The position numbers were made by a program, and so were the translations under genes. The notes beneath the pieces were generated by a model. The model was not told the DNA's origin. It searched no databases and worked only from the letters and a program-made list of their open reading frames with translations. Below, in pieces: positions 1 through 56,526 of a stretch of 56,526 nt of DNA; within the stretch, counting starts at the first letter, position 1; each line of letters opens with the position of its first letter. Source of the DNA: Arcticibacter svalbardensis MN12-7 (GTDB lineage: Bacteria > Bacteroidota > Bacteroidia > Sphingobacteriales > Sphingobacteriaceae); the NCBI RefSeq assembly GCF_000403135.1, contig NZ_AQPN01000106.1:1-56526 (forward strand), in the 5' to 3' direction.

Positions 1-1139
1 ATAGCGATAGAACTAAAGTTAGCAAAGCCACATAAAGCAAAACTAGTGATCACCAATGTTTTAGGTTCTATAACTCCTTGAACTTTAACAAGGTCTAAAT
101 ATGCAACAAACTCGTTTATAACCATCTTGGTACCCATAAGCGATCCTGCAGTATGGATATCTTTAAAGGGTACACCCATTGCCCAGGCAAAGATCGAAAA
201 TAATGAACCTAGAATTTGATTCAGACTTAAGTGATTGATGTCTATTCCTACAAATGAAAGCGACAAACCAATACTGCCCAGCATAGAGCCAATTCCACCC
301 AGTACATAATCTACCAAGGCGATGATGGCTATAAAACCGATTAGCATAGCAATTACATTTAAGCCCACTTTTAAACCATCACTGGCACCATGCGATATAG
401 AATCAACCAGGTTAGCGCTAGTTTTTTTAATCTCCAATGATACTGCACCTTTCGTTTCTGATATTTCAGTTTCAGGCCATACAATCTTAGAGATTACCAA
501 CGCTGCCGGAGCTGCCATGATGCTTGCTGCTAATAAGTATTCGGCAGGTACACCAAATGATATGTAAATGGCCATCACACCACCAGCGATACAAGCCATA
601 CTTCCAGTCATGGAGGCCAGTAATTCGGACATGGTCATTCCTTTTAAATAAGGCTTAATCATGATTTGAGCTTCAACCTGTCCCACAAACGCACTGGCAA
701 TATTAGATAATGCTTCAGCACCTGATACACCCATAAGTTTGTAAACCCCAAAGGCAAGCACCTTCACGATCCTTTGCATGATACCCAGATAATAGGCCAC
801 ACTAACCAGTACAGCCACAAAGATTATGGTAGGAACGATGTTAAAAAAGAATATCGTATTTACACCAAATGCAGTATTAAGCGCTAGTCTATTGGCTAAA
901 GGACCAAAAACAAAATCTGCTCCAGCATGAGAGAAATCAAGAATCTTGGTCACACCTGCTCCAAGCCAGGAGAAAATTAATTTTCCTGCAGGAACTTTAA
1001 GAATAAAAATAGCCAGAACAAGCTGAATGGCTATACCAGAGAAAACTAAACGATAATTAATTGCCTTACGGTTGTTAGACATTAAAAAAGCAATGGCGAA
1101 AATTAGTAGTATACCAATCAAGCCGGTGAATCTTTCCAT
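1..1139 (-). CDS. NupC/CNT-family nucleoside transporter (3' end outside the window)
   Basis: Concentrative nucleoside transporter of the inner membrane, importing nucleosides with a cation. The reading frame starts at the ATG complementary to 1137-1139 and stays open to the left edge, so about 379 residues are visible and the C-terminus is missing; family members are about 400-420 aa. The protein is almost entirely hydrophobic segments. The CNT core signature is visible mid-protein as GAEALSNIASAFVGQVEA, matching the family pattern G-x-E-A-x-x-N-x-A...G-Q-x-E-A. It is separated by about 45 bp from the stop-side neighbour on its left-reading strand (the bifunctional nuclease gene lies upstream, same strand), so the two could be co-transcribed. 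Substrate cannot be read from sequence. Confidence 0.88.
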   Translation of the reverse strand, partial: MERFTGLIGILLIFAIAFLMSNNRKAINYRLVFSGIAIQLVLAIFILKVPAGKLIFSWLGAGVTKILDFSHAGADFVFGPLANRLALNTAFGVNTIFFFNIVPTIIFVAVLVSVAYYLGIMQRIVKVLAFGVYKLMGVSGAEALSNIASAFVGQVEAQIMIKPYLKGMTMSELLASMTGSMACIAGGVMAIYISFGVPAEYLLAASIMAAPAALVISKIVWPETEISETKGAVSLEIKKTSANLVDSISHGASDGLKVGLNVIAMLIGFIAIIALVDYVLGGIGSMLGSIGLSLSFVGIDINHLSLNQILGSLFSIFAWAMGVPFKDIHTAGSLMGTKMVINEFVAYLDLVKVQGVIEPKTLVITSFALCGFANFSSIA

Positions 1140-1185
1140 TTATTATTTGTATAAGGTTATTTTATGCTGTAGGAATTGGACTAAG

Positions 1186-1785
1186 TTATGAAGACTTTCT
1201 TTTGGATAGTTCATCTCTTATTTTTACTGCTTTTTCATAGGCCTCCTCCAATAAGGCTTGTTGAAGTTTCTCTTTTAGCTCTTCTACGCTGAAGGACGAG
1301 TATCCCTGGGGTGTTACTTCAGGTTTATCATCAGCCGTATTCGGATCAATATTTTCTAGAAAAACAAAATCATTTCCCTCAATCATGATTCCCGCAGTGG
1401 CCAAAATGAACTCATATGTATGTATAGGACATTCAAAACGAACGGCTAGAGCCACTGCATCCGACGTACGTGCATCAATTTCATGCAAATGTTCCCCGTC
1501 ACTACAGATTAACTTGGCATAAAAGATCCCATCTACCAGATTATAAATAATTACTTCTTGTACATTGATATGAAAAGATAATGCAAAGGACTTAAACAAG
1601 TCATGAGTAAGAGGACGGGTAGGTGTCATCTTTTCAATTTCAACAGCAATAGCCTGAGCCTCAGATCCCCCAATAATAATAGGAAGGCGACGTCTACCGT
1701 TGACTTCCCCCAAAACCAAGGCATAAGCGCCAGATTGAGTTTGACTATACGATAACCCTACAATATCTAATTTTATTTTTTTCAT
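1186..1785 (-). CDS. Bifunctional nuclease family protein (DUF151) with C-terminal UVR motif
   Basis: A 199-aa protein with the bifunctional nuclease (BFN, DUF151) domain over roughly residues 1-135; the conserved stretch LPIIIGGSEAQAIA and the RTSDAVALAVR segment are typical of the family. Residues about 165-197 form a UvrB/UvrC-type motif (EELKEKLQQALLEEAYEKAVKIRDEL written here in part: LKEKLQQALLEEAYEKA), a fusion common in Bacteroidota. Plant BFN proteins have nuclease activity, but the bacterial role is not settled. An exact -7 element TATTTTTG sits on this strand at 1830-1823, giving a leader of about 30 nt, and it abuts the promoter of the divergent TPR gene. Confidence 0.85.
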   Translation of the reverse strand: MKKIKLDIVGLSYSQTQSGAYALVLGEVNGRRRLPIIIGGSEAQAIAVEIEKMTPTRPLTHDLFKSFALSFHINVQEVIIYNLVDGIFYAKLICSDGEHLHEIDARTSDAVALAVRFECPIHTYEFILATAGIMIEGNDFVFLENIDPNTADDKPEVTPQGYSSFSVEELKEKLQQALLEEAYEKAVKIRDELSKRKSS

Positions 1786-1815
1786 TCCGTTTACCCTTAA
1801 TCGCCTGTTTTGTTT

Positions 1816-1822
1816 TATTTTG
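1816..1822 (+). promoter_or_regulatory. -7-like element TATTTTG of the TPR gene
   Basis: One-base-shorter variant (TAnTTTG) of the -7 consensus, 31 bp before the ATG at 1854. The same shortened form occurs before prmC and before the DUF1080 gene. Confidence 0.45.
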
Positions 1823-1830
1823 CAAAAATA
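1823..1830 (-). promoter_or_regulatory. -7 element TATTTTTG of the DUF151 gene
   Basis: Exact match to the Bacteroidota -7 consensus TAnnTTTG on the minus strand, 38 bp before the ATG at 1785. It directly abuts the plus-strand -7 element of the divergent gene. Confidence 0.7.
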
Positions 1831-1853
1831 GATTAAAAAAGCATTTAATTATA

Positions 1854-2189
1854 ATGAACAACGACCGATTACAAAAGCTTTTAGCTTTTTTAGATAATGA
1901 TCCTGCTGACCCTTTCATAAAATACGCCCTTGCAACTGAATATATGAAACAAAAAGATCAGAAACAAGCTCTTATTTATTATGAAGATCTTTTAATGAAT
2001 AATGAAAATTACGTGGGAACCTATTATCATGCAGGAAAATTATACGAAACGATGGGCAGACCTGCAGAAGCCATCAAAGTATATGAAAAAGGAATGGCTA
2101 TAGCAAAGACGGCTAATGATATGCATGCATTTTCGGAGCTTCAAACCGTATATTTATCCGTAACAGGGCCAGATTACGAGAATGATTAA
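1854..2189 (+). CDS. Small tetratricopeptide-repeat protein
   Basis: A 111-aa protein without signal peptide or membrane segment. Residues about 36-90 form two TPR-like helical hairpins (QALIYYEDLLMNNENYVGTY and YHAGKLYETMGRPAEAIKVY), with the small-residue and Pro positions of TPR units. Such proteins act as protein-protein adaptors; a partner cannot be deduced. The last 8 bp overlap the start of the downstream chromate transporter gene, so the two are translationally coupled. Its promoter region interleaves with that of the divergent DUF151 gene. Confidence 0.75.
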   Translation: MNNDRLQKLLAFLDNDPADPFIKYALATEYMKQKDQKQALIYYEDLLMNNENYVGTYYHAGKLYETMGRPAEAIKVYEKGMAIAKTANDMHAFSELQTVYLSVTGPDYEND

Positions 2190-3405
2190 GCTTAGCGCAA
2201 AGAAAATTTTATTCCTCAGAGATGTAACACTTTTTACATTCACTGCCTTTGGTGGTGCTCAGGGTCATTTAGCAATTATGCTCAAAGACTTTGTTATGAA
2301 GCGGAGATATATTTCTGAATCGGAACTTTTAGAACTAAATGCCATGACGATGGTGCTTCCCGGACCATCGTCCACGCAAACACTCGTCGGAATTGCCTAT
2401 AAAGTAGGAGGGTTTTGGTTATCCATATTGACCTTTCTGATATGGGTTACTCCTTCCGCCGCTGTACTATGTGGTGTAGCCACCATGTATTCTTTCCTGG
2501 GAGCTAAAAATGAGTTCAATCAGGTAATGACTTTCATTCAACCTATTGCGGTAGGAATTGTAGGGTCTGCCGCCATCACTTTAGGACTTAAACAGCTCAA
2601 ATCCAAGCTTTCCCTATGGCTTGCCTTTTCTGCTGTAGTAGCTACACTGATCTTAAAAAATGCATTCGTTTTCCCTATCCTAATCTTGTTAGGTGGCATT
2701 TTATCCTCAGCGATTGAGGATACACAGGAAGAACCAAATCTTCAAAGCAATTTGTTTAAGAACATCAATCAGAAAAAAATCTTTTACTTTTTAGGCGTAC
2801 TGCTTCTTTTTGCTTCCCTGGGAGCTATTATTAACCAAACATCGCCCTTTAGTTTACCAATAAGACTCTTTGAAAATTTTTATAGAAACGGTATTATTAT
2901 TTTTGGTGGAGGACAGGTTCTCGTTCCTTTGATGTTTACGGAATTTGTGGAAATGAAGGAATACCTTACTGCCGACCAGTTTCTAAGTGGTTACGCATTT
3001 CAGCAGATCTTACCCGGACCAACCTTTTCTTTTACCTCATTTGTAGGTACTATGGCGATGCAAAATTCAGGTAGTGGACTTGGCGGACAGATTATGGGAA
3101 GCATTGTTGCCACTTTAGGAATCAATTTGCCAGGCGTAATTCTGGTTCTCTTCTTTGTTCCATTCTGGAATGATTTAAAGAAGATAGGAAGCATTAAAAG
3201 ATCATTGTCGGGTATAAATGCAGTTGCGGTAGGTTTCGTAATAGCGGCCTTTATTTTCTTACTTCGGCCTTTACTGGCTAATTCTACTTCACACGCACTA
3301 TTAGACCTGTCAATCGTTAGTGCTACCATCTTGATTTTACACTTCACCAAAATCAGAACCCCATGGCTAATCTTAGCAGGATTCCTTTTAGGTCTCCTGA
3401 TTTAA
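2182..3405 (+). CDS. chrA: Chromate transporter, long-chain ChrA type
   Basis: A 407-aa inner-membrane protein with two homologous halves, the usual layout of long-chain CHR-family transporters. Each half carries the paired signature: FGGAQGH and LPGPSSTQ in the N-terminal half (about residues 23-70), FGGGQVLVPLM and LPGPTFSF in the C-terminal half (about residues 238-285). ChrA exports chromate; some Bacteroidota members may carry other oxyanions. The gene overlaps the TPR gene by 8 bp. Its stop overlaps the convergent dnaB stop by 4 bp (3402-3405), so there is no room for an intergenic terminator. Confidence 0.88.
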   Translation: MIKLSAKKILFLRDVTLFTFTAFGGAQGHLAIMLKDFVMKRRYISESELLELNAMTMVLPGPSSTQTLVGIAYKVGGFWLSILTFLIWVTPSAAVLCGVATMYSFLGAKNEFNQVMTFIQPIAVGIVGSAAITLGLKQLKSKLSLWLAFSAVVATLILKNAFVFPILILLGGILSSAIEDTQEEPNLQSNLFKNINQKKIFYFLGVLLLFASLGAIINQTSPFSLPIRLFENFYRNGIIIFGGGQVLVPLMFTEFVEMKEYLTADQFLSGYAFQQILPGPTFSFTSFVGTMAMQNSGSGLGGQIMGSIVATLGINLPGVILVLFFVPFWNDLKKIGSIKRSLSGINAVAVGFVIAAFIFLLRPLLANSTSHALLDLSIVSATILILHFTKIRTPWLILAGFLLGLLI

Positions 3406-4964
3406 AATGGTGCTTCATCTTCCATATCATCCATTCTTGATGGTCTGATGATGAAGTTTCCAGGCTTGTCGAAGTCAGCAGAAGGAGCCATACCCGCAAA
3501 CTGATCATTGCTTTTAGCAGGGGAAGAGCCTACATTAAAATCATCTTCTAAATCGGTAAATTTCACATACTTACCTATAAATCGAAGTGGAACTGTACCT
3601 GTTTCTCCATTACGGTGCTTCGCGATAATTACTTCACCTACACCAATTGTTGATCGTCCTTCTTCATCTTCAGTCAACCCGTAATATTCAGGGCGATATA
3701 AAAACAGTACCATGTCGGCATCCTGTTCAATTGATCCAGACTCACGTAAATCGGATAACATCGGCTTTTTATTTGCACCCGGGCGACTCTCTACCGCTCT
3801 ACTTAACTGAGACAGGGCAATCACAGGAACGTTAAGTTCTTTCGCAACAGACTTCAAAGCCCTGGAAATACTACCAATTTCCTGCTCACGATTTCCACCT
3901 TTACCTTCTCCTTTTCCATGCATCAGCTGCAAATAATCCACAATAACCATTTGTATATCATACTGAGCCTTTAATCGACGACACTTCGCTCTGAATTCAA
4001 AAATATTCAACGCAGGCGTATCATCTATAAATAAAGGAGCTTCAGTTAAGGTACCAATTTTTGAGTGCAACTGTTGCCATTCCCATTCAGCCAGACTTCC
4101 TTTACGTATTTTTTCCTGTTCAATCTCAGTTTCACCGGAAATTAAACGATTGACCAGCTGAACAGAGGACATTTCTAATGAAAAGACGACTACCGGTTTA
4201 TTGAACTGAACAGCAGCATTACGGGCACAGCTTAACACAAACGCCGTTTTACCCATCGCTGGACGTGCGGCTATAATAACAAGATCGGATGGTTGCCATC
4301 CTGAGGTGATCCTATCCAAAGCGGTGAATCCCGATGGAACACCAGTTAAACCGTCTTCCTTATCGCGCAATTTTTCAAGAGAATCTAATGATTCACGAAT
4401 GATATCATCCATTTTTCTTGAATCTCGACGCAGGTTATTTTGTGCAATATCAAACAGGTTTTTTTCTGCGTGATCTAATAAGTCAAATATGTCTGTTGTA
4501 TCTTCATACGCGTTCTGAATGATCTCCGTAGAGATTCGGATCAATTCACGCTGAATAAATTTTTGAGATATTATACGTGCATGATATTCGATATTAGCAG
4601 CCGAAACAACACGATTTGTCAGTTCTGTTATATAATAAGCACCTCCAACAATCTCAAGCTCACCTTGTATTCTAAGCTGTGAGATGACGGTTAGAATATC
4701 AACTGGAGATGATTTTTGAAATAAAGTGGAGATGGCCTGAAATATTTTCTGATGCGTTTCTTTGTAAAAAAGCTCAGGTTTTAGAATATCAATAACGGCG
4801 GACAGAGCATCTTTTTCGAGCATTAAAGCACCAAGAACAGCTTCTTCAAGATCAATAGCCTGAGGAGGCAGCTTTCCAAGGCTACTCACTGTATTTGTAA
4901 GACGAGTTCGCCTGTCTGTACCAGTACCGCTTTTAAATCCTCCGTTCTCCATTTCTAAACTCAT
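3402..4964 (-). CDS. dnaB: Replicative DNA helicase DnaB
   Basis: A 520-aa hexameric replicative helicase. The N-terminal DnaB domain begins near LPPQAIDLEEAVLGALMLE. The RecA-like C-terminal domain has Walker A ARPAMGKTAF, Walker B MVIVDYLQLM and the segment GSIEQDADMVLFLYRP. No intein is present: the P-loop region is uninterrupted. An upstream ATG at 5006 is open in frame, but an exact -7 promoter element lies between it and the ATG at 4964, so I place the start at 4964 (MSLEMENGG). The -7 element ends 4 nt before this ATG, predicting a transcript that begins at or next to the start codon. Confidence 0.95.
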   Translation of the reverse strand: MSLEMENGGFKSGTGTDRRTRLTNTVSSLGKLPPQAIDLEEAVLGALMLEKDALSAVIDILKPELFYKETHQKIFQAISTLFQKSSPVDILTVISQLRIQGELEIVGGAYYITELTNRVVSAANIEYHARIISQKFIQRELIRISTEIIQNAYEDTTDIFDLLDHAEKNLFDIAQNNLRRDSRKMDDIIRESLDSLEKLRDKEDGLTGVPSGFTALDRITSGWQPSDLVIIAARPAMGKTAFVLSCARNAAVQFNKPVVVFSLEMSSVQLVNRLISGETEIEQEKIRKGSLAEWEWQQLHSKIGTLTEAPLFIDDTPALNIFEFRAKCRRLKAQYDIQMVIVDYLQLMHGKGEGKGGNREQEIGSISRALKSVAKELNVPVIALSQLSRAVESRPGANKKPMLSDLRESGSIEQDADMVLFLYRPEYYGLTEDEEGRSTIGVGEVIIAKHRNGETGTVPLRFIGKYVKFTDLEDDFNVGSSPAKSNDQFAGMAPSADFDKPGNFIIRPSRMDDMEDEAPF

Positions 4965-4968
4965 ACTG

Positions 4969-4976
4969 CAAAAATA
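4969..4976 (-). promoter_or_regulatory. -7 element TATTTTTG of dnaB
   Basis: Exact TAnnTTTG match on the minus strand, followed by CAGT and then the ATG of dnaB. With the start offset seen at rnpB (first base 5 nt after the G), transcription would begin at the A of the start codon. Confidence 0.7.
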
Positions 4977-5549
4977 CACAATCACGTTGTGTAATGTGGT
5001 ATACAACTAATAAAGTCATTCAATTTTTTATATACATTTTTAATCACTGAGGTTTGAAAATTGATAATTAGTATGTTGATTCTATTCCTATTATTGCTTC
5101 GAAACTATTAGTTTAGCAGGATTTGAAATATGAATAAGATGTGTATAACTATTTCAGGATTATGATGGGGTATAGAGACAAGGGGAAGCGAGGGTGTCAG
5201 GCAAAGGAAGGGAAGCACTCTGTTACGTAATGTGTAGATATCTGCTGCGATGTTTGTTCGTTAGCACTCCCTTGGTGCACCCTTGCTCGTTCGACTCGAG
5301 GCGAAGCTTTGAGGGAGCACGAAGGAGCATGTAGCGAGCATGGTTAGACTTTTGGATACAGCTGGGCCGTTCTTAGGATACGGCCGTATGGAAACAATAT
5401 AGTGTTACCTCTTATTAAAAGAGGGTTAATAAGGTGTTGAAGTAAAGCTCTTAAAAGGTATTCAGATGAAGCTTTATAGAAGTTGAAATATTATATTACA
5501 AGTTATTTAAGCGTTATATGGTCAAAAAATCGGTAATTTGTTCCATAAT
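4977..5549. other. Long intergenic region between dnaB and rlmB, with a GC-rich structured block
   Basis: About 570 bp without a credible ORF, between divergent genes. The ends are AT-rich, but about 5160-5400 is clearly richer in G and C than its surroundings and full of inverted repeats: CTCCCT near 5266 with AGGGAG near 5312; GGCCGT (5365-5370) with ACGGCC (5380-5385); CCTCTT (5408-5413) with AAGAGG (5419-5424). A 30-bp core inside it recurs at 32885-32914. It could be a non-coding RNA or a non-autonomous repeat element; no T-tract marks a terminator. Confidence 0.5.
5276..5305 (+). repeat. Dispersed intergenic repeat, copy A core
   Basis: A 30-bp core, running from TGCACC to AGGCGAA, identical at 26 of 30 positions to 32885-32914. 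It contains TCGTTCGACT and lies in the GC-rich block between dnaB and rlmB. Both copies sit in gene-free DNA. Confidence 0.6.
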
Positions 5550-5557
5550 TATTTTTG
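5550..5557 (+). promoter_or_regulatory. -7 element TATTTTTG before rlmB
   Basis: Exact TAnnTTTG match ending 1 nt before the ATG at 5559. If transcription starts about 5 nt after the G, the ATG at 5559 would be just outside the mRNA and translation would begin at ATG 5601; alternatively another promoter serves the gene. Confidence 0.5.
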
Positions 5558-5558
5558 A

Positions 5559-6323
5559 ATGTATACAAATTCTGAAAAAGTCCGTAGAGAGCAAAATCAA
5601 ATGATCTTTGGCATACGTGCTTTAATTGAAGCGATTAAGAGTGGAAAAGATATTGAAGCGGTTTATGTGCAGAGGGGCCTTACAGGGGCACTTTTTAATG
5701 AACTACGCGTACTGCTAAAGGAGGCGGAGATTACCTACCAGCAGGTTCCGGTCGAAAAACTAAACCGCATTACAACTAAAAACCACCAGGGTGTGGTAGG
5801 TATGATATCACCGGTTACCTATCAGAATATTGAAGATATTGTTCCTCAGATTTATGAAAAAGGCCAAATTCCACTATTGATTATTTTGGATGGAATAACG
5901 GATGTGAGAAATATGGGAGCTATTGCCCGTACGGCTGAATGCTCTGGTGTGCAAGCGATTATCGTTCCGGTTAAAGGCTCTGCCCAGATTAATCCGGATA
6001 CTATTAAAACCTCTGCCGGTGCATTATTCAATATTCCTGTTTGTCGTCATGAAAGCCTTTTAAAGGTGGTTCGTTTTCTGCAAGCTTCAGGAATACAGAT
6101 TGTTGCCTGTACGGAGAAAACAAATGACCTTTTATATAAAGTAGATTTTAAAGTTCCTACAGCTATTGTAATGGGATCGGAAGAAGATGGGATTTCTTCT
6201 GAAATCATTCGCATTGCTGACCATTTATCAAAAATACCAATGAGTGGTACAATTGGATCTTTAAATGTTTCTGTTTCGGCTGGAGTAATCCTTTACGAAG
6301 CAGTGAGACAGCGATTGGACTAA
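5559..6323 (+). CDS. rlmB: SpoU-family RNA 2'-O-ribose methyltransferase, RlmB-like
   Basis: A 254-aa SPOUT methyltransferase, probably modifying G2251 of 23S rRNA. The N-terminal substrate-binding domain (about 15-90) begins IFGIRALIEAI and contains TTKNHQGVVG. The SpoU domain (about 108-250) has the three knot motifs: NMGAIARTAECSG, VMGSEEDGIS and IPMSGTIGSLNVSVSAGV. The start at 5559 gives a 14-residue extension before the conserved N-terminus; ATG 5601 is a real alternative because the -7 element ends 1 nt before 5559. Family membership is secure; the exact rRNA target (RlmB rather than a related TrmH-type enzyme) is inferred. Confidence 0.88.
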   Translation: MYTNSEKVRREQNQMIFGIRALIEAIKSGKDIEAVYVQRGLTGALFNELRVLLKEAEITYQQVPVEKLNRITTKNHQGVVGMISPVTYQNIEDIVPQIYEKGQIPLLIILDGITDVRNMGAIARTAECSGVQAIIVPVKGSAQINPDTIKTSAGALFNIPVCRHESLLKVVRFLQASGIQIVACTEKTNDLLYKVDFKVPTAIVMGSEEDGISSEIIRIADHLSKIPMSGTIGSLNVSVSAGVILYEAVRQRLD

Positions 6324-6370
6324 AACCTAAAGGCTTTATTGGAAGGATAGAGTCAATAAATTTTATTGAG

Positions 6371-7069
6371 TTGAAGGATTTTTATTTATTTATAGATACT
6401 GAAACGTCTGGGTTGCCTAAAAAATGGGATAAACCTTACTCGAAGATAGGCAACTGGCCTTATATTGTCCAGGTATCCTGGGTGGTATATACTAAAGATG
6501 GCCATGAAGTAATGCGCAAAGATCATTTTATAAGTGATGATGACTTTGTGACCTCTTCTGCGTCTTTTAAGATACATGGCTTCTCGGACGAGTACCGTAA
6601 GAAAAATGGTCAGCTGAGGAAAGAGGTAATGACTGATCTTTCTTCAGATCTGATGACTTATCAGCCAATGATCGTGGGGCATTTCACAGAACTGGATCTC
6701 CATATGATTGGATCAGACTTTTATCGCGCACATGTAAAGAATCCGGCACCGGATTTACCTGCATTTTGCACCATGATGGCGACAGTAAAACTGGTTAAAA
6801 ATCCTAGAGCTAGTTTTTTAAGATTAGGTGAGCTGAATGAAACACTCTTCAATAAAAGTCTTGAAAACCCTCATAATGCCTTAGCCGATTCAATAGCAAC
6901 GGCTAATTGCTTTTTTGAATTACAAAAAAGAGGACTGATTAATGATGAAATAATTGCATCACAGGAGGCTGGCTTGAATAAGGTGAAGTTGAATTCTAAA
7001 CGATTTGCTTTTGTATTACCAGTTCTAATTGTATTTATTATTACCATACTAATATCTTTCCTTATATGA
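6371..7069 (+). CDS. DnaQ-like 3'-5' exonuclease with C-terminal membrane anchor
   Basis: A 232-aa DEDDh-type exonuclease. Exo I is FIDTETSGLP (residues about 7-16, catalytic D and E), exo II is around VGHFTELDLHMIG (Asp), and exo III is HNALADSIAT (His and Asp). The final 21 or so residues (FVLPVLIVFIITILISFLI) form one transmembrane helix, so the catalytic domain would be held on the cytoplasmic face of the inner membrane, which is unusual for this fold. The start is TTG at 6371; no ATG is available before exo I. It overlaps the next gene by 4 bp. A DUF294-protein and exonuclease pair is a recurrent neighbourhood in many bacteria; its function is not known. Confidence 0.82.
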   Translation: MKDFYLFIDTETSGLPKKWDKPYSKIGNWPYIVQVSWVVYTKDGHEVMRKDHFISDDDFVTSSASFKIHGFSDEYRKKNGQLRKEVMTDLSSDLMTYQPMIVGHFTELDLHMIGSDFYRAHVKNPAPDLPAFCTMMATVKLVKNPRASFLRLGELNETLFNKSLENPHNALADSIATANCFFELQKRGLINDEIIASQEAGLNKVKLNSKRFAFVLPVLIVFIITILISFLI

Positions 7070-8970
7070 CACGGGTCGAATTTTTAAAAAACGTTATCCC
7101 TTTCAACCTATTACCAGAAGAAGTTTTAGTTGGAGTTGCCGACTTATTTCATGAAGTGAAATATGTAAAGGATACGGTCATTTATCAGCAGGAACTGACT
7201 AAAATGAAAGGCATTGATATCATCGTTGAAGGTGAGTATGAGTCATTTTTTTACGATAGCTCACATTCCCGCCGACTGCTGGAGCACCATCATGGGGGAT
7301 TTTGTTACGGGGGCGTGTCCGTTCTGCTGAACAGAAAAAGATCACTCCGCACAGTAATTGCAAAAAAAGGAACGGTTATTTACTTTTTACCACGAAAAGA
7401 TTTCAGGGCATTATGCAATGGTTACGAAGACTTTTTCCATCATTTTACAACTGATTTTGGGAAAAGGATGCTCAATGAGGAGTTTGCACATTTTGCAAAA
7501 CATCCTACCTCTTTTGAAGAAAGTTATATTGCATCCGAGCAGCTATATTCGCGTAAGATAGAAAGTATCGGGTATAAGGATATTGTGTATTGTGATTCGC
7601 TGACGCCAATTTTTGAAGCTGCATTAATAATGGCTGAACAAAAAACAAGTTGTCTGATTGTTAGAGATCAGGAAAATAAAGTTGCTGGATTTATTACCGA
7701 CATCACCTTGCGCGACAAGGTCATAGCGAATAAGAAAGATCCAAACGGACTTGTAATTGATGTTGTAGATAACCCGGTTATGACCATAAACAGTCAGGCC
7801 TATGTGTATGAAGCCGTATTAATGATGTTTACCACCAAGACCAAGTATCTTCTTGTTGAAGATAAGGGTTCATTGAAAGGTATAATAAGTAGAAATAGAT
7901 TATTAAGTGAGCAGGCACAGTCGCCATTGGTTTATATACAATCTGTTAAACTAGCCGTATCATTGGAGGAATTGAAGTCTAAGTGGGAACAGGTCCCTCA
8001 AATGATCACTCAATTACTCGGCAGGGGAGTAAATGCGGAGATTATCAATCAGATCATCTCCACTATTGCAGATACTATTGCTCAAAAGGTGATTGAAGAG
8101 GTGATCAAGGAAATTGGAACACCACCTGCGGAGTTTGTATTTATGGTTTTAGGAAGTGAAGGCCGCAAAGAACAAACACTTAAAACGGATCAGGATAACG
8201 CTATCATTTATGAAGATAAGGCAAATGAACAAAGGGAACTTGTAAGGGAATACTTCTTGAAATTTTCTACAATTGTTTCTGACCGATTGAATTTTATTGG
8301 ATTTGTGTATTGTACGGGAGGTTTTATGTCAAGCAATCCAAACTGGACCCACTCTTTGTCGCATTGGAAACGTAATTACGAGAGCTGGATTGAAGATTCT
8401 TTGCCTGAGACTGTAATAAAATTTTCTACTTTTTTTGACTGCAGATATATTTATGGCAATAAGAAGATCATAGATGAACTTCAGGAGTTTCTGGATGAAA
8501 AACTGCAACAGCCAATGGGAAAATTATTTTTCTACATGGCAAATAATGCCGTTCAGTATCAGCCACCTTTAACGTTCTTCAAAAACATTAAAACGATAAC
8601 CATTGGCTCGCATGAAGTGTTTGATATCAAAAAGTCAATGACACCCATAGTTGACCTGGTTCGGTTATACGCTTTAAAGAACAGGATCTTTAAAACCAAT
8701 ACAGGCGAAAGGATTAAAGCATTAAAGGATGCAGGTATATTTTCGGAAACGGAATATCACGAACTTACTCAGTCCTATTATTATCTGATGGCAATGAGAC
8801 TAAGAAAACAGGCCAGTCAGATCATTCATGATAAATCTCTTCCCGAGAATTACATTGATCCGAATAACCTGACAAAAATTGAACAGGTAACACTAAAAGA
8901 AATATTTAAAACCATTGAAACTTTTCAATCTAAACTAAAAGTGGAGTACACAAACAGCCTGTTTGGCTAA
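7066..8970 (+). CDS. Cyclic-nucleotide-binding / CBS / DUF294 nucleotidyltransferase-like protein
   Basis: A 634-aa soluble signalling protein. Order: cNMP-binding-like domain (about 10-135), two CBS motifs (about 165-285), a DUF294 nucleotidyltransferase-like domain (about 320-460) and the DUF294 C-terminal helical domain (about 490-630). The DUF294 domain has GSEGRKEQTLKTDQDNA (residues about 365-381), the GS...DxD pattern shared with GlnD-type nucleotidyltransferases, with both acidic residues intact. The CBS pair would bind an adenine nucleotide. It overlaps the exonuclease by 4 bp and lies upstream of adhE, so it may couple nucleotide sensing to C2 metabolism; related proteins sit beside acetate-metabolism genes in proteobacteria. 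The modified target is unknown. Confidence 0.85.
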   Translation: MTRVEFLKNVIPFNLLPEEVLVGVADLFHEVKYVKDTVIYQQELTKMKGIDIIVEGEYESFFYDSSHSRRLLEHHHGGFCYGGVSVLLNRKRSLRTVIAKKGTVIYFLPRKDFRALCNGYEDFFHHFTTDFGKRMLNEEFAHFAKHPTSFEESYIASEQLYSRKIESIGYKDIVYCDSLTPIFEAALIMAEQKTSCLIVRDQENKVAGFITDITLRDKVIANKKDPNGLVIDVVDNPVMTINSQAYVYEAVLMMFTTKTKYLLVEDKGSLKGIISRNRLLSEQAQSPLVYIQSVKLAVSLEELKSKWEQVPQMITQLLGRGVNAEIINQIISTIADTIAQKVIEEVIKEIGTPPAEFVFMVLGSEGRKEQTLKTDQDNAIIYEDKANEQRELVREYFLKFSTIVSDRLNFIGFVYCTGGFMSSNPNWTHSLSHWKRNYESWIEDSLPETVIKFSTFFDCRYIYGNKKIIDELQEFLDEKLQQPMGKLFFYMANNAVQYQPPLTFFKNIKTITIGSHEVFDIKKSMTPIVDLVRLYALKNRIFKTNTGERIKALKDAGIFSETEYHELTQSYYYLMAMRLRKQASQIIHDKSLPENYIDPNNLTKIEQVTLKEIFKTIETFQSKLKVEYTNSLFG

Positions 8971-8981
8971 TAAAGAGGTTT

Positions 8982-8995
8982 ATGATAACCATCAT
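8982..8995. promoter_or_regulatory. FNR-like inverted repeat ATGAT-N4-ATCAT upstream of adhE
   Basis: Perfect 5+5 dyad, ATGAT AACC ATCAT, 92 bp before the adhE ATG. It differs from the FNR consensus TTGAT-N4-ATCAA only in the outermost base of each arm. AdhE is a fermentative enzyme commonly controlled by oxygen, and a Crp/Fnr-family gene is present at 45542-46171. The regulator assignment is inference. Confidence 0.45.
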
Positions 8996-9087
8996 GACGA
9001 TTCCTGATGACTGTCACTGAATATTTGCTTCTATAAAAATACCTTTATAGCACAAATTACTCATTGATTATTAAAACCAGTAATATC

Positions 9088-11724
9088 ATGAAATTAACAA
9101 ATGCAGAAAAGCTTCTTCAAAAAATTGAAAAAGTCCGTGAAGCACAACGATTATTCTCCACTTACACACAAGTACAGGTAGACGAAATCTTTAGACAAAC
9201 TGCGATTGCAGCAAACAACGCCAGAATTTCTTTAGCTAAAATGGCCGTTGAAGAAACAGGGATGGGAATAGTGGAAGACAAAGTAATTAAAAATCACTTT
9301 GCCTCTGAATATATCTACAATCAATATAAAGACACATTAACTTGTGGTGTTATTGAAACAGACGAAGCATTCGGAATAACCAAAATAGCAGAACCAATAG
9401 GAGTTATTGCTGCCGTTGTACCAACAACAAATCCTACCTCTACAGCTATTTTTAAGGCGCTTATTGCTTTAAAAACCAGGAATGGAATTATCTTCTCTCC
9501 ACATCCAAGAGCTAAAAACTCTACAATTGCAGCCGCTAAAATTATTTTAGATGCAGCAGTAGAAGCAGGGGCACCTAAGGACATTGTCGCATGGATTGAT
9601 GAACCAACAGTTGAGTTATCTCAAATATTAATGGGAGCTTGTGACTTGATCTTAGCTACTGGCGGACCAGGTATGGTTAAAGCAGCATATTCATCAGGAA
9701 AACCTGCCATTGGTGTAGGAGCTGGTAATACACCTGCTATTATTGATGAAACAGCCCATTTAAAAATGGCTGTAAACTCCATTCTTCTTTCAAAAACTTT
9801 TGATAACGGAATGATATGTGCATCTGAACAATCTGTTATTGTTATAGATAGTATCTATGATGAAGTAAAACAGGAATTTGAAGATAGAGGTGCATACATC
9901 CTGAAACCAGATGAAGTAGAGAAAGTACGTAAGGTCATCGTTGTAAATGGTGCCTTGAATTCTCAGATCGTTGGACAATCAGCTTTTAAAATCGCACAAT
10001 TAGCTGGTGTTTTAGTTCCCGAATACTCTAAAATTCTTATTGGAGAAGTAGAATCAGTAGAAAAAGACGAAGAATTTTCTCATGAGAAATTATCTCCGGT
10101 TTTAGCTATGTATAAGGCTGAAAGTTTCGAAAAGGCACTTGACAAAGCAGCGCGGTTAGTACAATTAGGTGGTTTTGGCCATACATCTGTTCTTTATACA
10201 GACGAAAATAAGTCTCATGACCGTATCGAACAATTTGGTGCAAGAATGAAGACCGGCAGAACAATCATTAACATGCCATCATCTCAGGGTGCAATAGGGG
10301 ATATCTTTAACTTTAAGTTATCACCTTCACTTACATTAGGATGTGGTAGCTGGGGAGGAAACTCTGTTTCAGAAAATGTTGGTGTTAAACATTTATTAAA
10401 TATTAAAAGCGTAGCAAGTAGAAGAGAAAATATGTTATGGTTCAGAGTTCCACCGAAGATCTACTTTAAATATGGCTGTATGCCTGTTGCTTTAAGAGAG
10501 CTTAAGGAACTTGGTCGTAAAAAAGCATTTATCGTAACAGATAAAGTGTTGTATAAATTAGGCTTCATCGATCCCGTAGTTAAGGTTTTAGAAAGTTTAG
10601 GTATTGAACATACCGTATACTTTGATGTAGATCCAGATCCAACATTGGATACTGCACGTAGAGGAGCTGCTGAGATGGCAATTTTCCAACCGGATACCAT
10701 TATCGCACTAGGTGGTGGTTCTCCAATGGATGCTGCAAAAATCATGTGGGTATTGTATGAGCACCCTGAGGTTCGTTTTGAAGACCTTGCCATGCGTTTC
10801 ATGGATATTAGAAAAAGAGTATATCATTTCCCTAAAATGGGCCAGAAAGCAATGATGGTGGCTATTCCAACATCTGCTGGTACTGGATCTGAGGTTACTC
10901 CATTCGCAGTAATTACAGATGAACATACTGGAATGAAATATCCATTAGCTGATTATGAGCTTACTCCTAATATGGCAATTGTGGATGCAGAGCTAATGAT
11001 GAAAATGCCAAAGGGCTTAACTGCTGCTTCTGGTATTGATGCGATGACACATGCTCTTGAAGCGTATGTTTCTGTTTTAGCATCAGAATATACAAATGGC
11101 TTAGCACTAGAAGCAATCAGATTGATATTCAAATATCTTCCTCAGGCTTATAATGAAGGAACTACTAATGTTAAAGCAAGAGAGAAAATGGCTCATGCTG
11201 CAACTATTGCAGGTATGGCCTTTGCGAATGCATTCTTAGGTGTTTGTCACTCTTTAGCGCATAAACTTGGTGCAACTCACCATGTACCTCATGGTGTAGC
11301 TAATGCCATGTTAATTACTGAAGTGATCCGTTATAATGCTGTTGATAATCCAAGAAAACAAGCAACATTCCCACAATATAAATATCCGAATGCTAAATGG
11401 AGATATTCAAGGATTGCTGATTACTTGAACCTGGGTGGCAATACAGAAGATGAAAAGATTGAATTGTTAACTGCTGCTCTAGAAGATCTGAAAACTAAAA
11501 TTGGTATTCCTACTTCAATTAAAGAGTTTGGTGTAACTGAAAAAGCTTTTTATAGTTCTTTAGATACCATGTCAGAACAGGCATTTGATGACCAGTGTAC
11601 TGGTGCAAACCCTAGATATCCATTAATAAGCGAACTGAAACAGTTATATATTAATGCATACGAAGGAAAACAAAATGATTTGACTAAAGATGAGCTCAAA
11701 CTGGAAACAGAAATTGTAGCCTAA
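9088..11724 (+). CDS. adhE: Bifunctional acetaldehyde-CoA / alcohol dehydrogenase AdhE
   Basis: An 878-aa fusion that reduces acetyl-CoA to acetaldehyde and then ethanol. The N-terminal aldehyde dehydrogenase half (about 1-440) has the catalytic cysteine in NGMICASEQSVIV. The C-terminal iron-dependent alcohol dehydrogenase half (about 455-860) has GGGSPMDAAKI, AIPTSAGTGSEVTPF and the iron ligands in DAMTHALEAY and HSLAHKLGATHHVPHGVANA. An in-frame TTG at 9064 adds 8 residues; the ATG at 9088 (MKLTNAEKLL) fits the family N-terminus better. An FNR-like dyad lies upstream and a strong terminator downstream, so it is monocistronic. It implies an ability to ferment or balance redox under low oxygen. 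Confidence 0.95.
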   Translation: MKLTNAEKLLQKIEKVREAQRLFSTYTQVQVDEIFRQTAIAANNARISLAKMAVEETGMGIVEDKVIKNHFASEYIYNQYKDTLTCGVIETDEAFGITKIAEPIGVIAAVVPTTNPTSTAIFKALIALKTRNGIIFSPHPRAKNSTIAAAKIILDAAVEAGAPKDIVAWIDEPTVELSQILMGACDLILATGGPGMVKAAYSSGKPAIGVGAGNTPAIIDETAHLKMAVNSILLSKTFDNGMICASEQSVIVIDSIYDEVKQEFEDRGAYILKPDEVEKVRKVIVVNGALNSQIVGQSAFKIAQLAGVLVPEYSKILIGEVESVEKDEEFSHEKLSPVLAMYKAESFEKALDKAARLVQLGGFGHTSVLYTDENKSHDRIEQFGARMKTGRTIINMPSSQGAIGDIFNFKLSPSLTLGCGSWGGNSVSENVGVKHLLNIKSVASRRENMLWFRVPPKIYFKYGCMPVALRELKELGRKKAFIVTDKVLYKLGFIDPVVKVLESLGIEHTVYFDVDPDPTLDTARRGAAEMAIFQPDTIIALGGGSPMDAAKIMWVLYEHPEVRFEDLAMRFMDIRKRVYHFPKMGQKAMMVAIPTSAGTGSEVTPFAVITDEHTGMKYPLADYELTPNMAIVDAELMMKMPKGLTAASGIDAMTHALEAYVSVLASEYTNGLALEAIRLIFKYLPQAYNEGTTNVKAREKMAHAATIAGMAFANAFLGVCHSLAHKLGATHHVPHGVANAMLITEVIRYNAVDNPRKQATFPQYKYPNAKWRYSRIADYLNLGGNTEDEKIELLTAALEDLKTKIGIPTSIKEFGVTEKAFYSSLDTMSEQAFDDQCTGANPRYPLISELKQLYINAYEGKQNDLTKDELKLETEIVA

Positions 11725-11740
11725 TTATTAATTATTAAGG

Positions 11741-11772
11741 AAAAAACCGGGAGCCTAGCTTCCGGTTTTTTT
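11741..11772 (+). terminator. Rho-independent terminator after adhE
   Basis: Stem AAAAAACCGG-GAGC / GCTT-CCGGTTTTTT around a CTA loop, ending in a run of seven T, 16 bp past the adhE stop. The A-run and T-run also make it partly bidirectional. Confidence 0.85.
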
Positions 11773-11829
11773 GTACCCTTTTTGGGCTTTTTTTTAAATT
11801 TTTTGTTCATTATATTTACTATAAATTAA

Positions 11830-12042
11830 ATGAGCAAACAAAACTATATGGCCTACAACTTTTTCATTGTTCTTATTGATAACATACCAACAAAGTTTGA
11901 AAAGAACAGAATTATAGAAATAACCCCTCAGGATAACGGTGGTTCAAAAATCATAATGGACGCTTCTCATGAATCTGAAGAACCTATCATTTATTTCACT
12001 TCTGAGGCTTATGATGATGTAATGAAGTCTTTTTTGTCTTAA
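11830..12042 (+). CDS. Small conserved-looking protein of unknown function, 70 aa
   Basis: A 70-aa ORF between the adhE terminator and proB. It has no signal peptide and no transmembrane segment; composition is mixed polar with alternating hydrophobic residues (YNFFIVLIDNIP, EEPIIYFTSEAYDDV), suggesting a small alpha/beta fold. An AT-rich TATATTTA sequence that resembles the -7 consensus lies just upstream (about 11812-11819), and the gene ends 23 bp before proB, so it may be the first gene of a proBA transcript. I do not recognise a family. Spacing, promoter-like sequence and start context support a real gene. Confidence 0.55.
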   Translation: MSKQNYMAYNFFIVLIDNIPTKFEKNRIIEITPQDNGGSKIIMDASHESEEPIIYFTSEAYDDVMKSFLS

Positions 12043-12065
12043 AAATTAGTAGTTTTATCTATCGT

Positions 12066-13145
12066 ATGGATTTAAACTACAAAAGGATTGTAATAAAAGT
12101 TGGGTCAAATGTTCTTACTCAAGCAAATGGACTTCCGGACTTACATCGCATTGAACATTTAGTTGAACAAATTGCAGCAATTAAGAAACAAAATAAGGAA
12201 GTGATTTTAGTTTCATCGGGAGCAGTAGCCTTTGGAAGAAGTTTGCTTTCTGTATCTGATAAATGTGATGCTGTGGCAACACGCCAATTATTTGCATCAA
12301 TAGGACAGGTTAAACTGATTAATACGTATTCAGATCTATTTAAAAAACAAAATCTGGTATGTGCCCAGGTATTGGTCACCAAAGAAGATTTTCGGGATAG
12401 ACTTCACTACCTGAATATGAAAAATTGCTTTGACATATTAATTCAACATAATGTAGTCCCTGTTATAAATGAAAATGATGTCATATCTGTAACCGAACTT
12501 ATGTTTACAGATAATGATGAACTTGCAGGGTTGATTGCCTCCCTGCTTAATGCAGATGCCTTAATCATTCTAAGTAACGTGGATGGAATTTTTAATGGTG
12601 ATCCTAAAAACCCAGACTCCAAAGTAATAGAGCATATCGATCCTGATTTCAACAATTTCTCTGAGTTTATTTCGGCCAAAAAGTCGCAGTTTGGAAGAGG
12701 AGGGATGATTACTAAGTCAAGTATGGCTCATAAAATTTCGGGACTAGGCATCGCTGTTCATATTGCGAATGGTAGTACCGAAAACGTAATTGCTAAAGTT
12801 TTAAAAGAGAAGGTCATTAACACCCGATTTGCTCCACAGAAAATTGCTTCGGGTAAAAAGAAATGGATTGCCAACTCTGAAAATTATGTAACAGGTGTTG
12901 TTCGCATTAATGATGGGGCTAAACTTGCACTGACTTCTTCTAAAGCGAGTAGTTTACTGCCTGTTGGTTTGATTGGGATTGAAAAAGATTTTAAAAAAGG
13001 GGATATCATCCGCTTAATCGATCAGGACAACCTTGCTATAGGACTTGGCATTGCTGAGTATAATTCCGAAAAAGCGAAAGAAAGAGTAGGCTTAAAAAAC
13101 CAAAAAGCTTTAGTACATTACGATTACTTATTTTTGACTCACTAA
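12066..13145 (+). CDS. proB: Glutamate 5-kinase
   Basis: A 359-aa cytoplasmic enzyme making gamma-glutamyl phosphate, the first step from glutamate to proline. The amino-acid kinase domain (about 1-255) begins RIVIKVGSNVLT and contains VSSGAVAFG, NENDVISVTEL, TDNDELAGLIA and FGRGGMITK. The C-terminal 90 or so residues form a PUA domain (IASGKKKWIAN onward), as in the E. coli enzyme. It is followed after 10 bp by proA, forming the usual proBA unit. Proline feedback is known for the family; nothing here shows transcriptional control. Confidence 0.94.
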   Translation: MDLNYKRIVIKVGSNVLTQANGLPDLHRIEHLVEQIAAIKKQNKEVILVSSGAVAFGRSLLSVSDKCDAVATRQLFASIGQVKLINTYSDLFKKQNLVCAQVLVTKEDFRDRLHYLNMKNCFDILIQHNVVPVINENDVISVTELMFTDNDELAGLIASLLNADALIILSNVDGIFNGDPKNPDSKVIEHIDPDFNNFSEFISAKKSQFGRGGMITKSSMAHKISGLGIAVHIANGSTENVIAKVLKEKVINTRFAPQKIASGKKKWIANSENYVTGVVRINDGAKLALTSSKASSLLPVGLIGIEKDFKKGDIIRLIDQDNLAIGLGIAEYNSEKAKERVGLKNQKALVHYDYLFLTH

Positions 13146-13155
13146 ATTAATAACC

Positions 13156-14403
13156 ATGAATCTTCAGCGTAATTTCGAAAATGCTAAATATGTCACCAAA
13201 TTCTTATCTGAATTATCTGATGAAAAAATAGCTTCTATATTAGTTCAACTTGCCGATGAATTGCTGAAAGAGCAATCTTATATTATTGAAGAAAATCAAA
13301 AGGATCTTTTATTAATGGATCCGGAGGATCCTAAATTTGATAGGCTTAAACTCACAGAAAACAGGATAGCAGCTATATCAAAAGATTTGGTGAACGTTGC
13401 TAAGCTTAAAAGCCCTCTGCGAAAAGTATTGATGGAAAAAACATTACTCAATGGTTTGAATTTAAAAAAAGTGAGTGTTCCCCTTGGTGTGGTAGGTGTA
13501 ATTTATGAAGCTCGTCCCAATGTAACTATAGACGTATTTTCTCTATGTATTAAAACTGGAAATGTTGCTATTTTAAAAGGTGGAAGTGATGCATACTTCA
13601 CCAATCAAGCACTTATTTCAATGGTTCACTATATACTGGAACTAAATTATGTAAGTAAGTTTATAGTTCGATTACTTCCTCCAGAGAGGAGTTCTACTGA
13701 AGCTCTTTTAAATGCGGTTGGCCTTGTTGATGTGATTATCCCCCGAGGAAGCAATAGTTTAATAAAATACGTAAGGGAGCATTCAAAAGTACCGGTAATT
13801 GAAACAGGTGCTGGAATTGTGCATACTTTTGTTGATGAAACAGCCGATATTAAAAAGAGTCAGGCTATCATTTTCAACGCAAAGACAAGAAGGGTAAGTG
13901 TTTGTAATTCACTGGATTGTTTAATAGTTCATGAACAAAAGCTTAATGATCTTCCATTTCTAACCGAACCACTAAGTAGTGCCAACGTAATCATATATGC
14001 AGATGAACAATCTTTTGAAGCATTAAAAGATCATTATCCAACCCATTTACTTTTCCCGGCAAAGGAAGAGCATTTTGGTATTGAGTTTCTGGATTATAAA
14101 CTTTCTATTAAAACAGTAACTGATTTGGAATCAGCTCTTGATCATATTGCAAAATACAGCTCCAAACATAGTGAAGCTATTCTTTCAGAAAATGAAGAGA
14201 ACATTAACAGGTTTCTTTCTCGTGTAGATGCAGCGGCAGTCTACGCGAACGCATCAACGGGCTTCACAGATGGCGCACAGTTTGGACTTGGTGCCGAAAT
14301 CGGTATAAGTACTCAGAAGCTACATGCAAGGGGCCCTATGGGCTTAGAAGAGCTCACAAGTTATAAATGGATTATTGTAGGAACAGGACAAATAAGGAAT
14401 TAA
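13156..14403 (+). CDS. proA: Gamma-glutamyl phosphate reductase
   Basis: A 415-aa NADPH-dependent enzyme that converts gamma-glutamyl phosphate to glutamate semialdehyde, the second step of proline synthesis. It belongs to the aldehyde dehydrogenase superfamily; the substrate/NADPH region is seen in VPLGVVGVIYEARPNVT, the catalytic cysteine in RRVSVCNSLDCLIVHE and the C-terminal signature in AAAVYANASTGFTDGAQFGLGAE written here only in part (ANASTGFTDG). It follows proB by 10 bp and converges on the DUF6580 gene; the 69-bp gap between them shows no clear hairpin. Confidence 0.94.
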   Translation: MNLQRNFENAKYVTKFLSELSDEKIASILVQLADELLKEQSYIIEENQKDLLLMDPEDPKFDRLKLTENRIAAISKDLVNVAKLKSPLRKVLMEKTLLNGLNLKKVSVPLGVVGVIYEARPNVTIDVFSLCIKTGNVAILKGGSDAYFTNQALISMVHYILELNYVSKFIVRLLPPERSSTEALLNAVGLVDVIIPRGSNSLIKYVREHSKVPVIETGAGIVHTFVDETADIKKSQAIIFNAKTRRVSVCNSLDCLIVHEQKLNDLPFLTEPLSSANVIIYADEQSFEALKDHYPTHLLFPAKEEHFGIEFLDYKLSIKTVTDLESALDHIAKYSSKHSEAILSENEENINRFLSRVDAAAVYANASTGFTDGAQFGLGAEIGISTQKLHARGPMGLEELTSYKWIIVGTGQIRN

Positions 14404-14472
14404 CTTGTTATTACATTCGAAAGAATTTGTATTGGACCTTAAAGATGGGATAAACAATAAGGGTTTTACTTC

Positions 14473-15003
14473 CTATTTTACAATAGCAAGTTTAGGATAA
14501 CTTTTTTCCAGTAAATAGAAACTTCCAAACAATAGGGTTCCATAAATCGCATCAGCAATCAGCATGTTTCTTAAGAACGGCAAGCCCATGATATAAGATT
14601 GAGCAATTCCACTTAAGTTATGCGGATACCAAGGGTAAAGAAATGCAAAATTTGTGATTAAAAAGAATAGGATAGAACCTACTATTGAGGCGATAGCTAT
14701 TTTCGCAGGAGTAACCTTATTTTTAATTGCTACTCCACAAAGCACCATAACGATGAAACCGATGTAAACAACGGCATTGAATCCACTACCTAGAAAAAAA
14801 TCAGATATGGCCATTGCTGTTAATGGAACGATAAAGCCCATTGCCCTATTTTTAAATTGAGATCCAGCAAAGATAGCTAGAGCACCTACAGCAGTAAAAT
14901 TCCAAATATGGGGAATATAAACAGGTAAAGCCCTTGTACAAGCGGCAAGTAAAATAAGAAGGCTTAGCACTATATATCTGGAAGAATGTACCTGTTTTAT
15001 CAT
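14473..15003 (-). CDS. DUF6580-family integral membrane protein
   Basis: A 176-aa inner-membrane protein with about five hydrophobic helices. The N-terminal conserved part reads IWNFTAVGALAIFAGSQF followed by PLTAMAISDFFLGSGFN, the arrangement seen in DUF6580 proteins, which resemble substrate-binding components of vitamin transporters. The function is unproved. The ORF can be extended to 15051, but an exact -7 element TAACTTTG lies at 15014-15007 between that ATG and the ATG at 15003, so I use 15003. Only 3 nt separate the promoter element from the start codon, again predicting an almost leaderless transcript. Confidence 0.78.
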   Translation of the reverse strand: MIKQVHSSRYIVLSLLILLAACTRALPVYIPHIWNFTAVGALAIFAGSQFKNRAMGFIVPLTAMAISDFFLGSGFNAVVYIGFIVMVLCGVAIKNKVTPAKIAIASIVGSILFFLITNFAFLYPWYPHNLSGIAQSYIMGLPFLRNMLIADAIYGTLLFGSFYLLEKSYPKLAIVK

Positions 15004-15006
15004 GTT

Positions 15007-15014
15007 CAAAGTTA
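15007..15014 (-). promoter_or_regulatory. -7 element TAACTTTG of the DUF6580 gene
   Basis: Exact TAnnTTTG match on the minus strand, separated by 3 nt from the ATG at 15003; the same octamer drives rnpB. Confidence 0.65.
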
Positions 15015-15213
15015 AATGTAAAAAATCAAACAGAAAAGGGTATTCATGCATTTAGTGGTTTCATAGCGCAAATATCAACCGTATAATTGAATAATCGATC
15101 CTTTTTTAACCGGTTAATGAATTCTAATCGACCTTTTATAAGACAAATTTATATCCCTTTATTGTTTTAATTCCCTTTAATTAATAGCGACTATAAACTA
15201 TTTTCAATCACCA

Positions 15214-16599
15214 CTAATCGGAGCGTTTCAATCCATATTTCTCTATTTTACTATATAGATGACTTCTTTGAATATCAATATCGTCAGCTGTTTTTGACAC
15301 ATTCCAATTATTCTTTTGAAGCTTATATTTAATGTATTCTTTTTCTGATTGATCTTTATATTCTTGAAAATTGGAAAACTGATCAAAATTAACCTGAGGA
15401 CTTTGTACAGAAACAGGAACTGCAACTACATCCTGAGGACCGGATGGATTAGCGAAAGTGCGCACATCATTTTCAGTGATTACCTTTTCACTCAGAATAA
15501 TTAAGCGTTCAATCATATTCCTAAGCTCTCTAATATTACCGCTCCAGGGTAGATCCATTAATGCGTTCATTGCTCCGTCGCTAATCTTTTTAACAGGCAT
15601 TCCATAATCAGAACAGATTTCATTACAAAAGCTATGCGCTAAGATTGGGATATCATCTTTTCTATCACTCAAAGGGGGAACATGAATCAGGATCACGCTA
15701 AGCCGATGATAAAGGTCCATACGGAAATTGTTGGCATCAATCTCTTTTTGAAGGTCTTTGTTTGTAGCAGCAATAACACGTACGTTTACTTCTATTTCTT
15801 TTTCGCCGCCAACACGTGTAATCTTATTCTCCTGTAAAGCCCGAAGAACTTTTGCCTGAGCTGAATGGCTCATATCTCCAATTTCATCAAGAAAAAGTGT
15901 ACCACCATTGGCCTGCTCAAATTTTCCTATCCTTTGTTTTACGGCAGAAGTAAAAGAGCCTTTCTCATGCCCGAATAGTTCACTTTCAATCAATTCTGAA
16001 GGGATTGCAGCACAGTTGACTTCGATCATAGGTCCATTTAAACGTGAAGACTTTTCATGGAGCCATCGGGCTACGAGTTCTTTTCCACTACCATTAGCAC
16101 CGGTAATTAACACGCGGGCATCAGTAGGAGCAACTCGCTCAATCGTATCTTTAATTTTTGATATGGCTGCTGAATCACCTAATATTTCGCGCACCTTACT
16201 TACCCTACGCTTCAGAACTTTAGTTTCGGTAACTAGGTTTCCTCTTTCTAAAGCATTTCTAACTGTAATAAGTAAACGGTTTAAGTCGGGGGGTTTAGAA
16301 ATAAAATCATAGGCTCCCTTTTTACTGGCTTCAACAGCTGTTTCTATAGTACCGTGGCCGGATATCATGATAAAAGGCAGGTCAGGTCTTATGGAAAGCC
16401 CCTCAGATAGTACTTCCATACCATCCATTTTATTCATCTTTATATCACAAAGAACCAAGTCAAACTCTTCCTTTTTAATTAAAGAAAGACCATCAATTCC
16501 ATTGTCTATATCCTCAACTTCATAATTTTCATATTCAAGTATTTCCCGTAATGTGTTACGAATAGCACGTTCATCGTCAATTATTAAAATCTTTGCCAT
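15214..16599 (-). CDS. NtrC-like sigma-54-type response regulator, orphan
   Basis: A 461-aa three-domain regulator. The receiver domain (about 1-115) has the acidic pair in IIDDERAIR, the phospho-acceptor Asp in LVLCDIKMNKMDG and the Lys in FISKPPD. The AAA+ domain (about 135-365) has Walker A GANGSGKE, Walker B GTLFLDEIGDM and the arginine-bearing sensor region. The Fis-type HTH is at about 420-455 (NNWNVSKTADDIDIQRSHLYSKIE, in part). The sigma-54 contact loop reads GSFTSA instead of the usual GAFTGA. No histidine kinase gene is adjacent, so its partner is elsewhere. A near-match -7 sequence (TATTTTTA) precedes the gene. Confidence 0.9.
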   Translation of the reverse strand: MAKILIIDDERAIRNTLREILEYENYEVEDIDNGIDGLSLIKKEEFDLVLCDIKMNKMDGMEVLSEGLSIRPDLPFIMISGHGTIETAVEASKKGAYDFISKPPDLNRLLITVRNALERGNLVTETKVLKRRVSKVREILGDSAAISKIKDTIERVAPTDARVLITGANGSGKELVARWLHEKSSRLNGPMIEVNCAAIPSELIESELFGHEKGSFTSAVKQRIGKFEQANGGTLFLDEIGDMSHSAQAKVLRALQENKITRVGGEKEIEVNVRVIAATNKDLQKEIDANNFRMDLYHRLSVILIHVPPLSDRKDDIPILAHSFCNEICSDYGMPVKKISDGAMNALMDLPWSGNIRELRNMIERLIILSEKVITENDVRTFANPSGPQDVVAVPVSVQSPQVNFDQFSNFQEYKDQSEKEYIKYKLQKNNWNVSKTADDIDIQRSHLYSKIEKYGLKRSD

Positions 16600-16687
16600 A
16601 GTGTTCTTCTTTCGAACGTAGTAAAAATAAATTAGTTTGCTAATGTATACAAATATATACAGTTTAGATATGGATTTTTGCTATTAA

Positions 16688-16720
16688 TTAAGAAGCTGTC
16701 CATGTGAGACAGCTTCTTAA
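16688..16720 (-). terminator. Terminator hairpin after the RNase P RNA gene
   Basis: Perfect 13-bp stem TTAAGAAGCTGTC / GACAGCTTCTTAA with a 7-nt loop, immediately past the 3' end of rnpB on the minus strand. It lacks a long T-tract, but the arm end and following AATTAAT are A/T only. Position and stem length argue for RNA 3'-end formation. Confidence 0.75.
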
Positions 16721-16723
16721 AAT

Positions 16724-17101
16724 TTAAGGTCTGTAAGCCGGGTTCTGTTCCTCAAGTAAATGAGGCTTCTATCATTTATCTAGCCTTGCCATCGCTGACA
16801 AGTTCAAACGACCTACCCACTGATGTATTCGCAAGAAGCAAATAAAGGACGAGCAGCCCTTAAACATCAGCATATTTGGTCTTTCAACTCCTGGGGTTTA
16901 CCGCAATGCTTGTTACCAAACAAGGCCGTGAGCTCTTACCTCGCGTTTTCACCTTTTCCAACGATGCATAACACCTTTGGTAGTTTATTTTCTGTGGCAC
17001 TTTCCGTTCATATTACTATGCCCTTCCCGTTAGGAAGCAGGATGCTCTGTGTTGCCCGGACTTTCCTCCTGATAATGTATCCGGCGATAGAACGACCTTA
17101 A
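16724..17101 (-). ncRNA. rnpB: RNase P RNA, bacterial type A
   Basis: Catalytic RNA of ribonuclease P, which matures tRNA 5' ends. On the minus strand the conserved blocks occur in order: GAGGAAAGTCCGGGC near the 5' end, AGTGCCACAGAAAA, GGTGAAAACGCGAGGTAAG, and ACAGAACCCGGCTTACAGACC split here as CCCGGCTTACAG at the 3' end. The terminal helix P1 pairs TTAAGGTC (17101-17094) with GACCTTAA (16731-16724), which sets the ends and a length of about 378 nt. An exact -7 element lies 4 nt upstream of the 5' end. The open frame on the opposite strand at 16823-17101 is a shadow. Confidence 0.97.
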
Positions 17102-17105
17102 GACA

Positions 17106-17113
17106 CAAAGTTA
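17106..17113 (-). promoter_or_regulatory. -7 element TAACTTTG of rnpB
   Basis: Exact TAnnTTTG match; the first base of helix P1 (17101) is 5 nt after its G. This is the best internal calibration of the distance between promoter element and transcription start in this window. Confidence 0.8.
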
Positions 17114-17126
17114 GTTTATTTATTAC

Positions 17127-17567
17127 TCATTTATACACTTCTTCACACTTCTTAAGATCAACTGATGCCTGATTTACCTCATATAAGCCTTGCTGATTTC
17201 CAAAGCTATTACTAATGTAGGTCACAAGAGCAGCAATATCAATATCGGCAAGCTGTGAATTTGGAGGCATTTGCTCCGCATAAGTAACTCCATGCACTTT
17301 AATTATATCGTTTATTCCGAATTTAATTGTGCAGGCAATACTGTTTATATTTTTCTGAATGTACAGGGTATCAGTTAGTGGCGGAATTAGCTGACCAAGC
17401 CCTTCACCATTTTTTCCATGACAATTCTGACAACTTATATCATACAGTTTTTTACCGTTTGTATAATATCGGGCATAGTTTAATTCACGTTCAGACTGGC
17501 AGGAGTATACCAAAGAACAAACCGCAGTAAACATGAATATTATAAATAAACCTCTATTTTTATTCAT
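17127..17567 (-). CDS. Monoheme cytochrome c lipoprotein
   Basis: A 146-aa exported electron-transfer protein. After a hydrophobic signal (GLFIIFMFTAVCSLVYSC) a lipobox-type cysteine precedes a class I cytochrome c domain with the heme motif CQNCH and the distal methionine in EQMPPNS. The longest ORF begins at 17597, but the ATG at 17567 gives a proper signal peptide and overlaps the SCO gene stop by 8 bp, indicating translational coupling. A cytochrome c paired with an SCO protein points to the respiratory chain, for example cytochrome oxidase assembly, although no oxidase genes are nearby. Confidence 0.87.
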   Translation of the reverse strand: MNKNRGLFIIFMFTAVCSLVYSCQSERELNYARYYTNGKKLYDISCQNCHGKNGEGLGQLIPPLTDTLYIQKNINSIACTIKFGINDIIKVHGVTYAEQMPPNSQLADIDIAALVTYISNSFGNQQGLYEVNQASVDLKKCEEVYK

Positions 17568-18216
17568 CTTTTTCTTTAAGAAGTATATCCATATCATCCA
17601 TTAAAGTCGAAACCTGATCTTCTTGTGTGCCATCATAGGCCCCGCGTAACCTTCCTTTGCCATCTACTAATATGAACCAACCTTGATGAACGAAACCTCC
17701 AGGCGCATTTTTGTCTTCGTTTACAGCAACCAGATAGCTCTTTTCTGCCAAAGTATAAACTGAATCCCTGCTTCCCCTTAAAAATTCCCATTGAGTACCC
17801 TCAACACCTAGTTTAGTGGCATATGCCTTTAATTTTTCCGGAGTATCTGTTTTATAGTCGATCGTGTGAGAGGCAATTTTAACCTGATCGTTCCCTTTAT
17901 ATTTATCATAAAGCTTCAGCATATTTCGATGCATCACCGGACAAATAGAAGGGCAGGAGGTAAAGAAAAAATCAGCTACATATATTTTCCCTTTGAAGTC
18001 CTTCCCTGTTACCACCTTTCCATCCTGATTGATAAATCGAAAAGATGGAATCGTTTGGTAAACAGTATCCGTATACGATTTGCCATCAACAATTTTCGTA
18101 ACTGCTTCCCGGTTTCCTAAAATTGGCAACCTGGTTGAATCTGAATTACACGATGTAAAAAAACTAAAGAAAATAAAGCACAGAAATGTAAAAGCAATGG
18201 AGGTACGATTATTCAT
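17560..18216 (-). CDS. SCO1/SenC-family copper chaperone lipoprotein
   Basis: A 218-aa thioredoxin-fold protein anchored to a membrane and involved in building the CuA centre of cytochrome oxidase. A signal peptide ends at the lipobox FFTSC (about residue 22). The copper ligands are visible: the CxxxC in FFTSCPSICPVMH and the distal His in GGFVHQGWFILVDGKG. It overlaps the cytochrome c gene by 8 bp. A -7 element TAAATTTG lies 5 nt before the ATG, and the 80-bp gap to the divergent folB gene holds a promoter for each direction. Confidence 0.9.
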   Translation of the reverse strand: MNNRTSIAFTFLCFIFFSFFTSCNSDSTRLPILGNREAVTKIVDGKSYTDTVYQTIPSFRFINQDGKVVTGKDFKGKIYVADFFFTSCPSICPVMHRNMLKLYDKYKGNDQVKIASHTIDYKTDTPEKLKAYATKLGVEGTQWEFLRGSRDSVYTLAEKSYLVAVNEDKNAPGGFVHQGWFILVDGKGRLRGAYDGTQEDQVSTLMDDMDILLKEKDE

Positions 18217-18221
18217 ATGAG

Positions 18222-18229
18222 CAAATTTA
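18222..18229 (-). promoter_or_regulatory. -7 element TAAATTTG of the SCO/cytochrome c operon
   Basis: Exact TAnnTTTG on the minus strand, 5 nt before the ATG at 18216. Confidence 0.65.
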
Positions 18230-18284
18230 ATGTATTTAACAACAATGCAGAATGATTGGTTTAGTTTATCTTTTCGATAAGTTC

Positions 18285-18292
18285 TACATTTG
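18285..18292 (+). promoter_or_regulatory. -7 element TACATTTG of folB
   Basis: Exact TAnnTTTG followed by CATT and the folB ATG at 18297. The upstream in-frame ATG at 18252 lies before this element and so would not be transcribed from it. Confidence 0.7.
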
Positions 18293-18296
18293 CATT

Positions 18297-18662
18297 ATGT
18301 CAGCAACAATCAAAACAATCAGTCTGGAAGGGATTCGTTTCTTTTCTTTTCATGGATTCTTTCCAGAAGAGCAAATTTTAGGAACACCTTTTCTAGTTGA
18401 TGTTTTAACAGAAATGAACAGTAAAGATGATGATTCAGATGATCTAAACCTAACGGTCAACTATGGGCGGCTTTTTGAGATCACTGAGGAAGAAATGAAA
18501 ATACCCAGAAAACTATTAGAAAAAGTTGCATCATCCATCCTAAATCGCATCAAACATGAATTTCCGGAGTTAACTAAGATTAGCGTAATTATTAAAAAAC
18601 TAACTTTACCTGTTAGAGGAGAAATGCAAAATGCCAAGGTCATGTTAACTTATACCAGGTAA
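18297..18662 (+). CDS. folB: Dihydroneopterin aldolase
   Basis: A 121-aa cytoplasmic enzyme of folate synthesis that cleaves dihydroneopterin. The family pattern is visible from the start: ISLEGIRFFSFHGFFPEEQ (residues about 7-25, including the conserved Gly-x-x-x-x-x-x-HG-x-x-x-E arrangement), LNLTVNYGRLFEI with the catalytic Tyr, and KKLTLPVRGEMQNAKVML with the conserved Lys-Pro region. The start at 18297 is chosen because the -7 promoter element lies between it and the upstream ATG at 18252. The gene is divergent from the SCO gene and stands alone. Confidence 0.92.
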   Translation: MSATIKTISLEGIRFFSFHGFFPEEQILGTPFLVDVLTEMNSKDDDSDDLNLTVNYGRLFEITEEEMKIPRKLLEKVASSILNRIKHEFPELTKISVIIKKLTLPVRGEMQNAKVMLTYTR

Positions 18663-19333
18663 TTTAGTCATCGGGCCAAAGTGCACGATTGTTCCTATAG
18701 CTAAATTCAGAAAACAGAGGAAAAAAAGCTATTAATAGACTTAAACATATCTAACTAGATACTCCTAAAGTTATAATAATATTTCCCCTATTCCAGATAC
18801 TGATTAAATAAAAATTTAAATTTTCAATTGTATAAATCACCTAATTCTCGTCAACTTGGCTCCTTATATGAACAAAAAATTATTAAACCTTATAAATATA
18901 TAATAAGCTAATTCTCTTCAACTTGGCTCCTCATATGAATAAAAAGTTATTAAATTCTATAAATGTTCAATCAGATAGTTTTTGTCAACATGGTTCCTGA
19001 TCTGGATAAAAAACTGTTAAACTTTATAAGTCTTCAATCAGATAGTTCTCTTCAACTTAGTTCCTGATCTGAATGAAAAACTGTTAACCTTTATAAGTCT
19101 TTAATCAGCTAGTTCCCATCAACCAGGTTCCTGATATGAATGAAAAATCAGTCAAATTTATAAGTCTTTAATCAGCTAGTTCTCGTCAACTTGCTGATTA
19201 ACATAAATTAAAACATCTTACTCCCATAGTCAGCTAGTTTCCCCAATGAAATAGTTTAATAAATATACTTCAATTTTTGACTACAGCAGTCGGCAATCCT
19301 CATTTCTCTGCCAATCTTACCTCTTCGTAAACC
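18663..19333. other. Gene-free region carrying the 67-bp repeat array
   Basis: 670 bp between folB and the thioesterase gene, strongly A/T-rich, with no ORF of note on either strand. The first 170 bp hold only degenerate repeat-like sequence, including the palindrome AAAATTTAAATTTT near 18811-18824. From 18831 the tandem array begins. Confidence 0.7.
18831..19215. repeat. Imperfect tandem repeat, 67-bp period, five full copies plus a partial
   Basis: Units begin at TATAA: 18831 (60 bp), 18891, 18958, 19025, 19092 (each 67 bp) and 19159 (partial, with a small internal deletion); more decayed sequence reaches about 19258. The common core is ATCAG-x-TAGTTCTC-x-TCAACTTGGTTCCTGAT in pieces, followed by TGAATAAAAA. 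Each unit carries ATCAG and CTGAT as flanking inverted repeats and AGTT...AAC as an inner pair. A period of 67 is not a multiple of three, so this is not a coding repeat, and conservation over the whole unit excludes a CRISPR. Confidence 0.85.
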
Positions 19334-19759
19334 TTAATAAACAAGAGCCTCAAAATCAATCATTTTCTGTCGTTCTATAGCAGGGATACGCTCAGGCTTG
19401 TTTGTATTATAATTAAAAAAAACACATACTGTCTTGCCCGTTGTACACACATCTTCTTCGCCTGCATGTAGAATGGTTAGAATATAGTCGACTTCAAAGC
19501 TGCAATTCCTCAGGTTTGATATCTTCACATAAGCAAATAACTCATCATTGAAACGAACCGGTTTTTTATAGTTAATCTCTGCATTCTGAATAATTATTCC
19601 TTTTGAAACACTTTTCCAATTGACTATTTGTCGCCAGTACCCCGAATGAGCCATTTCAAAATAAGTCAAAAAAACATCATTGTTCACAACGCCAAAGGCA
19701 TTTAAATCACCAAAGCGGATAGGAATATTGGTTTTATAATGATATGAATCTATGTTCAT
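19334..19759 (-). CDS. Acyl-CoA thioesterase, YbgC/4-hydroxybenzoyl-CoA type hotdog fold
   Basis: A 141-aa single hotdog-domain protein. The N-terminal active-site region reads IRFGDLNAFGVVNNDVFLTYFE, corresponding to the family pattern RFxDxDxxGHVNNxxYxxYFE; the usual His is Val here and the second Asp is Asn. The remaining parts (AEINYKKPVRFNDEL, FEVDYILTI) follow the fold. The substrate is unknown. The ORF extends to 19798, but ATG 19759 gives the normal family N-terminus. The gene stands alone between the repeat array and the divergent 436-aa gene. Confidence 0.82.
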   Translation of the reverse strand: MNIDSYHYKTNIPIRFGDLNAFGVVNNDVFLTYFEMAHSGYWRQIVNWKSVSKGIIIQNAEINYKKPVRFNDELFAYVKISNLRNCSFEVDYILTILHAGEEDVCTTGKTVCVFFNYNTNKPERIPAIERQKMIDFEALVY

Positions 19760-19896
19760 AAAATTGAGATGAAGGGGGTTACACTTATATTTAATCAAAT
19801 ACGAATCATTTAATTGTGTAAATCATAAACGATAGATCATACCCCTTTGTTTCATTAGATTCATTTTCTTTTAAAAAATTAAAAACACTTCTCTTT

Positions 19897-19928
19897 TTTG
19901 CTTCTGATAAATCAAAAAGGTAATTTTG
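19897..19928 (+). promoter_or_regulatory. Promoter of the 436-aa gene: -33 TTTG, N20, -7 TAATTTTG
   Basis: TTTG at 19897-19900 and TAATTTTG at 19921-19928, spaced by 20 bp, match the full Bacteroidota housekeeping promoter. The ATG follows 3 nt later at 19932. A TTG start at 19926 would lie inside the -7 element and is rejected. Confidence 0.8.
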
Positions 19929-19931
19929 GGA

Positions 19932-21242
19932 ATGCTGAATGATATTCCAGAAACAAAAAGAAAGGCACTTAAGATTAATTTAGACCCAACAATCTATGGC
20001 ACATTTGCTGAGATTGGTGCCGGACAAGAAGTTGCAAGAAACTTTTTTACAGCAGGTGCAGCCTCCGGAACCATTGCAAAAACAATGTCTGCTTATGATA
20101 TGGTTTTTAGTAATGAGATCTATGGTGCAGAATTATCAGGACGGTATGTAAGCAAATCGCGCCTGAACAGAATGTTAAGTCATGAGTTCGATCTGCTTGC
20201 TGAAAGATTGGACGGTAAATTATATGATAGAAGACGTTTTTTTTCATTTGCTAATACCGTTACCACTTTAAATTATAATAAAACAAACGACCCTCATGGT
20301 TGGGTAGGCATCCGGTTTCAATCAGAGCCTCATGGAGAAGCCAATGATATCATCATACATATCCGATTGCTGGACAGTGATTCAAGTTTACAGCAAAATG
20401 TACTTGGCGTTCTTGGTGTGAACTTGGTTTATGCTGCCTTTTTTTTAACAGATGATGTTCAACTCATGATTGAATCATTAGTGCACAACCTGTCAGTGGG
20501 ATCAGTAGAAATTGATCTTATCAATTTAAAAGGACCTGTATTTAAAAATGTAAACGACTGTTTAGTCAACTTATACCTAATTGCCAAAGGTTTCTCAAGT
20601 GCTGCTATCTTTAATGAAATAGCAGAAATTCAGCAATCAAAAGATCTTTTGTACAAAAAGAATATTATGATTCTACGTACTAAGTTCCGACAAAAATCTA
20701 TCCCTAACTTTGATCTTTTTAACCGTGCTGTAGAGCAATTCAAACGGACAGAAGGAATTGACGACTCCAACCTGATCGTATTAATTGAAGTGCTGATGTC
20801 TAACAGGTTCGATCAACAAACAGAAATAAGCAGATCAGATTTAGAGGAATTCGCAAAAAGAGCACAAGAACTGAGCGCAACGGGGAACCATGTCATCGTT
20901 TCTAACTTTTCCCGAAATCATAAACTAGCCCAATACCTTGCTAAATGCAGTCCTAGCAGTGTTGGAATCTCCACTAATATTGCCAATTTAAAAAAGATCT
21001 TTGATTCCAATCAATATGAAAAGAATTACACAGATGAACTTTTAAGTTACATAAGCGATCTGTTTAGTAAAAATGTGAAGCTTTACGCTTATCCCTACTT
21101 AAATAAAGACAATAAGGAAATCATTACAACCGCTAATATGCCGGTATCCCCACAGGCAAAACCCTTGTATGACTTTCTTATTCTGAATAATTACATCACT
21201 GATATTGAAAGCTACGATACCAAGGACGTGAAGACCATTTAA
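19932..21242 (+). CDS. Conserved protein of unknown function, 436 aa
   Basis: A soluble protein with no signal peptide or membrane helix. The N-terminal part has a strongly patterned glycine-rich segment, YGTFAEIGAGQEVARNFF followed by AGAASGTIAKTMSAYDM, which I recall as the hallmark of a widespread uncharacterised bacterial family; similar proteins are sometimes labelled with unrelated enzyme names by automatic annotation. No Walker motif or catalytic triad can be pointed to. It has a complete promoter 3 nt before the ATG, so it is likely a constitutively expressed, nearly leaderless gene. It converges on xerD with a 2-bp gap. Confidence 0.7.
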   Translation: MLNDIPETKRKALKINLDPTIYGTFAEIGAGQEVARNFFTAGAASGTIAKTMSAYDMVFSNEIYGAELSGRYVSKSRLNRMLSHEFDLLAERLDGKLYDRRRFFSFANTVTTLNYNKTNDPHGWVGIRFQSEPHGEANDIIIHIRLLDSDSSLQQNVLGVLGVNLVYAAFFLTDDVQLMIESLVHNLSVGSVEIDLINLKGPVFKNVNDCLVNLYLIAKGFSSAAIFNEIAEIQQSKDLLYKKNIMILRTKFRQKSIPNFDLFNRAVEQFKRTEGIDDSNLIVLIEVLMSNRFDQQTEISRSDLEEFAKRAQELSATGNHVIVSNFSRNHKLAQYLAKCSPSSVGISTNIANLKKIFDSNQYEKNYTDELLSYISDLFSKNVKLYAYPYLNKDNKEIITTANMPVSPQAKPLYDFLILNNYITDIESYDTKDVKTI

Positions 21243-21244
21243 AC

Positions 21245-22141
21245 TCAACTTCTTGGATGAAATTGCCTGATCGTATCTTGGAGATAGCTCTTTTCCAGGT
21301 GGGTGTAGATTTCTGTAGTGGTAATACTTTCATGCCCAAGCATATCCTGTACAGCTCTTAAATCTGCGCCACCTTCAACTAAATGCGATGCAAAGGAATG
21401 CCTGAAAGTATGCGGACTAATATTTTTATTTAAATTAATCTTCTTAGCCAAATCTTTAATCATAATGAAAATCATTACCCTACTCAGTGCTGCACCTCTT
21501 CTGTTTAAAAACACATAGTCCTCATAACCATACTTCAGTGTCTGGTGAACTCTATATTCATTGATATAGATTTGTAAGAACTTTATAGCTTCAGTGCCAA
21601 TAGGGATGACACGCTGTTTGTCACCCTTTCCTATAACTTTAATAAATTCAATCTCCAAAGACAAATCTGAAAGCTTCAAATTAACTAGTTCAGACACCCT
21701 TAAGCCACAACCATACAACACTTCAATAATCGCTTTATTACGCATCCCTTCCGGTTTAGAAAGATCGATAGCTGCTATTAGGTCTTGTATTTCAATAATA
21801 TTCAGGACATCAGGGAGCTTCCGTAATAACCGTGGACCTTCCATAAGTGCAGCAGGATCTGCAGTCAGGTTATTTTCAAATACCATGTATTGGTAAAATA
21901 TTTTTATAGCTGATAGAATTCGGGCTTGTGATGACGCAAGTATGTCCAATTCGCTAAGCAAGCCAAAGAAAGACCTCAGATCATTTGTAGTAATAGATTC
22001 CGGTGTCTGATTCTTTAATCCCTTACAATATTGAGCCAGCTTCTTAACATCACCTTCATATGCTTCCAATGTATTTGATGATAATCCCCTTTCCAGCATC
22101 AAGTAGGATAAAAATCCTTTAATCGACGTATTCCAATCCAT
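21245..22141 (-). CDS. xerD: Site-specific tyrosine recombinase XerD
   Basis: A 298-aa chromosome-dimer-resolving recombinase. The N-terminal SAM-like DNA-binding domain (about 1-90) contains FLSYLMLERGLSSNTLEAY. The catalytic domain (about 105-290) has the Arg in YGCGLRVSEL, the Lys in IGKGDKQR, HTFRHSFASHLVEGG with His and Arg, the second His in MLGHESITTTEIYTH and the nucleophilic Tyr there. Length and N-terminus fit XerD or XerC rather than a phage integrase. There are no att-like repeats or mobile genes around it, so I read it as the housekeeping enzyme. Confidence 0.9.
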   Translation of the reverse strand: MDWNTSIKGFLSYLMLERGLSSNTLEAYEGDVKKLAQYCKGLKNQTPESITTNDLRSFFGLLSELDILASSQARILSAIKIFYQYMVFENNLTADPAALMEGPRLLRKLPDVLNIIEIQDLIAAIDLSKPEGMRNKAIIEVLYGCGLRVSELVNLKLSDLSLEIEFIKVIGKGDKQRVIPIGTEAIKFLQIYINEYRVHQTLKYGYEDYVFLNRRGAALSRVMIFIMIKDLAKKINLNKNISPHTFRHSFASHLVEGGADLRAVQDMLGHESITTTEIYTHLEKSYLQDTIRQFHPRS

Positions 22142-22178
22142 ATGAACTTATTCTTACTCTATATTTCGATTAAACTAG

Positions 22179-22186
22179 TATGTTTG
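22179..22186 (+). promoter_or_regulatory. -7 element TATGTTTG of aroQ
   Basis: Exact TAnnTTTG. The longest-ORF start ATG at 22180 is part of this element, so it cannot be the translation start; ATG 22225 leaves a leader of about 34 nt. Confidence 0.65.
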
Positions 22187-22224
22187 AAAATAATATAAAT
22201 GTCAAAGGCGAAACAGCAATAGTA

Positions 22225-22641
22225 ATGAAACTATACATCATTAATGGTCCCAATTTAAATTTACTGGGAATCCGCGAAAAAACAATCTATGGAGAATCAG
22301 GCTTTGAGCCTTTTTTCAATGGCTTAAAGGAACTATACCCTTCTGTGCAGTTTGAGTACTTTCAAAGTAATTCAGAAGGTGCCCTAATCGATAAAATACA
22401 CGCTATAGGCTTTGAATATGATGGTATCATACTTAATGCAGGAGCTTATACTCACACTTCACTTGCTATTGCTGACGCAATTGCAGGCATTACTACCCCT
22501 GTAATAGAGGTACACATTTCCAATGTACATGCAAGAGAGCCTTACAGGCACCACTCTTACATGGCAAAAAACTGTAGAGGTGTCATATCAGGGTTTGGCT
22601 TAAACAGCTATCGCCTGGCTGTAGAAAGTTTTATTTATTAA
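22225..22641 (+). CDS. aroQ: Type II 3-dehydroquinate dehydratase
   Basis: A 138-aa enzyme of the shikimate pathway that converts 3-dehydroquinate to 3-dehydroshikimate. Nearly every family signature is visible: NGPNLNLLGIREKTIYG at the N-terminus with the catalytic Arg and Tyr, QSNSEGALIDKIH, NAGAYTHTSLAIADAI, EVHISNVHAREPYRHHSY with the catalytic His, and CRGVISGFGLNSYRLA. The start at 22225 is set by the family N-terminus and by the -7 element, which includes the upstream ATG. Standing alone, divergent from xerD and convergent with ribD. Confidence 0.95.
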   Translation: MKLYIINGPNLNLLGIREKTIYGESGFEPFFNGLKELYPSVQFEYFQSNSEGALIDKIHAIGFEYDGIILNAGAYTHTSLAIADAIAGITTPVIEVHISNVHAREPYRHHSYMAKNCRGVISGFGLNSYRLAVESFIY

Positions 22642-22642
22642 A

Positions 22643-22777
22643 CATACGACCAAACTGCCAGGCTAAATGTAAAATCAATTTAACAGGCATACACCCTGAC
22701 TGTCAAGCTCAATGTGAAAGCTTTTTATTAAGCATACAGAGCAAACTATCTGGCCCAATTTGAATGGTTTCTTCTAA
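22643..22777. repeat. Three diverged copies of a 45-bp repeat reaching into the ribD 3' end
   Basis: The word CATAC recurs at 22643, 22688 and 22733, exactly 45 bp apart, each followed by similar sequence (C-AAACTG-C-GGC...AATGTGAA). Copies 1 and 2 agree at about 31 of 45 positions; copy 3 needs a 1-bp gap. Copy 3 and part of copy 2 are ribD coding sequence; the rest is intergenic. Confidence 0.5.
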
Positions 22778-23776
22778 AATTCCGGTTAAGGAGGGTGCTT
22801 TTATGCCTTCCTGCCACAATTGAGCGCTTTTAAAGATCCTGGCTTCATCCCATAGATCAGCTTCTATAAATTGATTGATTACATGAACCCCTCCTTCAAC
22901 AATCACCGATTGAATATCCATCAGGTATAACTGATAGGCAATCATCTGTACCAGATACAAATCAAATTCTTCGATATGCAAGTATTTAATCTTGTCCTTA
23001 TATTCCGTTTTAATTGAATTAAATACAATCGTTTCCTGCGACTGATCTAAAATAGCGAGCTCATCTGTCAGTTCCAGATTCTTATCAATCACAATACGAA
23101 CGGGATTACGGCCATTCCACAGTCTGACGTTTAATTGAGGATTATCCACTAAAGCAGTTGTTTTTCCCACCAGCACCGCATCTTCTTCAGTCCTCCATAA
23201 ATGCGAAAGAACCTTAGCATCATAGCCACTAATCCACTTCTGTGCACGATCTAAAGGAGCAAAATAAGAATCTGCTGTCTGGGCCCATTTCAATATAATA
23301 TAGGGACGCTGTTTCGTAACCCGTGTAAAAAAACGCCTGTTAATAAAGCTGCATGATTGCAATCCAAAGTTTTCAATCACCTCTATACCAGCATCCTTTA
23401 ATTTCTGAACTCCTTTTCCATTTACGGGATCAAAAGGATCGGGAGCACCAATTACAACACGGCGAATCTGGTGCCTGATGATCAGATCTGCACAAGGAGG
23501 TGTTTTCCCAAAATGAGAACAGGGTTCTAAACTTACGTAAATAGTAGCCTCTTTCATTAACTCCGGATAGGAGTCAGGGTACTTACTAATCACCATGTTA
23601 ACTGCATTTACCTCTGCATGTGCTTTGCCATATTGCTGATGATAACCCTCACCAATTATTTTATTATTGTAAACGATTACAGCACCAACCAGAGGGTTCG
23701 GACTAACATTCCCCTTTCCTAATCGCGCTAACTCTAAACACCGGTTTATATATTTAATCTCTGTTTTAAATTTCAA
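22709..23776 (-). CDS. ribD: Bifunctional riboflavin biosynthesis deaminase/reductase RibD
   Basis: A 355-aa enzyme that deaminates the pyrimidine formed from GTP and then reduces its ribose, early steps to riboflavin. The N-terminal deaminase domain (about 1-145) has GKGNVSPNPLVGAVIVY, the zinc ligand in GKAHAEVNAV and the second zinc site EPCSHFGKTPPCADLI. The reductase domain (about 150-350) has PYIILKWAQTADSY and VIVEGGVHVINQFIEADL. The start is TTG at 23776; no ATG lies between the stop upstream and the conserved RCLELARLGKG segment. An exact -7 element TAAATTTG sits 20 nt upstream. The 3' end lies in a 45-bp repeat. Confidence 0.93.
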   Translation of the reverse strand: MKFKTEIKYINRCLELARLGKGNVSPNPLVGAVIVYNNKIIGEGYHQQYGKAHAEVNAVNMVISKYPDSYPELMKEATIYVSLEPCSHFGKTPPCADLIIRHQIRRVVIGAPDPFDPVNGKGVQKLKDAGIEVIENFGLQSCSFINRRFFTRVTKQRPYIILKWAQTADSYFAPLDRAQKWISGYDAKVLSHLWRTEEDAVLVGKTTALVDNPQLNVRLWNGRNPVRIVIDKNLELTDELAILDQSQETIVFNSIKTEYKDKIKYLHIEEFDLYLVQMIAYQLYLMDIQSVIVEGGVHVINQFIEADLWDEARIFKSAQLWQEGIKAPSLTGILEETIQIGPDSLLCMLNKKLSH

Positions 23777-23796
23777 TTTCAGCTTTATTTGAAAAA

Positions 23797-23804
23797 CAAA
23801 TTTA
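23797..23804 (-). promoter_or_regulatory. -7 element TAAATTTG of ribD
   Basis: Exact TAnnTTTG on the minus strand, 20 nt before the TTG start codon at 23776. Confidence 0.6.
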
Positions 23805-23843
23805 ATAATTCAAATAGATAGGATTAAATAAAATACAATCCTT

Positions 23844-23850
23844 TATTTTG
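23844..23850 (+). promoter_or_regulatory. -7-like element TATTTTG of prmC
   Basis: Shortened variant TAnTTTG, 8 nt before the prmC ATG at 23859. Confidence 0.4.
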
Positions 23851-23858
23851 CGCTTGAT

Positions 23859-24716
23859 ATGCAAACAGGGGAAATAGAAACAATTTTTGTTCAATCATTA
23901 AACGGTATGTACGACGATAATGAGTCCAAAGCCCTTGCATCCATTGCTATTCAGGAAATCTGCCATCTAAGCTATGGGCAGCTTATGCTGCATAAACAAA
24001 TCCTAATTTCGCCCGATCATCATGCAGAAATTCTCCATATTCTTGATGAACTAAAGAAAGGCATTCCCTTACAGTATATCTTGCAGATTGCTGATTTTTA
24101 TGGACACCGTTTCATCGTTAAACCTGGTGTTTTGATACCTCGCCCTGAAACCGAAGAGCTGGTAGACTGGATTTTAAAGGAAATTCAATTCCGTAAATGG
24201 ACTAACTTCAAATTAGTAGATATCGGCACCGGAACAGGCTGTATTCCAATAAGCATAAAGATTAAAAATCCGCACAGCAGTATACTGGGAATTGATATTT
24301 CAGATGTAGCATTGGAAATTGCCAGACAAAATGCAATAGCATTAAATGCTGATATTCAATTCCTTAAAGTCGATATACTAAATGAAAATATCAATTTTGA
24401 ACCTCAATCATTTGATATCATTGTAAGCAATCCACCCTATATCACAACATCCGAAAAAAGCTCCATGCACATGAATGTCATTCAAAATGAACCACACATT
24501 GCTCTTTTTGTAACTGACGAAGATCCATTATTATTTTACCGCAGCATTATTCAATTTGCGCTACAGTATCTGAAACCTACAGGATTGTTGTTTTTTGAAA
24601 TTAATGAACATCTGGGAGATGAAACGATCCAATTATTGAAGCAGTATAATTTCACAGCGGTGCTAAGAAAGGATATTTCAGGGAAAGATCGGATGATAAA
24701 AGCTCAAATAAGCTAA
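23859..24716 (+). CDS. prmC: Release factor glutamine N5-methyltransferase
   Basis: A 285-aa SAM-dependent enzyme (HemK/PrmC) that methylates the GGQ glutamine of peptide release factors. The N-terminal helical domain (about 1-85) is followed by the Rossmann methyltransferase. Motifs: VLIPRPETEELVDWI before the fold, the SAM-binding VDIGTGTGCIPISI, and the catalytic NPPY in FDIIVSNPPYITTSE. Divergent from ribD, with both promoter elements in the 82-bp gap. Convergent with the 64-aa gene 5 bp beyond its stop. Confidence 0.93.
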   Translation: MQTGEIETIFVQSLNGMYDDNESKALASIAIQEICHLSYGQLMLHKQILISPDHHAEILHILDELKKGIPLQYILQIADFYGHRFIVKPGVLIPRPETEELVDWILKEIQFRKWTNFKLVDIGTGTGCIPISIKIKNPHSSILGIDISDVALEIARQNAIALNADIQFLKVDILNENINFEPQSFDIIVSNPPYITTSEKSSMHMNVIQNEPHIALFVTDEDPLLFYRSIIQFALQYLKPTGLLFFEINEHLGDETIQLLKQYNFTAVLRKDISGKDRMIKAQIS

Positions 24717-24721
24717 ACGAT

Positions 24722-24916
24722 TTAATTTACTTCTCTTATTTCTTCCCAATACATGCTTTCCAGGTAATCCTGTCTTTGGATTGCTAGTTTACAACGCTCT
24801 CTTTCAAGAAAACTCTTCAATTGATTCTCATCCTTCATGTTATCCACTGTCAGGTATGCAATAACACTCCCGTTTTGCACATTAAGAAATCTGAAATGTT
24901 TTGATTTACTCTTCAT
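24722..24916 (-). CDS. Small protein of unknown function, 64 aa
   Basis: A 64-aa charged cytoplasmic protein (KSKSKHFRFLNVQNGSVIAY; later a run of Glu, Arg and Lys). No family recognised; the pattern of a short beta hairpin followed by an amphipathic helix (DENQLKSFLERERCKLAI) is suggestive of a small regulatory or adaptor protein. An exact -7 element lies 33 nt upstream, which supports a real gene despite its size. It converges on prmC. Confidence 0.55.
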   Translation of the reverse strand: MKSKSKHFRFLNVQNGSVIAYLTVDNMKDENQLKSFLERERCKLAIQRQDYLESMYWEEIREVN

Positions 24917-24948
24917 GGCGATATTATTAATTGTTTAAAATTAGCAAG

Positions 24949-24956
24949 CAAAAATA
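24949..24956 (-). promoter_or_regulatory. -7 element TATTTTTG of the 64-aa gene
   Basis: Exact TAnnTTTG on the minus strand, about 32 nt before the ATG at 24916. Confidence 0.6.
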
Positions 24957-25108
24957 TATCTGCCTGCTTAAATCATTAATCTATCATCAAGGTATATTGA
25001 GATAACACATTCAATTTAAATAATGTTATCAACAACTGTGATTATCTTTACTTTACATAGAATCAATGTCCACTAATTCACACAATGTACGAAAAAACGG
25101 ACAAATTT

Positions 25109-25645
25109 TCACACAGCTAATTCATCTAAATAATTTGAAAGTAGCGGAAGATGAATCACATTACTATGCAGAACTGATTCCATAGACCAAAATGATCCAG
25201 CTAATTTAAAGATTTTAAAAAGTTGAGTCGACTCATGAAGCAGAAAAAACTCAGACCATTGGTCTATTGTCATTCTACCCAAAACTTCGTGAATCCCAAT
25301 ACGGGCGAAATCTTCTGATGGAATGGCTTGTAAAAAACCACACAATTCATCCCTCACCCGATACATTTCGTGCAGTAAGGAACCAGTTGATTTCGCACAA
25401 GTAAATCTAAACTCAGGATCCCGATCTGGCTTATAGACCTCAAAATAAGGATTTATATCCTGTATAATCATATGAAGCCTGTTCATAAACACATGATGAT
25501 ACCGTGTTAAATAAGCGATGGTTTCATGTATCGAGAATTTATCCGGATTGAGCCTTCGGTATATAGCTTCCGGTGGAAGATCATCGATATAATTTTTAAT
25601 CGTTTTATGTTGATTACAAAAACGCTCTATGGTTTGCTGATACAT
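25109..25645 (-). CDS. DinB-family four-helix-bundle protein
   Basis: A 178-aa soluble protein of the DinB/YfiT-like metal-binding four-helix-bundle type. The two regions that usually bring the metal-binding His residues together are visible: FSIHETIAYLTRYHHVF in the first half and EFFLLHESTQLFKIFKL near the C-terminus. Members include thiol transferases and many proteins of unknown role; nothing here indicates which. The gene has no close neighbour on its strand. Confidence 0.72.
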   Translation of the reverse strand: MYQQTIERFCNQHKTIKNYIDDLPPEAIYRRLNPDKFSIHETIAYLTRYHHVFMNRLHMIIQDINPYFEVYKPDRDPEFRFTCAKSTGSLLHEMYRVRDELCGFLQAIPSEDFARIGIHEVLGRMTIDQWSEFFLLHESTQLFKIFKLAGSFWSMESVLHSNVIHLPLLSNYLDELAV

Positions 25646-25787
25646 AGTTTTAAGAATAACTTAGGTCTTATCTATTTTTACAAAATTTATAACGCATAAT
25701 ATATGCCATATATTTTACCAAAAATAAAACCACCCTGTTAAATTCTTACATCCTTACCGTTAAGCTTTTAACCACCCTTCAAATAGG

Positions 25788-26759
25788 CTAAGAAACCCGT
25801 AATACTATTTTACCAATATGTTTGCTACTTTCTAAAACAGCATGAGCATCAGCCGCTTCATCCAGTGGAAAAACTGCGAAAATTACGGGTCTGAAAGTCC
25901 TGTCACGAAGCAAAGGCCATACCTTAAGTTCTATTTCTTTCGCCAGAGCCGCTTTAAAAGAAGTGTCCCTACCACGCAATGTACTTCCCGTAATAACCAG
26001 TCGTTTTTTCATAACCTGCATTATATCGATCTCTACTTTCGATCCTTTCATTGCATTTATAAAAACAAGACGGCCATCATCATTTAAAAGCTGCAAATTT
26101 TTACTCATATAATCACCGCCAATCATGTCCAGAATCACATCAAATTTCAGGTCACTCAACACAGTAGAAAAATCTGCCTCTTTATAATTGACGCAAATCT
26201 CAGCACCAAGTTGTTCACAAAAAGCACATTTTTCCGCTGTTCCTGCTGTAGCATATACCTTGGCACCCATAGCAACAGCCAGCTGTATAGCAGTAATACC
26301 TATTCCACTACTTCCACCATGAACCAGAAAATGCTCATTTTCCAGCAGTTTCCCGCGTTGAAATACATTCTGCCACACCGTAAATACAGTTTCTGGTAGA
26401 GATGCAGCCTCTTCAAAACTCCAGCCATCCGGAACAGGCAGACAGACCTCAGCGTCGGCCACCACATATTCGGCATAACCACCACCAACTAACAGCACAC
26501 ATACGGCATCGCCAACAACCCATCTGCTCACACGCGCCCCACAAGACTCAATAATCCCCGAAACTTCCATTCCTGGAATGTCAACTGGCGCACCGGGAGG
26601 AGCAGGGTAGAGCCCCTTCCTTTGCATCACGTCAGGCCAATTCATACCCGCAGCAACTACTTTTATTAAAACTTGATTATCAGCACAGACAGGCAATGGT
26701 CTTTCGGCCACCTGTAGAACCTCTGGCTCACCTGGCTTAGTAATGACTACAGCTTTCAT
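25788..26759 (-). CDS. Quinone oxidoreductase of the zinc-independent MDR family (PIG3-like)
   Basis: A 323-aa NADPH-dependent medium-chain reductase. The N-terminus is MKAVVITKPGEPEVLQV; the GroES-like part has GMNWPDVMQRKGLYPAPPG and PGMEVSGIIE; the Rossmann part has LVHGGSSGIGITAIQLA with the NADPH-binding glycine motif. The zinc-binding residues of alcohol dehydrogenases are absent. The longest ORF starts at 26831, but ATG 26759 gives the normal N-terminus and lies 10 bp after the upstream S9 peptidase stop, so it is the last gene of an operon with that peptidase, mgsA and spmAB. It probably reduces quinones or reactive enals. Confidence 0.88.
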   Translation of the reverse strand: MKAVVITKPGEPEVLQVAERPLPVCADNQVLIKVVAAGMNWPDVMQRKGLYPAPPGAPVDIPGMEVSGIIESCGARVSRWVVGDAVCVLLVGGGYAEYVVADAEVCLPVPDGWSFEEAASLPETVFTVWQNVFQRGKLLENEHFLVHGGSSGIGITAIQLAVAMGAKVYATAGTAEKCAFCEQLGAEICVNYKEADFSTVLSDLKFDVILDMIGGDYMSKNLQLLNDDGRLVFINAMKGSKVEIDIMQVMKKRLVITGSTLRGRDTSFKAALAKEIELKVWPLLRDRTFRPVIFAVFPLDEAADAHAVLESSKHIGKIVLRVS

Positions 26760-26769
26760 TTTCCTAAAA

Positions 26770-28794
26770 TTATAGTGTTTCTTTAAGCCACTTAAAAAAC
26801 TCGGTTTGCCATACCAGCGCATTTTGCGCACTCACTACCCAATGATTTTCATCAGGCAAATAGAGCAAACGACTTTTAATTCCTTTAAGCTGAGCCAACT
26901 GAAACGCCTCAAGTCCTTGTTCAATAGGCACTCTATAATCTTTTCCTCCCTGAACAATCATAATAGGTGTATTCCACTTACCTGCATATTCAATAGGACT
27001 GAATGTCTTGTATCCTTCAGGTACATTAGCACCCCAGTATGGGCCCCCTATATCCTTATTGGCAAACCATAATTCTTCTGTCGTTCCATACCAGCTTCTC
27101 AGGTCAAAAAGCCCATCATGTGCTATAAACGTTTTAAATCTTTTTTCATGGATCCCGGCAAGCATATATACCGAATAGCCTCCATAACTAGCACCTACAG
27201 CACCTAGTCTATCCTTATCTACATAAGGCTCTTTGGCTATATCATCAATTGCAGCAAGATAATCGCGCATAGGTTGTCCGCCCCAATCCCCACTAATTTG
27301 TTTGTTCCATTCCACACCATAACCCGGCATACCTCTTCGGTTCGGAGCAATAATAATATAACCGTTTGCTGCCATCAACTGAAAGTTCCACCTGAAAGAA
27401 TAGAATTGACTAAGAGCCGATTGTGGTCCCCCCTGACAATATAATAGAGTAGGGTACTTTTTAGAAGGATCAAAATCAGGCGGATAGATTACCCAGGCAA
27501 GCATATCCTTGTTATCGGAAGTACGTATTGTCCTTTCAGTAATCTTACCCATGGCTAGCTTATCATAAACCGCCTTATTAACTGTTGTTACAGCTGCAAG
27601 CAACCCAGTCTTCAGATTTAATTTAAACAGTTCTGAAGCATGATTCATGTCCTCCTTGCTCAGTACCAGCTGATTGCCTGATTGACCAATGATTGACGTA
27701 ATATCAAATTGCCCCTTCGTTACTTGTTTCAATGACTTTGCAGATGCGGCATCCACCTTACTTATTTCAAATAACTGTTCTGTTCCCTTTATCGCCGCTA
27801 AAAAATAAATCTTCGTTCCCTTTTGATCCCATTTAAAGGAAGCAACTGTACCGTCCCAATCCTTTGTTACATTGACTGTACTTTTACTCTTGAAATCATA
27901 TACAAGCAGATCGTTTTTATCCGATTCATTACCATCTTCCGACATGCTCAACCAGCTTATTTTGGAACCAGCTTTATTGAACTCCGGACTAGTATCATAT
28001 CCTTTTAAGTTTGGAGTTAAATTTACTGTATTTCCTGCCGCAATCGAATACAGATATAAATCAGTATTGGTACTCTGGGCATATTCCTTTCCCACTTTCT
28101 TTTTTGATACATAAACAATTGACTTGCTATCCGGACTCCATATCGCGTCTTCAGAACCTCCAAAAGGCATTTGAGGACAATCATGAGGCTCATTAGGCAT
28201 AATATCAACAGGACTACCTATTTTCCCCTCAGCGTAATCAGCAACGAAAATATGCTGATACTTACCATCTTCCCATGTATCCCAATGCCTGTAATTCAAA
28301 TCGTCAAACACATAAGCATTCGACTTTTTCAGTTCAGGATAACGGTCCGGACTGTGGACTTTAGAAATTAAAACCTCTTTTGAAAATAAGATATGTTTAC
28401 CATCGGGAGAGATCCTGAGGTTGCTTAACTCTGATTCAGAACTAGTCAGCTGAGATTTAGATCCACCATCACTGTTCATCACCCAGATTTGTCCTTTATA
28501 CAAATACGTAATTTTTCCAGACGCATCATCAACAGCAATCGCACTTTTGGCACCTTCTTCTCCATTTAATTCAACAGCAGGTCCACCAGAAAAAGGAATC
28601 CGATATAATTTTTTATTGCTTTTGTTCTCCTCAATATTATAATGAGTCACCCCATATAAGATACTTTCACCGTTATCTGATACCAATTCACCAGATACCC
28701 TACCTAAACCCCACAACAATTCAGGAGTCATTCGCTCTTGAGCAATTGCAGCATGAGATGCCATAATAATACTCATTATAACTAATTTTTTCAT
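26770..28794 (-). CDS. Exported S9-family prolyl oligopeptidase-type peptidase
   Basis: A 674-aa serine peptidase with a Sec signal peptide (MKKLVIMSIIMASHAAIAQ). The N-terminal two-thirds is a beta-propeller with repeated TolB/WD40-like strands (IWSPDSKSIVYVSKK, ISPDGKHILFSKE). The C-terminal alpha/beta hydrolase domain has the nucleophile in GASYGGYSVY, the acid near VQGGKDYRVPIEQG and the His in LPDENHWVV. It resembles dipeptidyl or acylaminoacyl peptidases acting in the periplasm. It follows mgsA by 21 bp and precedes the quinone reductase by 10 bp. Confidence 0.9.
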   Translation of the reverse strand: MKKLVIMSIIMASHAAIAQERMTPELLWGLGRVSGELVSDNGESILYGVTHYNIEENKSNKKLYRIPFSGGPAVELNGEEGAKSAIAVDDASGKITYLYKGQIWVMNSDGGSKSQLTSSESELSNLRISPDGKHILFSKEVLISKVHSPDRYPELKKSNAYVFDDLNYRHWDTWEDGKYQHIFVADYAEGKIGSPVDIMPNEPHDCPQMPFGGSEDAIWSPDSKSIVYVSKKKVGKEYAQSTNTDLYLYSIAAGNTVNLTPNLKGYDTSPEFNKAGSKISWLSMSEDGNESDKNDLLVYDFKSKSTVNVTKDWDGTVASFKWDQKGTKIYFLAAIKGTEQLFEISKVDAASAKSLKQVTKGQFDITSIIGQSGNQLVLSKEDMNHASELFKLNLKTGLLAAVTTVNKAVYDKLAMGKITERTIRTSDNKDMLAWVIYPPDFDPSKKYPTLLYCQGGPQSALSQFYSFRWNFQLMAANGYIIIAPNRRGMPGYGVEWNKQISGDWGGQPMRDYLAAIDDIAKEPYVDKDRLGAVGASYGGYSVYMLAGIHEKRFKTFIAHDGLFDLRSWYGTTEELWFANKDIGGPYWGANVPEGYKTFSPIEYAGKWNTPIMIVQGGKDYRVPIEQGLEAFQLAQLKGIKSRLLYLPDENHWVVSAQNALVWQTEFFKWLKETL

Positions 28795-28815
28795 TTTAAG
28801 TATTTAATACACCCC

Positions 28816-29205
28816 TTAAAGTGTGCTTTCTTTCTCTTCTATAATTCCAAGGAGAAGGTATCTCGCTGAAGCCGGATTTGTAGCCAAGGGAACGTTATGT
28901 ACATCACAAACCCGCAATAACATTTGAATATCAGGCTCATGCGGATGCATACCTAAAGGATCTCTGAAAAAAATAATAGCATTCAATTTTCCTTCCGCAG
29001 CCATAGCTGCAATCTGAGCATCACCACCAGCCGGACCACTTAATTTTCGGGTCACATCCAATCCGGTTGCCTGAATTCTGGATCCCGTGGTTCCAGTAGC
29101 AAACAGGTTCATTGGTTTTAAAATATCATGATATGCTGTAACAAAAGCCACCATTTCATCTTTTTTACCATCATGAGCAATAAGAGCAATCGTTTTTTGA
29201 GACAT
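28816..29205 (-). CDS. mgsA: Methylglyoxal synthase
   Basis: A 129-aa enzyme converting dihydroxyacetone phosphate to methylglyoxal, an overflow route from glycolysis when phosphate is short. Family motifs are clear: [14 protein letters not shown] at the N-terminus, [15 protein letters not shown] with phosphate-binding residues, [17 protein letters not shown] with the catalytic Asp, and [15 protein letters not shown] with the conserved His. The ORF extends to 29229; ATG 29205 is the family start. It lies 27 bp after spmAB. A role alongside the quinone reductase in handling reactive aldehydes is an inference. Confidence 0.95.
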
Positions 29206-29232
29206 AATTTTAATCTGTTTATAAATCAAGGT

Positions 29233-30465
29233 CTATTTAAAAAATATGTAGCCGATAAAGATAGCAGCTATAAGTCCTACTAAATCAGCAATTAATCCAC
29301 ATGCAAGCGCATATCTGGGTCTTTTAATGTTCACAGACCCAAAGTATACGGCAAGAACATAAAATGTAGTTTCTGTCGATCCCTGAATAATACTAGCCAG
29401 GCGACCTTGAAATGAATCCGGTCCGTAAGTAGTCATCACATCAACCATAAGACCACGGGCACCACTGCCACTCAATGATTTCATGATCCCTACAGGAAGG
29501 GCAGGAACAAAAGCAGTATCCAAACCACATGCTGCCACAACAGTACCAATACTGTTGACCAGGTAGTCCATACAGCCAGTAGCCCTGAACGCACTGATAG
29601 CAACCAGAATAGCAATTAAAAAAGGAATGATCATCACCGATGTTGTGAATCCCTCTTTAGCACCATCAATAAAAGATTCATATACATTGATCTTCTTCAG
29701 AGCTCCATATCCAATGAATAAAGCGATGATAGAAAAGATCACAATACCCCCTAACAGGCTGGTGTACGTTTGAATTTGTGCTGGAGGCATTCCTCCAAGC
29801 CAAAAGTACAAACCTGCCATCAAGGCAATGAACCCGCCGATAAAAGTTAATATAGGCAGTTTAAAGAGGTTTATTTTTTGATACATAGCCACCGCTATCA
29901 TTCCCGAAACAAAGGAAATAAACGTACCTATAAGAGAAGGAATAAAAATGTCCGCAGGATTTGCAGCACCATTTGCCATCCTTAACGCAATGACTGAAGT
30001 GGGTATAATGGTTAATCCGGCGGTATTCAACACCAAAAACATGATTTGGGCATCACTTGCTGTATCCTTATCCGGATTAAGCTCCTGAAGTTCTTTCATG
30101 GCCTTAAGTCCCATTGGTGTAGCCGCATTATCCAATCCCAGCATGTTAGCCGAAAAATTCATAATGACCGATCCTGAAGCAGGGTGGCCTTTAGGTATTC
30201 CAGGAAATAACTTGCTAAAAAAAGGACTCGCTGCTTTGGCAAACTTGTTGATCATGCCTGCTCTTTCACCAATTTTAAGAATTCCAAGCCAAAAAGACAT
30301 GATCCCAATAAGTCCTATTGAAATCTCAGCACCAGTTTTTGCACTATCAAACATTCCATTCATTACGAGAGTAAATACTGTCGTATCTCCAAAGAATATC
30401 ATTTTTATCAGTGCAACAACAAAAGATATTATAAAAAAAGCAATCCAGACGTAATTGAGGGCCAT
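29233..30465 (-). CDS. Fused SpmA-SpmB nucleoside-recognition membrane protein
   Basis: A 410-aa inner-membrane protein with two nucleoside-recognition (Gate) domains. The first half matches spore maturation protein A (IMNFSANMLGLDNAATPMG), the second matches SpmB (GAKEGFTTSVMIIPFLIAIL and LPVGIMKSLSGSGARGLMVD). In Bacillus the two are separate and act in spore cortex dehydration; this organism is very unlikely to form spores, and fused versions are common in Bacteroidota with an unknown transport role. It is the first gene of the spmAB-mgsA-peptidase-quinone reductase operon and diverges from the DUF4914 gene. Confidence 0.87.
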   Translation of the reverse strand: MALNYVWIAFFIISFVVALIKMIFFGDTTVFTLVMNGMFDSAKTGAEISIGLIGIMSFWLGILKIGERAGMINKFAKAASPFFSKLFPGIPKGHPASGSVIMNFSANMLGLDNAATPMGLKAMKELQELNPDKDTASDAQIMFLVLNTAGLTIIPTSVIALRMANGAANPADIFIPSLIGTFISFVSGMIAVAMYQKINLFKLPILTFIGGFIALMAGLYFWLGGMPPAQIQTYTSLLGGIVIFSIIALFIGYGALKKINVYESFIDGAKEGFTTSVMIIPFLIAILVAISAFRATGCMDYLVNSIGTVVAACGLDTAFVPALPVGIMKSLSGSGARGLMVDVMTTYGPDSFQGRLASIIQGSTETTFYVLAVYFGSVNIKRPRYALACGLIADLVGLIAAIFIGYIFFK

Positions 30466-30813
30466 ATAAAATAAAAATTCACATTTTAAACGGTTAAATC
30501 TACTAAATTTCCAATCATTCTATTAAATATTGTCATACTTTTACTGCGAAGCGCTAAAAATTAAAAGAAATCCAATTCTTACATAAATTTCAAATAAATT
30601 TACGGATGAGCAATAGAATACTATTAATTATCCGAACTAATATTTAAAATGTTCATAATATAAGAGCCAGGTCTATTGCGATATTTATCAAAAATAATAC
30701 AGTTTCTCATTGAAATTACATCAAATAATGACCTGCGTCATTTGCTAACCAGCAAAGAATAGTTACACTTGTATTATAAAACATGGTTAGTTTATTAACC
30801 TGTGATAACGCAT
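30466..30813. other. Divergent regulatory region between spmAB and the DUF4914 gene
   Basis: About 350 bp, A/T-rich, no ORF. It holds the perfect dyad at 30727-30742 and the short palindrome AGCGCT near 30550. A TACACTTG sequence at about 30766-30773 is one mismatch from the -7 consensus and 41 bp before the DUF4914 ATG. No exact TAnnTTTG was found for spmAB. Confidence 0.5.
30727..30742. promoter_or_regulatory. Perfect dyad AATGAC-N4-GTCATT, Crp/Fnr-like operator
   Basis: A 6+6 inverted repeat, AATGAC CTGC GTCATT, about 24 bp upstream of the presumed -7 element of the DUF4914 gene, a class II-like activator position. Its arms resemble the ATGAT-N4-ATCAT dyad before adhE. Crp/Fnr-family proteins bind such sites; the regulator is inferred. 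Confidence 0.45.
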
Positions 30814-32721
30814 ATGGAAAAATCCCTATTTAAAAAGTTTATTCTACCCCCAGAGCTCGAGCGGATTGTAGAAAACAAAGAAGTTATCCTTGCAGAAAGC
30901 AGAGAGGACCTTAGCGATTTATCTCTAGGAAGAATTGAAGGAAATACTTTTGAAGTTGCATACGATACTCCAGGAATTGGAAGAGTTGTTGAAGCTACAG
31001 TAATTCGTTGCAAGAATGGAATATCAGTTAATTATGCCGATCCATATCTACGACGAAGAGATCCTGATTGCATGGTAATTGCGGATCACAGACCCACTGA
31101 TAAACCAAAATTTATAGATAAATACGGTACTGAGTTCACAGATTTACGTAAGGCAACTTTCGATTGGCTCGAAGAACAAGACGAACTAATCATTGTTCCT
31201 TTTATGTCAGGCGGCGATGAAACAGGTTATCCATCTTTACTTGTTGCTCCCGCTAATGCAGGTTTCTTTGCTGCAGGTTTAGCAGATTTACAGGGATTTA
31301 TTCCAAGAAGTAAGATACCTCAGGATTTCACTCCACGTGCAGTAATTTATCTTGCACCACCATTCAGACATACGCATTTTAATGGAAAACAAGTAGTTGT
31401 TCACAACAGGTTAGATAAAATGCATGAAATGTTTGCATACAATCTATATCCCGGACCAAGTGCTAAAAAAGGCATCTATGCTGTATTGCTTGATATAGGC
31501 GAAGAAGAGGGATGGACAACACTTCATGCCTCTGCTGTAAAAATCACCACTCCTTACGAGAACGTATTCACCATCATGCATGAAGGTGCTAGTGGAAGCG
31601 GAAAAAGTGAAATGACAGGTGCTATACAAAGAGAACAAGATGGCAGGGTATTATTAGGTACTAACATTAAAAGTAACGAGAAATACTACCTTGATATTAA
31701 AGATTCATCCGAATTACAGCCGGTTACTGATGATATGGCAATCGCTCTTCCAAGTTTTCAAAATGGAAAGAAGCTTGTTATAAAAGATGCTGAACATGGC
31801 TGGTTCTTAAGAATCAATCACATTACAGAATATGGCACTGATCCAGCTATAGAGCGTGCAACCATACATCCTAAGGAACCATTAGTGTTTTTTAACATCG
31901 ATGGAAAACCGGATGCTACCTGCTTAATCTGGGAACATACACTGGATGCTCCAGGAAAACCATGTACAAATCCAAGAGTAATCTTACCTCGTAAATTTGT
32001 TCCAAATACTGTTGATGAACCAGTTGAAGTTGATATCCGTAGCTTTGGAATAAGATGTCCTCCTAGTACAAGGGAAAACCCTAACTATGGTATCATCGGA
32101 ATCTTCCATGTATTACCTCCTGCTTTGGCTTGGATCTGGAGACTTGTTGCTCCACGTGGACATGCTAACCCAAGTATTGTAAGTGCTGAAGGAATGATTA
32201 GTGAGGGCGTAGGTTCTTACTGGCCTTTTTGTACCGGACGTCGTGTTGATCAGGCAAACATATTGTTAGAGCAGATCTTGAACACTCCACTAACCCGTTA
32301 TATTCTAATCCCCAATCAGCATATTGGTGCTTACGAAGTTGGGTTCATGGGTCAATGGATTGCAAGGGAATACATTTCACTAAGAGGAAATGTGAGTTTC
32401 AAAAAAGAACCATTAGTTCCTTCAAGATCTCCATTATTAGGCTATGCGCTTGAATCTTTGAAAATTGACGGTCAGGTGATTCCTAAACATTTCTTACAGG
32501 TTGAGTTACAAAAAGATAATGGTATTGAAGGTTATGACGCAGGTGCTAAACTTTTAACAGACTTCTTTAAGGTGACTTTGGAACAATATTTAGTTCCTGA
32601 CTTGCATCCTTTAGGAAGAAAGATCATTGAAACTTGTTTAAACGATGGTACACTGAATGATTATGTTGATTTAATTCAATATCCTATAGAAAGTAAAATT
32701 AAAGAAGGTCCTATAGCTTAA
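30814..32721 (+). CDS. DUF4914-family P-loop protein
   Basis: A 635-aa soluble protein that I recognise as the DUF4914 family. At residues 258-265 it has a Walker A motif, GASGSGKS, in the context HEGASGSGKSEMTGAI, resembling the phosphate-binding loop of PEP carboxykinase and HPr kinase-like proteins; a candidate partner acidic site is ELQPVTDDMAIALP about 55 residues later. No function is established. The GTG at 30802 adds four residues; ATG 30814 is preferred. It has an FNR-like dyad upstream and a strong terminator after it, so it is monocistronic. A nucleotide-dependent kinase or carboxykinase-like role is a guess. Confidence 0.75.
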   Translation: MEKSLFKKFILPPELERIVENKEVILAESREDLSDLSLGRIEGNTFEVAYDTPGIGRVVEATVIRCKNGISVNYADPYLRRRDPDCMVIADHRPTDKPKFIDKYGTEFTDLRKATFDWLEEQDELIIVPFMSGGDETGYPSLLVAPANAGFFAAGLADLQGFIPRSKIPQDFTPRAVIYLAPPFRHTHFNGKQVVVHNRLDKMHEMFAYNLYPGPSAKKGIYAVLLDIGEEEGWTTLHASAVKITTPYENVFTIMHEGASGSGKSEMTGAIQREQDGRVLLGTNIKSNEKYYLDIKDSSELQPVTDDMAIALPSFQNGKKLVIKDAEHGWFLRINHITEYGTDPAIERATIHPKEPLVFFNIDGKPDATCLIWEHTLDAPGKPCTNPRVILPRKFVPNTVDEPVEVDIRSFGIRCPPSTRENPNYGIIGIFHVLPPALAWIWRLVAPRGHANPSIVSAEGMISEGVGSYWPFCTGRRVDQANILLEQILNTPLTRYILIPNQHIGAYEVGFMGQWIAREYISLRGNVSFKKEPLVPSRSPLLGYALESLKIDGQVIPKHFLQVELQKDNGIEGYDAGAKLLTDFFKVTLEQYLVPDLHPLGRKIIETCLNDGTLNDYVDLIQYPIESKIKEGPIA

Positions 32722-32760
32722 TTAATAGCTAAATATGGGATTCCATATATAAGATCATTT

Positions 32761-32801
32761 AATCCCCCTTAAGCATAATAGTGGTAAGGGGGATTTTTTT
32801 T
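32761..32801 (+). terminator. Rho-independent terminator after the DUF4914 gene
   Basis: Perfect 11-bp stem AATCCCCCTTA (32761-32771) / TAAGGGGGATT (32785-32795), 13-nt loop, followed by a run of T to 32801. Confidence 0.93.
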
Positions 32802-32815
32802 ACTATAATCTAACT

Positions 32816-32963
32816 ACCTGGAATGCCCCTAATTGGAGCATGCTGTATGATGTCCGGTCTTTTGCTTCGTTGCTCCTTCGATACTGCACCTTTGGTCGTT
32901 CGACTTCAGGCGAACAACCAAGCCACAGTAAAGCATGATAGAAGCTGCAATGCTCGATCAGGT
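32816..32963. repeat. Dispersed GC-rich palindromic element, copy B
   Basis: A 148-bp block bounded by inverted words: ACCTG (32816-32820) and GAGCAT (32836-32841) on the left, ATGCTC (32950-32955) and CAGGT (32959-32963) on the right. Its centre folds as TTGGTCGTTCG (32892-32902) with CGAACAACCAA (32911-32921), 10 of 11 pairs. The core 32885-32914 matches 5276-5305 at 26 of 30 positions. The block is G/C-richer than its surroundings. Confidence 0.6.
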
Positions 32964-33276
32964 ATCCTACATTACTCCTGAATAGTATAAACTTGCCATC
33001 TTCATTTTAAGAAACAGACAAAGATATTCTGATACTTAATTATAATTTCGCAACACTTCGCAATTATTTAATAAATAATTCACATTTTTGTCATAATAAT
33101 TAAAAAGAGTTAGCGTTAACATTTTAGAAGAGCAAAACTATACGTGCTAATCTTTTTTTACGCAACGCGTACGTATCAAGCGATTCGTATATTAGCTCCA
33201 TCATTTTAAGGCAGACACCTGATTTTTTTTGAAACATCTGGTTTGTTAGCAAAATTCCGCAAACAGTAAAAATCAA
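32964..33276. other. Leader region of the desaturase gene
   Basis: About 310 bp, A/T-rich, without an ORF. I see no exact -7 element and no convincing hairpin; it contains short direct words such as CGCAACACTTCGCAA (33046-33060) and an ACGCAACGCGTACGT stretch near 33160. Function not apparent. Confidence 0.4.
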
Positions 33277-34362
33277 ATGAATCAAAAATTAAAGTTCTCC
33301 AGTAACTCAAAATCTCAATTTCTTTCTACCGTACGCAAAAGAGTTGATAGCTATTTTAAAGAAAATAAAATAGGCCGAAATGCAAATAGTGCCATGTGGT
33401 TCAAAACATTTGTATTTCTTAGCGGATACATCACACTTTACTTGCTGATCATTTTAAATATTTTCAGTCCCCCTGTCATGCTCCTCCTTTGTGTGCTACT
33501 AGGAGTTTGTTGTGCATTTGTAGGATTTAATATTTGTCATGATGCTATTCATGGCTCATTTTCCGGCAACAAAACAGTTAATAAAGTATTTAGCTTCCTG
33601 TTTAATTTTGTTGGCGCCAACCCCTATGTGTGGAGTATAACGCACAATATTGTGCATCATACCTATACCAATATACCGGGACACGATGAAGATATAGAAG
33701 TAGCGCCCGGACTTATACGCATCTCAGAGGAAGAAGAAGTAAATAGCATCCAACGTTTCCAGCATCTTTACGCACTTCCTTTATATAGCCTGGCTTCCAT
33801 TTCATGGGTATTCAGAAAAGACTTTAAAAAGTTTTTCCAGGCAAAAATAGGGGAGCACGTAATGATTCATCCCCGGGTAGAGTATTTCAATCTTTTCTTT
33901 TATAAGGCTGCTTATTATTTCATGTTTATCATCTTGCCACTGCTTGTGCTGGATGTAACCTGGTGGCAATTCATTATTGGCTTTTTAGCACTTCATTTAG
34001 CTGAAGGTTTAACAATGGGGTTAGTTTTCCAGCTGGCGCATGTGGTAGAAGGCACCCTTTTTCCTGTACCGGATGCTAGCGGCAATATGGAAGAAGCGTG
34101 GGCCGAACATCAGATGCATACCACTGCTAATTTTGCCACAAACAGTAAATTGGCTGCTTTCTTTTTAGGCGGTTTGAACCGGCAGATTGAGCATCACTTA
34201 TTTCCTAAAGTTTGCCATATTCATTATGGGCCTATTTCTGCAATTGTTAAAAAGACTGCAAAGGAGTTTAACCTGCCTTATATCGAAAGTAAGACTTTTA
34301 TTTCTGCGCTCCGCTCACATTTGTTTATGCTTAAAAAGTTCGGGAAACAAGCGGTAGCCTAA
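33277..34362 (+). CDS. Membrane fatty acid desaturase (acyl-lipid or acyl-CoA type)
   Basis: A 361-aa integral-membrane di-iron desaturase. The three histidine boxes are visible: HDAIHGSF (about residues 88-95), HNIVHHTYTN (about 123-132) and QIEHHLFPKVCHIHY (about 305-319), with an additional HVVEGTLFP segment typical of delta-6 / linoleoyl-CoA desaturase-like proteins. Hydrophobic pairs span about 47-90 and 205-260. It would introduce double bonds into membrane acyl chains, for example in cold adaptation. No genes for electron donors lie next to it. Confidence 0.9.
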   Translation: MNQKLKFSSNSKSQFLSTVRKRVDSYFKENKIGRNANSAMWFKTFVFLSGYITLYLLIILNIFSPPVMLLLCVLLGVCCAFVGFNICHDAIHGSFSGNKTVNKVFSFLFNFVGANPYVWSITHNIVHHTYTNIPGHDEDIEVAPGLIRISEEEEVNSIQRFQHLYALPLYSLASISWVFRKDFKKFFQAKIGEHVMIHPRVEYFNLFFYKAAYYFMFIILPLLVLDVTWWQFIIGFLALHLAEGLTMGLVFQLAHVVEGTLFPVPDASGNMEEAWAEHQMHTTANFATNSKLAAFFLGGLNRQIEHHLFPKVCHIHYGPISAIVKKTAKEFNLPYIESKTFISALRSHLFMLKKFGKQAVA

Positions 34363-34380
34363 ATTGGCACATCATCCCAA

Positions 34381-34408
34381 CATGAAGTTTATGTTAAGCT
34401 TAGGTTAA
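34381..34408. promoter_or_regulatory. Pho-box-like direct repeat upstream of pstS
   Basis: CATGAA-N5-TGTTAA-N5-GGTTAA, three hexamers with an exact 11-bp period; on the opposite strand TTAACC-N5-TTAACA-N5-TTCATG. Direct repeats with 11-bp spacing are the hallmark of PhoB/PhoP-type boxes, and TTAACA is the Bacillus PhoP unit. It lies about 130 bp before the -7 element of the pst operon. Confidence 0.4.
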
Positions 34409-34541
34409 TAAATTGTGCTTCATTTATCACTATGCCTCATCTTAAGCAGGTTATACCCCTAATTTTCAAATTAACATTCCAATTCCTTACGGGATGGACC
34501 TTGCAAAGTTGTTTCGGCATCTACCTTCCATGTATTCTAAG

Positions 34542-34549
34542 TACATTTG
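34542..34549 (+). promoter_or_regulatory. -7 element TACATTTG of the pst operon
   Basis: Exact TAnnTTTG, 40 nt before the pstS ATG. The longest-ORF start at 34494 is upstream of this element and is rejected. Confidence 0.65.
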
Positions 34550-34589
34550 CACACAGCAAGGGCATCTGCTTCAAGAAAAACTTATAATA

Positions 34590-35582
34590 ATGATGAACAA
34601 GTTTAGATTTGAATATTGTTTATTGATAGGTACACTCTTTTTGTGTTCATGTTTTAAAGAATATAAGGGGAAAATTAATATTGATGGATCCAGTACTGTT
34701 TATCCATTAACTGAGGCTGTAGCAGAAGAGTATAGAAAGGTTGATCCTGACATTAGGGTTACCGTAGGGATTTCAGGAACCGGTGGAGGATTTAAAAAGT
34801 TCTTACGAGGCGAAACTGATATCAGCAATGCCTCACGTCCTATCAGTAAAAGCGAATTAGAAATAAGTAGACAAAACGGCATTGAGTTTATAGAAATACC
34901 TGTATCTTATGATGGTATGGCAATAGTAGTAAGTCCTAAAAACACTTTTGTTGATTATTTTACGGTAGATGAATTGAAAACAATGTGGTCTCCGGAAAGC
35001 CAGGGTAAAATCAATACATGGAAACAGGTGAGGGCTTCATGGCCTGATACTCCACTGAAGTTATATGGTGCGGGAACTTCTTCCGGAACGTATGATTATT
35101 TCACTGAAGCCATAAATGGTAAAGCAAAAGCATCAAGGGGGGATTATACAGCTAGTGAGGATGATAATGTTTTGGTACAGGGTGTATCTTCTGATGTGAA
35201 TGGAATGGGTTACTTTGGACTTGCCTATTATATCGAAAATAAAAATAAGCTTAGATTGGTTCCGGTTAAATTAACAGCAGATGCTAAAGCTATTTTGCCT
35301 AGTGAAAAAACAGTTCAAGACGGTACTTATCAGCCTTTATCCCGGCCTGAATTTATTTATGTCAATGTGAAGTCTGCTTCTAAACCTTTTGTAAAAGATT
35401 TTATTAAGTTTTATTTAGCGCATGCAGCTCCCTTAGCTACAGAAATTGGCTCTGTTCCATTACCTACTGAAGTGTATCAACTATCCTATAAAAGATTCTT
35501 GAAACATACAACGGGATCTATGTTTGAAAACAAGTCCACTGTTGGCGTTAATCTATTTAAACTATTATCAGATAAAAATTAA
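34590..35582 (+). CDS. pstS: Phosphate ABC transporter substrate-binding lipoprotein
   Basis: A 330-aa phosphate-binding protein. A signal peptide ends in the lipobox LFLCSC, so it is lipid-anchored. The mature part starts with the typical [22 protein letters not shown], here in part ([15 protein letters not shown]), and has [25 protein letters not shown] in part ([16 protein letters not shown]) and [13 protein letters not shown], which form the phosphate site. Two adjacent ATG codons (34590, 34593) are possible starts. It is the first gene of pstSCAB-phoU; pstC follows 1 bp after the stop. Confidence 0.94.
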
Positions 35583-35583
35583 A

Positions 35584-36471
35584 ATGTCGGGCATAAAATT
35601 CAAGTCGGAAAAAGTAATAGAACTTGTCATGCTGTTATGCAGCTTAGTTTCTGTGATCACGACCATAGGTATTATCCTGGTGTTATCCATTGACACCTTT
35701 AAATTCTTTCAGGAAGTTTCTTTGTTCGACTTTCTTACCGATACACAATGGACACCTCTTTTTGAAGACAAACATTTTGGAATACTATCCCTGCTTTCAG
35801 GCACTTTGCTCACTACGACAATTGCCGTCATTATTGCCGTACCGGTGGGGATCACCATTGCCGTTTACCTGAATGAATATGCATCCAAAAAGTTTACATA
35901 TCTCGTTAAGCCATTGCTAGAAATTCTGGCCGCCATACCTACCGTAATCTATGGTTTTTTTGCCTTGCAGTTTGTGACCCCTTTGCTTCAAAAGTTCATT
36001 CCGGGTCTATCTGGTTTTAATGCTTTGTCCCCAGGTATTGTGATGGGTGTAATGATCATCCCTTATATTACTTCTTTAAGTGAAGATGCTTTAAGGGCAG
36101 TTCCTAAATCGTTAAGAGAAGCTTCATACGGATTAGGTGCAAACCGTTTTCAAACCGCATTTAGTGTACTGGTTCCAGCAGCCAACTCCGGAATTATCGT
36201 ATCCGTGATCCTGGCTATCTCCAGAGCTTTAGGGGAAACCATGATTGTAGCTATAGCAGCGGGACAGGAACCAAAACTCACATTTAACCCATTGGAATCA
36301 GTGGAAACGATTACGACCTATATTGTGCAGGTCAGTATGGGCGATGTTCCACAGGATTCAATGGAGTACAGGACAATTTTTGCAGCAGGTATCACACTTT
36401 TTATGTTTACCTTTTTGCTCAATAACATCAGTTTTTGGATAAGAAAAAAATACGAGCAACGTTATGAATAA
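35584..36471 (+). CDS. pstC: Phosphate ABC transporter permease PstC
   Basis: A 295-aa inner-membrane permease with about six helices and a binding-protein-dependent transport domain at about 75-290. The EAA-type loop is SLREASYGLGANRFQTAFSVL in part (REASYGLGANRFQTA), which contacts the ATPase. The ORF can be extended back to 35524 inside pstS, but ATG 35584 directly after the pstS stop is the sensible start. It overlaps pstA by 8 bp. Confidence 0.93.
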   Translation: MSGIKFKSEKVIELVMLLCSLVSVITTIGIILVLSIDTFKFFQEVSLFDFLTDTQWTPLFEDKHFGILSLLSGTLLTTTIAVIIAVPVGITIAVYLNEYASKKFTYLVKPLLEILAAIPTVIYGFFALQFVTPLLQKFIPGLSGFNALSPGIVMGVMIIPYITSLSEDALRAVPKSLREASYGLGANRFQTAFSVLVPAANSGIIVSVILAISRALGETMIVAIAAGQEPKLTFNPLESVETITTYIVQVSMGDVPQDSMEYRTIFAAGITLFMFTFLLNNISFWIRKKYEQRYE

Positions 36472-37324
36472 AGAACTATTTTCCGCCAATGTGAAAGATA
36501 AAGTCTTTAAGATCTTTGCTATTACCTGTACAGGTATGGCACTATTGACCCTTTTAATCTTAATTGTTGATATTCTGATTAAAGGTCTTTCCAGAATAAA
36601 CTGGTCATTTTTTGTTAACCTTCCATCCAGGCATCCTGAACAATCAGGAATCTACACGGCATTGGCAGGTATGGTTAGTTTGTTATTTATTACCTTAATC
36701 ATTGCCTTGCCCATAGGTATACTTTCAGGAATTTACCTGCAGGAGTATGGCAAACGAAATAAACTGGCTAAATTTATAGAAATTAACATTTCAAATTTAG
36801 CGGGAGTACCTTCCGTTATATATGGGATCCTTGGTTTGGAGTTATTTGTGCGGATGGCTGGCTTTGGAAACAGCATCCTTTCAGGAGCATTGACCTTAGC
36901 TTTATTGATTATGCCAGTGATCATCGTTTCAACAAGGGAAGCGATTAAAGCGGTGCCCGACACGATGAGGGAAGCGGCATTCGGATTGGGGGCTACTAAA
37001 TTGCAAACCATTTGGCGGGTTGTATTGCCAGCCTCTTTTGGGGGAATCCTTACAGGAGTCATATTATCCATTTCGCGTGCGATTGGCGAAACGGCTCCAT
37101 TAATTGTGGTAGGAGCATTAGCGTATGTTCCATTTATTCCTGAAGGACCTATGGATCAGTACACTTCATTGCCAATCCAAATATTTAACTGGACATCCCG
37201 GCCACAACAGGGTTTTATTGATAACGCAGCTGCAGGTATTATTGTATTACTTGTATTTACATTTTTATTAAACGGCATAGCCGTAGTATTAAGAAATAGA
37301 TGGTACAGAAAAACGACAGCTTAG
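36464..37324 (+). CDS. pstA: Phosphate ABC transporter permease PstA
   Basis: A 286-aa inner-membrane permease paired with PstC. It has about six helices; the coupling loop is [22 protein letters not shown] in part ([14 protein letters not shown]), and the segment [18 protein letters not shown] is typical of PstA. It overlaps pstC by 8 bp and pstB by 25 bp if the first pstB start is used. Confidence 0.93.
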
Positions 37325-38094
37325 CAAAGCAAAATTATGGAATGTATAAACTGAGGGCAAAAGACCTGAATTTATATTACGGTAAAAAACAGGCATTAAA
37401 AGATGTTACTATCAATATTACAGCGAATACGGTAACTGCTTTTATTGGCCCATCCGGTTGTGGCAAGTCGACCTTTCTACGTTGTTTCAACAGGATGAAT
37501 GATCTTATTCCCGATGTTACCATCAAGGGCGAAGTGATGATTGATGATGTTGATATTTATAAAAATATCATTGATGTATATGCTTACCGGAAACAAATTG
37601 GGATGGTATTTCAGAAACCGAATCCTTTTCCTAAATCTATATTTGAAAATGTAGCGTTTGGATTAAGGATCAATGGAGAGAAATCTAAATCGGTATTGGA
37701 CGAAACGGTTGAAAATGCATTGAAACAAGCGGCATTGTGGGATGAGGTGAAAGACAATCTTCAAAAATCCGCAATGGCTTTATCTGGTGGTCAGCAACAA
37801 AGACTTTGTATCGCCCGTGCTATTGCAGTACAACCATCTGTTTTATTAATGGATGAACCTGCTTCAGCTTTGGATCCTATTTCAACTGCTAAAATTGAAG
37901 AATTGATATATGAGCTAAAAAATAAGTTTACGATCGTAATTGTGACTCATAACATGCAACAAGCTGCCCGTATCAGTGATAAAACCGCTTTCTTCTATCT
38001 GGGTGAATTAATAGAGTATGATAATACAGATAAGATCTTTACTAATCCGACTAAGAATGCGACACAAAACTATATTACAGGAAGATTTGGGTAG
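37300..38094 (+). CDS. pstB: Phosphate ABC transporter ATP-binding protein
   Basis: A 264-aa ATPase that energises phosphate import. Walker [15 protein letters not shown]-loop [17 protein letters not shown] (with the NPFP segment characteristic of PstB), ABC signature [14 protein letters not shown], Walker [14 protein letters not shown] and the switch His in [11 protein letters not shown] are all visible. The start at 37300 overlaps pstA by 25 bp; ATG 37342 ([14 protein letters not shown]) also matches the family N-terminus and may be the true start. Confidence 0.95.
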
Positions 38095-38134
38095 TTAAAA
38101 AAACCTGAACTCATCTATATAAACCTATTACACT

Positions 38135-38791
38135 ATGACACATTTAGAATCTGAACTTAAGTCATTAAAAAAAGATACCACAGAAATGTGGGAGCTTGTT
38201 ATTAGCCAACTAGAAAAAGCATATCACTCACTTAAAACTTTTGACAAGGATTTTTCCAGGGAAGTTGTGGCGAATGAGAAAAGGGTCAATTCCATGGAGC
38301 TTAAAATTGACCGGGATTGTGAGAATATTATTGCGCTGTATAGTCCGGTGGCCATTGATTTAAGATTTGTATTGGCGACTTTAAAAATAAATAATAACCT
38401 GGAGCGGATCGGTGACATTGCCGAGAGTATTGCCAAATATATCATCAGTGAAAAGGAGCCATTTGATGCAGAATTATTAAAATCTACTGAGTTTCTTGAA
38501 ATGTACCAGGGCGCGCATAATATCGTACGGGATGTACTTCTTTCCTTTGAAAGAGAAGATACCAAATTGGCCAGAAGTATCTTTAAAAAAGATGAGGTCC
38601 TTGATGACATTAATGGAGACGTCAATGATAATATAGTCGCTTTTATAAGTAAGTATCCAACTAAAATGGAACAAGCTTTAAACGTTCATTCTATAATACG
38701 TAAGCTGGAACGGGTAGGGGATCAAAGTAAGAACATAGCGGAAGAAATAATTTTTTATATGGAAGCTAAAGTTTTAAAGCATCGAAAATAA
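38135..38791 (+). CDS. phoU: Phosphate signalling protein PhoU
   Basis: A 218-aa all-helical protein made of two three-helix PhoU repeats. Metal-binding E/D-xxx-D patterns occur in ANEKRVNSMELKIDRDCE and NLERIGDIAESIAKY, and again in RKLERVGDQSKNIAEEI. PhoU links the Pst transporter to the PhoR/PhoB sensor system and restrains phosphate uptake; phoR and phoB are not in the window. It is 40 bp after pstB and ends the pst operon. Confidence 0.93.
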   Translation: MTHLESELKSLKKDTTEMWELVISQLEKAYHSLKTFDKDFSREVVANEKRVNSMELKIDRDCENIIALYSPVAIDLRFVLATLKINNNLERIGDIAESIAKYIISEKEPFDAELLKSTEFLEMYQGAHNIVRDVLLSFEREDTKLARSIFKKDEVLDDINGDVNDNIVAFISKYPTKMEQALNVHSIIRKLERVGDQSKNIAEEIIFYMEAKVLKHRK

Positions 38792-38999
38792 TTTATTTTT
38801 ATAATTTATAGGTGATACCTCTTTTAGGGTACCTTGGCAAGCAATAAAATGGCGTTTTATCTGCAAAACATAAAATAATTCAGAAATAGTACATGATATT
38901 TGATTGAATAAAATTATTTTAGCACTCTAGTCAAAAAATTCTCCTAATTGAGAGCGCTTTCTTTTTTTTATGTAAGCAATAAATGACCTGACCTTAAGT

Positions 39000-41438
39000 A
39001 TGAACAAGCTGTTATTTTCAATTATTTGTTACTTTTCATTGCAAAGTGCCTTTTCAGAAATCCAACAATATACAGGAATAATTAAAGGAAGTATAGTTGA
39101 TTCAGCTAAGAATATGCCGCTAAAATATGCTACCATTTCATTATTTGAAGATACTAAACTGAAACCTATCAAGAATGTATTAACCAAAGAGGATGGGACT
39201 TTTCAAATCAGTCAGCTTCCAATTAAATCCTATTCCCTATCCATATCCTGTGTAGGTTTTAAAACAAAAATCATATCTATTGCGACTATTCCTGCTACGA
39301 AAACACCCTTATTAAATTTAGGATTAATCTATTTGTCCGCTTCTTCGAGAGAACTAAACGAAGTGACGGTGAATGTATCGAAACCATTAGTACGACAGGA
39401 AGTAGACCGGATAAGTTATGATGTGGCGTCTGATCCTGAAAAAGAAGCGCTTAATGCGCTTGACATGCTCAGAAAGGTTCCTCTACTTTCTGTAGACGGT
39501 ACGGATAACATTAAATTAAAGGGAAGCGGCAACTATAGAATACTGATTAATGGCAAGACATCTGCAATGATAACCAGGAACCCATCGGATGTATTTAAAT
39601 CAATGCCTGCCAGTAACATTGTAAAAATTGAAGTAATCACCATTCCTCCAGCAAAATATGATGCAGAAGGCTTAGCTGGTATCATCAATGTAATAACTAA
39701 AAAAGCGGCTGATGAAGGGTATAACGGTAATGTGAGTGTTCGGTATAATACAGTAAATGGTCCGGGAGTGAACTTGAATGGTACAGTCAAACAAGGAAAG
39801 TTTGGATTTAGTGGATACCTGGGAAGTAACGATCAAACCAGGCAAACTGTGGCTACAGGTTCTACCAATACCACAGGCGATCCTATATCATCGATTTTAG
39901 AGCAGGATGGCAAACGTACCATACACAATATAAACACCTATGGAAGTGCCGAGTTAAGTTATGAAATAGACAGCTTAAATTTGTTAACAGGCACCATTGA
40001 ACATTCGGAAGGCAGTTATGATCAGAGCAACAATCAGCTGTCTACGCAGCTAAATGGAGATCATTCTTTAAATCAATTGTTCCGTTTAGTAAATCAGATG
40101 GACAATGATAACCAATCAACAGATCTGGGAGTAAACTATCAGCTTGGATTTAAAACAAATAAGGATCGCCTGCTTACCGCTTCCTATAAATATAATTCAT
40201 CAGGGAGCAAGCAAAATCTGGATGCAGCCTATGCCGAACAGATCAATTATCCGTATCCTGATTATCGGCAATATAACAGTTCGGGAACTAAAGAACAGAC
40301 CATTCAAATGGATTATATCCATCCTTTAAAAGGATTAAACATTGAGATGGGGGTAAAGGCCATATTAAGGGATAACTATAGTGATTTTAAAAACGACAAT
40401 TTAAGCGCAAATGGTCAATATACTAACGATCCGGCCCAGACCAACAAATTCAACTATCAGCAAGATGTATATAGTATTTACAATTCCTATCAATTTAATC
40501 TGAAAAAATGGGTGGCTAAAGCTGGTTTGCGATTGGAGCGTACAGAAGTAAAAGCAGATTTTATTTCCTCAGACCGTTATGCCGACCAAAACTATAACGA
40601 CTTTATCCCTTCCTTTTCCCTGCAATATAAAATGAATAAAAAAAATAGTGTAAACGCAGGTTTTACAGAACGGATTCAGCGTCCCGGAATATGGCAATTG
40701 AATCCATTTATTGATAAATCAAATCCGAAGTTTATCAGTACTGGTAATCCGGATTTAAGCCCTGTTATCAGCCATTCACTTGAATTGAATTATAGCAACT
40801 TTTCTAAAGGAACCGTAACCTTTGGATTAACCTATTCTTTTGCCAATAACACCGTTGAGAATTTAATTAGCCCTAATGCTGACGCTGTTTTATCATCTAC
40901 TTATTTAAACATTGGGAAAAACAGAGGATTGGGTGTATTAATAAATGCCAACTACCCTGTAACAAAAAAGTTAAGTATGAATGTCAACGCCCTGCTTTTA
41001 CATGTTTGGTTGACAGGAAGCTCGGAAGGCCAATTGTATAATAACAATGGCTATCAAGGAAATATATTTGGAAACTCAAGCTATAAATTTGAAAAAGGAT
41101 ATAGCATGGGATTCGATTTTGGCTTTGATAGCAGATATGTTATGCTCCAGGGCAGAGACAATTATTTCATATATACATCATTAAGCGGGTCAAAAAGTTT
41201 ATTAAAAAATAAAGCTACTATCTCTTTATCAACTAGTAACCCTTTTAGTAAATATAAAAAAATAGACTTTTATAGTGCCTCAGCTAATTTCAGTCAGAGC
41301 AATTATTATGATATCTATTATAGAAGATTTAATTTGCGGTTTAATTATAAATTTGGAAAATTAAAAAGCAGTATAAAGAAAAATCAAAGGGGCATAACCA
41401 ATGATGATACCAGTACGAATAGGAATAGCCAGCCCTAA
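39000..41438 (+). CDS. TonB-dependent receptor / outer-membrane beta-barrel family protein
   Basis: An 812-aa exported outer-membrane protein. After a signal peptide (MNKLLFSIICYFSLQSAFS) a carboxypeptidase-regulatory-like domain (about 28-110: GSIVDSAKNMPLKYATISL) precedes a plug domain (about 125-225: ALNALDMLRKVPLLSVDG, AEGLAGIINVITKK) and a C-terminal beta-barrel of the OMP_b-brl_3 type. It lacks the classical SusC TonB-box arrangement and has no SusD partner. It follows phoU by 208 bp without an obvious promoter match, so a link with phosphate is possible but unproved. Substrate unknown. Confidence 0.88.
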   Translation: MNKLLFSIICYFSLQSAFSEIQQYTGIIKGSIVDSAKNMPLKYATISLFEDTKLKPIKNVLTKEDGTFQISQLPIKSYSLSISCVGFKTKIISIATIPATKTPLLNLGLIYLSASSRELNEVTVNVSKPLVRQEVDRISYDVASDPEKEALNALDMLRKVPLLSVDGTDNIKLKGSGNYRILINGKTSAMITRNPSDVFKSMPASNIVKIEVITIPPAKYDAEGLAGIINVITKKAADEGYNGNVSVRYNTVNGPGVNLNGTVKQGKFGFSGYLGSNDQTRQTVATGSTNTTGDPISSILEQDGKRTIHNINTYGSAELSYEIDSLNLLTGTIEHSEGSYDQSNNQLSTQLNGDHSLNQLFRLVNQMDNDNQSTDLGVNYQLGFKTNKDRLLTASYKYNSSGSKQNLDAAYAEQINYPYPDYRQYNSSGTKEQTIQMDYIHPLKGLNIEMGVKAILRDNYSDFKNDNLSANGQYTNDPAQTNKFNYQQDVYSIYNSYQFNLKKWVAKAGLRLERTEVKADFISSDRYADQNYNDFIPSFSLQYKMNKKNSVNAGFTERIQRPGIWQLNPFIDKSNPKFISTGNPDLSPVISHSLELNYSNFSKGTVTFGLTYSFANNTVENLISPNADAVLSSTYLNIGKNRGLGVLINANYPVTKKLSMNVNALLLHVWLTGSSEGQLYNNNGYQGNIFGNSSYKFEKGYSMGFDFGFDSRYVMLQGRDNYFIYTSLSGSKSLLKNKATISLSTSNPFSKYKKIDFYSASANFSQSNYYDIYYRRFNLRFNYKFGKLKSSIKKNQRGITNDDTSTNRNSQP

Positions 41439-41494
41439 TTGATACTTAAATTTACAACTACAACACGTACTGACCTATTCATTCTAACCAATTG

Positions 41495-41527
41495 CTTGCA
41501 AATATTAATGGGGTCTATGTATATTTG
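41495..41527 (+). promoter_or_regulatory. Promoter of fabF: -33 CTTG, N21, -7 TATATTTG
   Basis: CTTG at 41495-41498 and an exact TAnnTTTG at 41520-41527, spaced by 21 bp; leader of about 31 nt to the ATG at 41563. Confidence 0.7.
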
Positions 41528-41562
41528 CACCTTCTTTCGAATACAGAGGTATAAATACAGGT

Positions 41563-42813
41563 ATGCAGATAAAACGAGTTGTTATAACAGGAATGGGCGC
41601 AATTACTCCGCTTGGAAATGATGTCAAAACTTTTTGGAATAGTCTCATTGAAGGTAAAAGTGGTGCTGGACGCATTACTAAATTCGACCCAAGTGCTTTC
41701 AGGACTCAAATAGCATGTGAACTGAAAGATTTCGATCCAACTGTATACATGGATAAATCCGAAATTAAAAGAACAGATCCTTTTACGCAATATGCCCTTG
41801 GAGCTGTGGAGCAAGCAGTTGCAGAATCAGGATTAGATTTCTCTAGTATGAATCCCTATGATACGGGCGTAATATGGGGATCAGGTCAGGGTGGAATGCT
41901 TACCTTTGAAGAGCAGGTTAAAGAATATGCGGCAAATAATTTCGTTCCACGCTTCAGTCCTTTTTTTGTACCCAAACTAATTTCTAACATGGCCGCCGGA
42001 TTAATTTCTATTAAATACGGCTTAATGGGTATAAATTACACGACTGTTTCGGCCTGTTCCACATCCAACACAGCCATTATGGATGCATTAAATTATATCC
42101 GATGGGGAAAGGCTAAGGTGATTATAACAGGTGGATCAGAAGCACCTATTACTGAAGCATCCATTGGAGGATTTTGTGCTTTAAAAGCAATGACCGTTCA
42201 TAATGAAAATCCTCAGACTGCCTGCCGGCCTTTCGATATTGATAGAGATGGATTTTTAATGGGCGAGGGTGCAGGTGCATTGATTTTAGAAGAATATGAA
42301 CATGCAAAGGCAAGAAATGCATTTATTTATGCAGAAGTTGCAGGTGCAGCTATGACCGCAGATGCGTTTCATATGACGGCAACGCATCCTGAAGGTGAAG
42401 GTGCTTATATGGCTATGCGTTTTGCTTTAGAAGATTCGGGCATTGCTCCGGAATCTGTTGATTATATAAATGCCCATGCGACATCTACTCCAGTAGGCGA
42501 TATTAGTGAATTCAAAGCATTGAGCAAGCTTTTCAATGGCAAAAATGACCATTTACATATCAGCGCTACTAAATCTATGACGGGTCATTTACTTGGTGCG
42601 GCCGGTGCAATTGAAGCTATTGCGAGTGTTATGAGTATTTGTAATTCAATTATTCCTCCGACAATTAATTTAGTCACGCTTGATCCAGCCATATCTTCCG
42701 ATTTCCATATTGTCAAGGATCATGCTTTTGAGAAGGATATTAATGTAGCCATGAGTAATACATTTGGGTTTGGCGGTCATAATGGAATTGTAGTTTTCAA
42801 GAAACTGATATAA
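41563..42813 (+). CDS. fabF: 3-oxoacyl-[acyl-carrier-protein] synthase II
   Basis: A 416-aa condensing enzyme of fatty acid elongation. Catalytic residues are all present: Cys165 in TTVSACSTSNT, His305 in NAHATSTPVGD, Lys337 and His342 in SATKSMTGHLLGAAGA. The C-terminal NTFGFGGHNG loop is also intact. Because acpP and other fab genes are not adjacent and it has its own promoter, it may be an additional FabF paralogue rather than the main one, for example for specialised lipids. It converges on the helicase gene with a 2-bp gap. Confidence 0.92.
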   Translation: MQIKRVVITGMGAITPLGNDVKTFWNSLIEGKSGAGRITKFDPSAFRTQIACELKDFDPTVYMDKSEIKRTDPFTQYALGAVEQAVAESGLDFSSMNPYDTGVIWGSGQGGMLTFEEQVKEYAANNFVPRFSPFFVPKLISNMAAGLISIKYGLMGINYTTVSACSTSNTAIMDALNYIRWGKAKVIITGGSEAPITEASIGGFCALKAMTVHNENPQTACRPFDIDRDGFLMGEGAGALILEEYEHAKARNAFIYAEVAGAAMTADAFHMTATHPEGEGAYMAMRFALEDSGIAPESVDYINAHATSTPVGDISEFKALSKLFNGKNDHLHISATKSMTGHLLGAAGAIEAIASVMSICNSIIPPTINLVTLDPAISSDFHIVKDHAFEKDINVAMSNTFGFGGHNGIVVFKKLI

Positions 42814-42815
42814 TC

Positions 42816-44717
42816 TTAAACAAATTCCCATGCACTCTGATAGCCATTGATCTGCTCAGCATAAGTAATTAAATTAGCATAAAAAGGCAATCGGGCCAAC
42901 GTTGCACTGTCGCCTATAATAACCAATTTCTTACGTGCCCTTGTCATGGCAACATTCATACGCCGTATATCAGAAAGGAAGCCTATTTCACCTTCGTTAT
43001 TGCTTCTGGTCATGCTGATATACACTATATCGCGTTCCTGGCCCTGGAAACTATCAATTGTATTGACTGAAATTTTACCCAGACCCAATTGCATTGCTGG
43101 AGAATGAATCAGCTGCTCATTCAATAACCTGATTTGTTCCTTGTAGGGAGAAACAACAGCGATTGTTGGGAAATTCTCCATGTTATACTTCGTATTCAAT
43201 TCAGCAATAAGCTTTTCTAAATGTCTGAATAAAAACGCAGCTTCTTCAGGATTAGATGAACTTGTACCCTGCAGTTTCTCATCAAAGCCACAGCCTGCGG
43301 TATCAATAAAAGTGAATGGTTTGTCGCCCTCAAATAACAGATGCTCTGCTACAGAAACATGAGCTTTTAATTTATTTTGATAAAAGACTTGGGAGGAGTA
43401 ATTCATAATGGCATTATTCATCCGGTACTGCTCCTCTAATAGCACAACGGCATTTGGATGATACGCTACATTTTTTTCAAGCAAAGTCACACTTAAACCT
43501 TCTTTAGCAGCCTCCCGGGATTTAATAGTAGGGGATAGCTGGAAATGATCGCCAGCTAAAACAACCTTTTGTGCTTTCAATATAGGAATCCAGCAGGCAG
43601 GTTCTAAAGCTTGTCCAGCTTCATCAATCACCACGGTATGGAACTTCACATCCCGTATGGTATAATGGTTTGACCCAACCAAAGTAGCCGTAATTACCTG
43701 AGCAGTAGATACCAATGCATCAATAATATACTGCTCCATTTTACTTACCTCTTTCATTATCTTATGAGCTTCATCAAAAAGCGCTTTTCGCTGATCATGT
43801 TCAGCTTTACCAAAGTTCCGCTTGTACTTATGAGCCATATTCTTGTATTCAGCAGCCTGCTTTTTAAGCTTTTTCATATCTTTCATCAAGCTATGTTCGG
43901 TCATTTTACTGTCCAGCGTTAAAGACATCAACTTGTCTGACACTCTAGCCGGATTACCTATTCTTAATACACTTAATCCCTCATTCGTTAGTTTTTCACT
44001 GAGTAAATCTACCGCTGTATTGCTGGGAGCCACGACCAGGATTTGTTTGTTATCCAAACCGATCATGGCCTTTATAGCTTGTACCAGGGTTGTTGTTTTA
44101 CCTGTTCCCGGTGGCCCATGAACAATAGCTACATTCTGAGCTGTAGTAATTTTTAACACTGCTTCCTGTTGCGAGCTATTTAAACCTGTTGGATGGAGAT
44201 AAGGGGGCTCACTATAAAAAGAAGGACTTTTACTCCCGGTTAAGATTTGTATTAATCGCCCTTTTTCATCATCCGCCATAAGCATGGAAGCAGATTTAAT
44301 GGCATTTTTCATTTCATCGTAACTATTATTATCAAAAAGCAGATCAATGCCAAGTTTACCATCACGACACCAATCAGGTAATTCGTCAGCGAATAGCGTA
44401 ATTTTTAAGTTATTTCCACTTTGATGAGAAATGGTTCCCTCCAGACGATTATTTTTAATATCATGGTTGGAGAAAAGAGCGATTGAGGCACCAAAGCGAA
44501 GCTGATGAGCAAGATCCTGATGTGTAGTGCGCTCAATTTCAACTGTTAAATAATCGCCCCGACCTGGTTCTGTACCTCTGATTGCAATAGGATACCAGGT
44601 GATACCGGAGGCCCTTCGTTCGGCAACTGAACTGGATTCTGTTAATTTGCTATAAGAAATTCGGTCTTCTTCACGCTCTATTTTCAAAAGAGACAATAGC
44701 TTATTAAAATAATCCAT
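42816..44717 (-). CDS. UPF1/IGHMBP2-like superfamily 1 helicase
   Basis: A 633-aa ATP-dependent DNA or RNA helicase. An N-terminal beta-barrel-like region (about 1-170) precedes the motor. Motif I is HGPPGTGKTTTLVQAI, Ia VVAPSNTAVDLL, II TVVIDEAGQALEP, III LAGDHFQLSPT, IV-like LEEQYRMN, V NTIDSFQGQERDIVYI and VI NVAMTRARKKLVI. This order and the DEAG box fit the DNA2/NAM7 group (AAA_11 and AAA_12). The biological role in bacteria is not settled. The gene stands alone between convergent fabF and divergent DUF1080 lipoprotein. Confidence 0.9.
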   Translation of the reverse strand: MDYFNKLLSLLKIEREEDRISYSKLTESSSVAERRASGITWYPIAIRGTEPGRGDYLTVEIERTTHQDLAHQLRFGASIALFSNHDIKNNRLEGTISHQSGNNLKITLFADELPDWCRDGKLGIDLLFDNNSYDEMKNAIKSASMLMADDEKGRLIQILTGSKSPSFYSEPPYLHPTGLNSSQQEAVLKITTAQNVAIVHGPPGTGKTTTLVQAIKAMIGLDNKQILVVAPSNTAVDLLSEKLTNEGLSVLRIGNPARVSDKLMSLTLDSKMTEHSLMKDMKKLKKQAAEYKNMAHKYKRNFGKAEHDQRKALFDEAHKIMKEVSKMEQYIIDALVSTAQVITATLVGSNHYTIRDVKFHTVVIDEAGQALEPACWIPILKAQKVVLAGDHFQLSPTIKSREAAKEGLSVTLLEKNVAYHPNAVVLLEEQYRMNNAIMNYSSQVFYQNKLKAHVSVAEHLLFEGDKPFTFIDTAGCGFDEKLQGTSSSNPEEAAFLFRHLEKLIAELNTKYNMENFPTIAVVSPYKEQIRLLNEQLIHSPAMQLGLGKISVNTIDSFQGQERDIVYISMTRSNNEGEIGFLSDIRRMNVAMTRARKKLVIIGDSATLARLPFYANLITYAEQINGYQSAWEFV

Positions 44718-44769
44718 ATGTAAAGGTAATAGGTTCAGGAGTCAATGAAGAAAATCGTTAAAATAAGCT

Positions 44770-44776
44770 TAATTTG
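44770..44776 (+). promoter_or_regulatory. -7-like element TAATTTG of the DUF1080 gene
   Basis: Shortened variant TAnTTTG 19 nt before ATG 44796; the longest-ORF start at 44745 lies upstream of it. Confidence 0.4.
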
Positions 44777-44795
44777 CGTTCATATTAATTCAAAA

Positions 44796-45455
44796 ATGAA
44801 CAAATTAATTTTTTCAGCCTTTATTATATTATTGGCTACTTCCTGCAGCAACAAGGTACGACAAGCTCAACTGTTTAACGGTACAACACTTGATGGCTGG
44901 TATGCCTACGTGCAAGGAGAGAAGCATGAAGACGCTTCCACTATTTTTAATGTAATGGATAGCATGATCCGGTTGAATGGCGAAAGGCCAGGCTATCTGA
45001 TGTCTAAGCAATTATACTCCAATTTTGAGCTGACACTGGATTATAAATGGAACACAGAGCCAAAGTACGAACGAGGAAAAGGGAATAAGAACAGTGGGGT
45101 GATGTATCAGGTTCCAGTTAGAGCTGATAAACTTTGGCCAGAGGGTATTCAGTATCAGATTAAGGAAGGAGCAACCGGCGACTTTGTGTTATTAGACAGT
45201 GTAACGCTGGAAGTAAGGGGCGAACGTAACCTACCCGGCAAAAGTGTAGTGATACCCCGCTTATCCGAAAATGAAAGGACAGTAGGTGAATGGAATCAAC
45301 TGGTAATAAAATCGTATAAAGGGAAATGTTCCCAGTATCTCAATGGAAAATTAGTAAATGAAGGAATAGCATCATCATCTCTTTCTGGAAGGATCTTATT
45401 GCAATACGAAGGTTCACCTATCGACTTCAGAAGATTGATCATCAGGAAACTATAA
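44796..45455 (+). CDS. DUF1080 (3-keto-disaccharide hydrolase-like) lipoprotein
   Basis: A 219-aa exported lipoprotein with signal peptide and lipobox IILLATSC. The mature domain is a concanavalin-like beta sandwich: QLFNGTTLDGWYAYV at the start, FELTLDYKWNTEPKYERGKGNKNSGVMYQV in part (GNKNSGVMYQV), GIQYQIKEGA, GEWNQLVIKSYKGKCSQYLNGK in part, and LLQYEGSPIDFRRLIIRKL at the end. DUF1080 proteins of Bacteroidota hydrolyse 3-keto sugars or bind glycans; no oxidoreductase partner genes are adjacent. The start is set at 44796 by the signal peptide. Confidence 0.88.
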   Translation: MNKLIFSAFIILLATSCSNKVRQAQLFNGTTLDGWYAYVQGEKHEDASTIFNVMDSMIRLNGERPGYLMSKQLYSNFELTLDYKWNTEPKYERGKGNKNSGVMYQVPVRADKLWPEGIQYQIKEGATGDFVLLDSVTLEVRGERNLPGKSVVIPRLSENERTVGEWNQLVIKSYKGKCSQYLNGKLVNEGIASSSLSGRILLQYEGSPIDFRRLIIRKL

Positions 45456-45534
45456 AGATTAAAAGGTGTTTTAACTGAAAAATTTCAGCTGAAGTTTTAG
45501 TAACAAGGCCTGATAGAATTATAAAGAAAGCTTA

Positions 45535-45571
45535 AATGAAATTAAAACTCCTGAAGGAGTTTAATTTCATT
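45535..45571. terminator. Long hairpin between convergent genes, overlapping the crp-like stop codon
   Basis: AATGAAATTAAAACTCC pairs with GGAGT-TTAATTTCATT around the loop TGAA, a stem of about 16 bp with one bulged base. The right arm is the end of the Crp/Fnr coding sequence, so its stop codon is inside the stem. It probably ends transcripts in one or both directions; neither side has a long T-run. Confidence 0.55.
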
Positions 45572-46171
45572 GCGGTATAAAAGTATTTTTCCATCATTTT
45601 CTAATTGTTTTAAAAGACGTGATACCACTACCCTTGAGGTAGCCAGGTCATCAGCAATCAAATAATGAGAAGCTTTAATTAAGTTTGAACCTGAAAGACG
45701 TTGTTTTTCCTTCAGGTAAGCAATAAGACGCTCATCCAATTTATGGAAAGCGATACTCTCAATAGATTTTAGCAATTCTAAAAACCGCTCATTAAAACTC
45801 CGCATAATATAGTTTTTCCAGCTTGGATATTTACACAGCCATTCATCCAGTTTAGCATGAGGAATAGCTATAATATCCACATCTTCCTCTACAATAGCCT
45901 TCACTTCACTTTTTTTAGCCTCTAAACAACAGCTATAAGCCATGGAACAACTTTCATTACTCGATAAATAATACAACAGAATTTCATTCCCTGTATCATC
46001 TTTACGAAGCACCTTAAGGGTTCCTTTGATTACGATGGGCATCATACGGATATACTTACCGTAATCCATCACCACATCGCCTTCTTTGAAGTGTTTCAAC
46101 TCTCCATACTGATGTATTTCCTGTATTAAAGCGGGTTCGAATGTTGAATCGAAATTAGTGATCTTTTCCAT
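45542..46171 (-). CDS. Crp/Fnr-family transcriptional regulator
   Basis: A 209-aa regulator: cyclic-nucleotide-binding-like domain (about 15-130) and C-terminal winged HTH with recognition helix LATSRVVVSRLLKQLE. The ligand domain contains three cysteines in SSNESCSMAYSCCLEAKK, a position where many Bacteroidota homologues also have cysteines, suggesting redox or metal sensing; canonical cAMP-binding Arg-Ser residues are not evident. The -7 element TATATTTG (46212-46205) overlaps the longest-ORF start at 46207, so ATG 46171 is chosen. It is divergent from the hybrid histidine kinase and ends in a long hairpin. Confidence 0.88.
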   Translation of the reverse strand: MEKITNFDSTFEPALIQEIHQYGELKHFKEGDVVMDYGKYIRMMPIVIKGTLKVLRKDDTGNEILLYYLSSNESCSMAYSCCLEAKKSEVKAIVEEDVDIIAIPHAKLDEWLCKYPSWKNYIMRSFNERFLELLKSIESIAFHKLDERLIAYLKEKQRLSGSNLIKASHYLIADDLATSRVVVSRLLKQLENDGKILLYRNEIKLLQEF

Positions 46172-46204
46172 GTAAACGGCTATTTTCCCTTTAAAAGAGG
46201 ATGA

Positions 46205-46212
46205 CAAATATA
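46205..46212 (-). promoter_or_regulatory. -7 element TATATTTG of the Crp/Fnr gene
   Basis: Exact TAnnTTTG on the minus strand; leader of about 29 nt to ATG 46171. Confidence 0.65.
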
Positions 46213-46327
46213 AAGTTTATATCTGCCTTAGCTTTAATAAAGCTATAATAGAATGAGACAAAAGGACACTATTGACTTTTTGAACCATATTGTTAATATA
46301 TTCGTATAAGTAACATGATCTGTATAC

Positions 46328-49300
46328 GTGAAAAAACACCCGGTTCCCTATAATGAGCAAGAAAGACTTAATGCACTCCAGAATTATGAGATTCTTGATT
46401 CATTAAGCGAAGAAGAATTTGACAGGGTAACAGAGTTGGCCTCTATAATATGTGATGTTCCCGTTTCATTGATTTCATTAATTGATAAACACCGGCAATG
46501 GTTCAAATCAAAGGTGGGTTTAAATATTACTGAAACTCCAAGGGATCTTGCTTTTTGTCAATATGCAATTATGGACGTAGGGATCTTTGAGATTGAAGAT
46601 GCCACAAAAGATCAGCGATTCATGGAAAATGAGCTGGTCACGGGTTTCCCGAACATTCGTTTTTATGCTGGTCAGCCTTTAATTGATCCTAATGGTTACG
46701 CGCTGGGAACCTTATGCGTCATAGATCATGAGCCCAAGAAACTTTCTGATACTCAAAAAAGAGCATTGCAATTACTGGCGCAAAATGTCATTACGCTTAT
46801 TGTAGAAAGACGACAAAAAATTGAACTTAAAAACTTTCAAAAGCTGTTTCATCTTTCTAATGATTTAATTTGCATTGCAAGTGTAGACGGTTTTTTCAAG
46901 AAAGTTAATCCTGCCTTTGAAAAAGTAATGGGGTGGAATGCCAATTTATTAATGAACACCTCTATTTTTGATTTGATACATACAGATGATATAGAAAATA
47001 CGAAACACGAAATAGAACGGTTAATACAAGGACACGATACCATAAACTTCATTCATCGCCTTAAAACAAAAGAAAATTGCTATAAAACTTTACAATGGGC
47101 AATCAGTCCTGAACCTTTAACCGGTAACCTTTTTGCAATTGCGCGTGACATTACCCTGGAAAGATCGAAAGAATTAGCGCTGATTCAAAGTGAAAAAAAA
47201 GCCAATGCCTTTTTTGATAATTCACAAGGATTTATGTGTACACATGATTTAAAAGGAAATTTTTTATCGGTTAACAGTGCGGGAGCATCAATATTAGGAT
47301 ATACCCAGGAGGAGATCTTAAAAAGCGGTTTATTTGACATTATTCCTGTAACGCGTCACGCATTTTTGCAAAATTACCTGGCAGAAATAGAACAAGAAGG
47401 AAGTTCAAAGGGTCAAATGGTTACTCAACATAAAGATAAATCTTTTCGAATCTGGATGTACAATAATATACTGGAAAAGAATCTGAATGGCGAGAGTTAT
47501 GTGATTGGGAATGCAGTAGATATCACAGAAAGACATTACCTGGAAGAAGACCTTCGACATACTAAAGATATGCTGGAACAAACCAACAAAGTAGCACGTG
47601 TAGGTGGCTGGGAAATGAATGTTCAAAGTCAAAAAATTTCATGGACTTCAGTAACCCGTGAGATACATGGTGCTGATCCAGGTTTTGAACCTGATCTGAC
47701 TAGCGGCATCAGTTTCTACAAAGAAGGAAAGAGCAGGGATGACATAACAAAAGCAGTAAACGAGGCTATAACAGAGGGAAAATCATGGGACCTCGAACTT
47801 CAAATCATTACTGTACAAGGAAAAGAAATATGGGTTAGAGCTTTAGGCGATGCCGAAATAGAAAATGGCACTTGCAAAAGAATCTATGGCACTTTTCAGG
47901 ATATTAATCTTAGCAAACTCATTGAACTTGATTTAATGAATGAAAAGGCCCGCCTATCTGCATTTGTACAACATGCACCCGCAGCGGTAGCCATGTTGGA
48001 CAATAAGATGTGCTATATCGCAGTAAGTAACCGTTGGTTGGAAGATGCCAATGCAGTTGGCCAGAATATTATCGGCACCTCTCATTATGACTTAGCGCTG
48101 GGTATGACAGATGAAAGAAGAGAAAGGCATAAACGCGTATTAAATGGGGCAATAGAAAAAAAGGAAGAAGATACTATTTCACTTGTTGGCGTAGCGGAAA
48201 ATCAATATATCACCTGGGAAATGAGGCCCTGGTATCAATATAATGGTCAAATTGGTGGCATGATGATATTTACCCAAAATATAACATCAATCATCAGGCA
48301 AAGGGAAGAACTTAAAGTTGCCAAGCTATTGGCAGAGCAAGCAAGTGTAGCCAAGTCTGAGTTTTTGGCCAATATGAGCCATGAGATCCGAACTCCTCTA
48401 AATGGAGTGATCGGTTTCACTGACTTAGTGCTGAAGACCAATTTAAATGAAACACAGCAGCAATATTTGTCAATTGTAAATCAATCTGCAAACGCCTTAT
48501 TAAGTATCATCAATGACATTCTTGATTTCTCTAAAATAGAGGCCGGTAAATTGGAACTGGATATTGAAAAATGCGACTTATATGAAATGAGCTGTCAGGC
48601 TACTGATATTATTTCTTATCAAGTGCAAAAAAAGGGTTTAGAAATGTTGCTTAATATATCACCTGATTTGCCTCGTTTTATCTATGCCGACACCATGCGG
48701 TTGAAACAAATTCTAATTAACCTTTTAGGTAATGCATCGAAGTTTACCGATAAAGGTGAAATTGAATTGAAAATAGAAACCTTAATTGCACAAGCAAATC
48801 AGACCATGATACGGTTTGAAGTACGGGATACAGGTATTGGTATTAAACCCGAAAAGCAAAGTAAAATATTTGAAGCATTTTCTCAAGAGGATGGATCTAC
48901 GACAAAGAAATATGGAGGTACAGGACTTGGGTTAACGATATCAAACAAATTATTAGGGTTAATGAATAGTCGGCTTCAAATAAAAAGCTCGCCAGGGAAG
49001 GGGAGTATATTTTATTTTGATGTGAGTTTTAAATCTGAACAAGGTGATGCCATAAACTGGGAAAACATCGACCAGATAAAACAAGTATTGGTTGTTGATG
49101 ACAATGACAATAACCGATTGATCATCAGTCAAATGTTGTTATTAAAGAACATTCGAACTACGGAAGCCAGGAATGGCTTTGAAGCCCTGCAACTCCTTTC
49201 AAAGGGGGGAAAGTATGATGTAATTTTAATGGATTATCATATGCCATTTATGGATGGATTGGAAACGATCAAAAAGATTCATGATAGTTTCCATACTTCC

Positions 49301-50257
49301 CCTACAGAGCAATCAATAATCCTCTTGCATAGTTCGTCAGATGACGGAAAGATTATTAAAGCTTGTGAAGGGCTCCAAGTGAGTCACCGCCTGGTTAAGC
49401 CAGTCAAAATGCAGGACATCTATAATGCATTGTCACGGCTCCATAAAAAGGAAATTAAAATAACTCCTGTTAAGGACCAGTTAGCTGAGATATCAGAGCA
49501 CTATTTCAATGTGTTAATTGCAGAGGACAATATGGTAAATATGCTACTTACTCGAACTATCATTCATAAATTTGCCCCTAATGCTATTATTACCGAGGCT
49601 AATAATGGAATAGAAGCCTTGAATATTTTTAGGCGAAACACCCCTGACCTGATTCTAATGGATGTTCAAATGCCTGAAATGAATGGCTATGAAGCGACAA
49701 AAGCAATCAGATTAATCGAAAATGGGATTCATACACCAATTGTTGCTTTAACTGCAGGAAATGTTAAAGGAGAAAAGGAGAAATGTCTGGCGGCTGGTAT
49801 GGACGATTTTGTTGTAAAGCCTATTGTGGAAGAGATGCTTATTGCTGTATTTAACAAGTGGTTGAAAAATACCCATCAAATAGGTAATAAACCTAAGCTG
49901 GAAGAAGATATAGATGAAGCTTTACATTTTAACATCAATAAACTCATTAGCTATGTTGGCGATGATGAATCGATATTAAAAGAAGTACTATCTCTGGTTA
50001 AGGAAGAACTGATCGTTTCAATACAAGTGATGGAGAAGTGTATACATGCAAAAGATCTGAAAGGCATTAATGAAGCAGGGCATAAACTCTATGGAACGGC
50101 AGTATCATCTGGTTTGAATGCGCTCTCAAAAATAGCAAATGAGTTTGAGCATCTTGATACTTTTTCCTTGCCTGATTTACAGATCCTGGTAACCAAAGCA
50201 CAGGATGAGATTAAAATAGTGTTAAAACTGGTCAATAAATTTTACCACAATAAATAG
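46328..50257 (+). CDS. Hybrid sensor histidine kinase, GAF-PASx4-HisKA-HATPase-REC-REC-HPt
   Basis: A 1309-aa cytoplasmic phosphorelay protein without membrane segments. Order: GAF domain (about 20-160), four PAS/PAC modules (about 165-285, 290-400, 415-530, 540-650), HisKA with phospho-acceptor His685 in MSHEIRTPLNG, HATPase (about 785-900; NLLGNASKFTDKGE and DTGIGI, GTGLGL boxes), receiver 1 with Asp969 in VILMDYHMPFMDG, receiver 2 with Asp1112 in LILMDVQMPEMNG, and an HPt domain with His1252 in GHKLYGTA. The start is GTG at 46328 (MKKHPVPYNEQERL). All phosphotransfer residues are intact, so a full internal His-Asp-His relay is possible. Divergent from the Crp/Fnr gene, 156 bp apart. Confidence 0.93.
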   Translation: MKKHPVPYNEQERLNALQNYEILDSLSEEEFDRVTELASIICDVPVSLISLIDKHRQWFKSKVGLNITETPRDLAFCQYAIMDVGIFEIEDATKDQRFMENELVTGFPNIRFYAGQPLIDPNGYALGTLCVIDHEPKKLSDTQKRALQLLAQNVITLIVERRQKIELKNFQKLFHLSNDLICIASVDGFFKKVNPAFEKVMGWNANLLMNTSIFDLIHTDDIENTKHEIERLIQGHDTINFIHRLKTKENCYKTLQWAISPEPLTGNLFAIARDITLERSKELALIQSEKKANAFFDNSQGFMCTHDLKGNFLSVNSAGASILGYTQEEILKSGLFDIIPVTRHAFLQNYLAEIEQEGSSKGQMVTQHKDKSFRIWMYNNILEKNLNGESYVIGNAVDITERHYLEEDLRHTKDMLEQTNKVARVGGWEMNVQSQKISWTSVTREIHGADPGFEPDLTSGISFYKEGKSRDDITKAVNEAITEGKSWDLELQIITVQGKEIWVRALGDAEIENGTCKRIYGTFQDINLSKLIELDLMNEKARLSAFVQHAPAAVAMLDNKMCYIAVSNRWLEDANAVGQNIIGTSHYDLALGMTDERRERHKRVLNGAIEKKEEDTISLVGVAENQYITWEMRPWYQYNGQIGGMMIFTQNITSIIRQREELKVAKLLAEQASVAKSEFLANMSHEIRTPLNGVIGFTDLVLKTNLNETQQQYLSIVNQSANALLSIINDILDFSKIEAGKLELDIEKCDLYEMSCQATDIISYQVQKKGLEMLLNISPDLPRFIYADTMRLKQILINLLGNASKFTDKGEIELKIETLIAQANQTMIRFEVRDTGIGIKPEKQSKIFEAFSQEDGSTTKKYGGTGLGLTISNKLLGLMNSRLQIKSSPGKGSIFYFDVSFKSEQGDAINWENIDQIKQVLVVDDNDNNRLIISQMLLLKNIRTTEARNGFEALQLLSKGGKYDVILMDYHMPFMDGLETIKKIHDSFHTSPTEQSIILLHSSSDDGKIIKACEGLQVSHRLVKPVKMQDIYNALSRLHKKEIKITPVKDQLAEISEHYFNVLIAEDNMVNMLLTRTIIHKFAPNAIITEANNGIEALNIFRRNTPDLILMDVQMPEMNGYEATKAIRLIENGIHTPIVALTAGNVKGEKEKCLAAGMDDFVVKPIVEEMLIAVFNKWLKNTHQIGNKPKLEEDIDEALHFNINKLISYVGDDESILKEVLSLVKEELIVSIQVMEKCIHAKDLKGINEAGHKLYGTAVSSGLNALSKIANEFEHLDTFSLPDLQILVTKAQDEIKIVLKLVNKFYHNK

Positions 50258-50326
50258 GTATGCTGGCCGGGTTGATATTTATTCCTATATTAAAAAACTA
50301 AATATTTTCAATATTTACTAAATTAT

Positions 50327-50334
50327 TATCTTTA
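50327..50334 (+). promoter_or_regulatory. -7-like element TATCTTTA of the thi operon
   Basis: One mismatch from TAnnTTTG. The riboswitch P1 stem begins 5-6 nt later, the same offset as at rnpB. Confidence 0.5.
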
Positions 50335-50338
50335 TCAC

Positions 50339-50417
50339 GGCTTTAGGGGTATTCTGATATAGAATTGAGATAGTCCCTTTGAACCTGATGCGGCTCATAC
50401 CGTCGAAGGGAAAAGCG
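50339..50417 (+). promoter_or_regulatory. TPP riboswitch (THI element)
   Basis: Thiamine pyrophosphate-sensing leader. The conserved parts are present in order: GGGGT, the P3 arm, TTGAGAT, CCCTTTGAACCTGATGCGG and CTCATACCGTCGAAGGGAA. P1 pairs GCTTT (50340-50344) with AAAGC (50412-50416). It precedes thiM by 69 nt; that interval includes an inverted TCTGATCCGGAGA but no clear terminator, so control may be at translation. Confidence 0.95.
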
Positions 50418-50485
50418 TAGCAATACACTTTATTCAACTCTGATCCGGAGACTCTTTAGCCCTATTTTATCAATAAATTAAAAAT

Positions 50486-51292
50486 ATGGAAAAATCGCTT
50501 TGGAAATCAATCCTATCTGTTAGGACGGATGCTCCTTTAATACATAATATCACCAATTATGTGGTGATGAACAATACCGCTAATGCTTTGCTTGCTATTG
50601 GTGCCTCTCCAATTATGGCACATGCACATCCTGAAGTAGAGGAGATGGTGAATATTTCAAATGCTTTGGTCATTAATATTGGCACACTGGATGAATATTG
50701 GTGCGAGAGCATGGATCGTGCTGCAAAAAAAGCGAATGAACTTCATAAATCATGGATCCTTGACCCTGTAGGTGCCGGTGCAACGCTATTTAGGGATCAG
50801 ACGGTGATCAATCTGATCAACTATAAACCAACAGTGATAAGAGGTAATGCCTCTGAAATTATGGCTATAGCCAAAGTGAGTCGACTACATACAAAAGGTG
50901 TCGATAGTGTATATCAAAGTGAGGAAGCAATTGAAGCGGCACAATGGCTGAATAGCAGCACGGGTAGCATTATCTGTGTATCAGGGGCTGTTGATGTGAT
51001 CATTTCAAGAAAACAAAAAGCATTTATACGAAACGGGCACCCGATGATGCAACAGGTTACCGGATTAGGCTGCACAGCCACTGCAATAATTGCGGCCTTC
51101 TTGGGCAACGATGCGAGTGATCCATTTCATGCCACAGTCTCGGCTATGTGTTTATTGGGCATTGCAGGTGAAATTGCACAGAAAAACTCCAATGGTCCCG
51201 GTAGCTTACAGATGAACTTACTGGATAAATTATATAACCTAACTGAGCAAGAGTTCTCCAGCTACCTTAAAATAGATTTTCAAAATGATTGA
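50486..51292 (+). CDS. thiM: Hydroxyethylthiazole kinase
   Basis: A 268-aa kinase that phosphorylates salvaged hydroxyethylthiazole. Family segments: PLIHNITNYVVMNNTANALLAIGASPIMAHA in part (HNITNYVVMN, GASPIMAHA), DPVGAGAT and the active-site region VTGLGCTATAI with the conserved Cys. It is the first gene after the TPP riboswitch and overlaps thiE by 8 bp. Confidence 0.95.
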   Translation: MEKSLWKSILSVRTDAPLIHNITNYVVMNNTANALLAIGASPIMAHAHPEVEEMVNISNALVINIGTLDEYWCESMDRAAKKANELHKSWILDPVGAGATLFRDQTVINLINYKPTVIRGNASEIMAIAKVSRLHTKGVDSVYQSEEAIEAAQWLNSSTGSIICVSGAVDVIISRKQKAFIRNGHPMMQQVTGLGCTATAIIAAFLGNDASDPFHATVSAMCLLGIAGEIAQKNSNGPGSLQMNLLDKLYNLTEQEFSSYLKIDFQND

Positions 51293-51920
51293 GTGTTTTT
51301 CAAGTCGTTTGTACCTGGTTGTATCTGAGGATGCCTGCATGGGAAGAGATTTGGTATTGGTTACTGAAATGGCTGTTAAAGGAGGTGTAGACCTTGTTCA
51401 GATCAGGGAAAAACACAAAGACTTTGCTGCCTTTCAATCCGTCACATTGCGTTTAAAAGAAATGCTCGATCACTATGGGGTTCCTTTAATTGTTAATGAC
51501 AATTTAGCTGTTGCACGATCCTGCTGTGTTTCAGGGATCCATGTTGGCAATTCAGATATGCTGCCTGCTGACATTAAAAAGCTATGGCATAATGATGTCT
51601 TATTGGGTTATTCGATCGAATATGAAGAACAGCTATTCAATTCACAAATTCAACATACTGATTATTTAGGCGTCAGCCCTGTGTTCAATACCCTAACTAA
51701 GAATGATACGGTGACAGCATGGGGACTGGATGGCATCTCGAAGATTAGAAGCCTCACTGACAAACCACTGGTTGCAATTGGAAATATACATGCAGAAAAT
51801 ACTTATGATGTGATACGGGCAGGTGCAGATTGCCTGGCGGTAGTATCAGCTATTTGCGGAGCAGAAAATCCGGAGCAAGCCGCAGCGGAAATAAGAAATC
51901 AAATTGAAAAGGCAATATGA
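51285..51920 (+). CDS. thiE: Thiamine-phosphate synthase
   Basis: A 211-aa TIM-barrel enzyme joining the pyrimidine diphosphate and thiazole phosphate. Visible motifs: GGVDLVQIREKHKDF, VPLIVNDNLAVA, GIHVGNSDM (family usually HxGQxD, so Gln is Asn here), DYLGVSPVFNTLTK and PLVAIGNIHAENTYDVIRAGADCLAVVSAI in part. Overlaps thiM by 8 bp and thiD by 4 bp. Confidence 0.94.
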   Translation: MIECFSSRLYLVVSEDACMGRDLVLVTEMAVKGGVDLVQIREKHKDFAAFQSVTLRLKEMLDHYGVPLIVNDNLAVARSCCVSGIHVGNSDMLPADIKKLWHNDVLLGYSIEYEEQLFNSQIQHTDYLGVSPVFNTLTKNDTVTAWGLDGISKIRSLTDKPLVAIGNIHAENTYDVIRAGADCLAVVSAICGAENPEQAAAEIRNQIEKAI

Positions 51921-52753
51921 CTACAAAGTATAAATATACCACTGTATTAACTATTGCAGGTTCGGATAGCGGGGGAGGTGCAGGCATACAAGCCGATTTA
52001 AAAACCTTTTCCGCTTTGGGCTGCTATGGCATGTCGGCTATAACTGCCTTAACTGCACAAAACACCTGTGGTGTCAGGGCAATCCATGCTATTCCTCCTG
52101 CATTTGTACAATCTCAGATACAAGCCGTAATGGAGGATATATTACCGGATGCTATAAAAATAGGTATGGTACATACGACAGCACTCGTAGATGTAATTGC
52201 AAAAATCTTACAACAATACCCTAAAATCCCTGTCGTATTTGATCCTGTTATGGTAGCCAGTAGTGGCGACAGGCTAATTGAAGAAGATACTATACAATCG
52301 ATCATTAAAAAGTTATTTCCGCTTGCCACTTTGATCACACCCAACCTGGACGAGGCCTCCTTACTGACTGCTTTACGCATTGAAACCCTTGAACAGATGT
52401 ATGAAGCGGGTTCTGAAATTATGAGAATGGGGTGTAATGCCCTGCTGCTAAAAGGCGGGCACCTGCAATCAGCCCAGCTCAGTTCCATATTATTCAGGCG
52501 AAATGCTGAGATAGGAGTTTATATGTCAGAAAAAATAGATTCCAATAATACGCATGGTTCTGGATGTACGCTATCATCAGCCATAGCTTGTTATTTGGCT
52601 GAAGGGATTGAGCTAACGGATGCTATTACACTGGCTCAGGATTATGTGCATAACGCCATTTTTTACGGGAAGGATGTAATTACAGGCAAGGGCCATGGCC
52701 CATTAAACCATTTTTATAATCCATATAAACTGACACAACATGAACTGGACTGA
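51917..52753 (+). CDS. thiD: Hydroxymethylpyrimidine / phosphomethylpyrimidine kinase
   Basis: A 278-aa ribokinase-like kinase adding two phosphates to the thiamine pyrimidine. It has TIAGSDSGGGAGIQADLKTF at the N-terminus, LITPNLDEASLL, LLKGGHL and the active-site NTHGSGCTLSSAIA. It overlaps thiE by 4 bp and tenA by 14 bp, indicating tight coupling within the riboswitch-controlled operon. Confidence 0.95.
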   Translation: MTTKYKYTTVLTIAGSDSGGGAGIQADLKTFSALGCYGMSAITALTAQNTCGVRAIHAIPPAFVQSQIQAVMEDILPDAIKIGMVHTTALVDVIAKILQQYPKIPVVFDPVMVASSGDRLIEEDTIQSIIKKLFPLATLITPNLDEASLLTALRIETLEQMYEAGSEIMRMGCNALLLKGGHLQSAQLSSILFRRNAEIGVYMSEKIDSNNTHGSGCTLSSAIACYLAEGIELTDAITLAQDYVHNAIFYGKDVITGKGHGPLNHFYNPYKLTQHELD

Positions 52754-53396
52754 CAAAGCCTGGGAAAAGGCAAACCCCATATATGAAAAAATCATCGGTA
52801 TGCCCTTTGTTAAAGAGCTACTGAAAGGCACACTGGATCCTGAAAAGTTTAAGTTTTATATTGAGCAGGATTCCCGTTACCTGGAGTACTTTGCAAGGGC
52901 CTTATCCATCATTGCCGCAAAAACTGAGGATGTAAACATCATGCTTGATTTTATTCGCTTTGCCGAAGGAGCTATTGTGGTTGAAAGATCTTTGCATGAT
53001 TCGTACTTTAAACAGTATGAGGTAAAGGGGCAGATTAGTATGTCGCCTACCTGTCACCATTATGTCCACTTTTTGCAGAGTACTGTATATATGTCACAAT
53101 CTTCCGTAGGAATTGCTGCTGTACTACCTTGCTTTTGGGTATATAAAAAAGTAGGGGATTATATACTTTCGAATCAAAACGCGGATAACAATCAATACCA
53201 GAACTGGATTGATACCTATGCAGGCGAGGAGTTCGGTTTACTGGTTAAAAAGGCCATTTCAATTTGTGATAAAGCAGCGGCAAGTAGTACTGTAGAGCAA
53301 CAGGAAAGCATGACTGAAGTTTTTCTTACTGCCTGCAAGTTGGAATATAATTTTTGGGACAGCGCATATTTACTTGAAAGATGGAATAGTGATTGA
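52740..53396 (+). CDS. tenA: Aminopyrimidine aminohydrolase, TenA family
   Basis: A 218-aa all-helical enzyme that salvages base-degraded thiamine by hydrolysing aminopyrimidine. Family features: FKFYIEQDSRYLEYFARAL near the N-terminus, SPTCHHYVHFL, AVLPCFWVYKKVGDYI with the catalytic Cys, and CKLEYNFWDSAY with the conserved Glu. It is the last gene of thiM-thiE-thiD-tenA. The operon is a salvage set: thiC, thiG, thiS and thiH are not here. Confidence 0.93.
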   Translation: MNWTDKAWEKANPIYEKIIGMPFVKELLKGTLDPEKFKFYIEQDSRYLEYFARALSIIAAKTEDVNIMLDFIRFAEGAIVVERSLHDSYFKQYEVKGQISMSPTCHHYVHFLQSTVYMSQSSVGIAAVLPCFWVYKKVGDYILSNQNADNNQYQNWIDTYAGEEFGLLVKKAISICDKAAASSTVEQQESMTEVFLTACKLEYNFWDSAYLLERWNSD

Positions 53397-53484
53397 GTTA
53401 AAAAGCATAAAATCTCGAATTAATGATCTTGCTTACTAATTCAGTTTTTATCATTATAAAGATTCATATTTGATGACATAAACC

Positions 53485-53523
53485 AAAAGAGGCTGAATCT
53501 ATTGATTTCAGCCTCTTTTTTTT
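53485..53523 (+). terminator. Rho-independent terminator after tenA
   Basis: Stem AAAAGAGGCTGAA / TTCAGCCTCTTTT with a 9-nt loop, ending in a T-run to 53523; 88 bp after the tenA stop and just before nhaA. Confidence 0.9.
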
Positions 53524-53537
53524 AAATTAAAGAAATT

Positions 53538-54761
53538 ATGAAGAGGGTTTTATTGAAAGCCATCAATCCTTTAAGGATTTTAATTAATGATACCCGTTTT
53601 ATAGGTTTAATGCTAATTACGTGTACCTTAATCTCCATTTACCTGGCTAACACTGTCATGTTTGCTTCTGATTATAAGCAGCTCTGGAATCGATCCTTTC
53701 CTATATTTTCTTCATTATCCCTCCCAGAAAGCTTTTTAAGCTGGATTAATAATTTTCTGATGGCATTCTTCTTTCTGATGGCTGGAATGGAAATCAAAAG
53801 AGAACTAATCAAAGGTGAATTATCCTCCTTTAAAAAAGCTGTTTTACCATTTGGTGCAGCCTTAGGGGGAATGATTGTTCCTGCTTTAATATTCGTTGCT
53901 TTTAACATTCATACCAGTTACATCCATGGATGGGGGATACCTACTGCTACGGATATAGCATTTTCTATTGGAATAGCCTCTTTATTGGGTAAACGCATTC
54001 CTGATGGCCTTAAAATATTATTAATGGCTTTAGCAATTATTGATGATTTGGGTGCAATAATTGTAATTGCCCTATTCTATGGGGGACAGGTGAATTGGCT
54101 ATTTCTAGTTGTTGGTGTTATTTTTTTCCTGGGTCTTTTTGCCTTAAATTACTTCAAGGTTAAATTTGGACTCATACAAATTGCAATGTCACTTTTCTTA
54201 TGGTATGTTGTATTTAATTCGGGTATTGAGGCCAGCATCACAGGTGTATTGGTCGCATTCGCTATTCCAGCTACTAAACTACCTAAAATTGTAAGAGCCA
54301 TTCACCGTTATGTTAATTTTTTAATTATTCCTTTATTTGCATTGGCCAATACTGCTATATTATTGCCAGACCATATTATGAGTGCTTTAGGTACCACAGT
54401 AGGATTAGGAATCATCGTTGGGTTAGTATTAGGAAAACCTATAGGCATTTACTTATTTAGCTGGATATTAGTCAGATGCAAAGTAGCTAGTTTACCCAAA
54501 AACGTAAATTGGAAGCAGATATTTGGAATGGGAACATTAGCTGGTATCGGTTTTACCATGTCTATATTCACTACTATGCTAGCCTTTAAAGATGAGGCTA
54601 TTCGGGATATTGCTAAAGTATCCATCCTTGCCGGCGTTGCAATATCCTTAGTATTCAGTTTAAGCTATTTCCTATTGATTAGTAAACATAAAAAGCAACA
54701 TGCGAAATTAGATCATAAGTCATCAAAATCGGAAGGTAAGCTAGAACTGGATGTAAGATAA
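53538..54761 (+). CDS. nhaA: Na+/H+ antiporter NhaA
   Basis: A 407-aa inner-membrane antiporter exchanging Na+ for H+. About twelve helices. The functional core is visible: ATDIAFSIGIASLLGKRIPDG and the paired aspartates in LAIIDDLGAIIVIALFYGG, with the NhaA signature GMEIKRELIKGEL and LGKPIGIYLFSW. The start at 53538 is 14 bp after the tenA terminator; I see no good -7 match. It converges on the hydrogenase-related operon 10 bp away, a possible functional pairing because such complexes carry antiporter-like subunits. Confidence 0.95.
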   Translation: MKRVLLKAINPLRILINDTRFIGLMLITCTLISIYLANTVMFASDYKQLWNRSFPIFSSLSLPESFLSWINNFLMAFFFLMAGMEIKRELIKGELSSFKKAVLPFGAALGGMIVPALIFVAFNIHTSYIHGWGIPTATDIAFSIGIASLLGKRIPDGLKILLMALAIIDDLGAIIVIALFYGGQVNWLFLVVGVIFFLGLFALNYFKVKFGLIQIAMSLFLWYVVFNSGIEASITGVLVAFAIPATKLPKIVRAIHRYVNFLIIPLFALANTAILLPDHIMSALGTTVGLGIIVGLVLGKPIGIYLFSWILVRCKVASLPKNVNWKQIFGMGTLAGIGFTMSIFTTMLAFKDEAIRDIAKVSILAGVAISLVFSLSYFLLISKHKKQHAKLDHKSSKSEGKLELDVR

Positions 54762-54771
54762 GAGATTGCGA

Positions 54772-55521
54772 CTATCGTTTTCTGATGAGCTCTAACAAGC
54801 CATTGATAAAGGAAAGCGGGTGTATCGGGTTTCCAGGAATGTATAAATCAATAGGATAGAGGTCGAGAAAGCTTCGGTTAACAGCGTCGCTATGGTTAAA
54901 CATACCACCGCTTATTGCATCCGTTCCTGCCAAAATAATGATTTTAGGGTCGGGGATTGCCTCATAACATAGCTTAAGAGAGGCAGCCATATTTTCAGTA
55001 ACCGGACCAGTAATTACAATTCCATCAGCATGTCTGGGTGATGCTACAAACTCAATACCAAAGCGACTCATATCAAAATTCACATTTGATGCTGCATTTA
55101 ACTCCAGTTCGCAACTATTATCACCTCCTGCACATACCTGCCGTAATTTTAAAGACCCTTTAAAATAAGTAGAAATTTCTTTACGGATTAACTCCGCATG
55201 AAGAAGTATAGGTTGATCTTCACTTTCTTTTATGATAAGAGCATTCCTATCATTTGTAGCCATTTTATAATCGTTGCTGAACTTAATTTTCTCAGGACAG
55301 GCAATCGCGCACTGCCCGCAAAAAACACATTTCCCTAAGTCTATACTAAAGGGCATATTGCTAATAGCTCCCGTAGGACATAGATTTATCAAATGCTGTT
55401 CATCGACCTGCAGTTTAGAAATGAGGGGACGCCCACGAAATGTATCTGAGATGACCACCTTGGTTACATCCGGAATATATTGTTTACCCTGATGGAATAA
55501 TATTTTTAAATGATCAATCAT
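54772..55521 (-). CDS. Fused ferredoxin / hydrogenase-like small subunit (Ehr- or complex I-related) lacking proximal cluster ligands
   Basis: A 249-aa protein corresponding to HycF/HyfH plus HycG/HyfI in one chain. Residues 45-80 form a ferredoxin region with one intact set of cluster ligands, CVFCGQCAIACP (C65, C68, C71, C75), and a remnant CPTGAI (C48). Residues 125-245 match the NuoB/HycG fold: FGIEFVASPRHADGIVITGPVTENM is the family's core. Of the four ligands of the proximal [4Fe-4S] cluster only C137 (in DNSCELE) remains; the other positions are D134, D201 (GTDAISGG) and N231 (IPGNP). It follows the large-subunit gene by 36 bp. Confidence 0.85.
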   Translation of the reverse strand: MIDHLKILFHQGKQYIPDVTKVVISDTFRGRPLISKLQVDEQHLINLCPTGAISNMPFSIDLGKCVFCGQCAIACPEKIKFSNDYKMATNDRNALIIKESEDQPILLHAELIRKEISTYFKGSLKLRQVCAGGDNSCELELNAASNVNFDMSRFGIEFVASPRHADGIVITGPVTENMAASLKLCYEAIPDPKIIILAGTDAISGGMFNHSDAVNRSFLDLYPIDLYIPGNPIHPLSFINGLLELIRKR

Positions 55522-55557
55522 AATCAGTTCAATAAAATTTGATTCAGCTGCATCATA

Positions 55558-56526
55558 TTATAAATCATGTCCGCTGTAACTTAAATTAAAGCTTTTATTA
55601 CAAATCGGAAAGTCAGAGATCTCATTATTCCTTACGGATAAAGCTACTGCAAGCCAGTTATGAAATGAAGGGTCTTTAATCTTATAATGCAAAAGATCGC
55701 CATTATCATCAGTAACCGCACAATGACAGATTTCACCACGCCAGCCTTCAACCAATGAAATAGTAAATGTATTTGCTGCAGGCAGAGGCAATGCAGTGGG
55801 TTGCTTTTCTTGTTCAGGAATATTTTTCAACCATTCCCGAATGTATTTGATAGATTGTATAATTTCCTCTTTACGGATTTGAATGCGAGATGACACATCC
55901 CCATGATTCTTAATGACCGGCTCATGCGATATACCTGCATATAAACCAAATGGATGAGAGCTACGCAAATCACGAGAGAGTCCGGAAGCCCTTGCTGCCA
56001 TTCCCACCAGTCCTATTCTATGCGCTTGTTTTTGAGTAATTACTCCGGTTTTTTCTAAACGTGCAAGCACAGTAGGAAGACTTTTCATTTCTTTATACAT
56101 CTCCATAAAATCAGGCTCGTAAGCATCTAGAAGCTGTGTTAATTCATTTGCCAGAGCCGTAGTAAAGGGAAAATTACTTTCTCCAACACGAATTAAACCT
56201 TTAGACAAACGACTTCCACACCAATGCTGCATAAAGTTAATAATAGGGGTACGTAAGCGGCCATAAACCGCACCGCCTAACTGATAAGCGATATCGGTAC
56301 AAACAGCGCTTAGATCGCCTGTATGCATCGCTAAACGCTCCAGTTCCAGAGCCAGTGTTCTTTCGTAAATCAATTTATCTCCCGGATGAAAGCCAATAAG
56401 ACTTTCCCAAAGCTGTACAAAAGCAGTAGTATGCCCAACTACGTTATCACCTGCTATCGATTCAGCTAATATATTTCGTTGCAGTAGTTTTTTACTGCTT
56501 ACAAAAAGGTTTTCCATACCACGATG
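55558..56526 (-). CDS. Hydrogenase-like large subunit (Ehr / NuoD-related), 5' end outside the window
   Basis: At least 322 residues of the large subunit of a group 4 [NiFe]-hydrogenase-like or complex I-like enzyme. The frame runs off the right edge as H-R-G-M-E, matching the conserved HRGxE segment, so the Met at 56517 is internal. HycE-type core segments are clear: ELERLAMHTGDL, QKQAHRIGLVGMAARASGL, GDVSSRIQIRKEEI, GWRGEICHCAVTD and DPSFHNWLAVAL. Both Ni-Fe ligand pairs are lost: the L1 motif is AGDNVVGH instead of CGxCxxxH, and the C-terminal motif is KSFNLSYSG instead of RSFDPCxxC. It would act as an energy-converting, non-hydrogenase complex; membrane subunits should lie to the right. 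Confidence 0.85.
   Translation of the reverse strand, partial: HRGMENLFVSSKKLLQRNILAESIAGDNVVGHTTAFVQLWESLIGFHPGDKLIYERTLALELERLAMHTGDLSAVCTDIAYQLGGAVYGRLRTPIINFMQHWCGSRLSKGLIRVGESNFPFTTALANELTQLLDAYEPDFMEMYKEMKSLPTVLARLEKTGVITQKQAHRIGLVGMAARASGLSRDLRSSHPFGLYAGISHEPVIKNHGDVSSRIQIRKEEIIQSIKYIREWLKNIPEQEKQPTALPLPAANTFTISLVEGWRGEICHCAVTDDNGDLLHYKIKDPSFHNWLAVALSVRNNEISDFPICNKSFNLSYSGHDL

Follow-up and report, generated by a model that had tools for sequence, protein, structure and literature searches.

An Ehr-type complex with Asp/x/Asp/Asn at the proximal iron–sulfur site and a retained Ni-Fe-less cavity

Aligned subunits show that an operon of Arcticibacter svalbardensis MN12-7 encodes an Ehr-type (energy-converting hydrogenase-related) complex belonging to a subtype whose ligands for the proximal [4Fe-4S] cluster (N2) are replaced by Asp/x/Asp/Asn and whose cavity, proton, and channel residues are retained. 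The operon reaches into the right end of the window, the whole stretch of 56,526 nucleotides analyzed here. Its Ehr-type identity, proposed in an earlier note on this DNA, holds: The large subunit has no Ni-Fe cysteines, and the membrane subunits are antiporter-like and NuoH-like. It has long been asked how complex I and its relatives turn redox chemistry into ion pumping, and sister complexes that carry either four cysteines (CCCC) or Asp/x/Asp/Asn (D/x/D/N) at the proximal site, with cavity residues otherwise equal, allow redox and pump to be separated. We refer to the D/x/D/N complexes as the D clade and to near relatives that share this fusion and order of genes, found by whole-genome profile searches, as the C clade.

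Operon layout, sampled relatives, and neighborhood

The window starts at base 1 of contig C106, one of 149 in the assembly, and extends to the end of that contig, where locus L098 also stops. Its last 1.75 kb encode, on the minus strand, a ferredoxin/NuoB fusion and part of a HycE/NuoD-like large subunit. The former is a complete HyfI-like small subunit of 249 aa (54772..55521), with an N-terminal one-cluster ferredoxin domain and a NuoB/HycG-like domain. The latter is the C-terminal 322 of the 501 aa of a HyfG/HycE/NuoD-like protein (55558..56526), truncated at the contig end. The missing 179 aa lie at positions 6824–7360 of contig C37 (7360 bp, locus L097), whose end abuts the window end when both are mapped on Arcticibacter eurypsychrophilus (locus L017; positions 10000/10001).

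The operon comprises six genes, hyfB-C-E-F-G-I-like, and the window's right end falls inside it. Product lengths are 666 aa (HyfB-like), 306 (HyfC-like), 475 (HyfF-like), 501 (HyfG-like), and 249 (HyfI-like); the HyfE-like product is 209 aa in L017 and frameshifted in the window's genome. There, a 1-base deletion within a run of eight A, either a sequencing error or a real frameshift, breaks the gene (L097 4760–5388, on C37), and the L017 copy is intact. Five L017 products pass their Pfam cut-offs (HyfB and HyfF, PF00361; HyfC, PF00146; HyfG, PF00346; HyfI, PF01058), and HyfE matches PF00420 below cut-off. Among the NCBIfam matches listed for the operon proteins, none reaches its curated cut-off, the NuoB and NuoD models scoring below theirs. 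The HyfB/HyfC/HyfE/HyfF-like membrane genes that had been expected to the right of the window are present in L097/L017. The operon contains no NADH module genes and no formate dehydrogenase gene.

A scan of a genome collection returned 498 relatives, of which the best 80 were kept as loci: mostly Bacteroidota MAGs, together with cultured Arcticibacter and Flavihumibacter, one Ignavibacteriaceae, and one Spirochaetia MAG. In these best 80 of 498, several of them short, antiporter-like ORFs occur in 76, HyfE-like in 70, and HyfC-like in 69. Two HyfB-like subunits are encoded in 51 of the 62 D-clade loci with scorable HyfB and HyfC, and one each in L017 and L097. A later whole-genome profile search matched 47 genomes, 30 of which were taken as loci. 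The final set holds 122 rows, 90 from the D clade and 32 from the C clade. The window's own rows (L001, L016, L098; HyfG cut) are outside this set, and L017 stands in for them. Also left out were shorter loci of genomes present as longer loci, the NuoB/NuoD loci of the window's own genome, second copies of L017 and L029 (L128, L129, L140, L141), and rows with ≤200 aligned HyfI or ≤380 aligned HyfG residues. Two loci in which no HyfG was found, L183 (CCCC) and L185 (DADN, partial), were omitted, four rows of neither clade were set aside (L110, L142–L144), and near-copies such as L034/L146 stay in.

The gene nhaA (window 53538–54761) lies between the Ehr operon and thiamine genes, and the earlier note had linked it to the complex. 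This link is not borne out and is rejected, because the closest relative, L017, has no nhaA between matching flanks: The window blocks on its two sides, 46277–53386 and 54772–56526, lie ~20 bases apart there. Beside the thiamine genes, window 46328–50257 holds a 1309-aa ORF with sensor, histidine-kinase, and receiver domains apparent by eye; L017 has a similar ORF.

No widely common non-operon flank gene was found in the available flanks of the 80 loci, many of which are shortened by contig ends, so that a distant partner could escape. The commonest such gene, a Crp-family regulator, is present in 13 of the 80 loci and lies far from the operon in some of these. It is divergent and upstream of the operon in L044, L062, L020, L060, L022, L048, L082, and L071 (377–2297, minus strand), and no Fnr-type N-terminal cysteine cluster is apparent by eye in those regulators.

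A second intact NuoB-like subunit in the operon had been named as an observation that would overturn the reading of the site; none was found. Small-subunit ORFs number 75 in 75 of the 80 loci, with no second NuoB-like gene beside the operon, and a second small subunit there is rejected on that count. The single small-subunit ORF of L067 lies ~8 kb off on the opposite strand. The window's genome encodes two further NuoB genes, of complex I type with the tandem-Cys motif, on other contigs. Two further NuoD-like genes accompany these tandem-Cys NuoB genes across contigs C127, C64, C41, and C21 of this genome, a pattern that suggests two sets of complex I in addition to the Ehr-type complex.

Replaced ligands and the retained cavity

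The small subunit keeps one of the four proximal cysteines. In phmmer alignments to MbhJ and HycG, D134 (55120..55122), C137 (55111..55113), D201 (54919..54921), and N231 (54829..54831), all on the minus strand, fall in the four proximal-cluster cysteine columns in that order, which confirms the first reading of this site from the sequence. Asp134 is present in 90/90 rows; position 201 is Asp in 87, Glu in 2, and unreadable in 1 (acidic in 89/89 readable rows); Asn231 is present in 89/90 and is Tyr in one. The sole remaining cysteine, C137, occurs in 82/90 rows and is replaced in the other eight (three Ala, two Asn, one Tyr, one Gly, and Ser in L181). Counts were similar in the first set of 75 rows, the window and 74 loci from the best 80 of 498 relatives (D134 in 75, C137 in 72, N231 in 74; position 201 Asp in 72, Glu in 2, and one unreadable). 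Judged by these alignments, Cys137 is dispensable, and a cluster held at the site by Asp/Asn ligands is unlikely because of its loss in 8/90 rows. Catalysis on a proximal cluster as in the sulfane reductase MBS is likewise rejected for the D clade, the ligands being gone. The site had been called dismantled: The usual proximal relay is missing, but the word misleads, as conservation of the new residues almost equals that of the former ligands. The HyfI monomer model (pLDDT 82.6) agrees with the assignment of the fold, residues 113–249 matching HycG best (7z0t_G; Z 13.3, 2.0 Å over 134 residues), with complex I chains within 1 Z.

One cluster site of the ferredoxin domain survives, with ligands other than those first assigned. 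The medial (N6b-like) [4Fe-4S] site spans residues 48–71 (55309..55380, minus strand), with ligands C48 (55378–55380), C65 (55327–55329), C68 (55318–55320), and C71 (55309–55311). All four are present in 75/75 rows of the first set and, in the clade comparison, in 76/76 D-clade and 30/30 C-clade rows. The CxxCxxCxxxCP reading had used C75, which is present in the window's protein and is Phe in 67/75 rows; for this reason C48 is taken as the fourth ligand. All three outer ferredoxin cysteines (C38, C44, and C75) are present in 18/30 C-clade rows; in the D clade, C44 is absent from 76/76 rows and C75 from 74/76. Of up to three relay sites, the D clade therefore seems to have retained just the middle one.

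The large subunit has lost all four Ni-Fe cysteines, as first noted, and its alignment bears out a place among the Ehr-type relatives of HycE/HyfG. Its L1 region reads AGDNVVGH (residues 204–211; 56431..56454, minus strand) where Escherichia coli HycE reads CGICGFAH. Its L2 region, KSFNLSYSG (residues 490–498; 55570..55596, minus strand), lies, in the context NKSFNLSYSG, opposite the HycE DPC..C site. In the HMMER alignment, A204/N207 and S495/G498 occupy the positions of HycE C241/C244 and C531/C534. HycE numbers were derived manually by subtracting 12 from the chain index, the offset being inferred from the match of E156 to Glu193 in PMC9474812. Other cysteines aligning at the ligand positions would have spoken against the loss, and none did so.

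The Ni-Fe-less cavity and, largely, its proton-path residues are shown by the aligned rows to be conserved across both clades. Eight HyfG residues are invariant in the D clade (90/90) and the C clade (32/32): S495 and G498, which stand in place of the L2 cysteines, and D206, K490, Y496, D500, H151, and R442. Nearly so are E156 (90/90 and 31/32), H247 (89/90 and 32/32), E400 (88/90 and 32/32), and R358 (80 Arg and 10 Lys in the D clade; 32/32). Residues E156/R442/H247/E400/R358 are the counterparts of HycE E193/R478/H284/E437/R395, which belong to proton-transfer routes proposed for formate hydrogenlyase (FHL) in PMC9474812. Three positions speak against a full match: Ile replaces the second loop acid (D192) in 122/122 rows, Ile/Val/Met mostly stand in for the canopy Ser, and at canopy Asp529 the D clade has Asn in 63/90 and Asp in 22/90 rows. 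In the HyfG monomer model (pLDDT 76.1), residues 128–180 and 472–501 are among those below 50.

The replacement residues themselves could form a binding site. Two carboxylates and one amide, near-invariant, stand where four cysteines converge in relatives, and such an Asp/Asp/Asn pocket might bind a single metal ion (Mg, Ca, Zn, or Fe) in a structural or catalytic role. HyfG R285 (122/122) and K288 (90/90) align with the RFHHNYIR stretch of Nqo4, whose His lies near N2. Hydrogen-bond or salt-bridge roles, with R285 and K288 as partners, would explain the conservation equally well, and the Tyr at position 231 in one row also counts against a metal ion, which we regard as very improbable.

Origin of the replacement and its bearing on coupling

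The C clade carries CCCC at the proximal site in 32/32 rows, yet its large subunits are equally Ni-Fe-less; three distant Ehr-like loci (L142–L144) likewise combine CCCC with a Ni-Fe-less L2. Among these, L144 (G308 C117) is an operon on a long branch whose ferredoxin-region cysteines are unalignable. A further locus, L145 (G267 C40, 2996–10721), holds a rearranged HyfB/HyfG/HyfI/HyfC-like set with a stop codon inside the small-subunit profile match.

Phylogenies place the replacement on one branch. In a FastTree phylogeny of HyfG and HyfI without the site columns, the 76 D/x/D/N rows form one clade (SH-like 99). With IQ-TREE, 31 D/x/D/N rows group at bootstrap/SH-aLRT 100/98, the site columns and C255, C446, and C448 being excluded, and the CCCC pair L132/L148 is the sister of the D clade (fork 100/100). 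No intermediates between CCCC and D/x/D/N were seen among the rows examined. The trees thus show Asp/x/Asp/Asn replacing the proximal ligands on one branch; as far as the sampled rows tell, the change is a fixed, single-origin replacement, a point absent from the earlier note. Its distribution is patchy, given the counts in profile searches: 15 D-type and 1 CCCC in 395 genomes of the window's class (E 1e-50 or better), 2 D-type and 8 CCCC in 296 genomes of the phylum (E 1e-90 or better), and one of five other genomes of the genus (E 1e-30).

Relative to L017, dN/dS is 0.109 for HyfI, 0.097 for the available part of HyfG, 0.028 for HyfF, 0.038 for HyfC, and 0.106 for HyfB; on these estimates (0.03–0.11) the five genes are under purifying selection. 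The membrane arm retains the antiporter Glu/Lys set and the E-channel acids of the NuoH-like subunit, including HyfB K221, K252, and K349 in 113/113 rows and HyfF E124, K210, and K328 in 67/67. A decaying remnant or a sequencing artefact, to which the HyfE deletion and the contig break dividing the operon might point, is scarcely credible against an identical site in many separate genomes at low dN/dS. For the site itself, decay or a pseudogene is rejected, since the replacement residues are conserved across those genomes and dN/dS is low.

The proximal site did not change alone. Residues of the D clade that are lacking in the sister pair L132/L148 are D134, D201, N231, N90, and A213 in HyfI and C255, C446, Q175, and L142 in HyfG. 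The large subunit gained Cys255 and Cys446 with the proximal-site change, which the earlier note likewise does not mention. Cys255 (56299..56301, minus strand) is present in 90/90 D-clade and 0/32 C-clade rows; C446 (55726–55728) and C448 (55720–55722), together spanning 55720..55728 on the minus strand behind canopy Arg442, are present in 89/90 and 86/90 D-clade rows and in 0 and 4 of 32 C-clade rows. The sister pair has N,N at position 255 and V,A at 446. A relay moved to a new metal or Fe–S center in the large subunit, on C164, C255, C446, and C448, could account for this gain, and the tetrad is complete in 74/76 D-clade and 0/30 C-clade rows. A relocated metal site is a possible reading, weakened by four exceptions among the 90 rows: L069 and L075 (A448; CCCA), L182 (S448; CCCS), and L181 (V446, S448; CCVS). 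Because these break the tetrad, it is not obligatory. C164 also occurs in 31/32 C-clade rows, C41 is already present in L132, and three cysteines (41, 255, and 446) among the 26 listed clade-specific HyfG positions are only mildly unusual (binomial 0.015). We consider a relocated center quite improbable.

Our preferred reading, held tentatively at somewhat short of even chances, is that the complex may be an ion-translocating machine whose cavity would switch by protonation or a change in conformation, with the medial cluster as a sensor or docking site. No Fe–S cluster would lie between the cavity and the medial ferredoxin-type cluster, and the usual relay would therefore not serve the cavity. 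In FHL, clusters are <14 Å apart for efficient transfer, according to PMC9474812, and omission of N2 should push the spacing to >14 Å. Where N2 used to be, two carboxylates and an amide would line a polar pocket able to take up protons or bind cations. What happens in the cavity (protonation, ligand binding, or loop movement) would be coupled without N2 to a membrane arm moving H+ and/or Na+. For ferredoxin, the medial cluster would serve in docking, in sensing, or as a structural element, and it would not be one step of a chain. Held more loosely, as a conjecture clearly below even chances, is the further claim that a machine with complete soluble and pumping arms may run without electron delivery to the cavity, the switch needing neither Ni-Fe, nor a quinone-feeding N2, nor any proximal cluster.

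Two features speak against the preferred reading. The medial ligands are strictly kept in the 76 D-clade rows, and a pure antiporter would have no need of them; and Cys255/Cys446/Cys448 of HyfG might constitute a rebuilt redox center. The strict conservation of the medial ligands also favors a complex that is still a redox pump, in which loss of N2 would have opened a polar cavity and a diffusible acceptor would be reduced directly beside the medial N6b-like cluster, driving the pump. Retention of the cavity proton-donor residues fits this alternative, as does the example of MBS, also without Ni-Fe ligands, which does its chemistry at the cluster beside the chamber (PMC7684303). Nevertheless, residues around the old Ni-Fe/quinone site are identical to those of cluster-bearing Ehr complexes, for which reason the reaction site looks unmoved, and no quinone or substrate site was identified. 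We judge a redox pump of this kind unlikely, if worth serious consideration.

The competing readings differ in what they imply. Ions moved without a relay, as in the preferred ion-translocating machine, would make redox catalysis at that site unnecessary for coupling, and a complex without electron delivery would amount to a natural experiment in which ion coupling and electron transfer are taken apart. Should electrons arrive all the same, there must be a new relay, for which the gained cysteines are a concrete candidate.

Comparison with known systems

Ehr complexes without Ni-Fe ligands are already known (PMC6349859, PMC10284858, PMC10432482, and PMC7304191), and HydDB lists them separately, as homologues without H2 metabolism (PMC5037454). 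The complex described here shares with them a group 4-like character, antiporter-like subunits, and a large subunit without Ni-Fe cysteines. It differs in the proximal site: The Ehr-like relatives examined (32 near and 3 distant rows) have four proximal cysteines, whereas the D clade has D/x/D/N. Proximal [4Fe-4S] ligands in the small subunit are in this comparison a criterion drawn from these Ehr-like rows rather than from the published Ehr definition. In trees built from the relatives found here, the complex groups with Ni-Fe-less ones. We found no description of an N2-less Ehr in the open-access literature searched, most subscription papers being beyond its scope. The complex is best regarded as an N2-less form of Ehr.

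Relative to the group 4 [NiFe] hydrogenases, the four L1/L2 cysteines are missing. The best solved relative is E. coli formate hydrogenlyase HycE/HycG (7z0s/7z0t), for the large subunit by sequence and for the small by fold, MbhJ being nearer than HycG to the small subunit by sequence. Unlike FHL, the complex has no Ni-Fe ligands, no proximal cluster ligands, and no formate dehydrogenase gene. Pyrococcus furiosus MBS (6u8y) is a complex-I-superfamily member that has also lost its Ni-Fe ligands and altered its proximal ligand set, to three cysteines; MBS, however, retains the proximal cluster as proposed catalyst, whereas the D clade has at most one Cys at the site (MBS as described in PMC7684303). 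With respiratory complex I, the shared features are the NuoB/NuoD folds and the NuoH-like and antiporter-like subunits; the differences are the missing N2 ligands (tandem CC in NuoB), the absence of NADH module genes, and a single medial cluster. Mrp Na+/H+ antiporters, whose membrane subunits are homologous, operate with no redox arm. PMC7684303 also notes that this arm is missing from Mrp, whereas in the complex described here the soluble arm is complete and strongly conserved, and a NuoH-like subunit is present.
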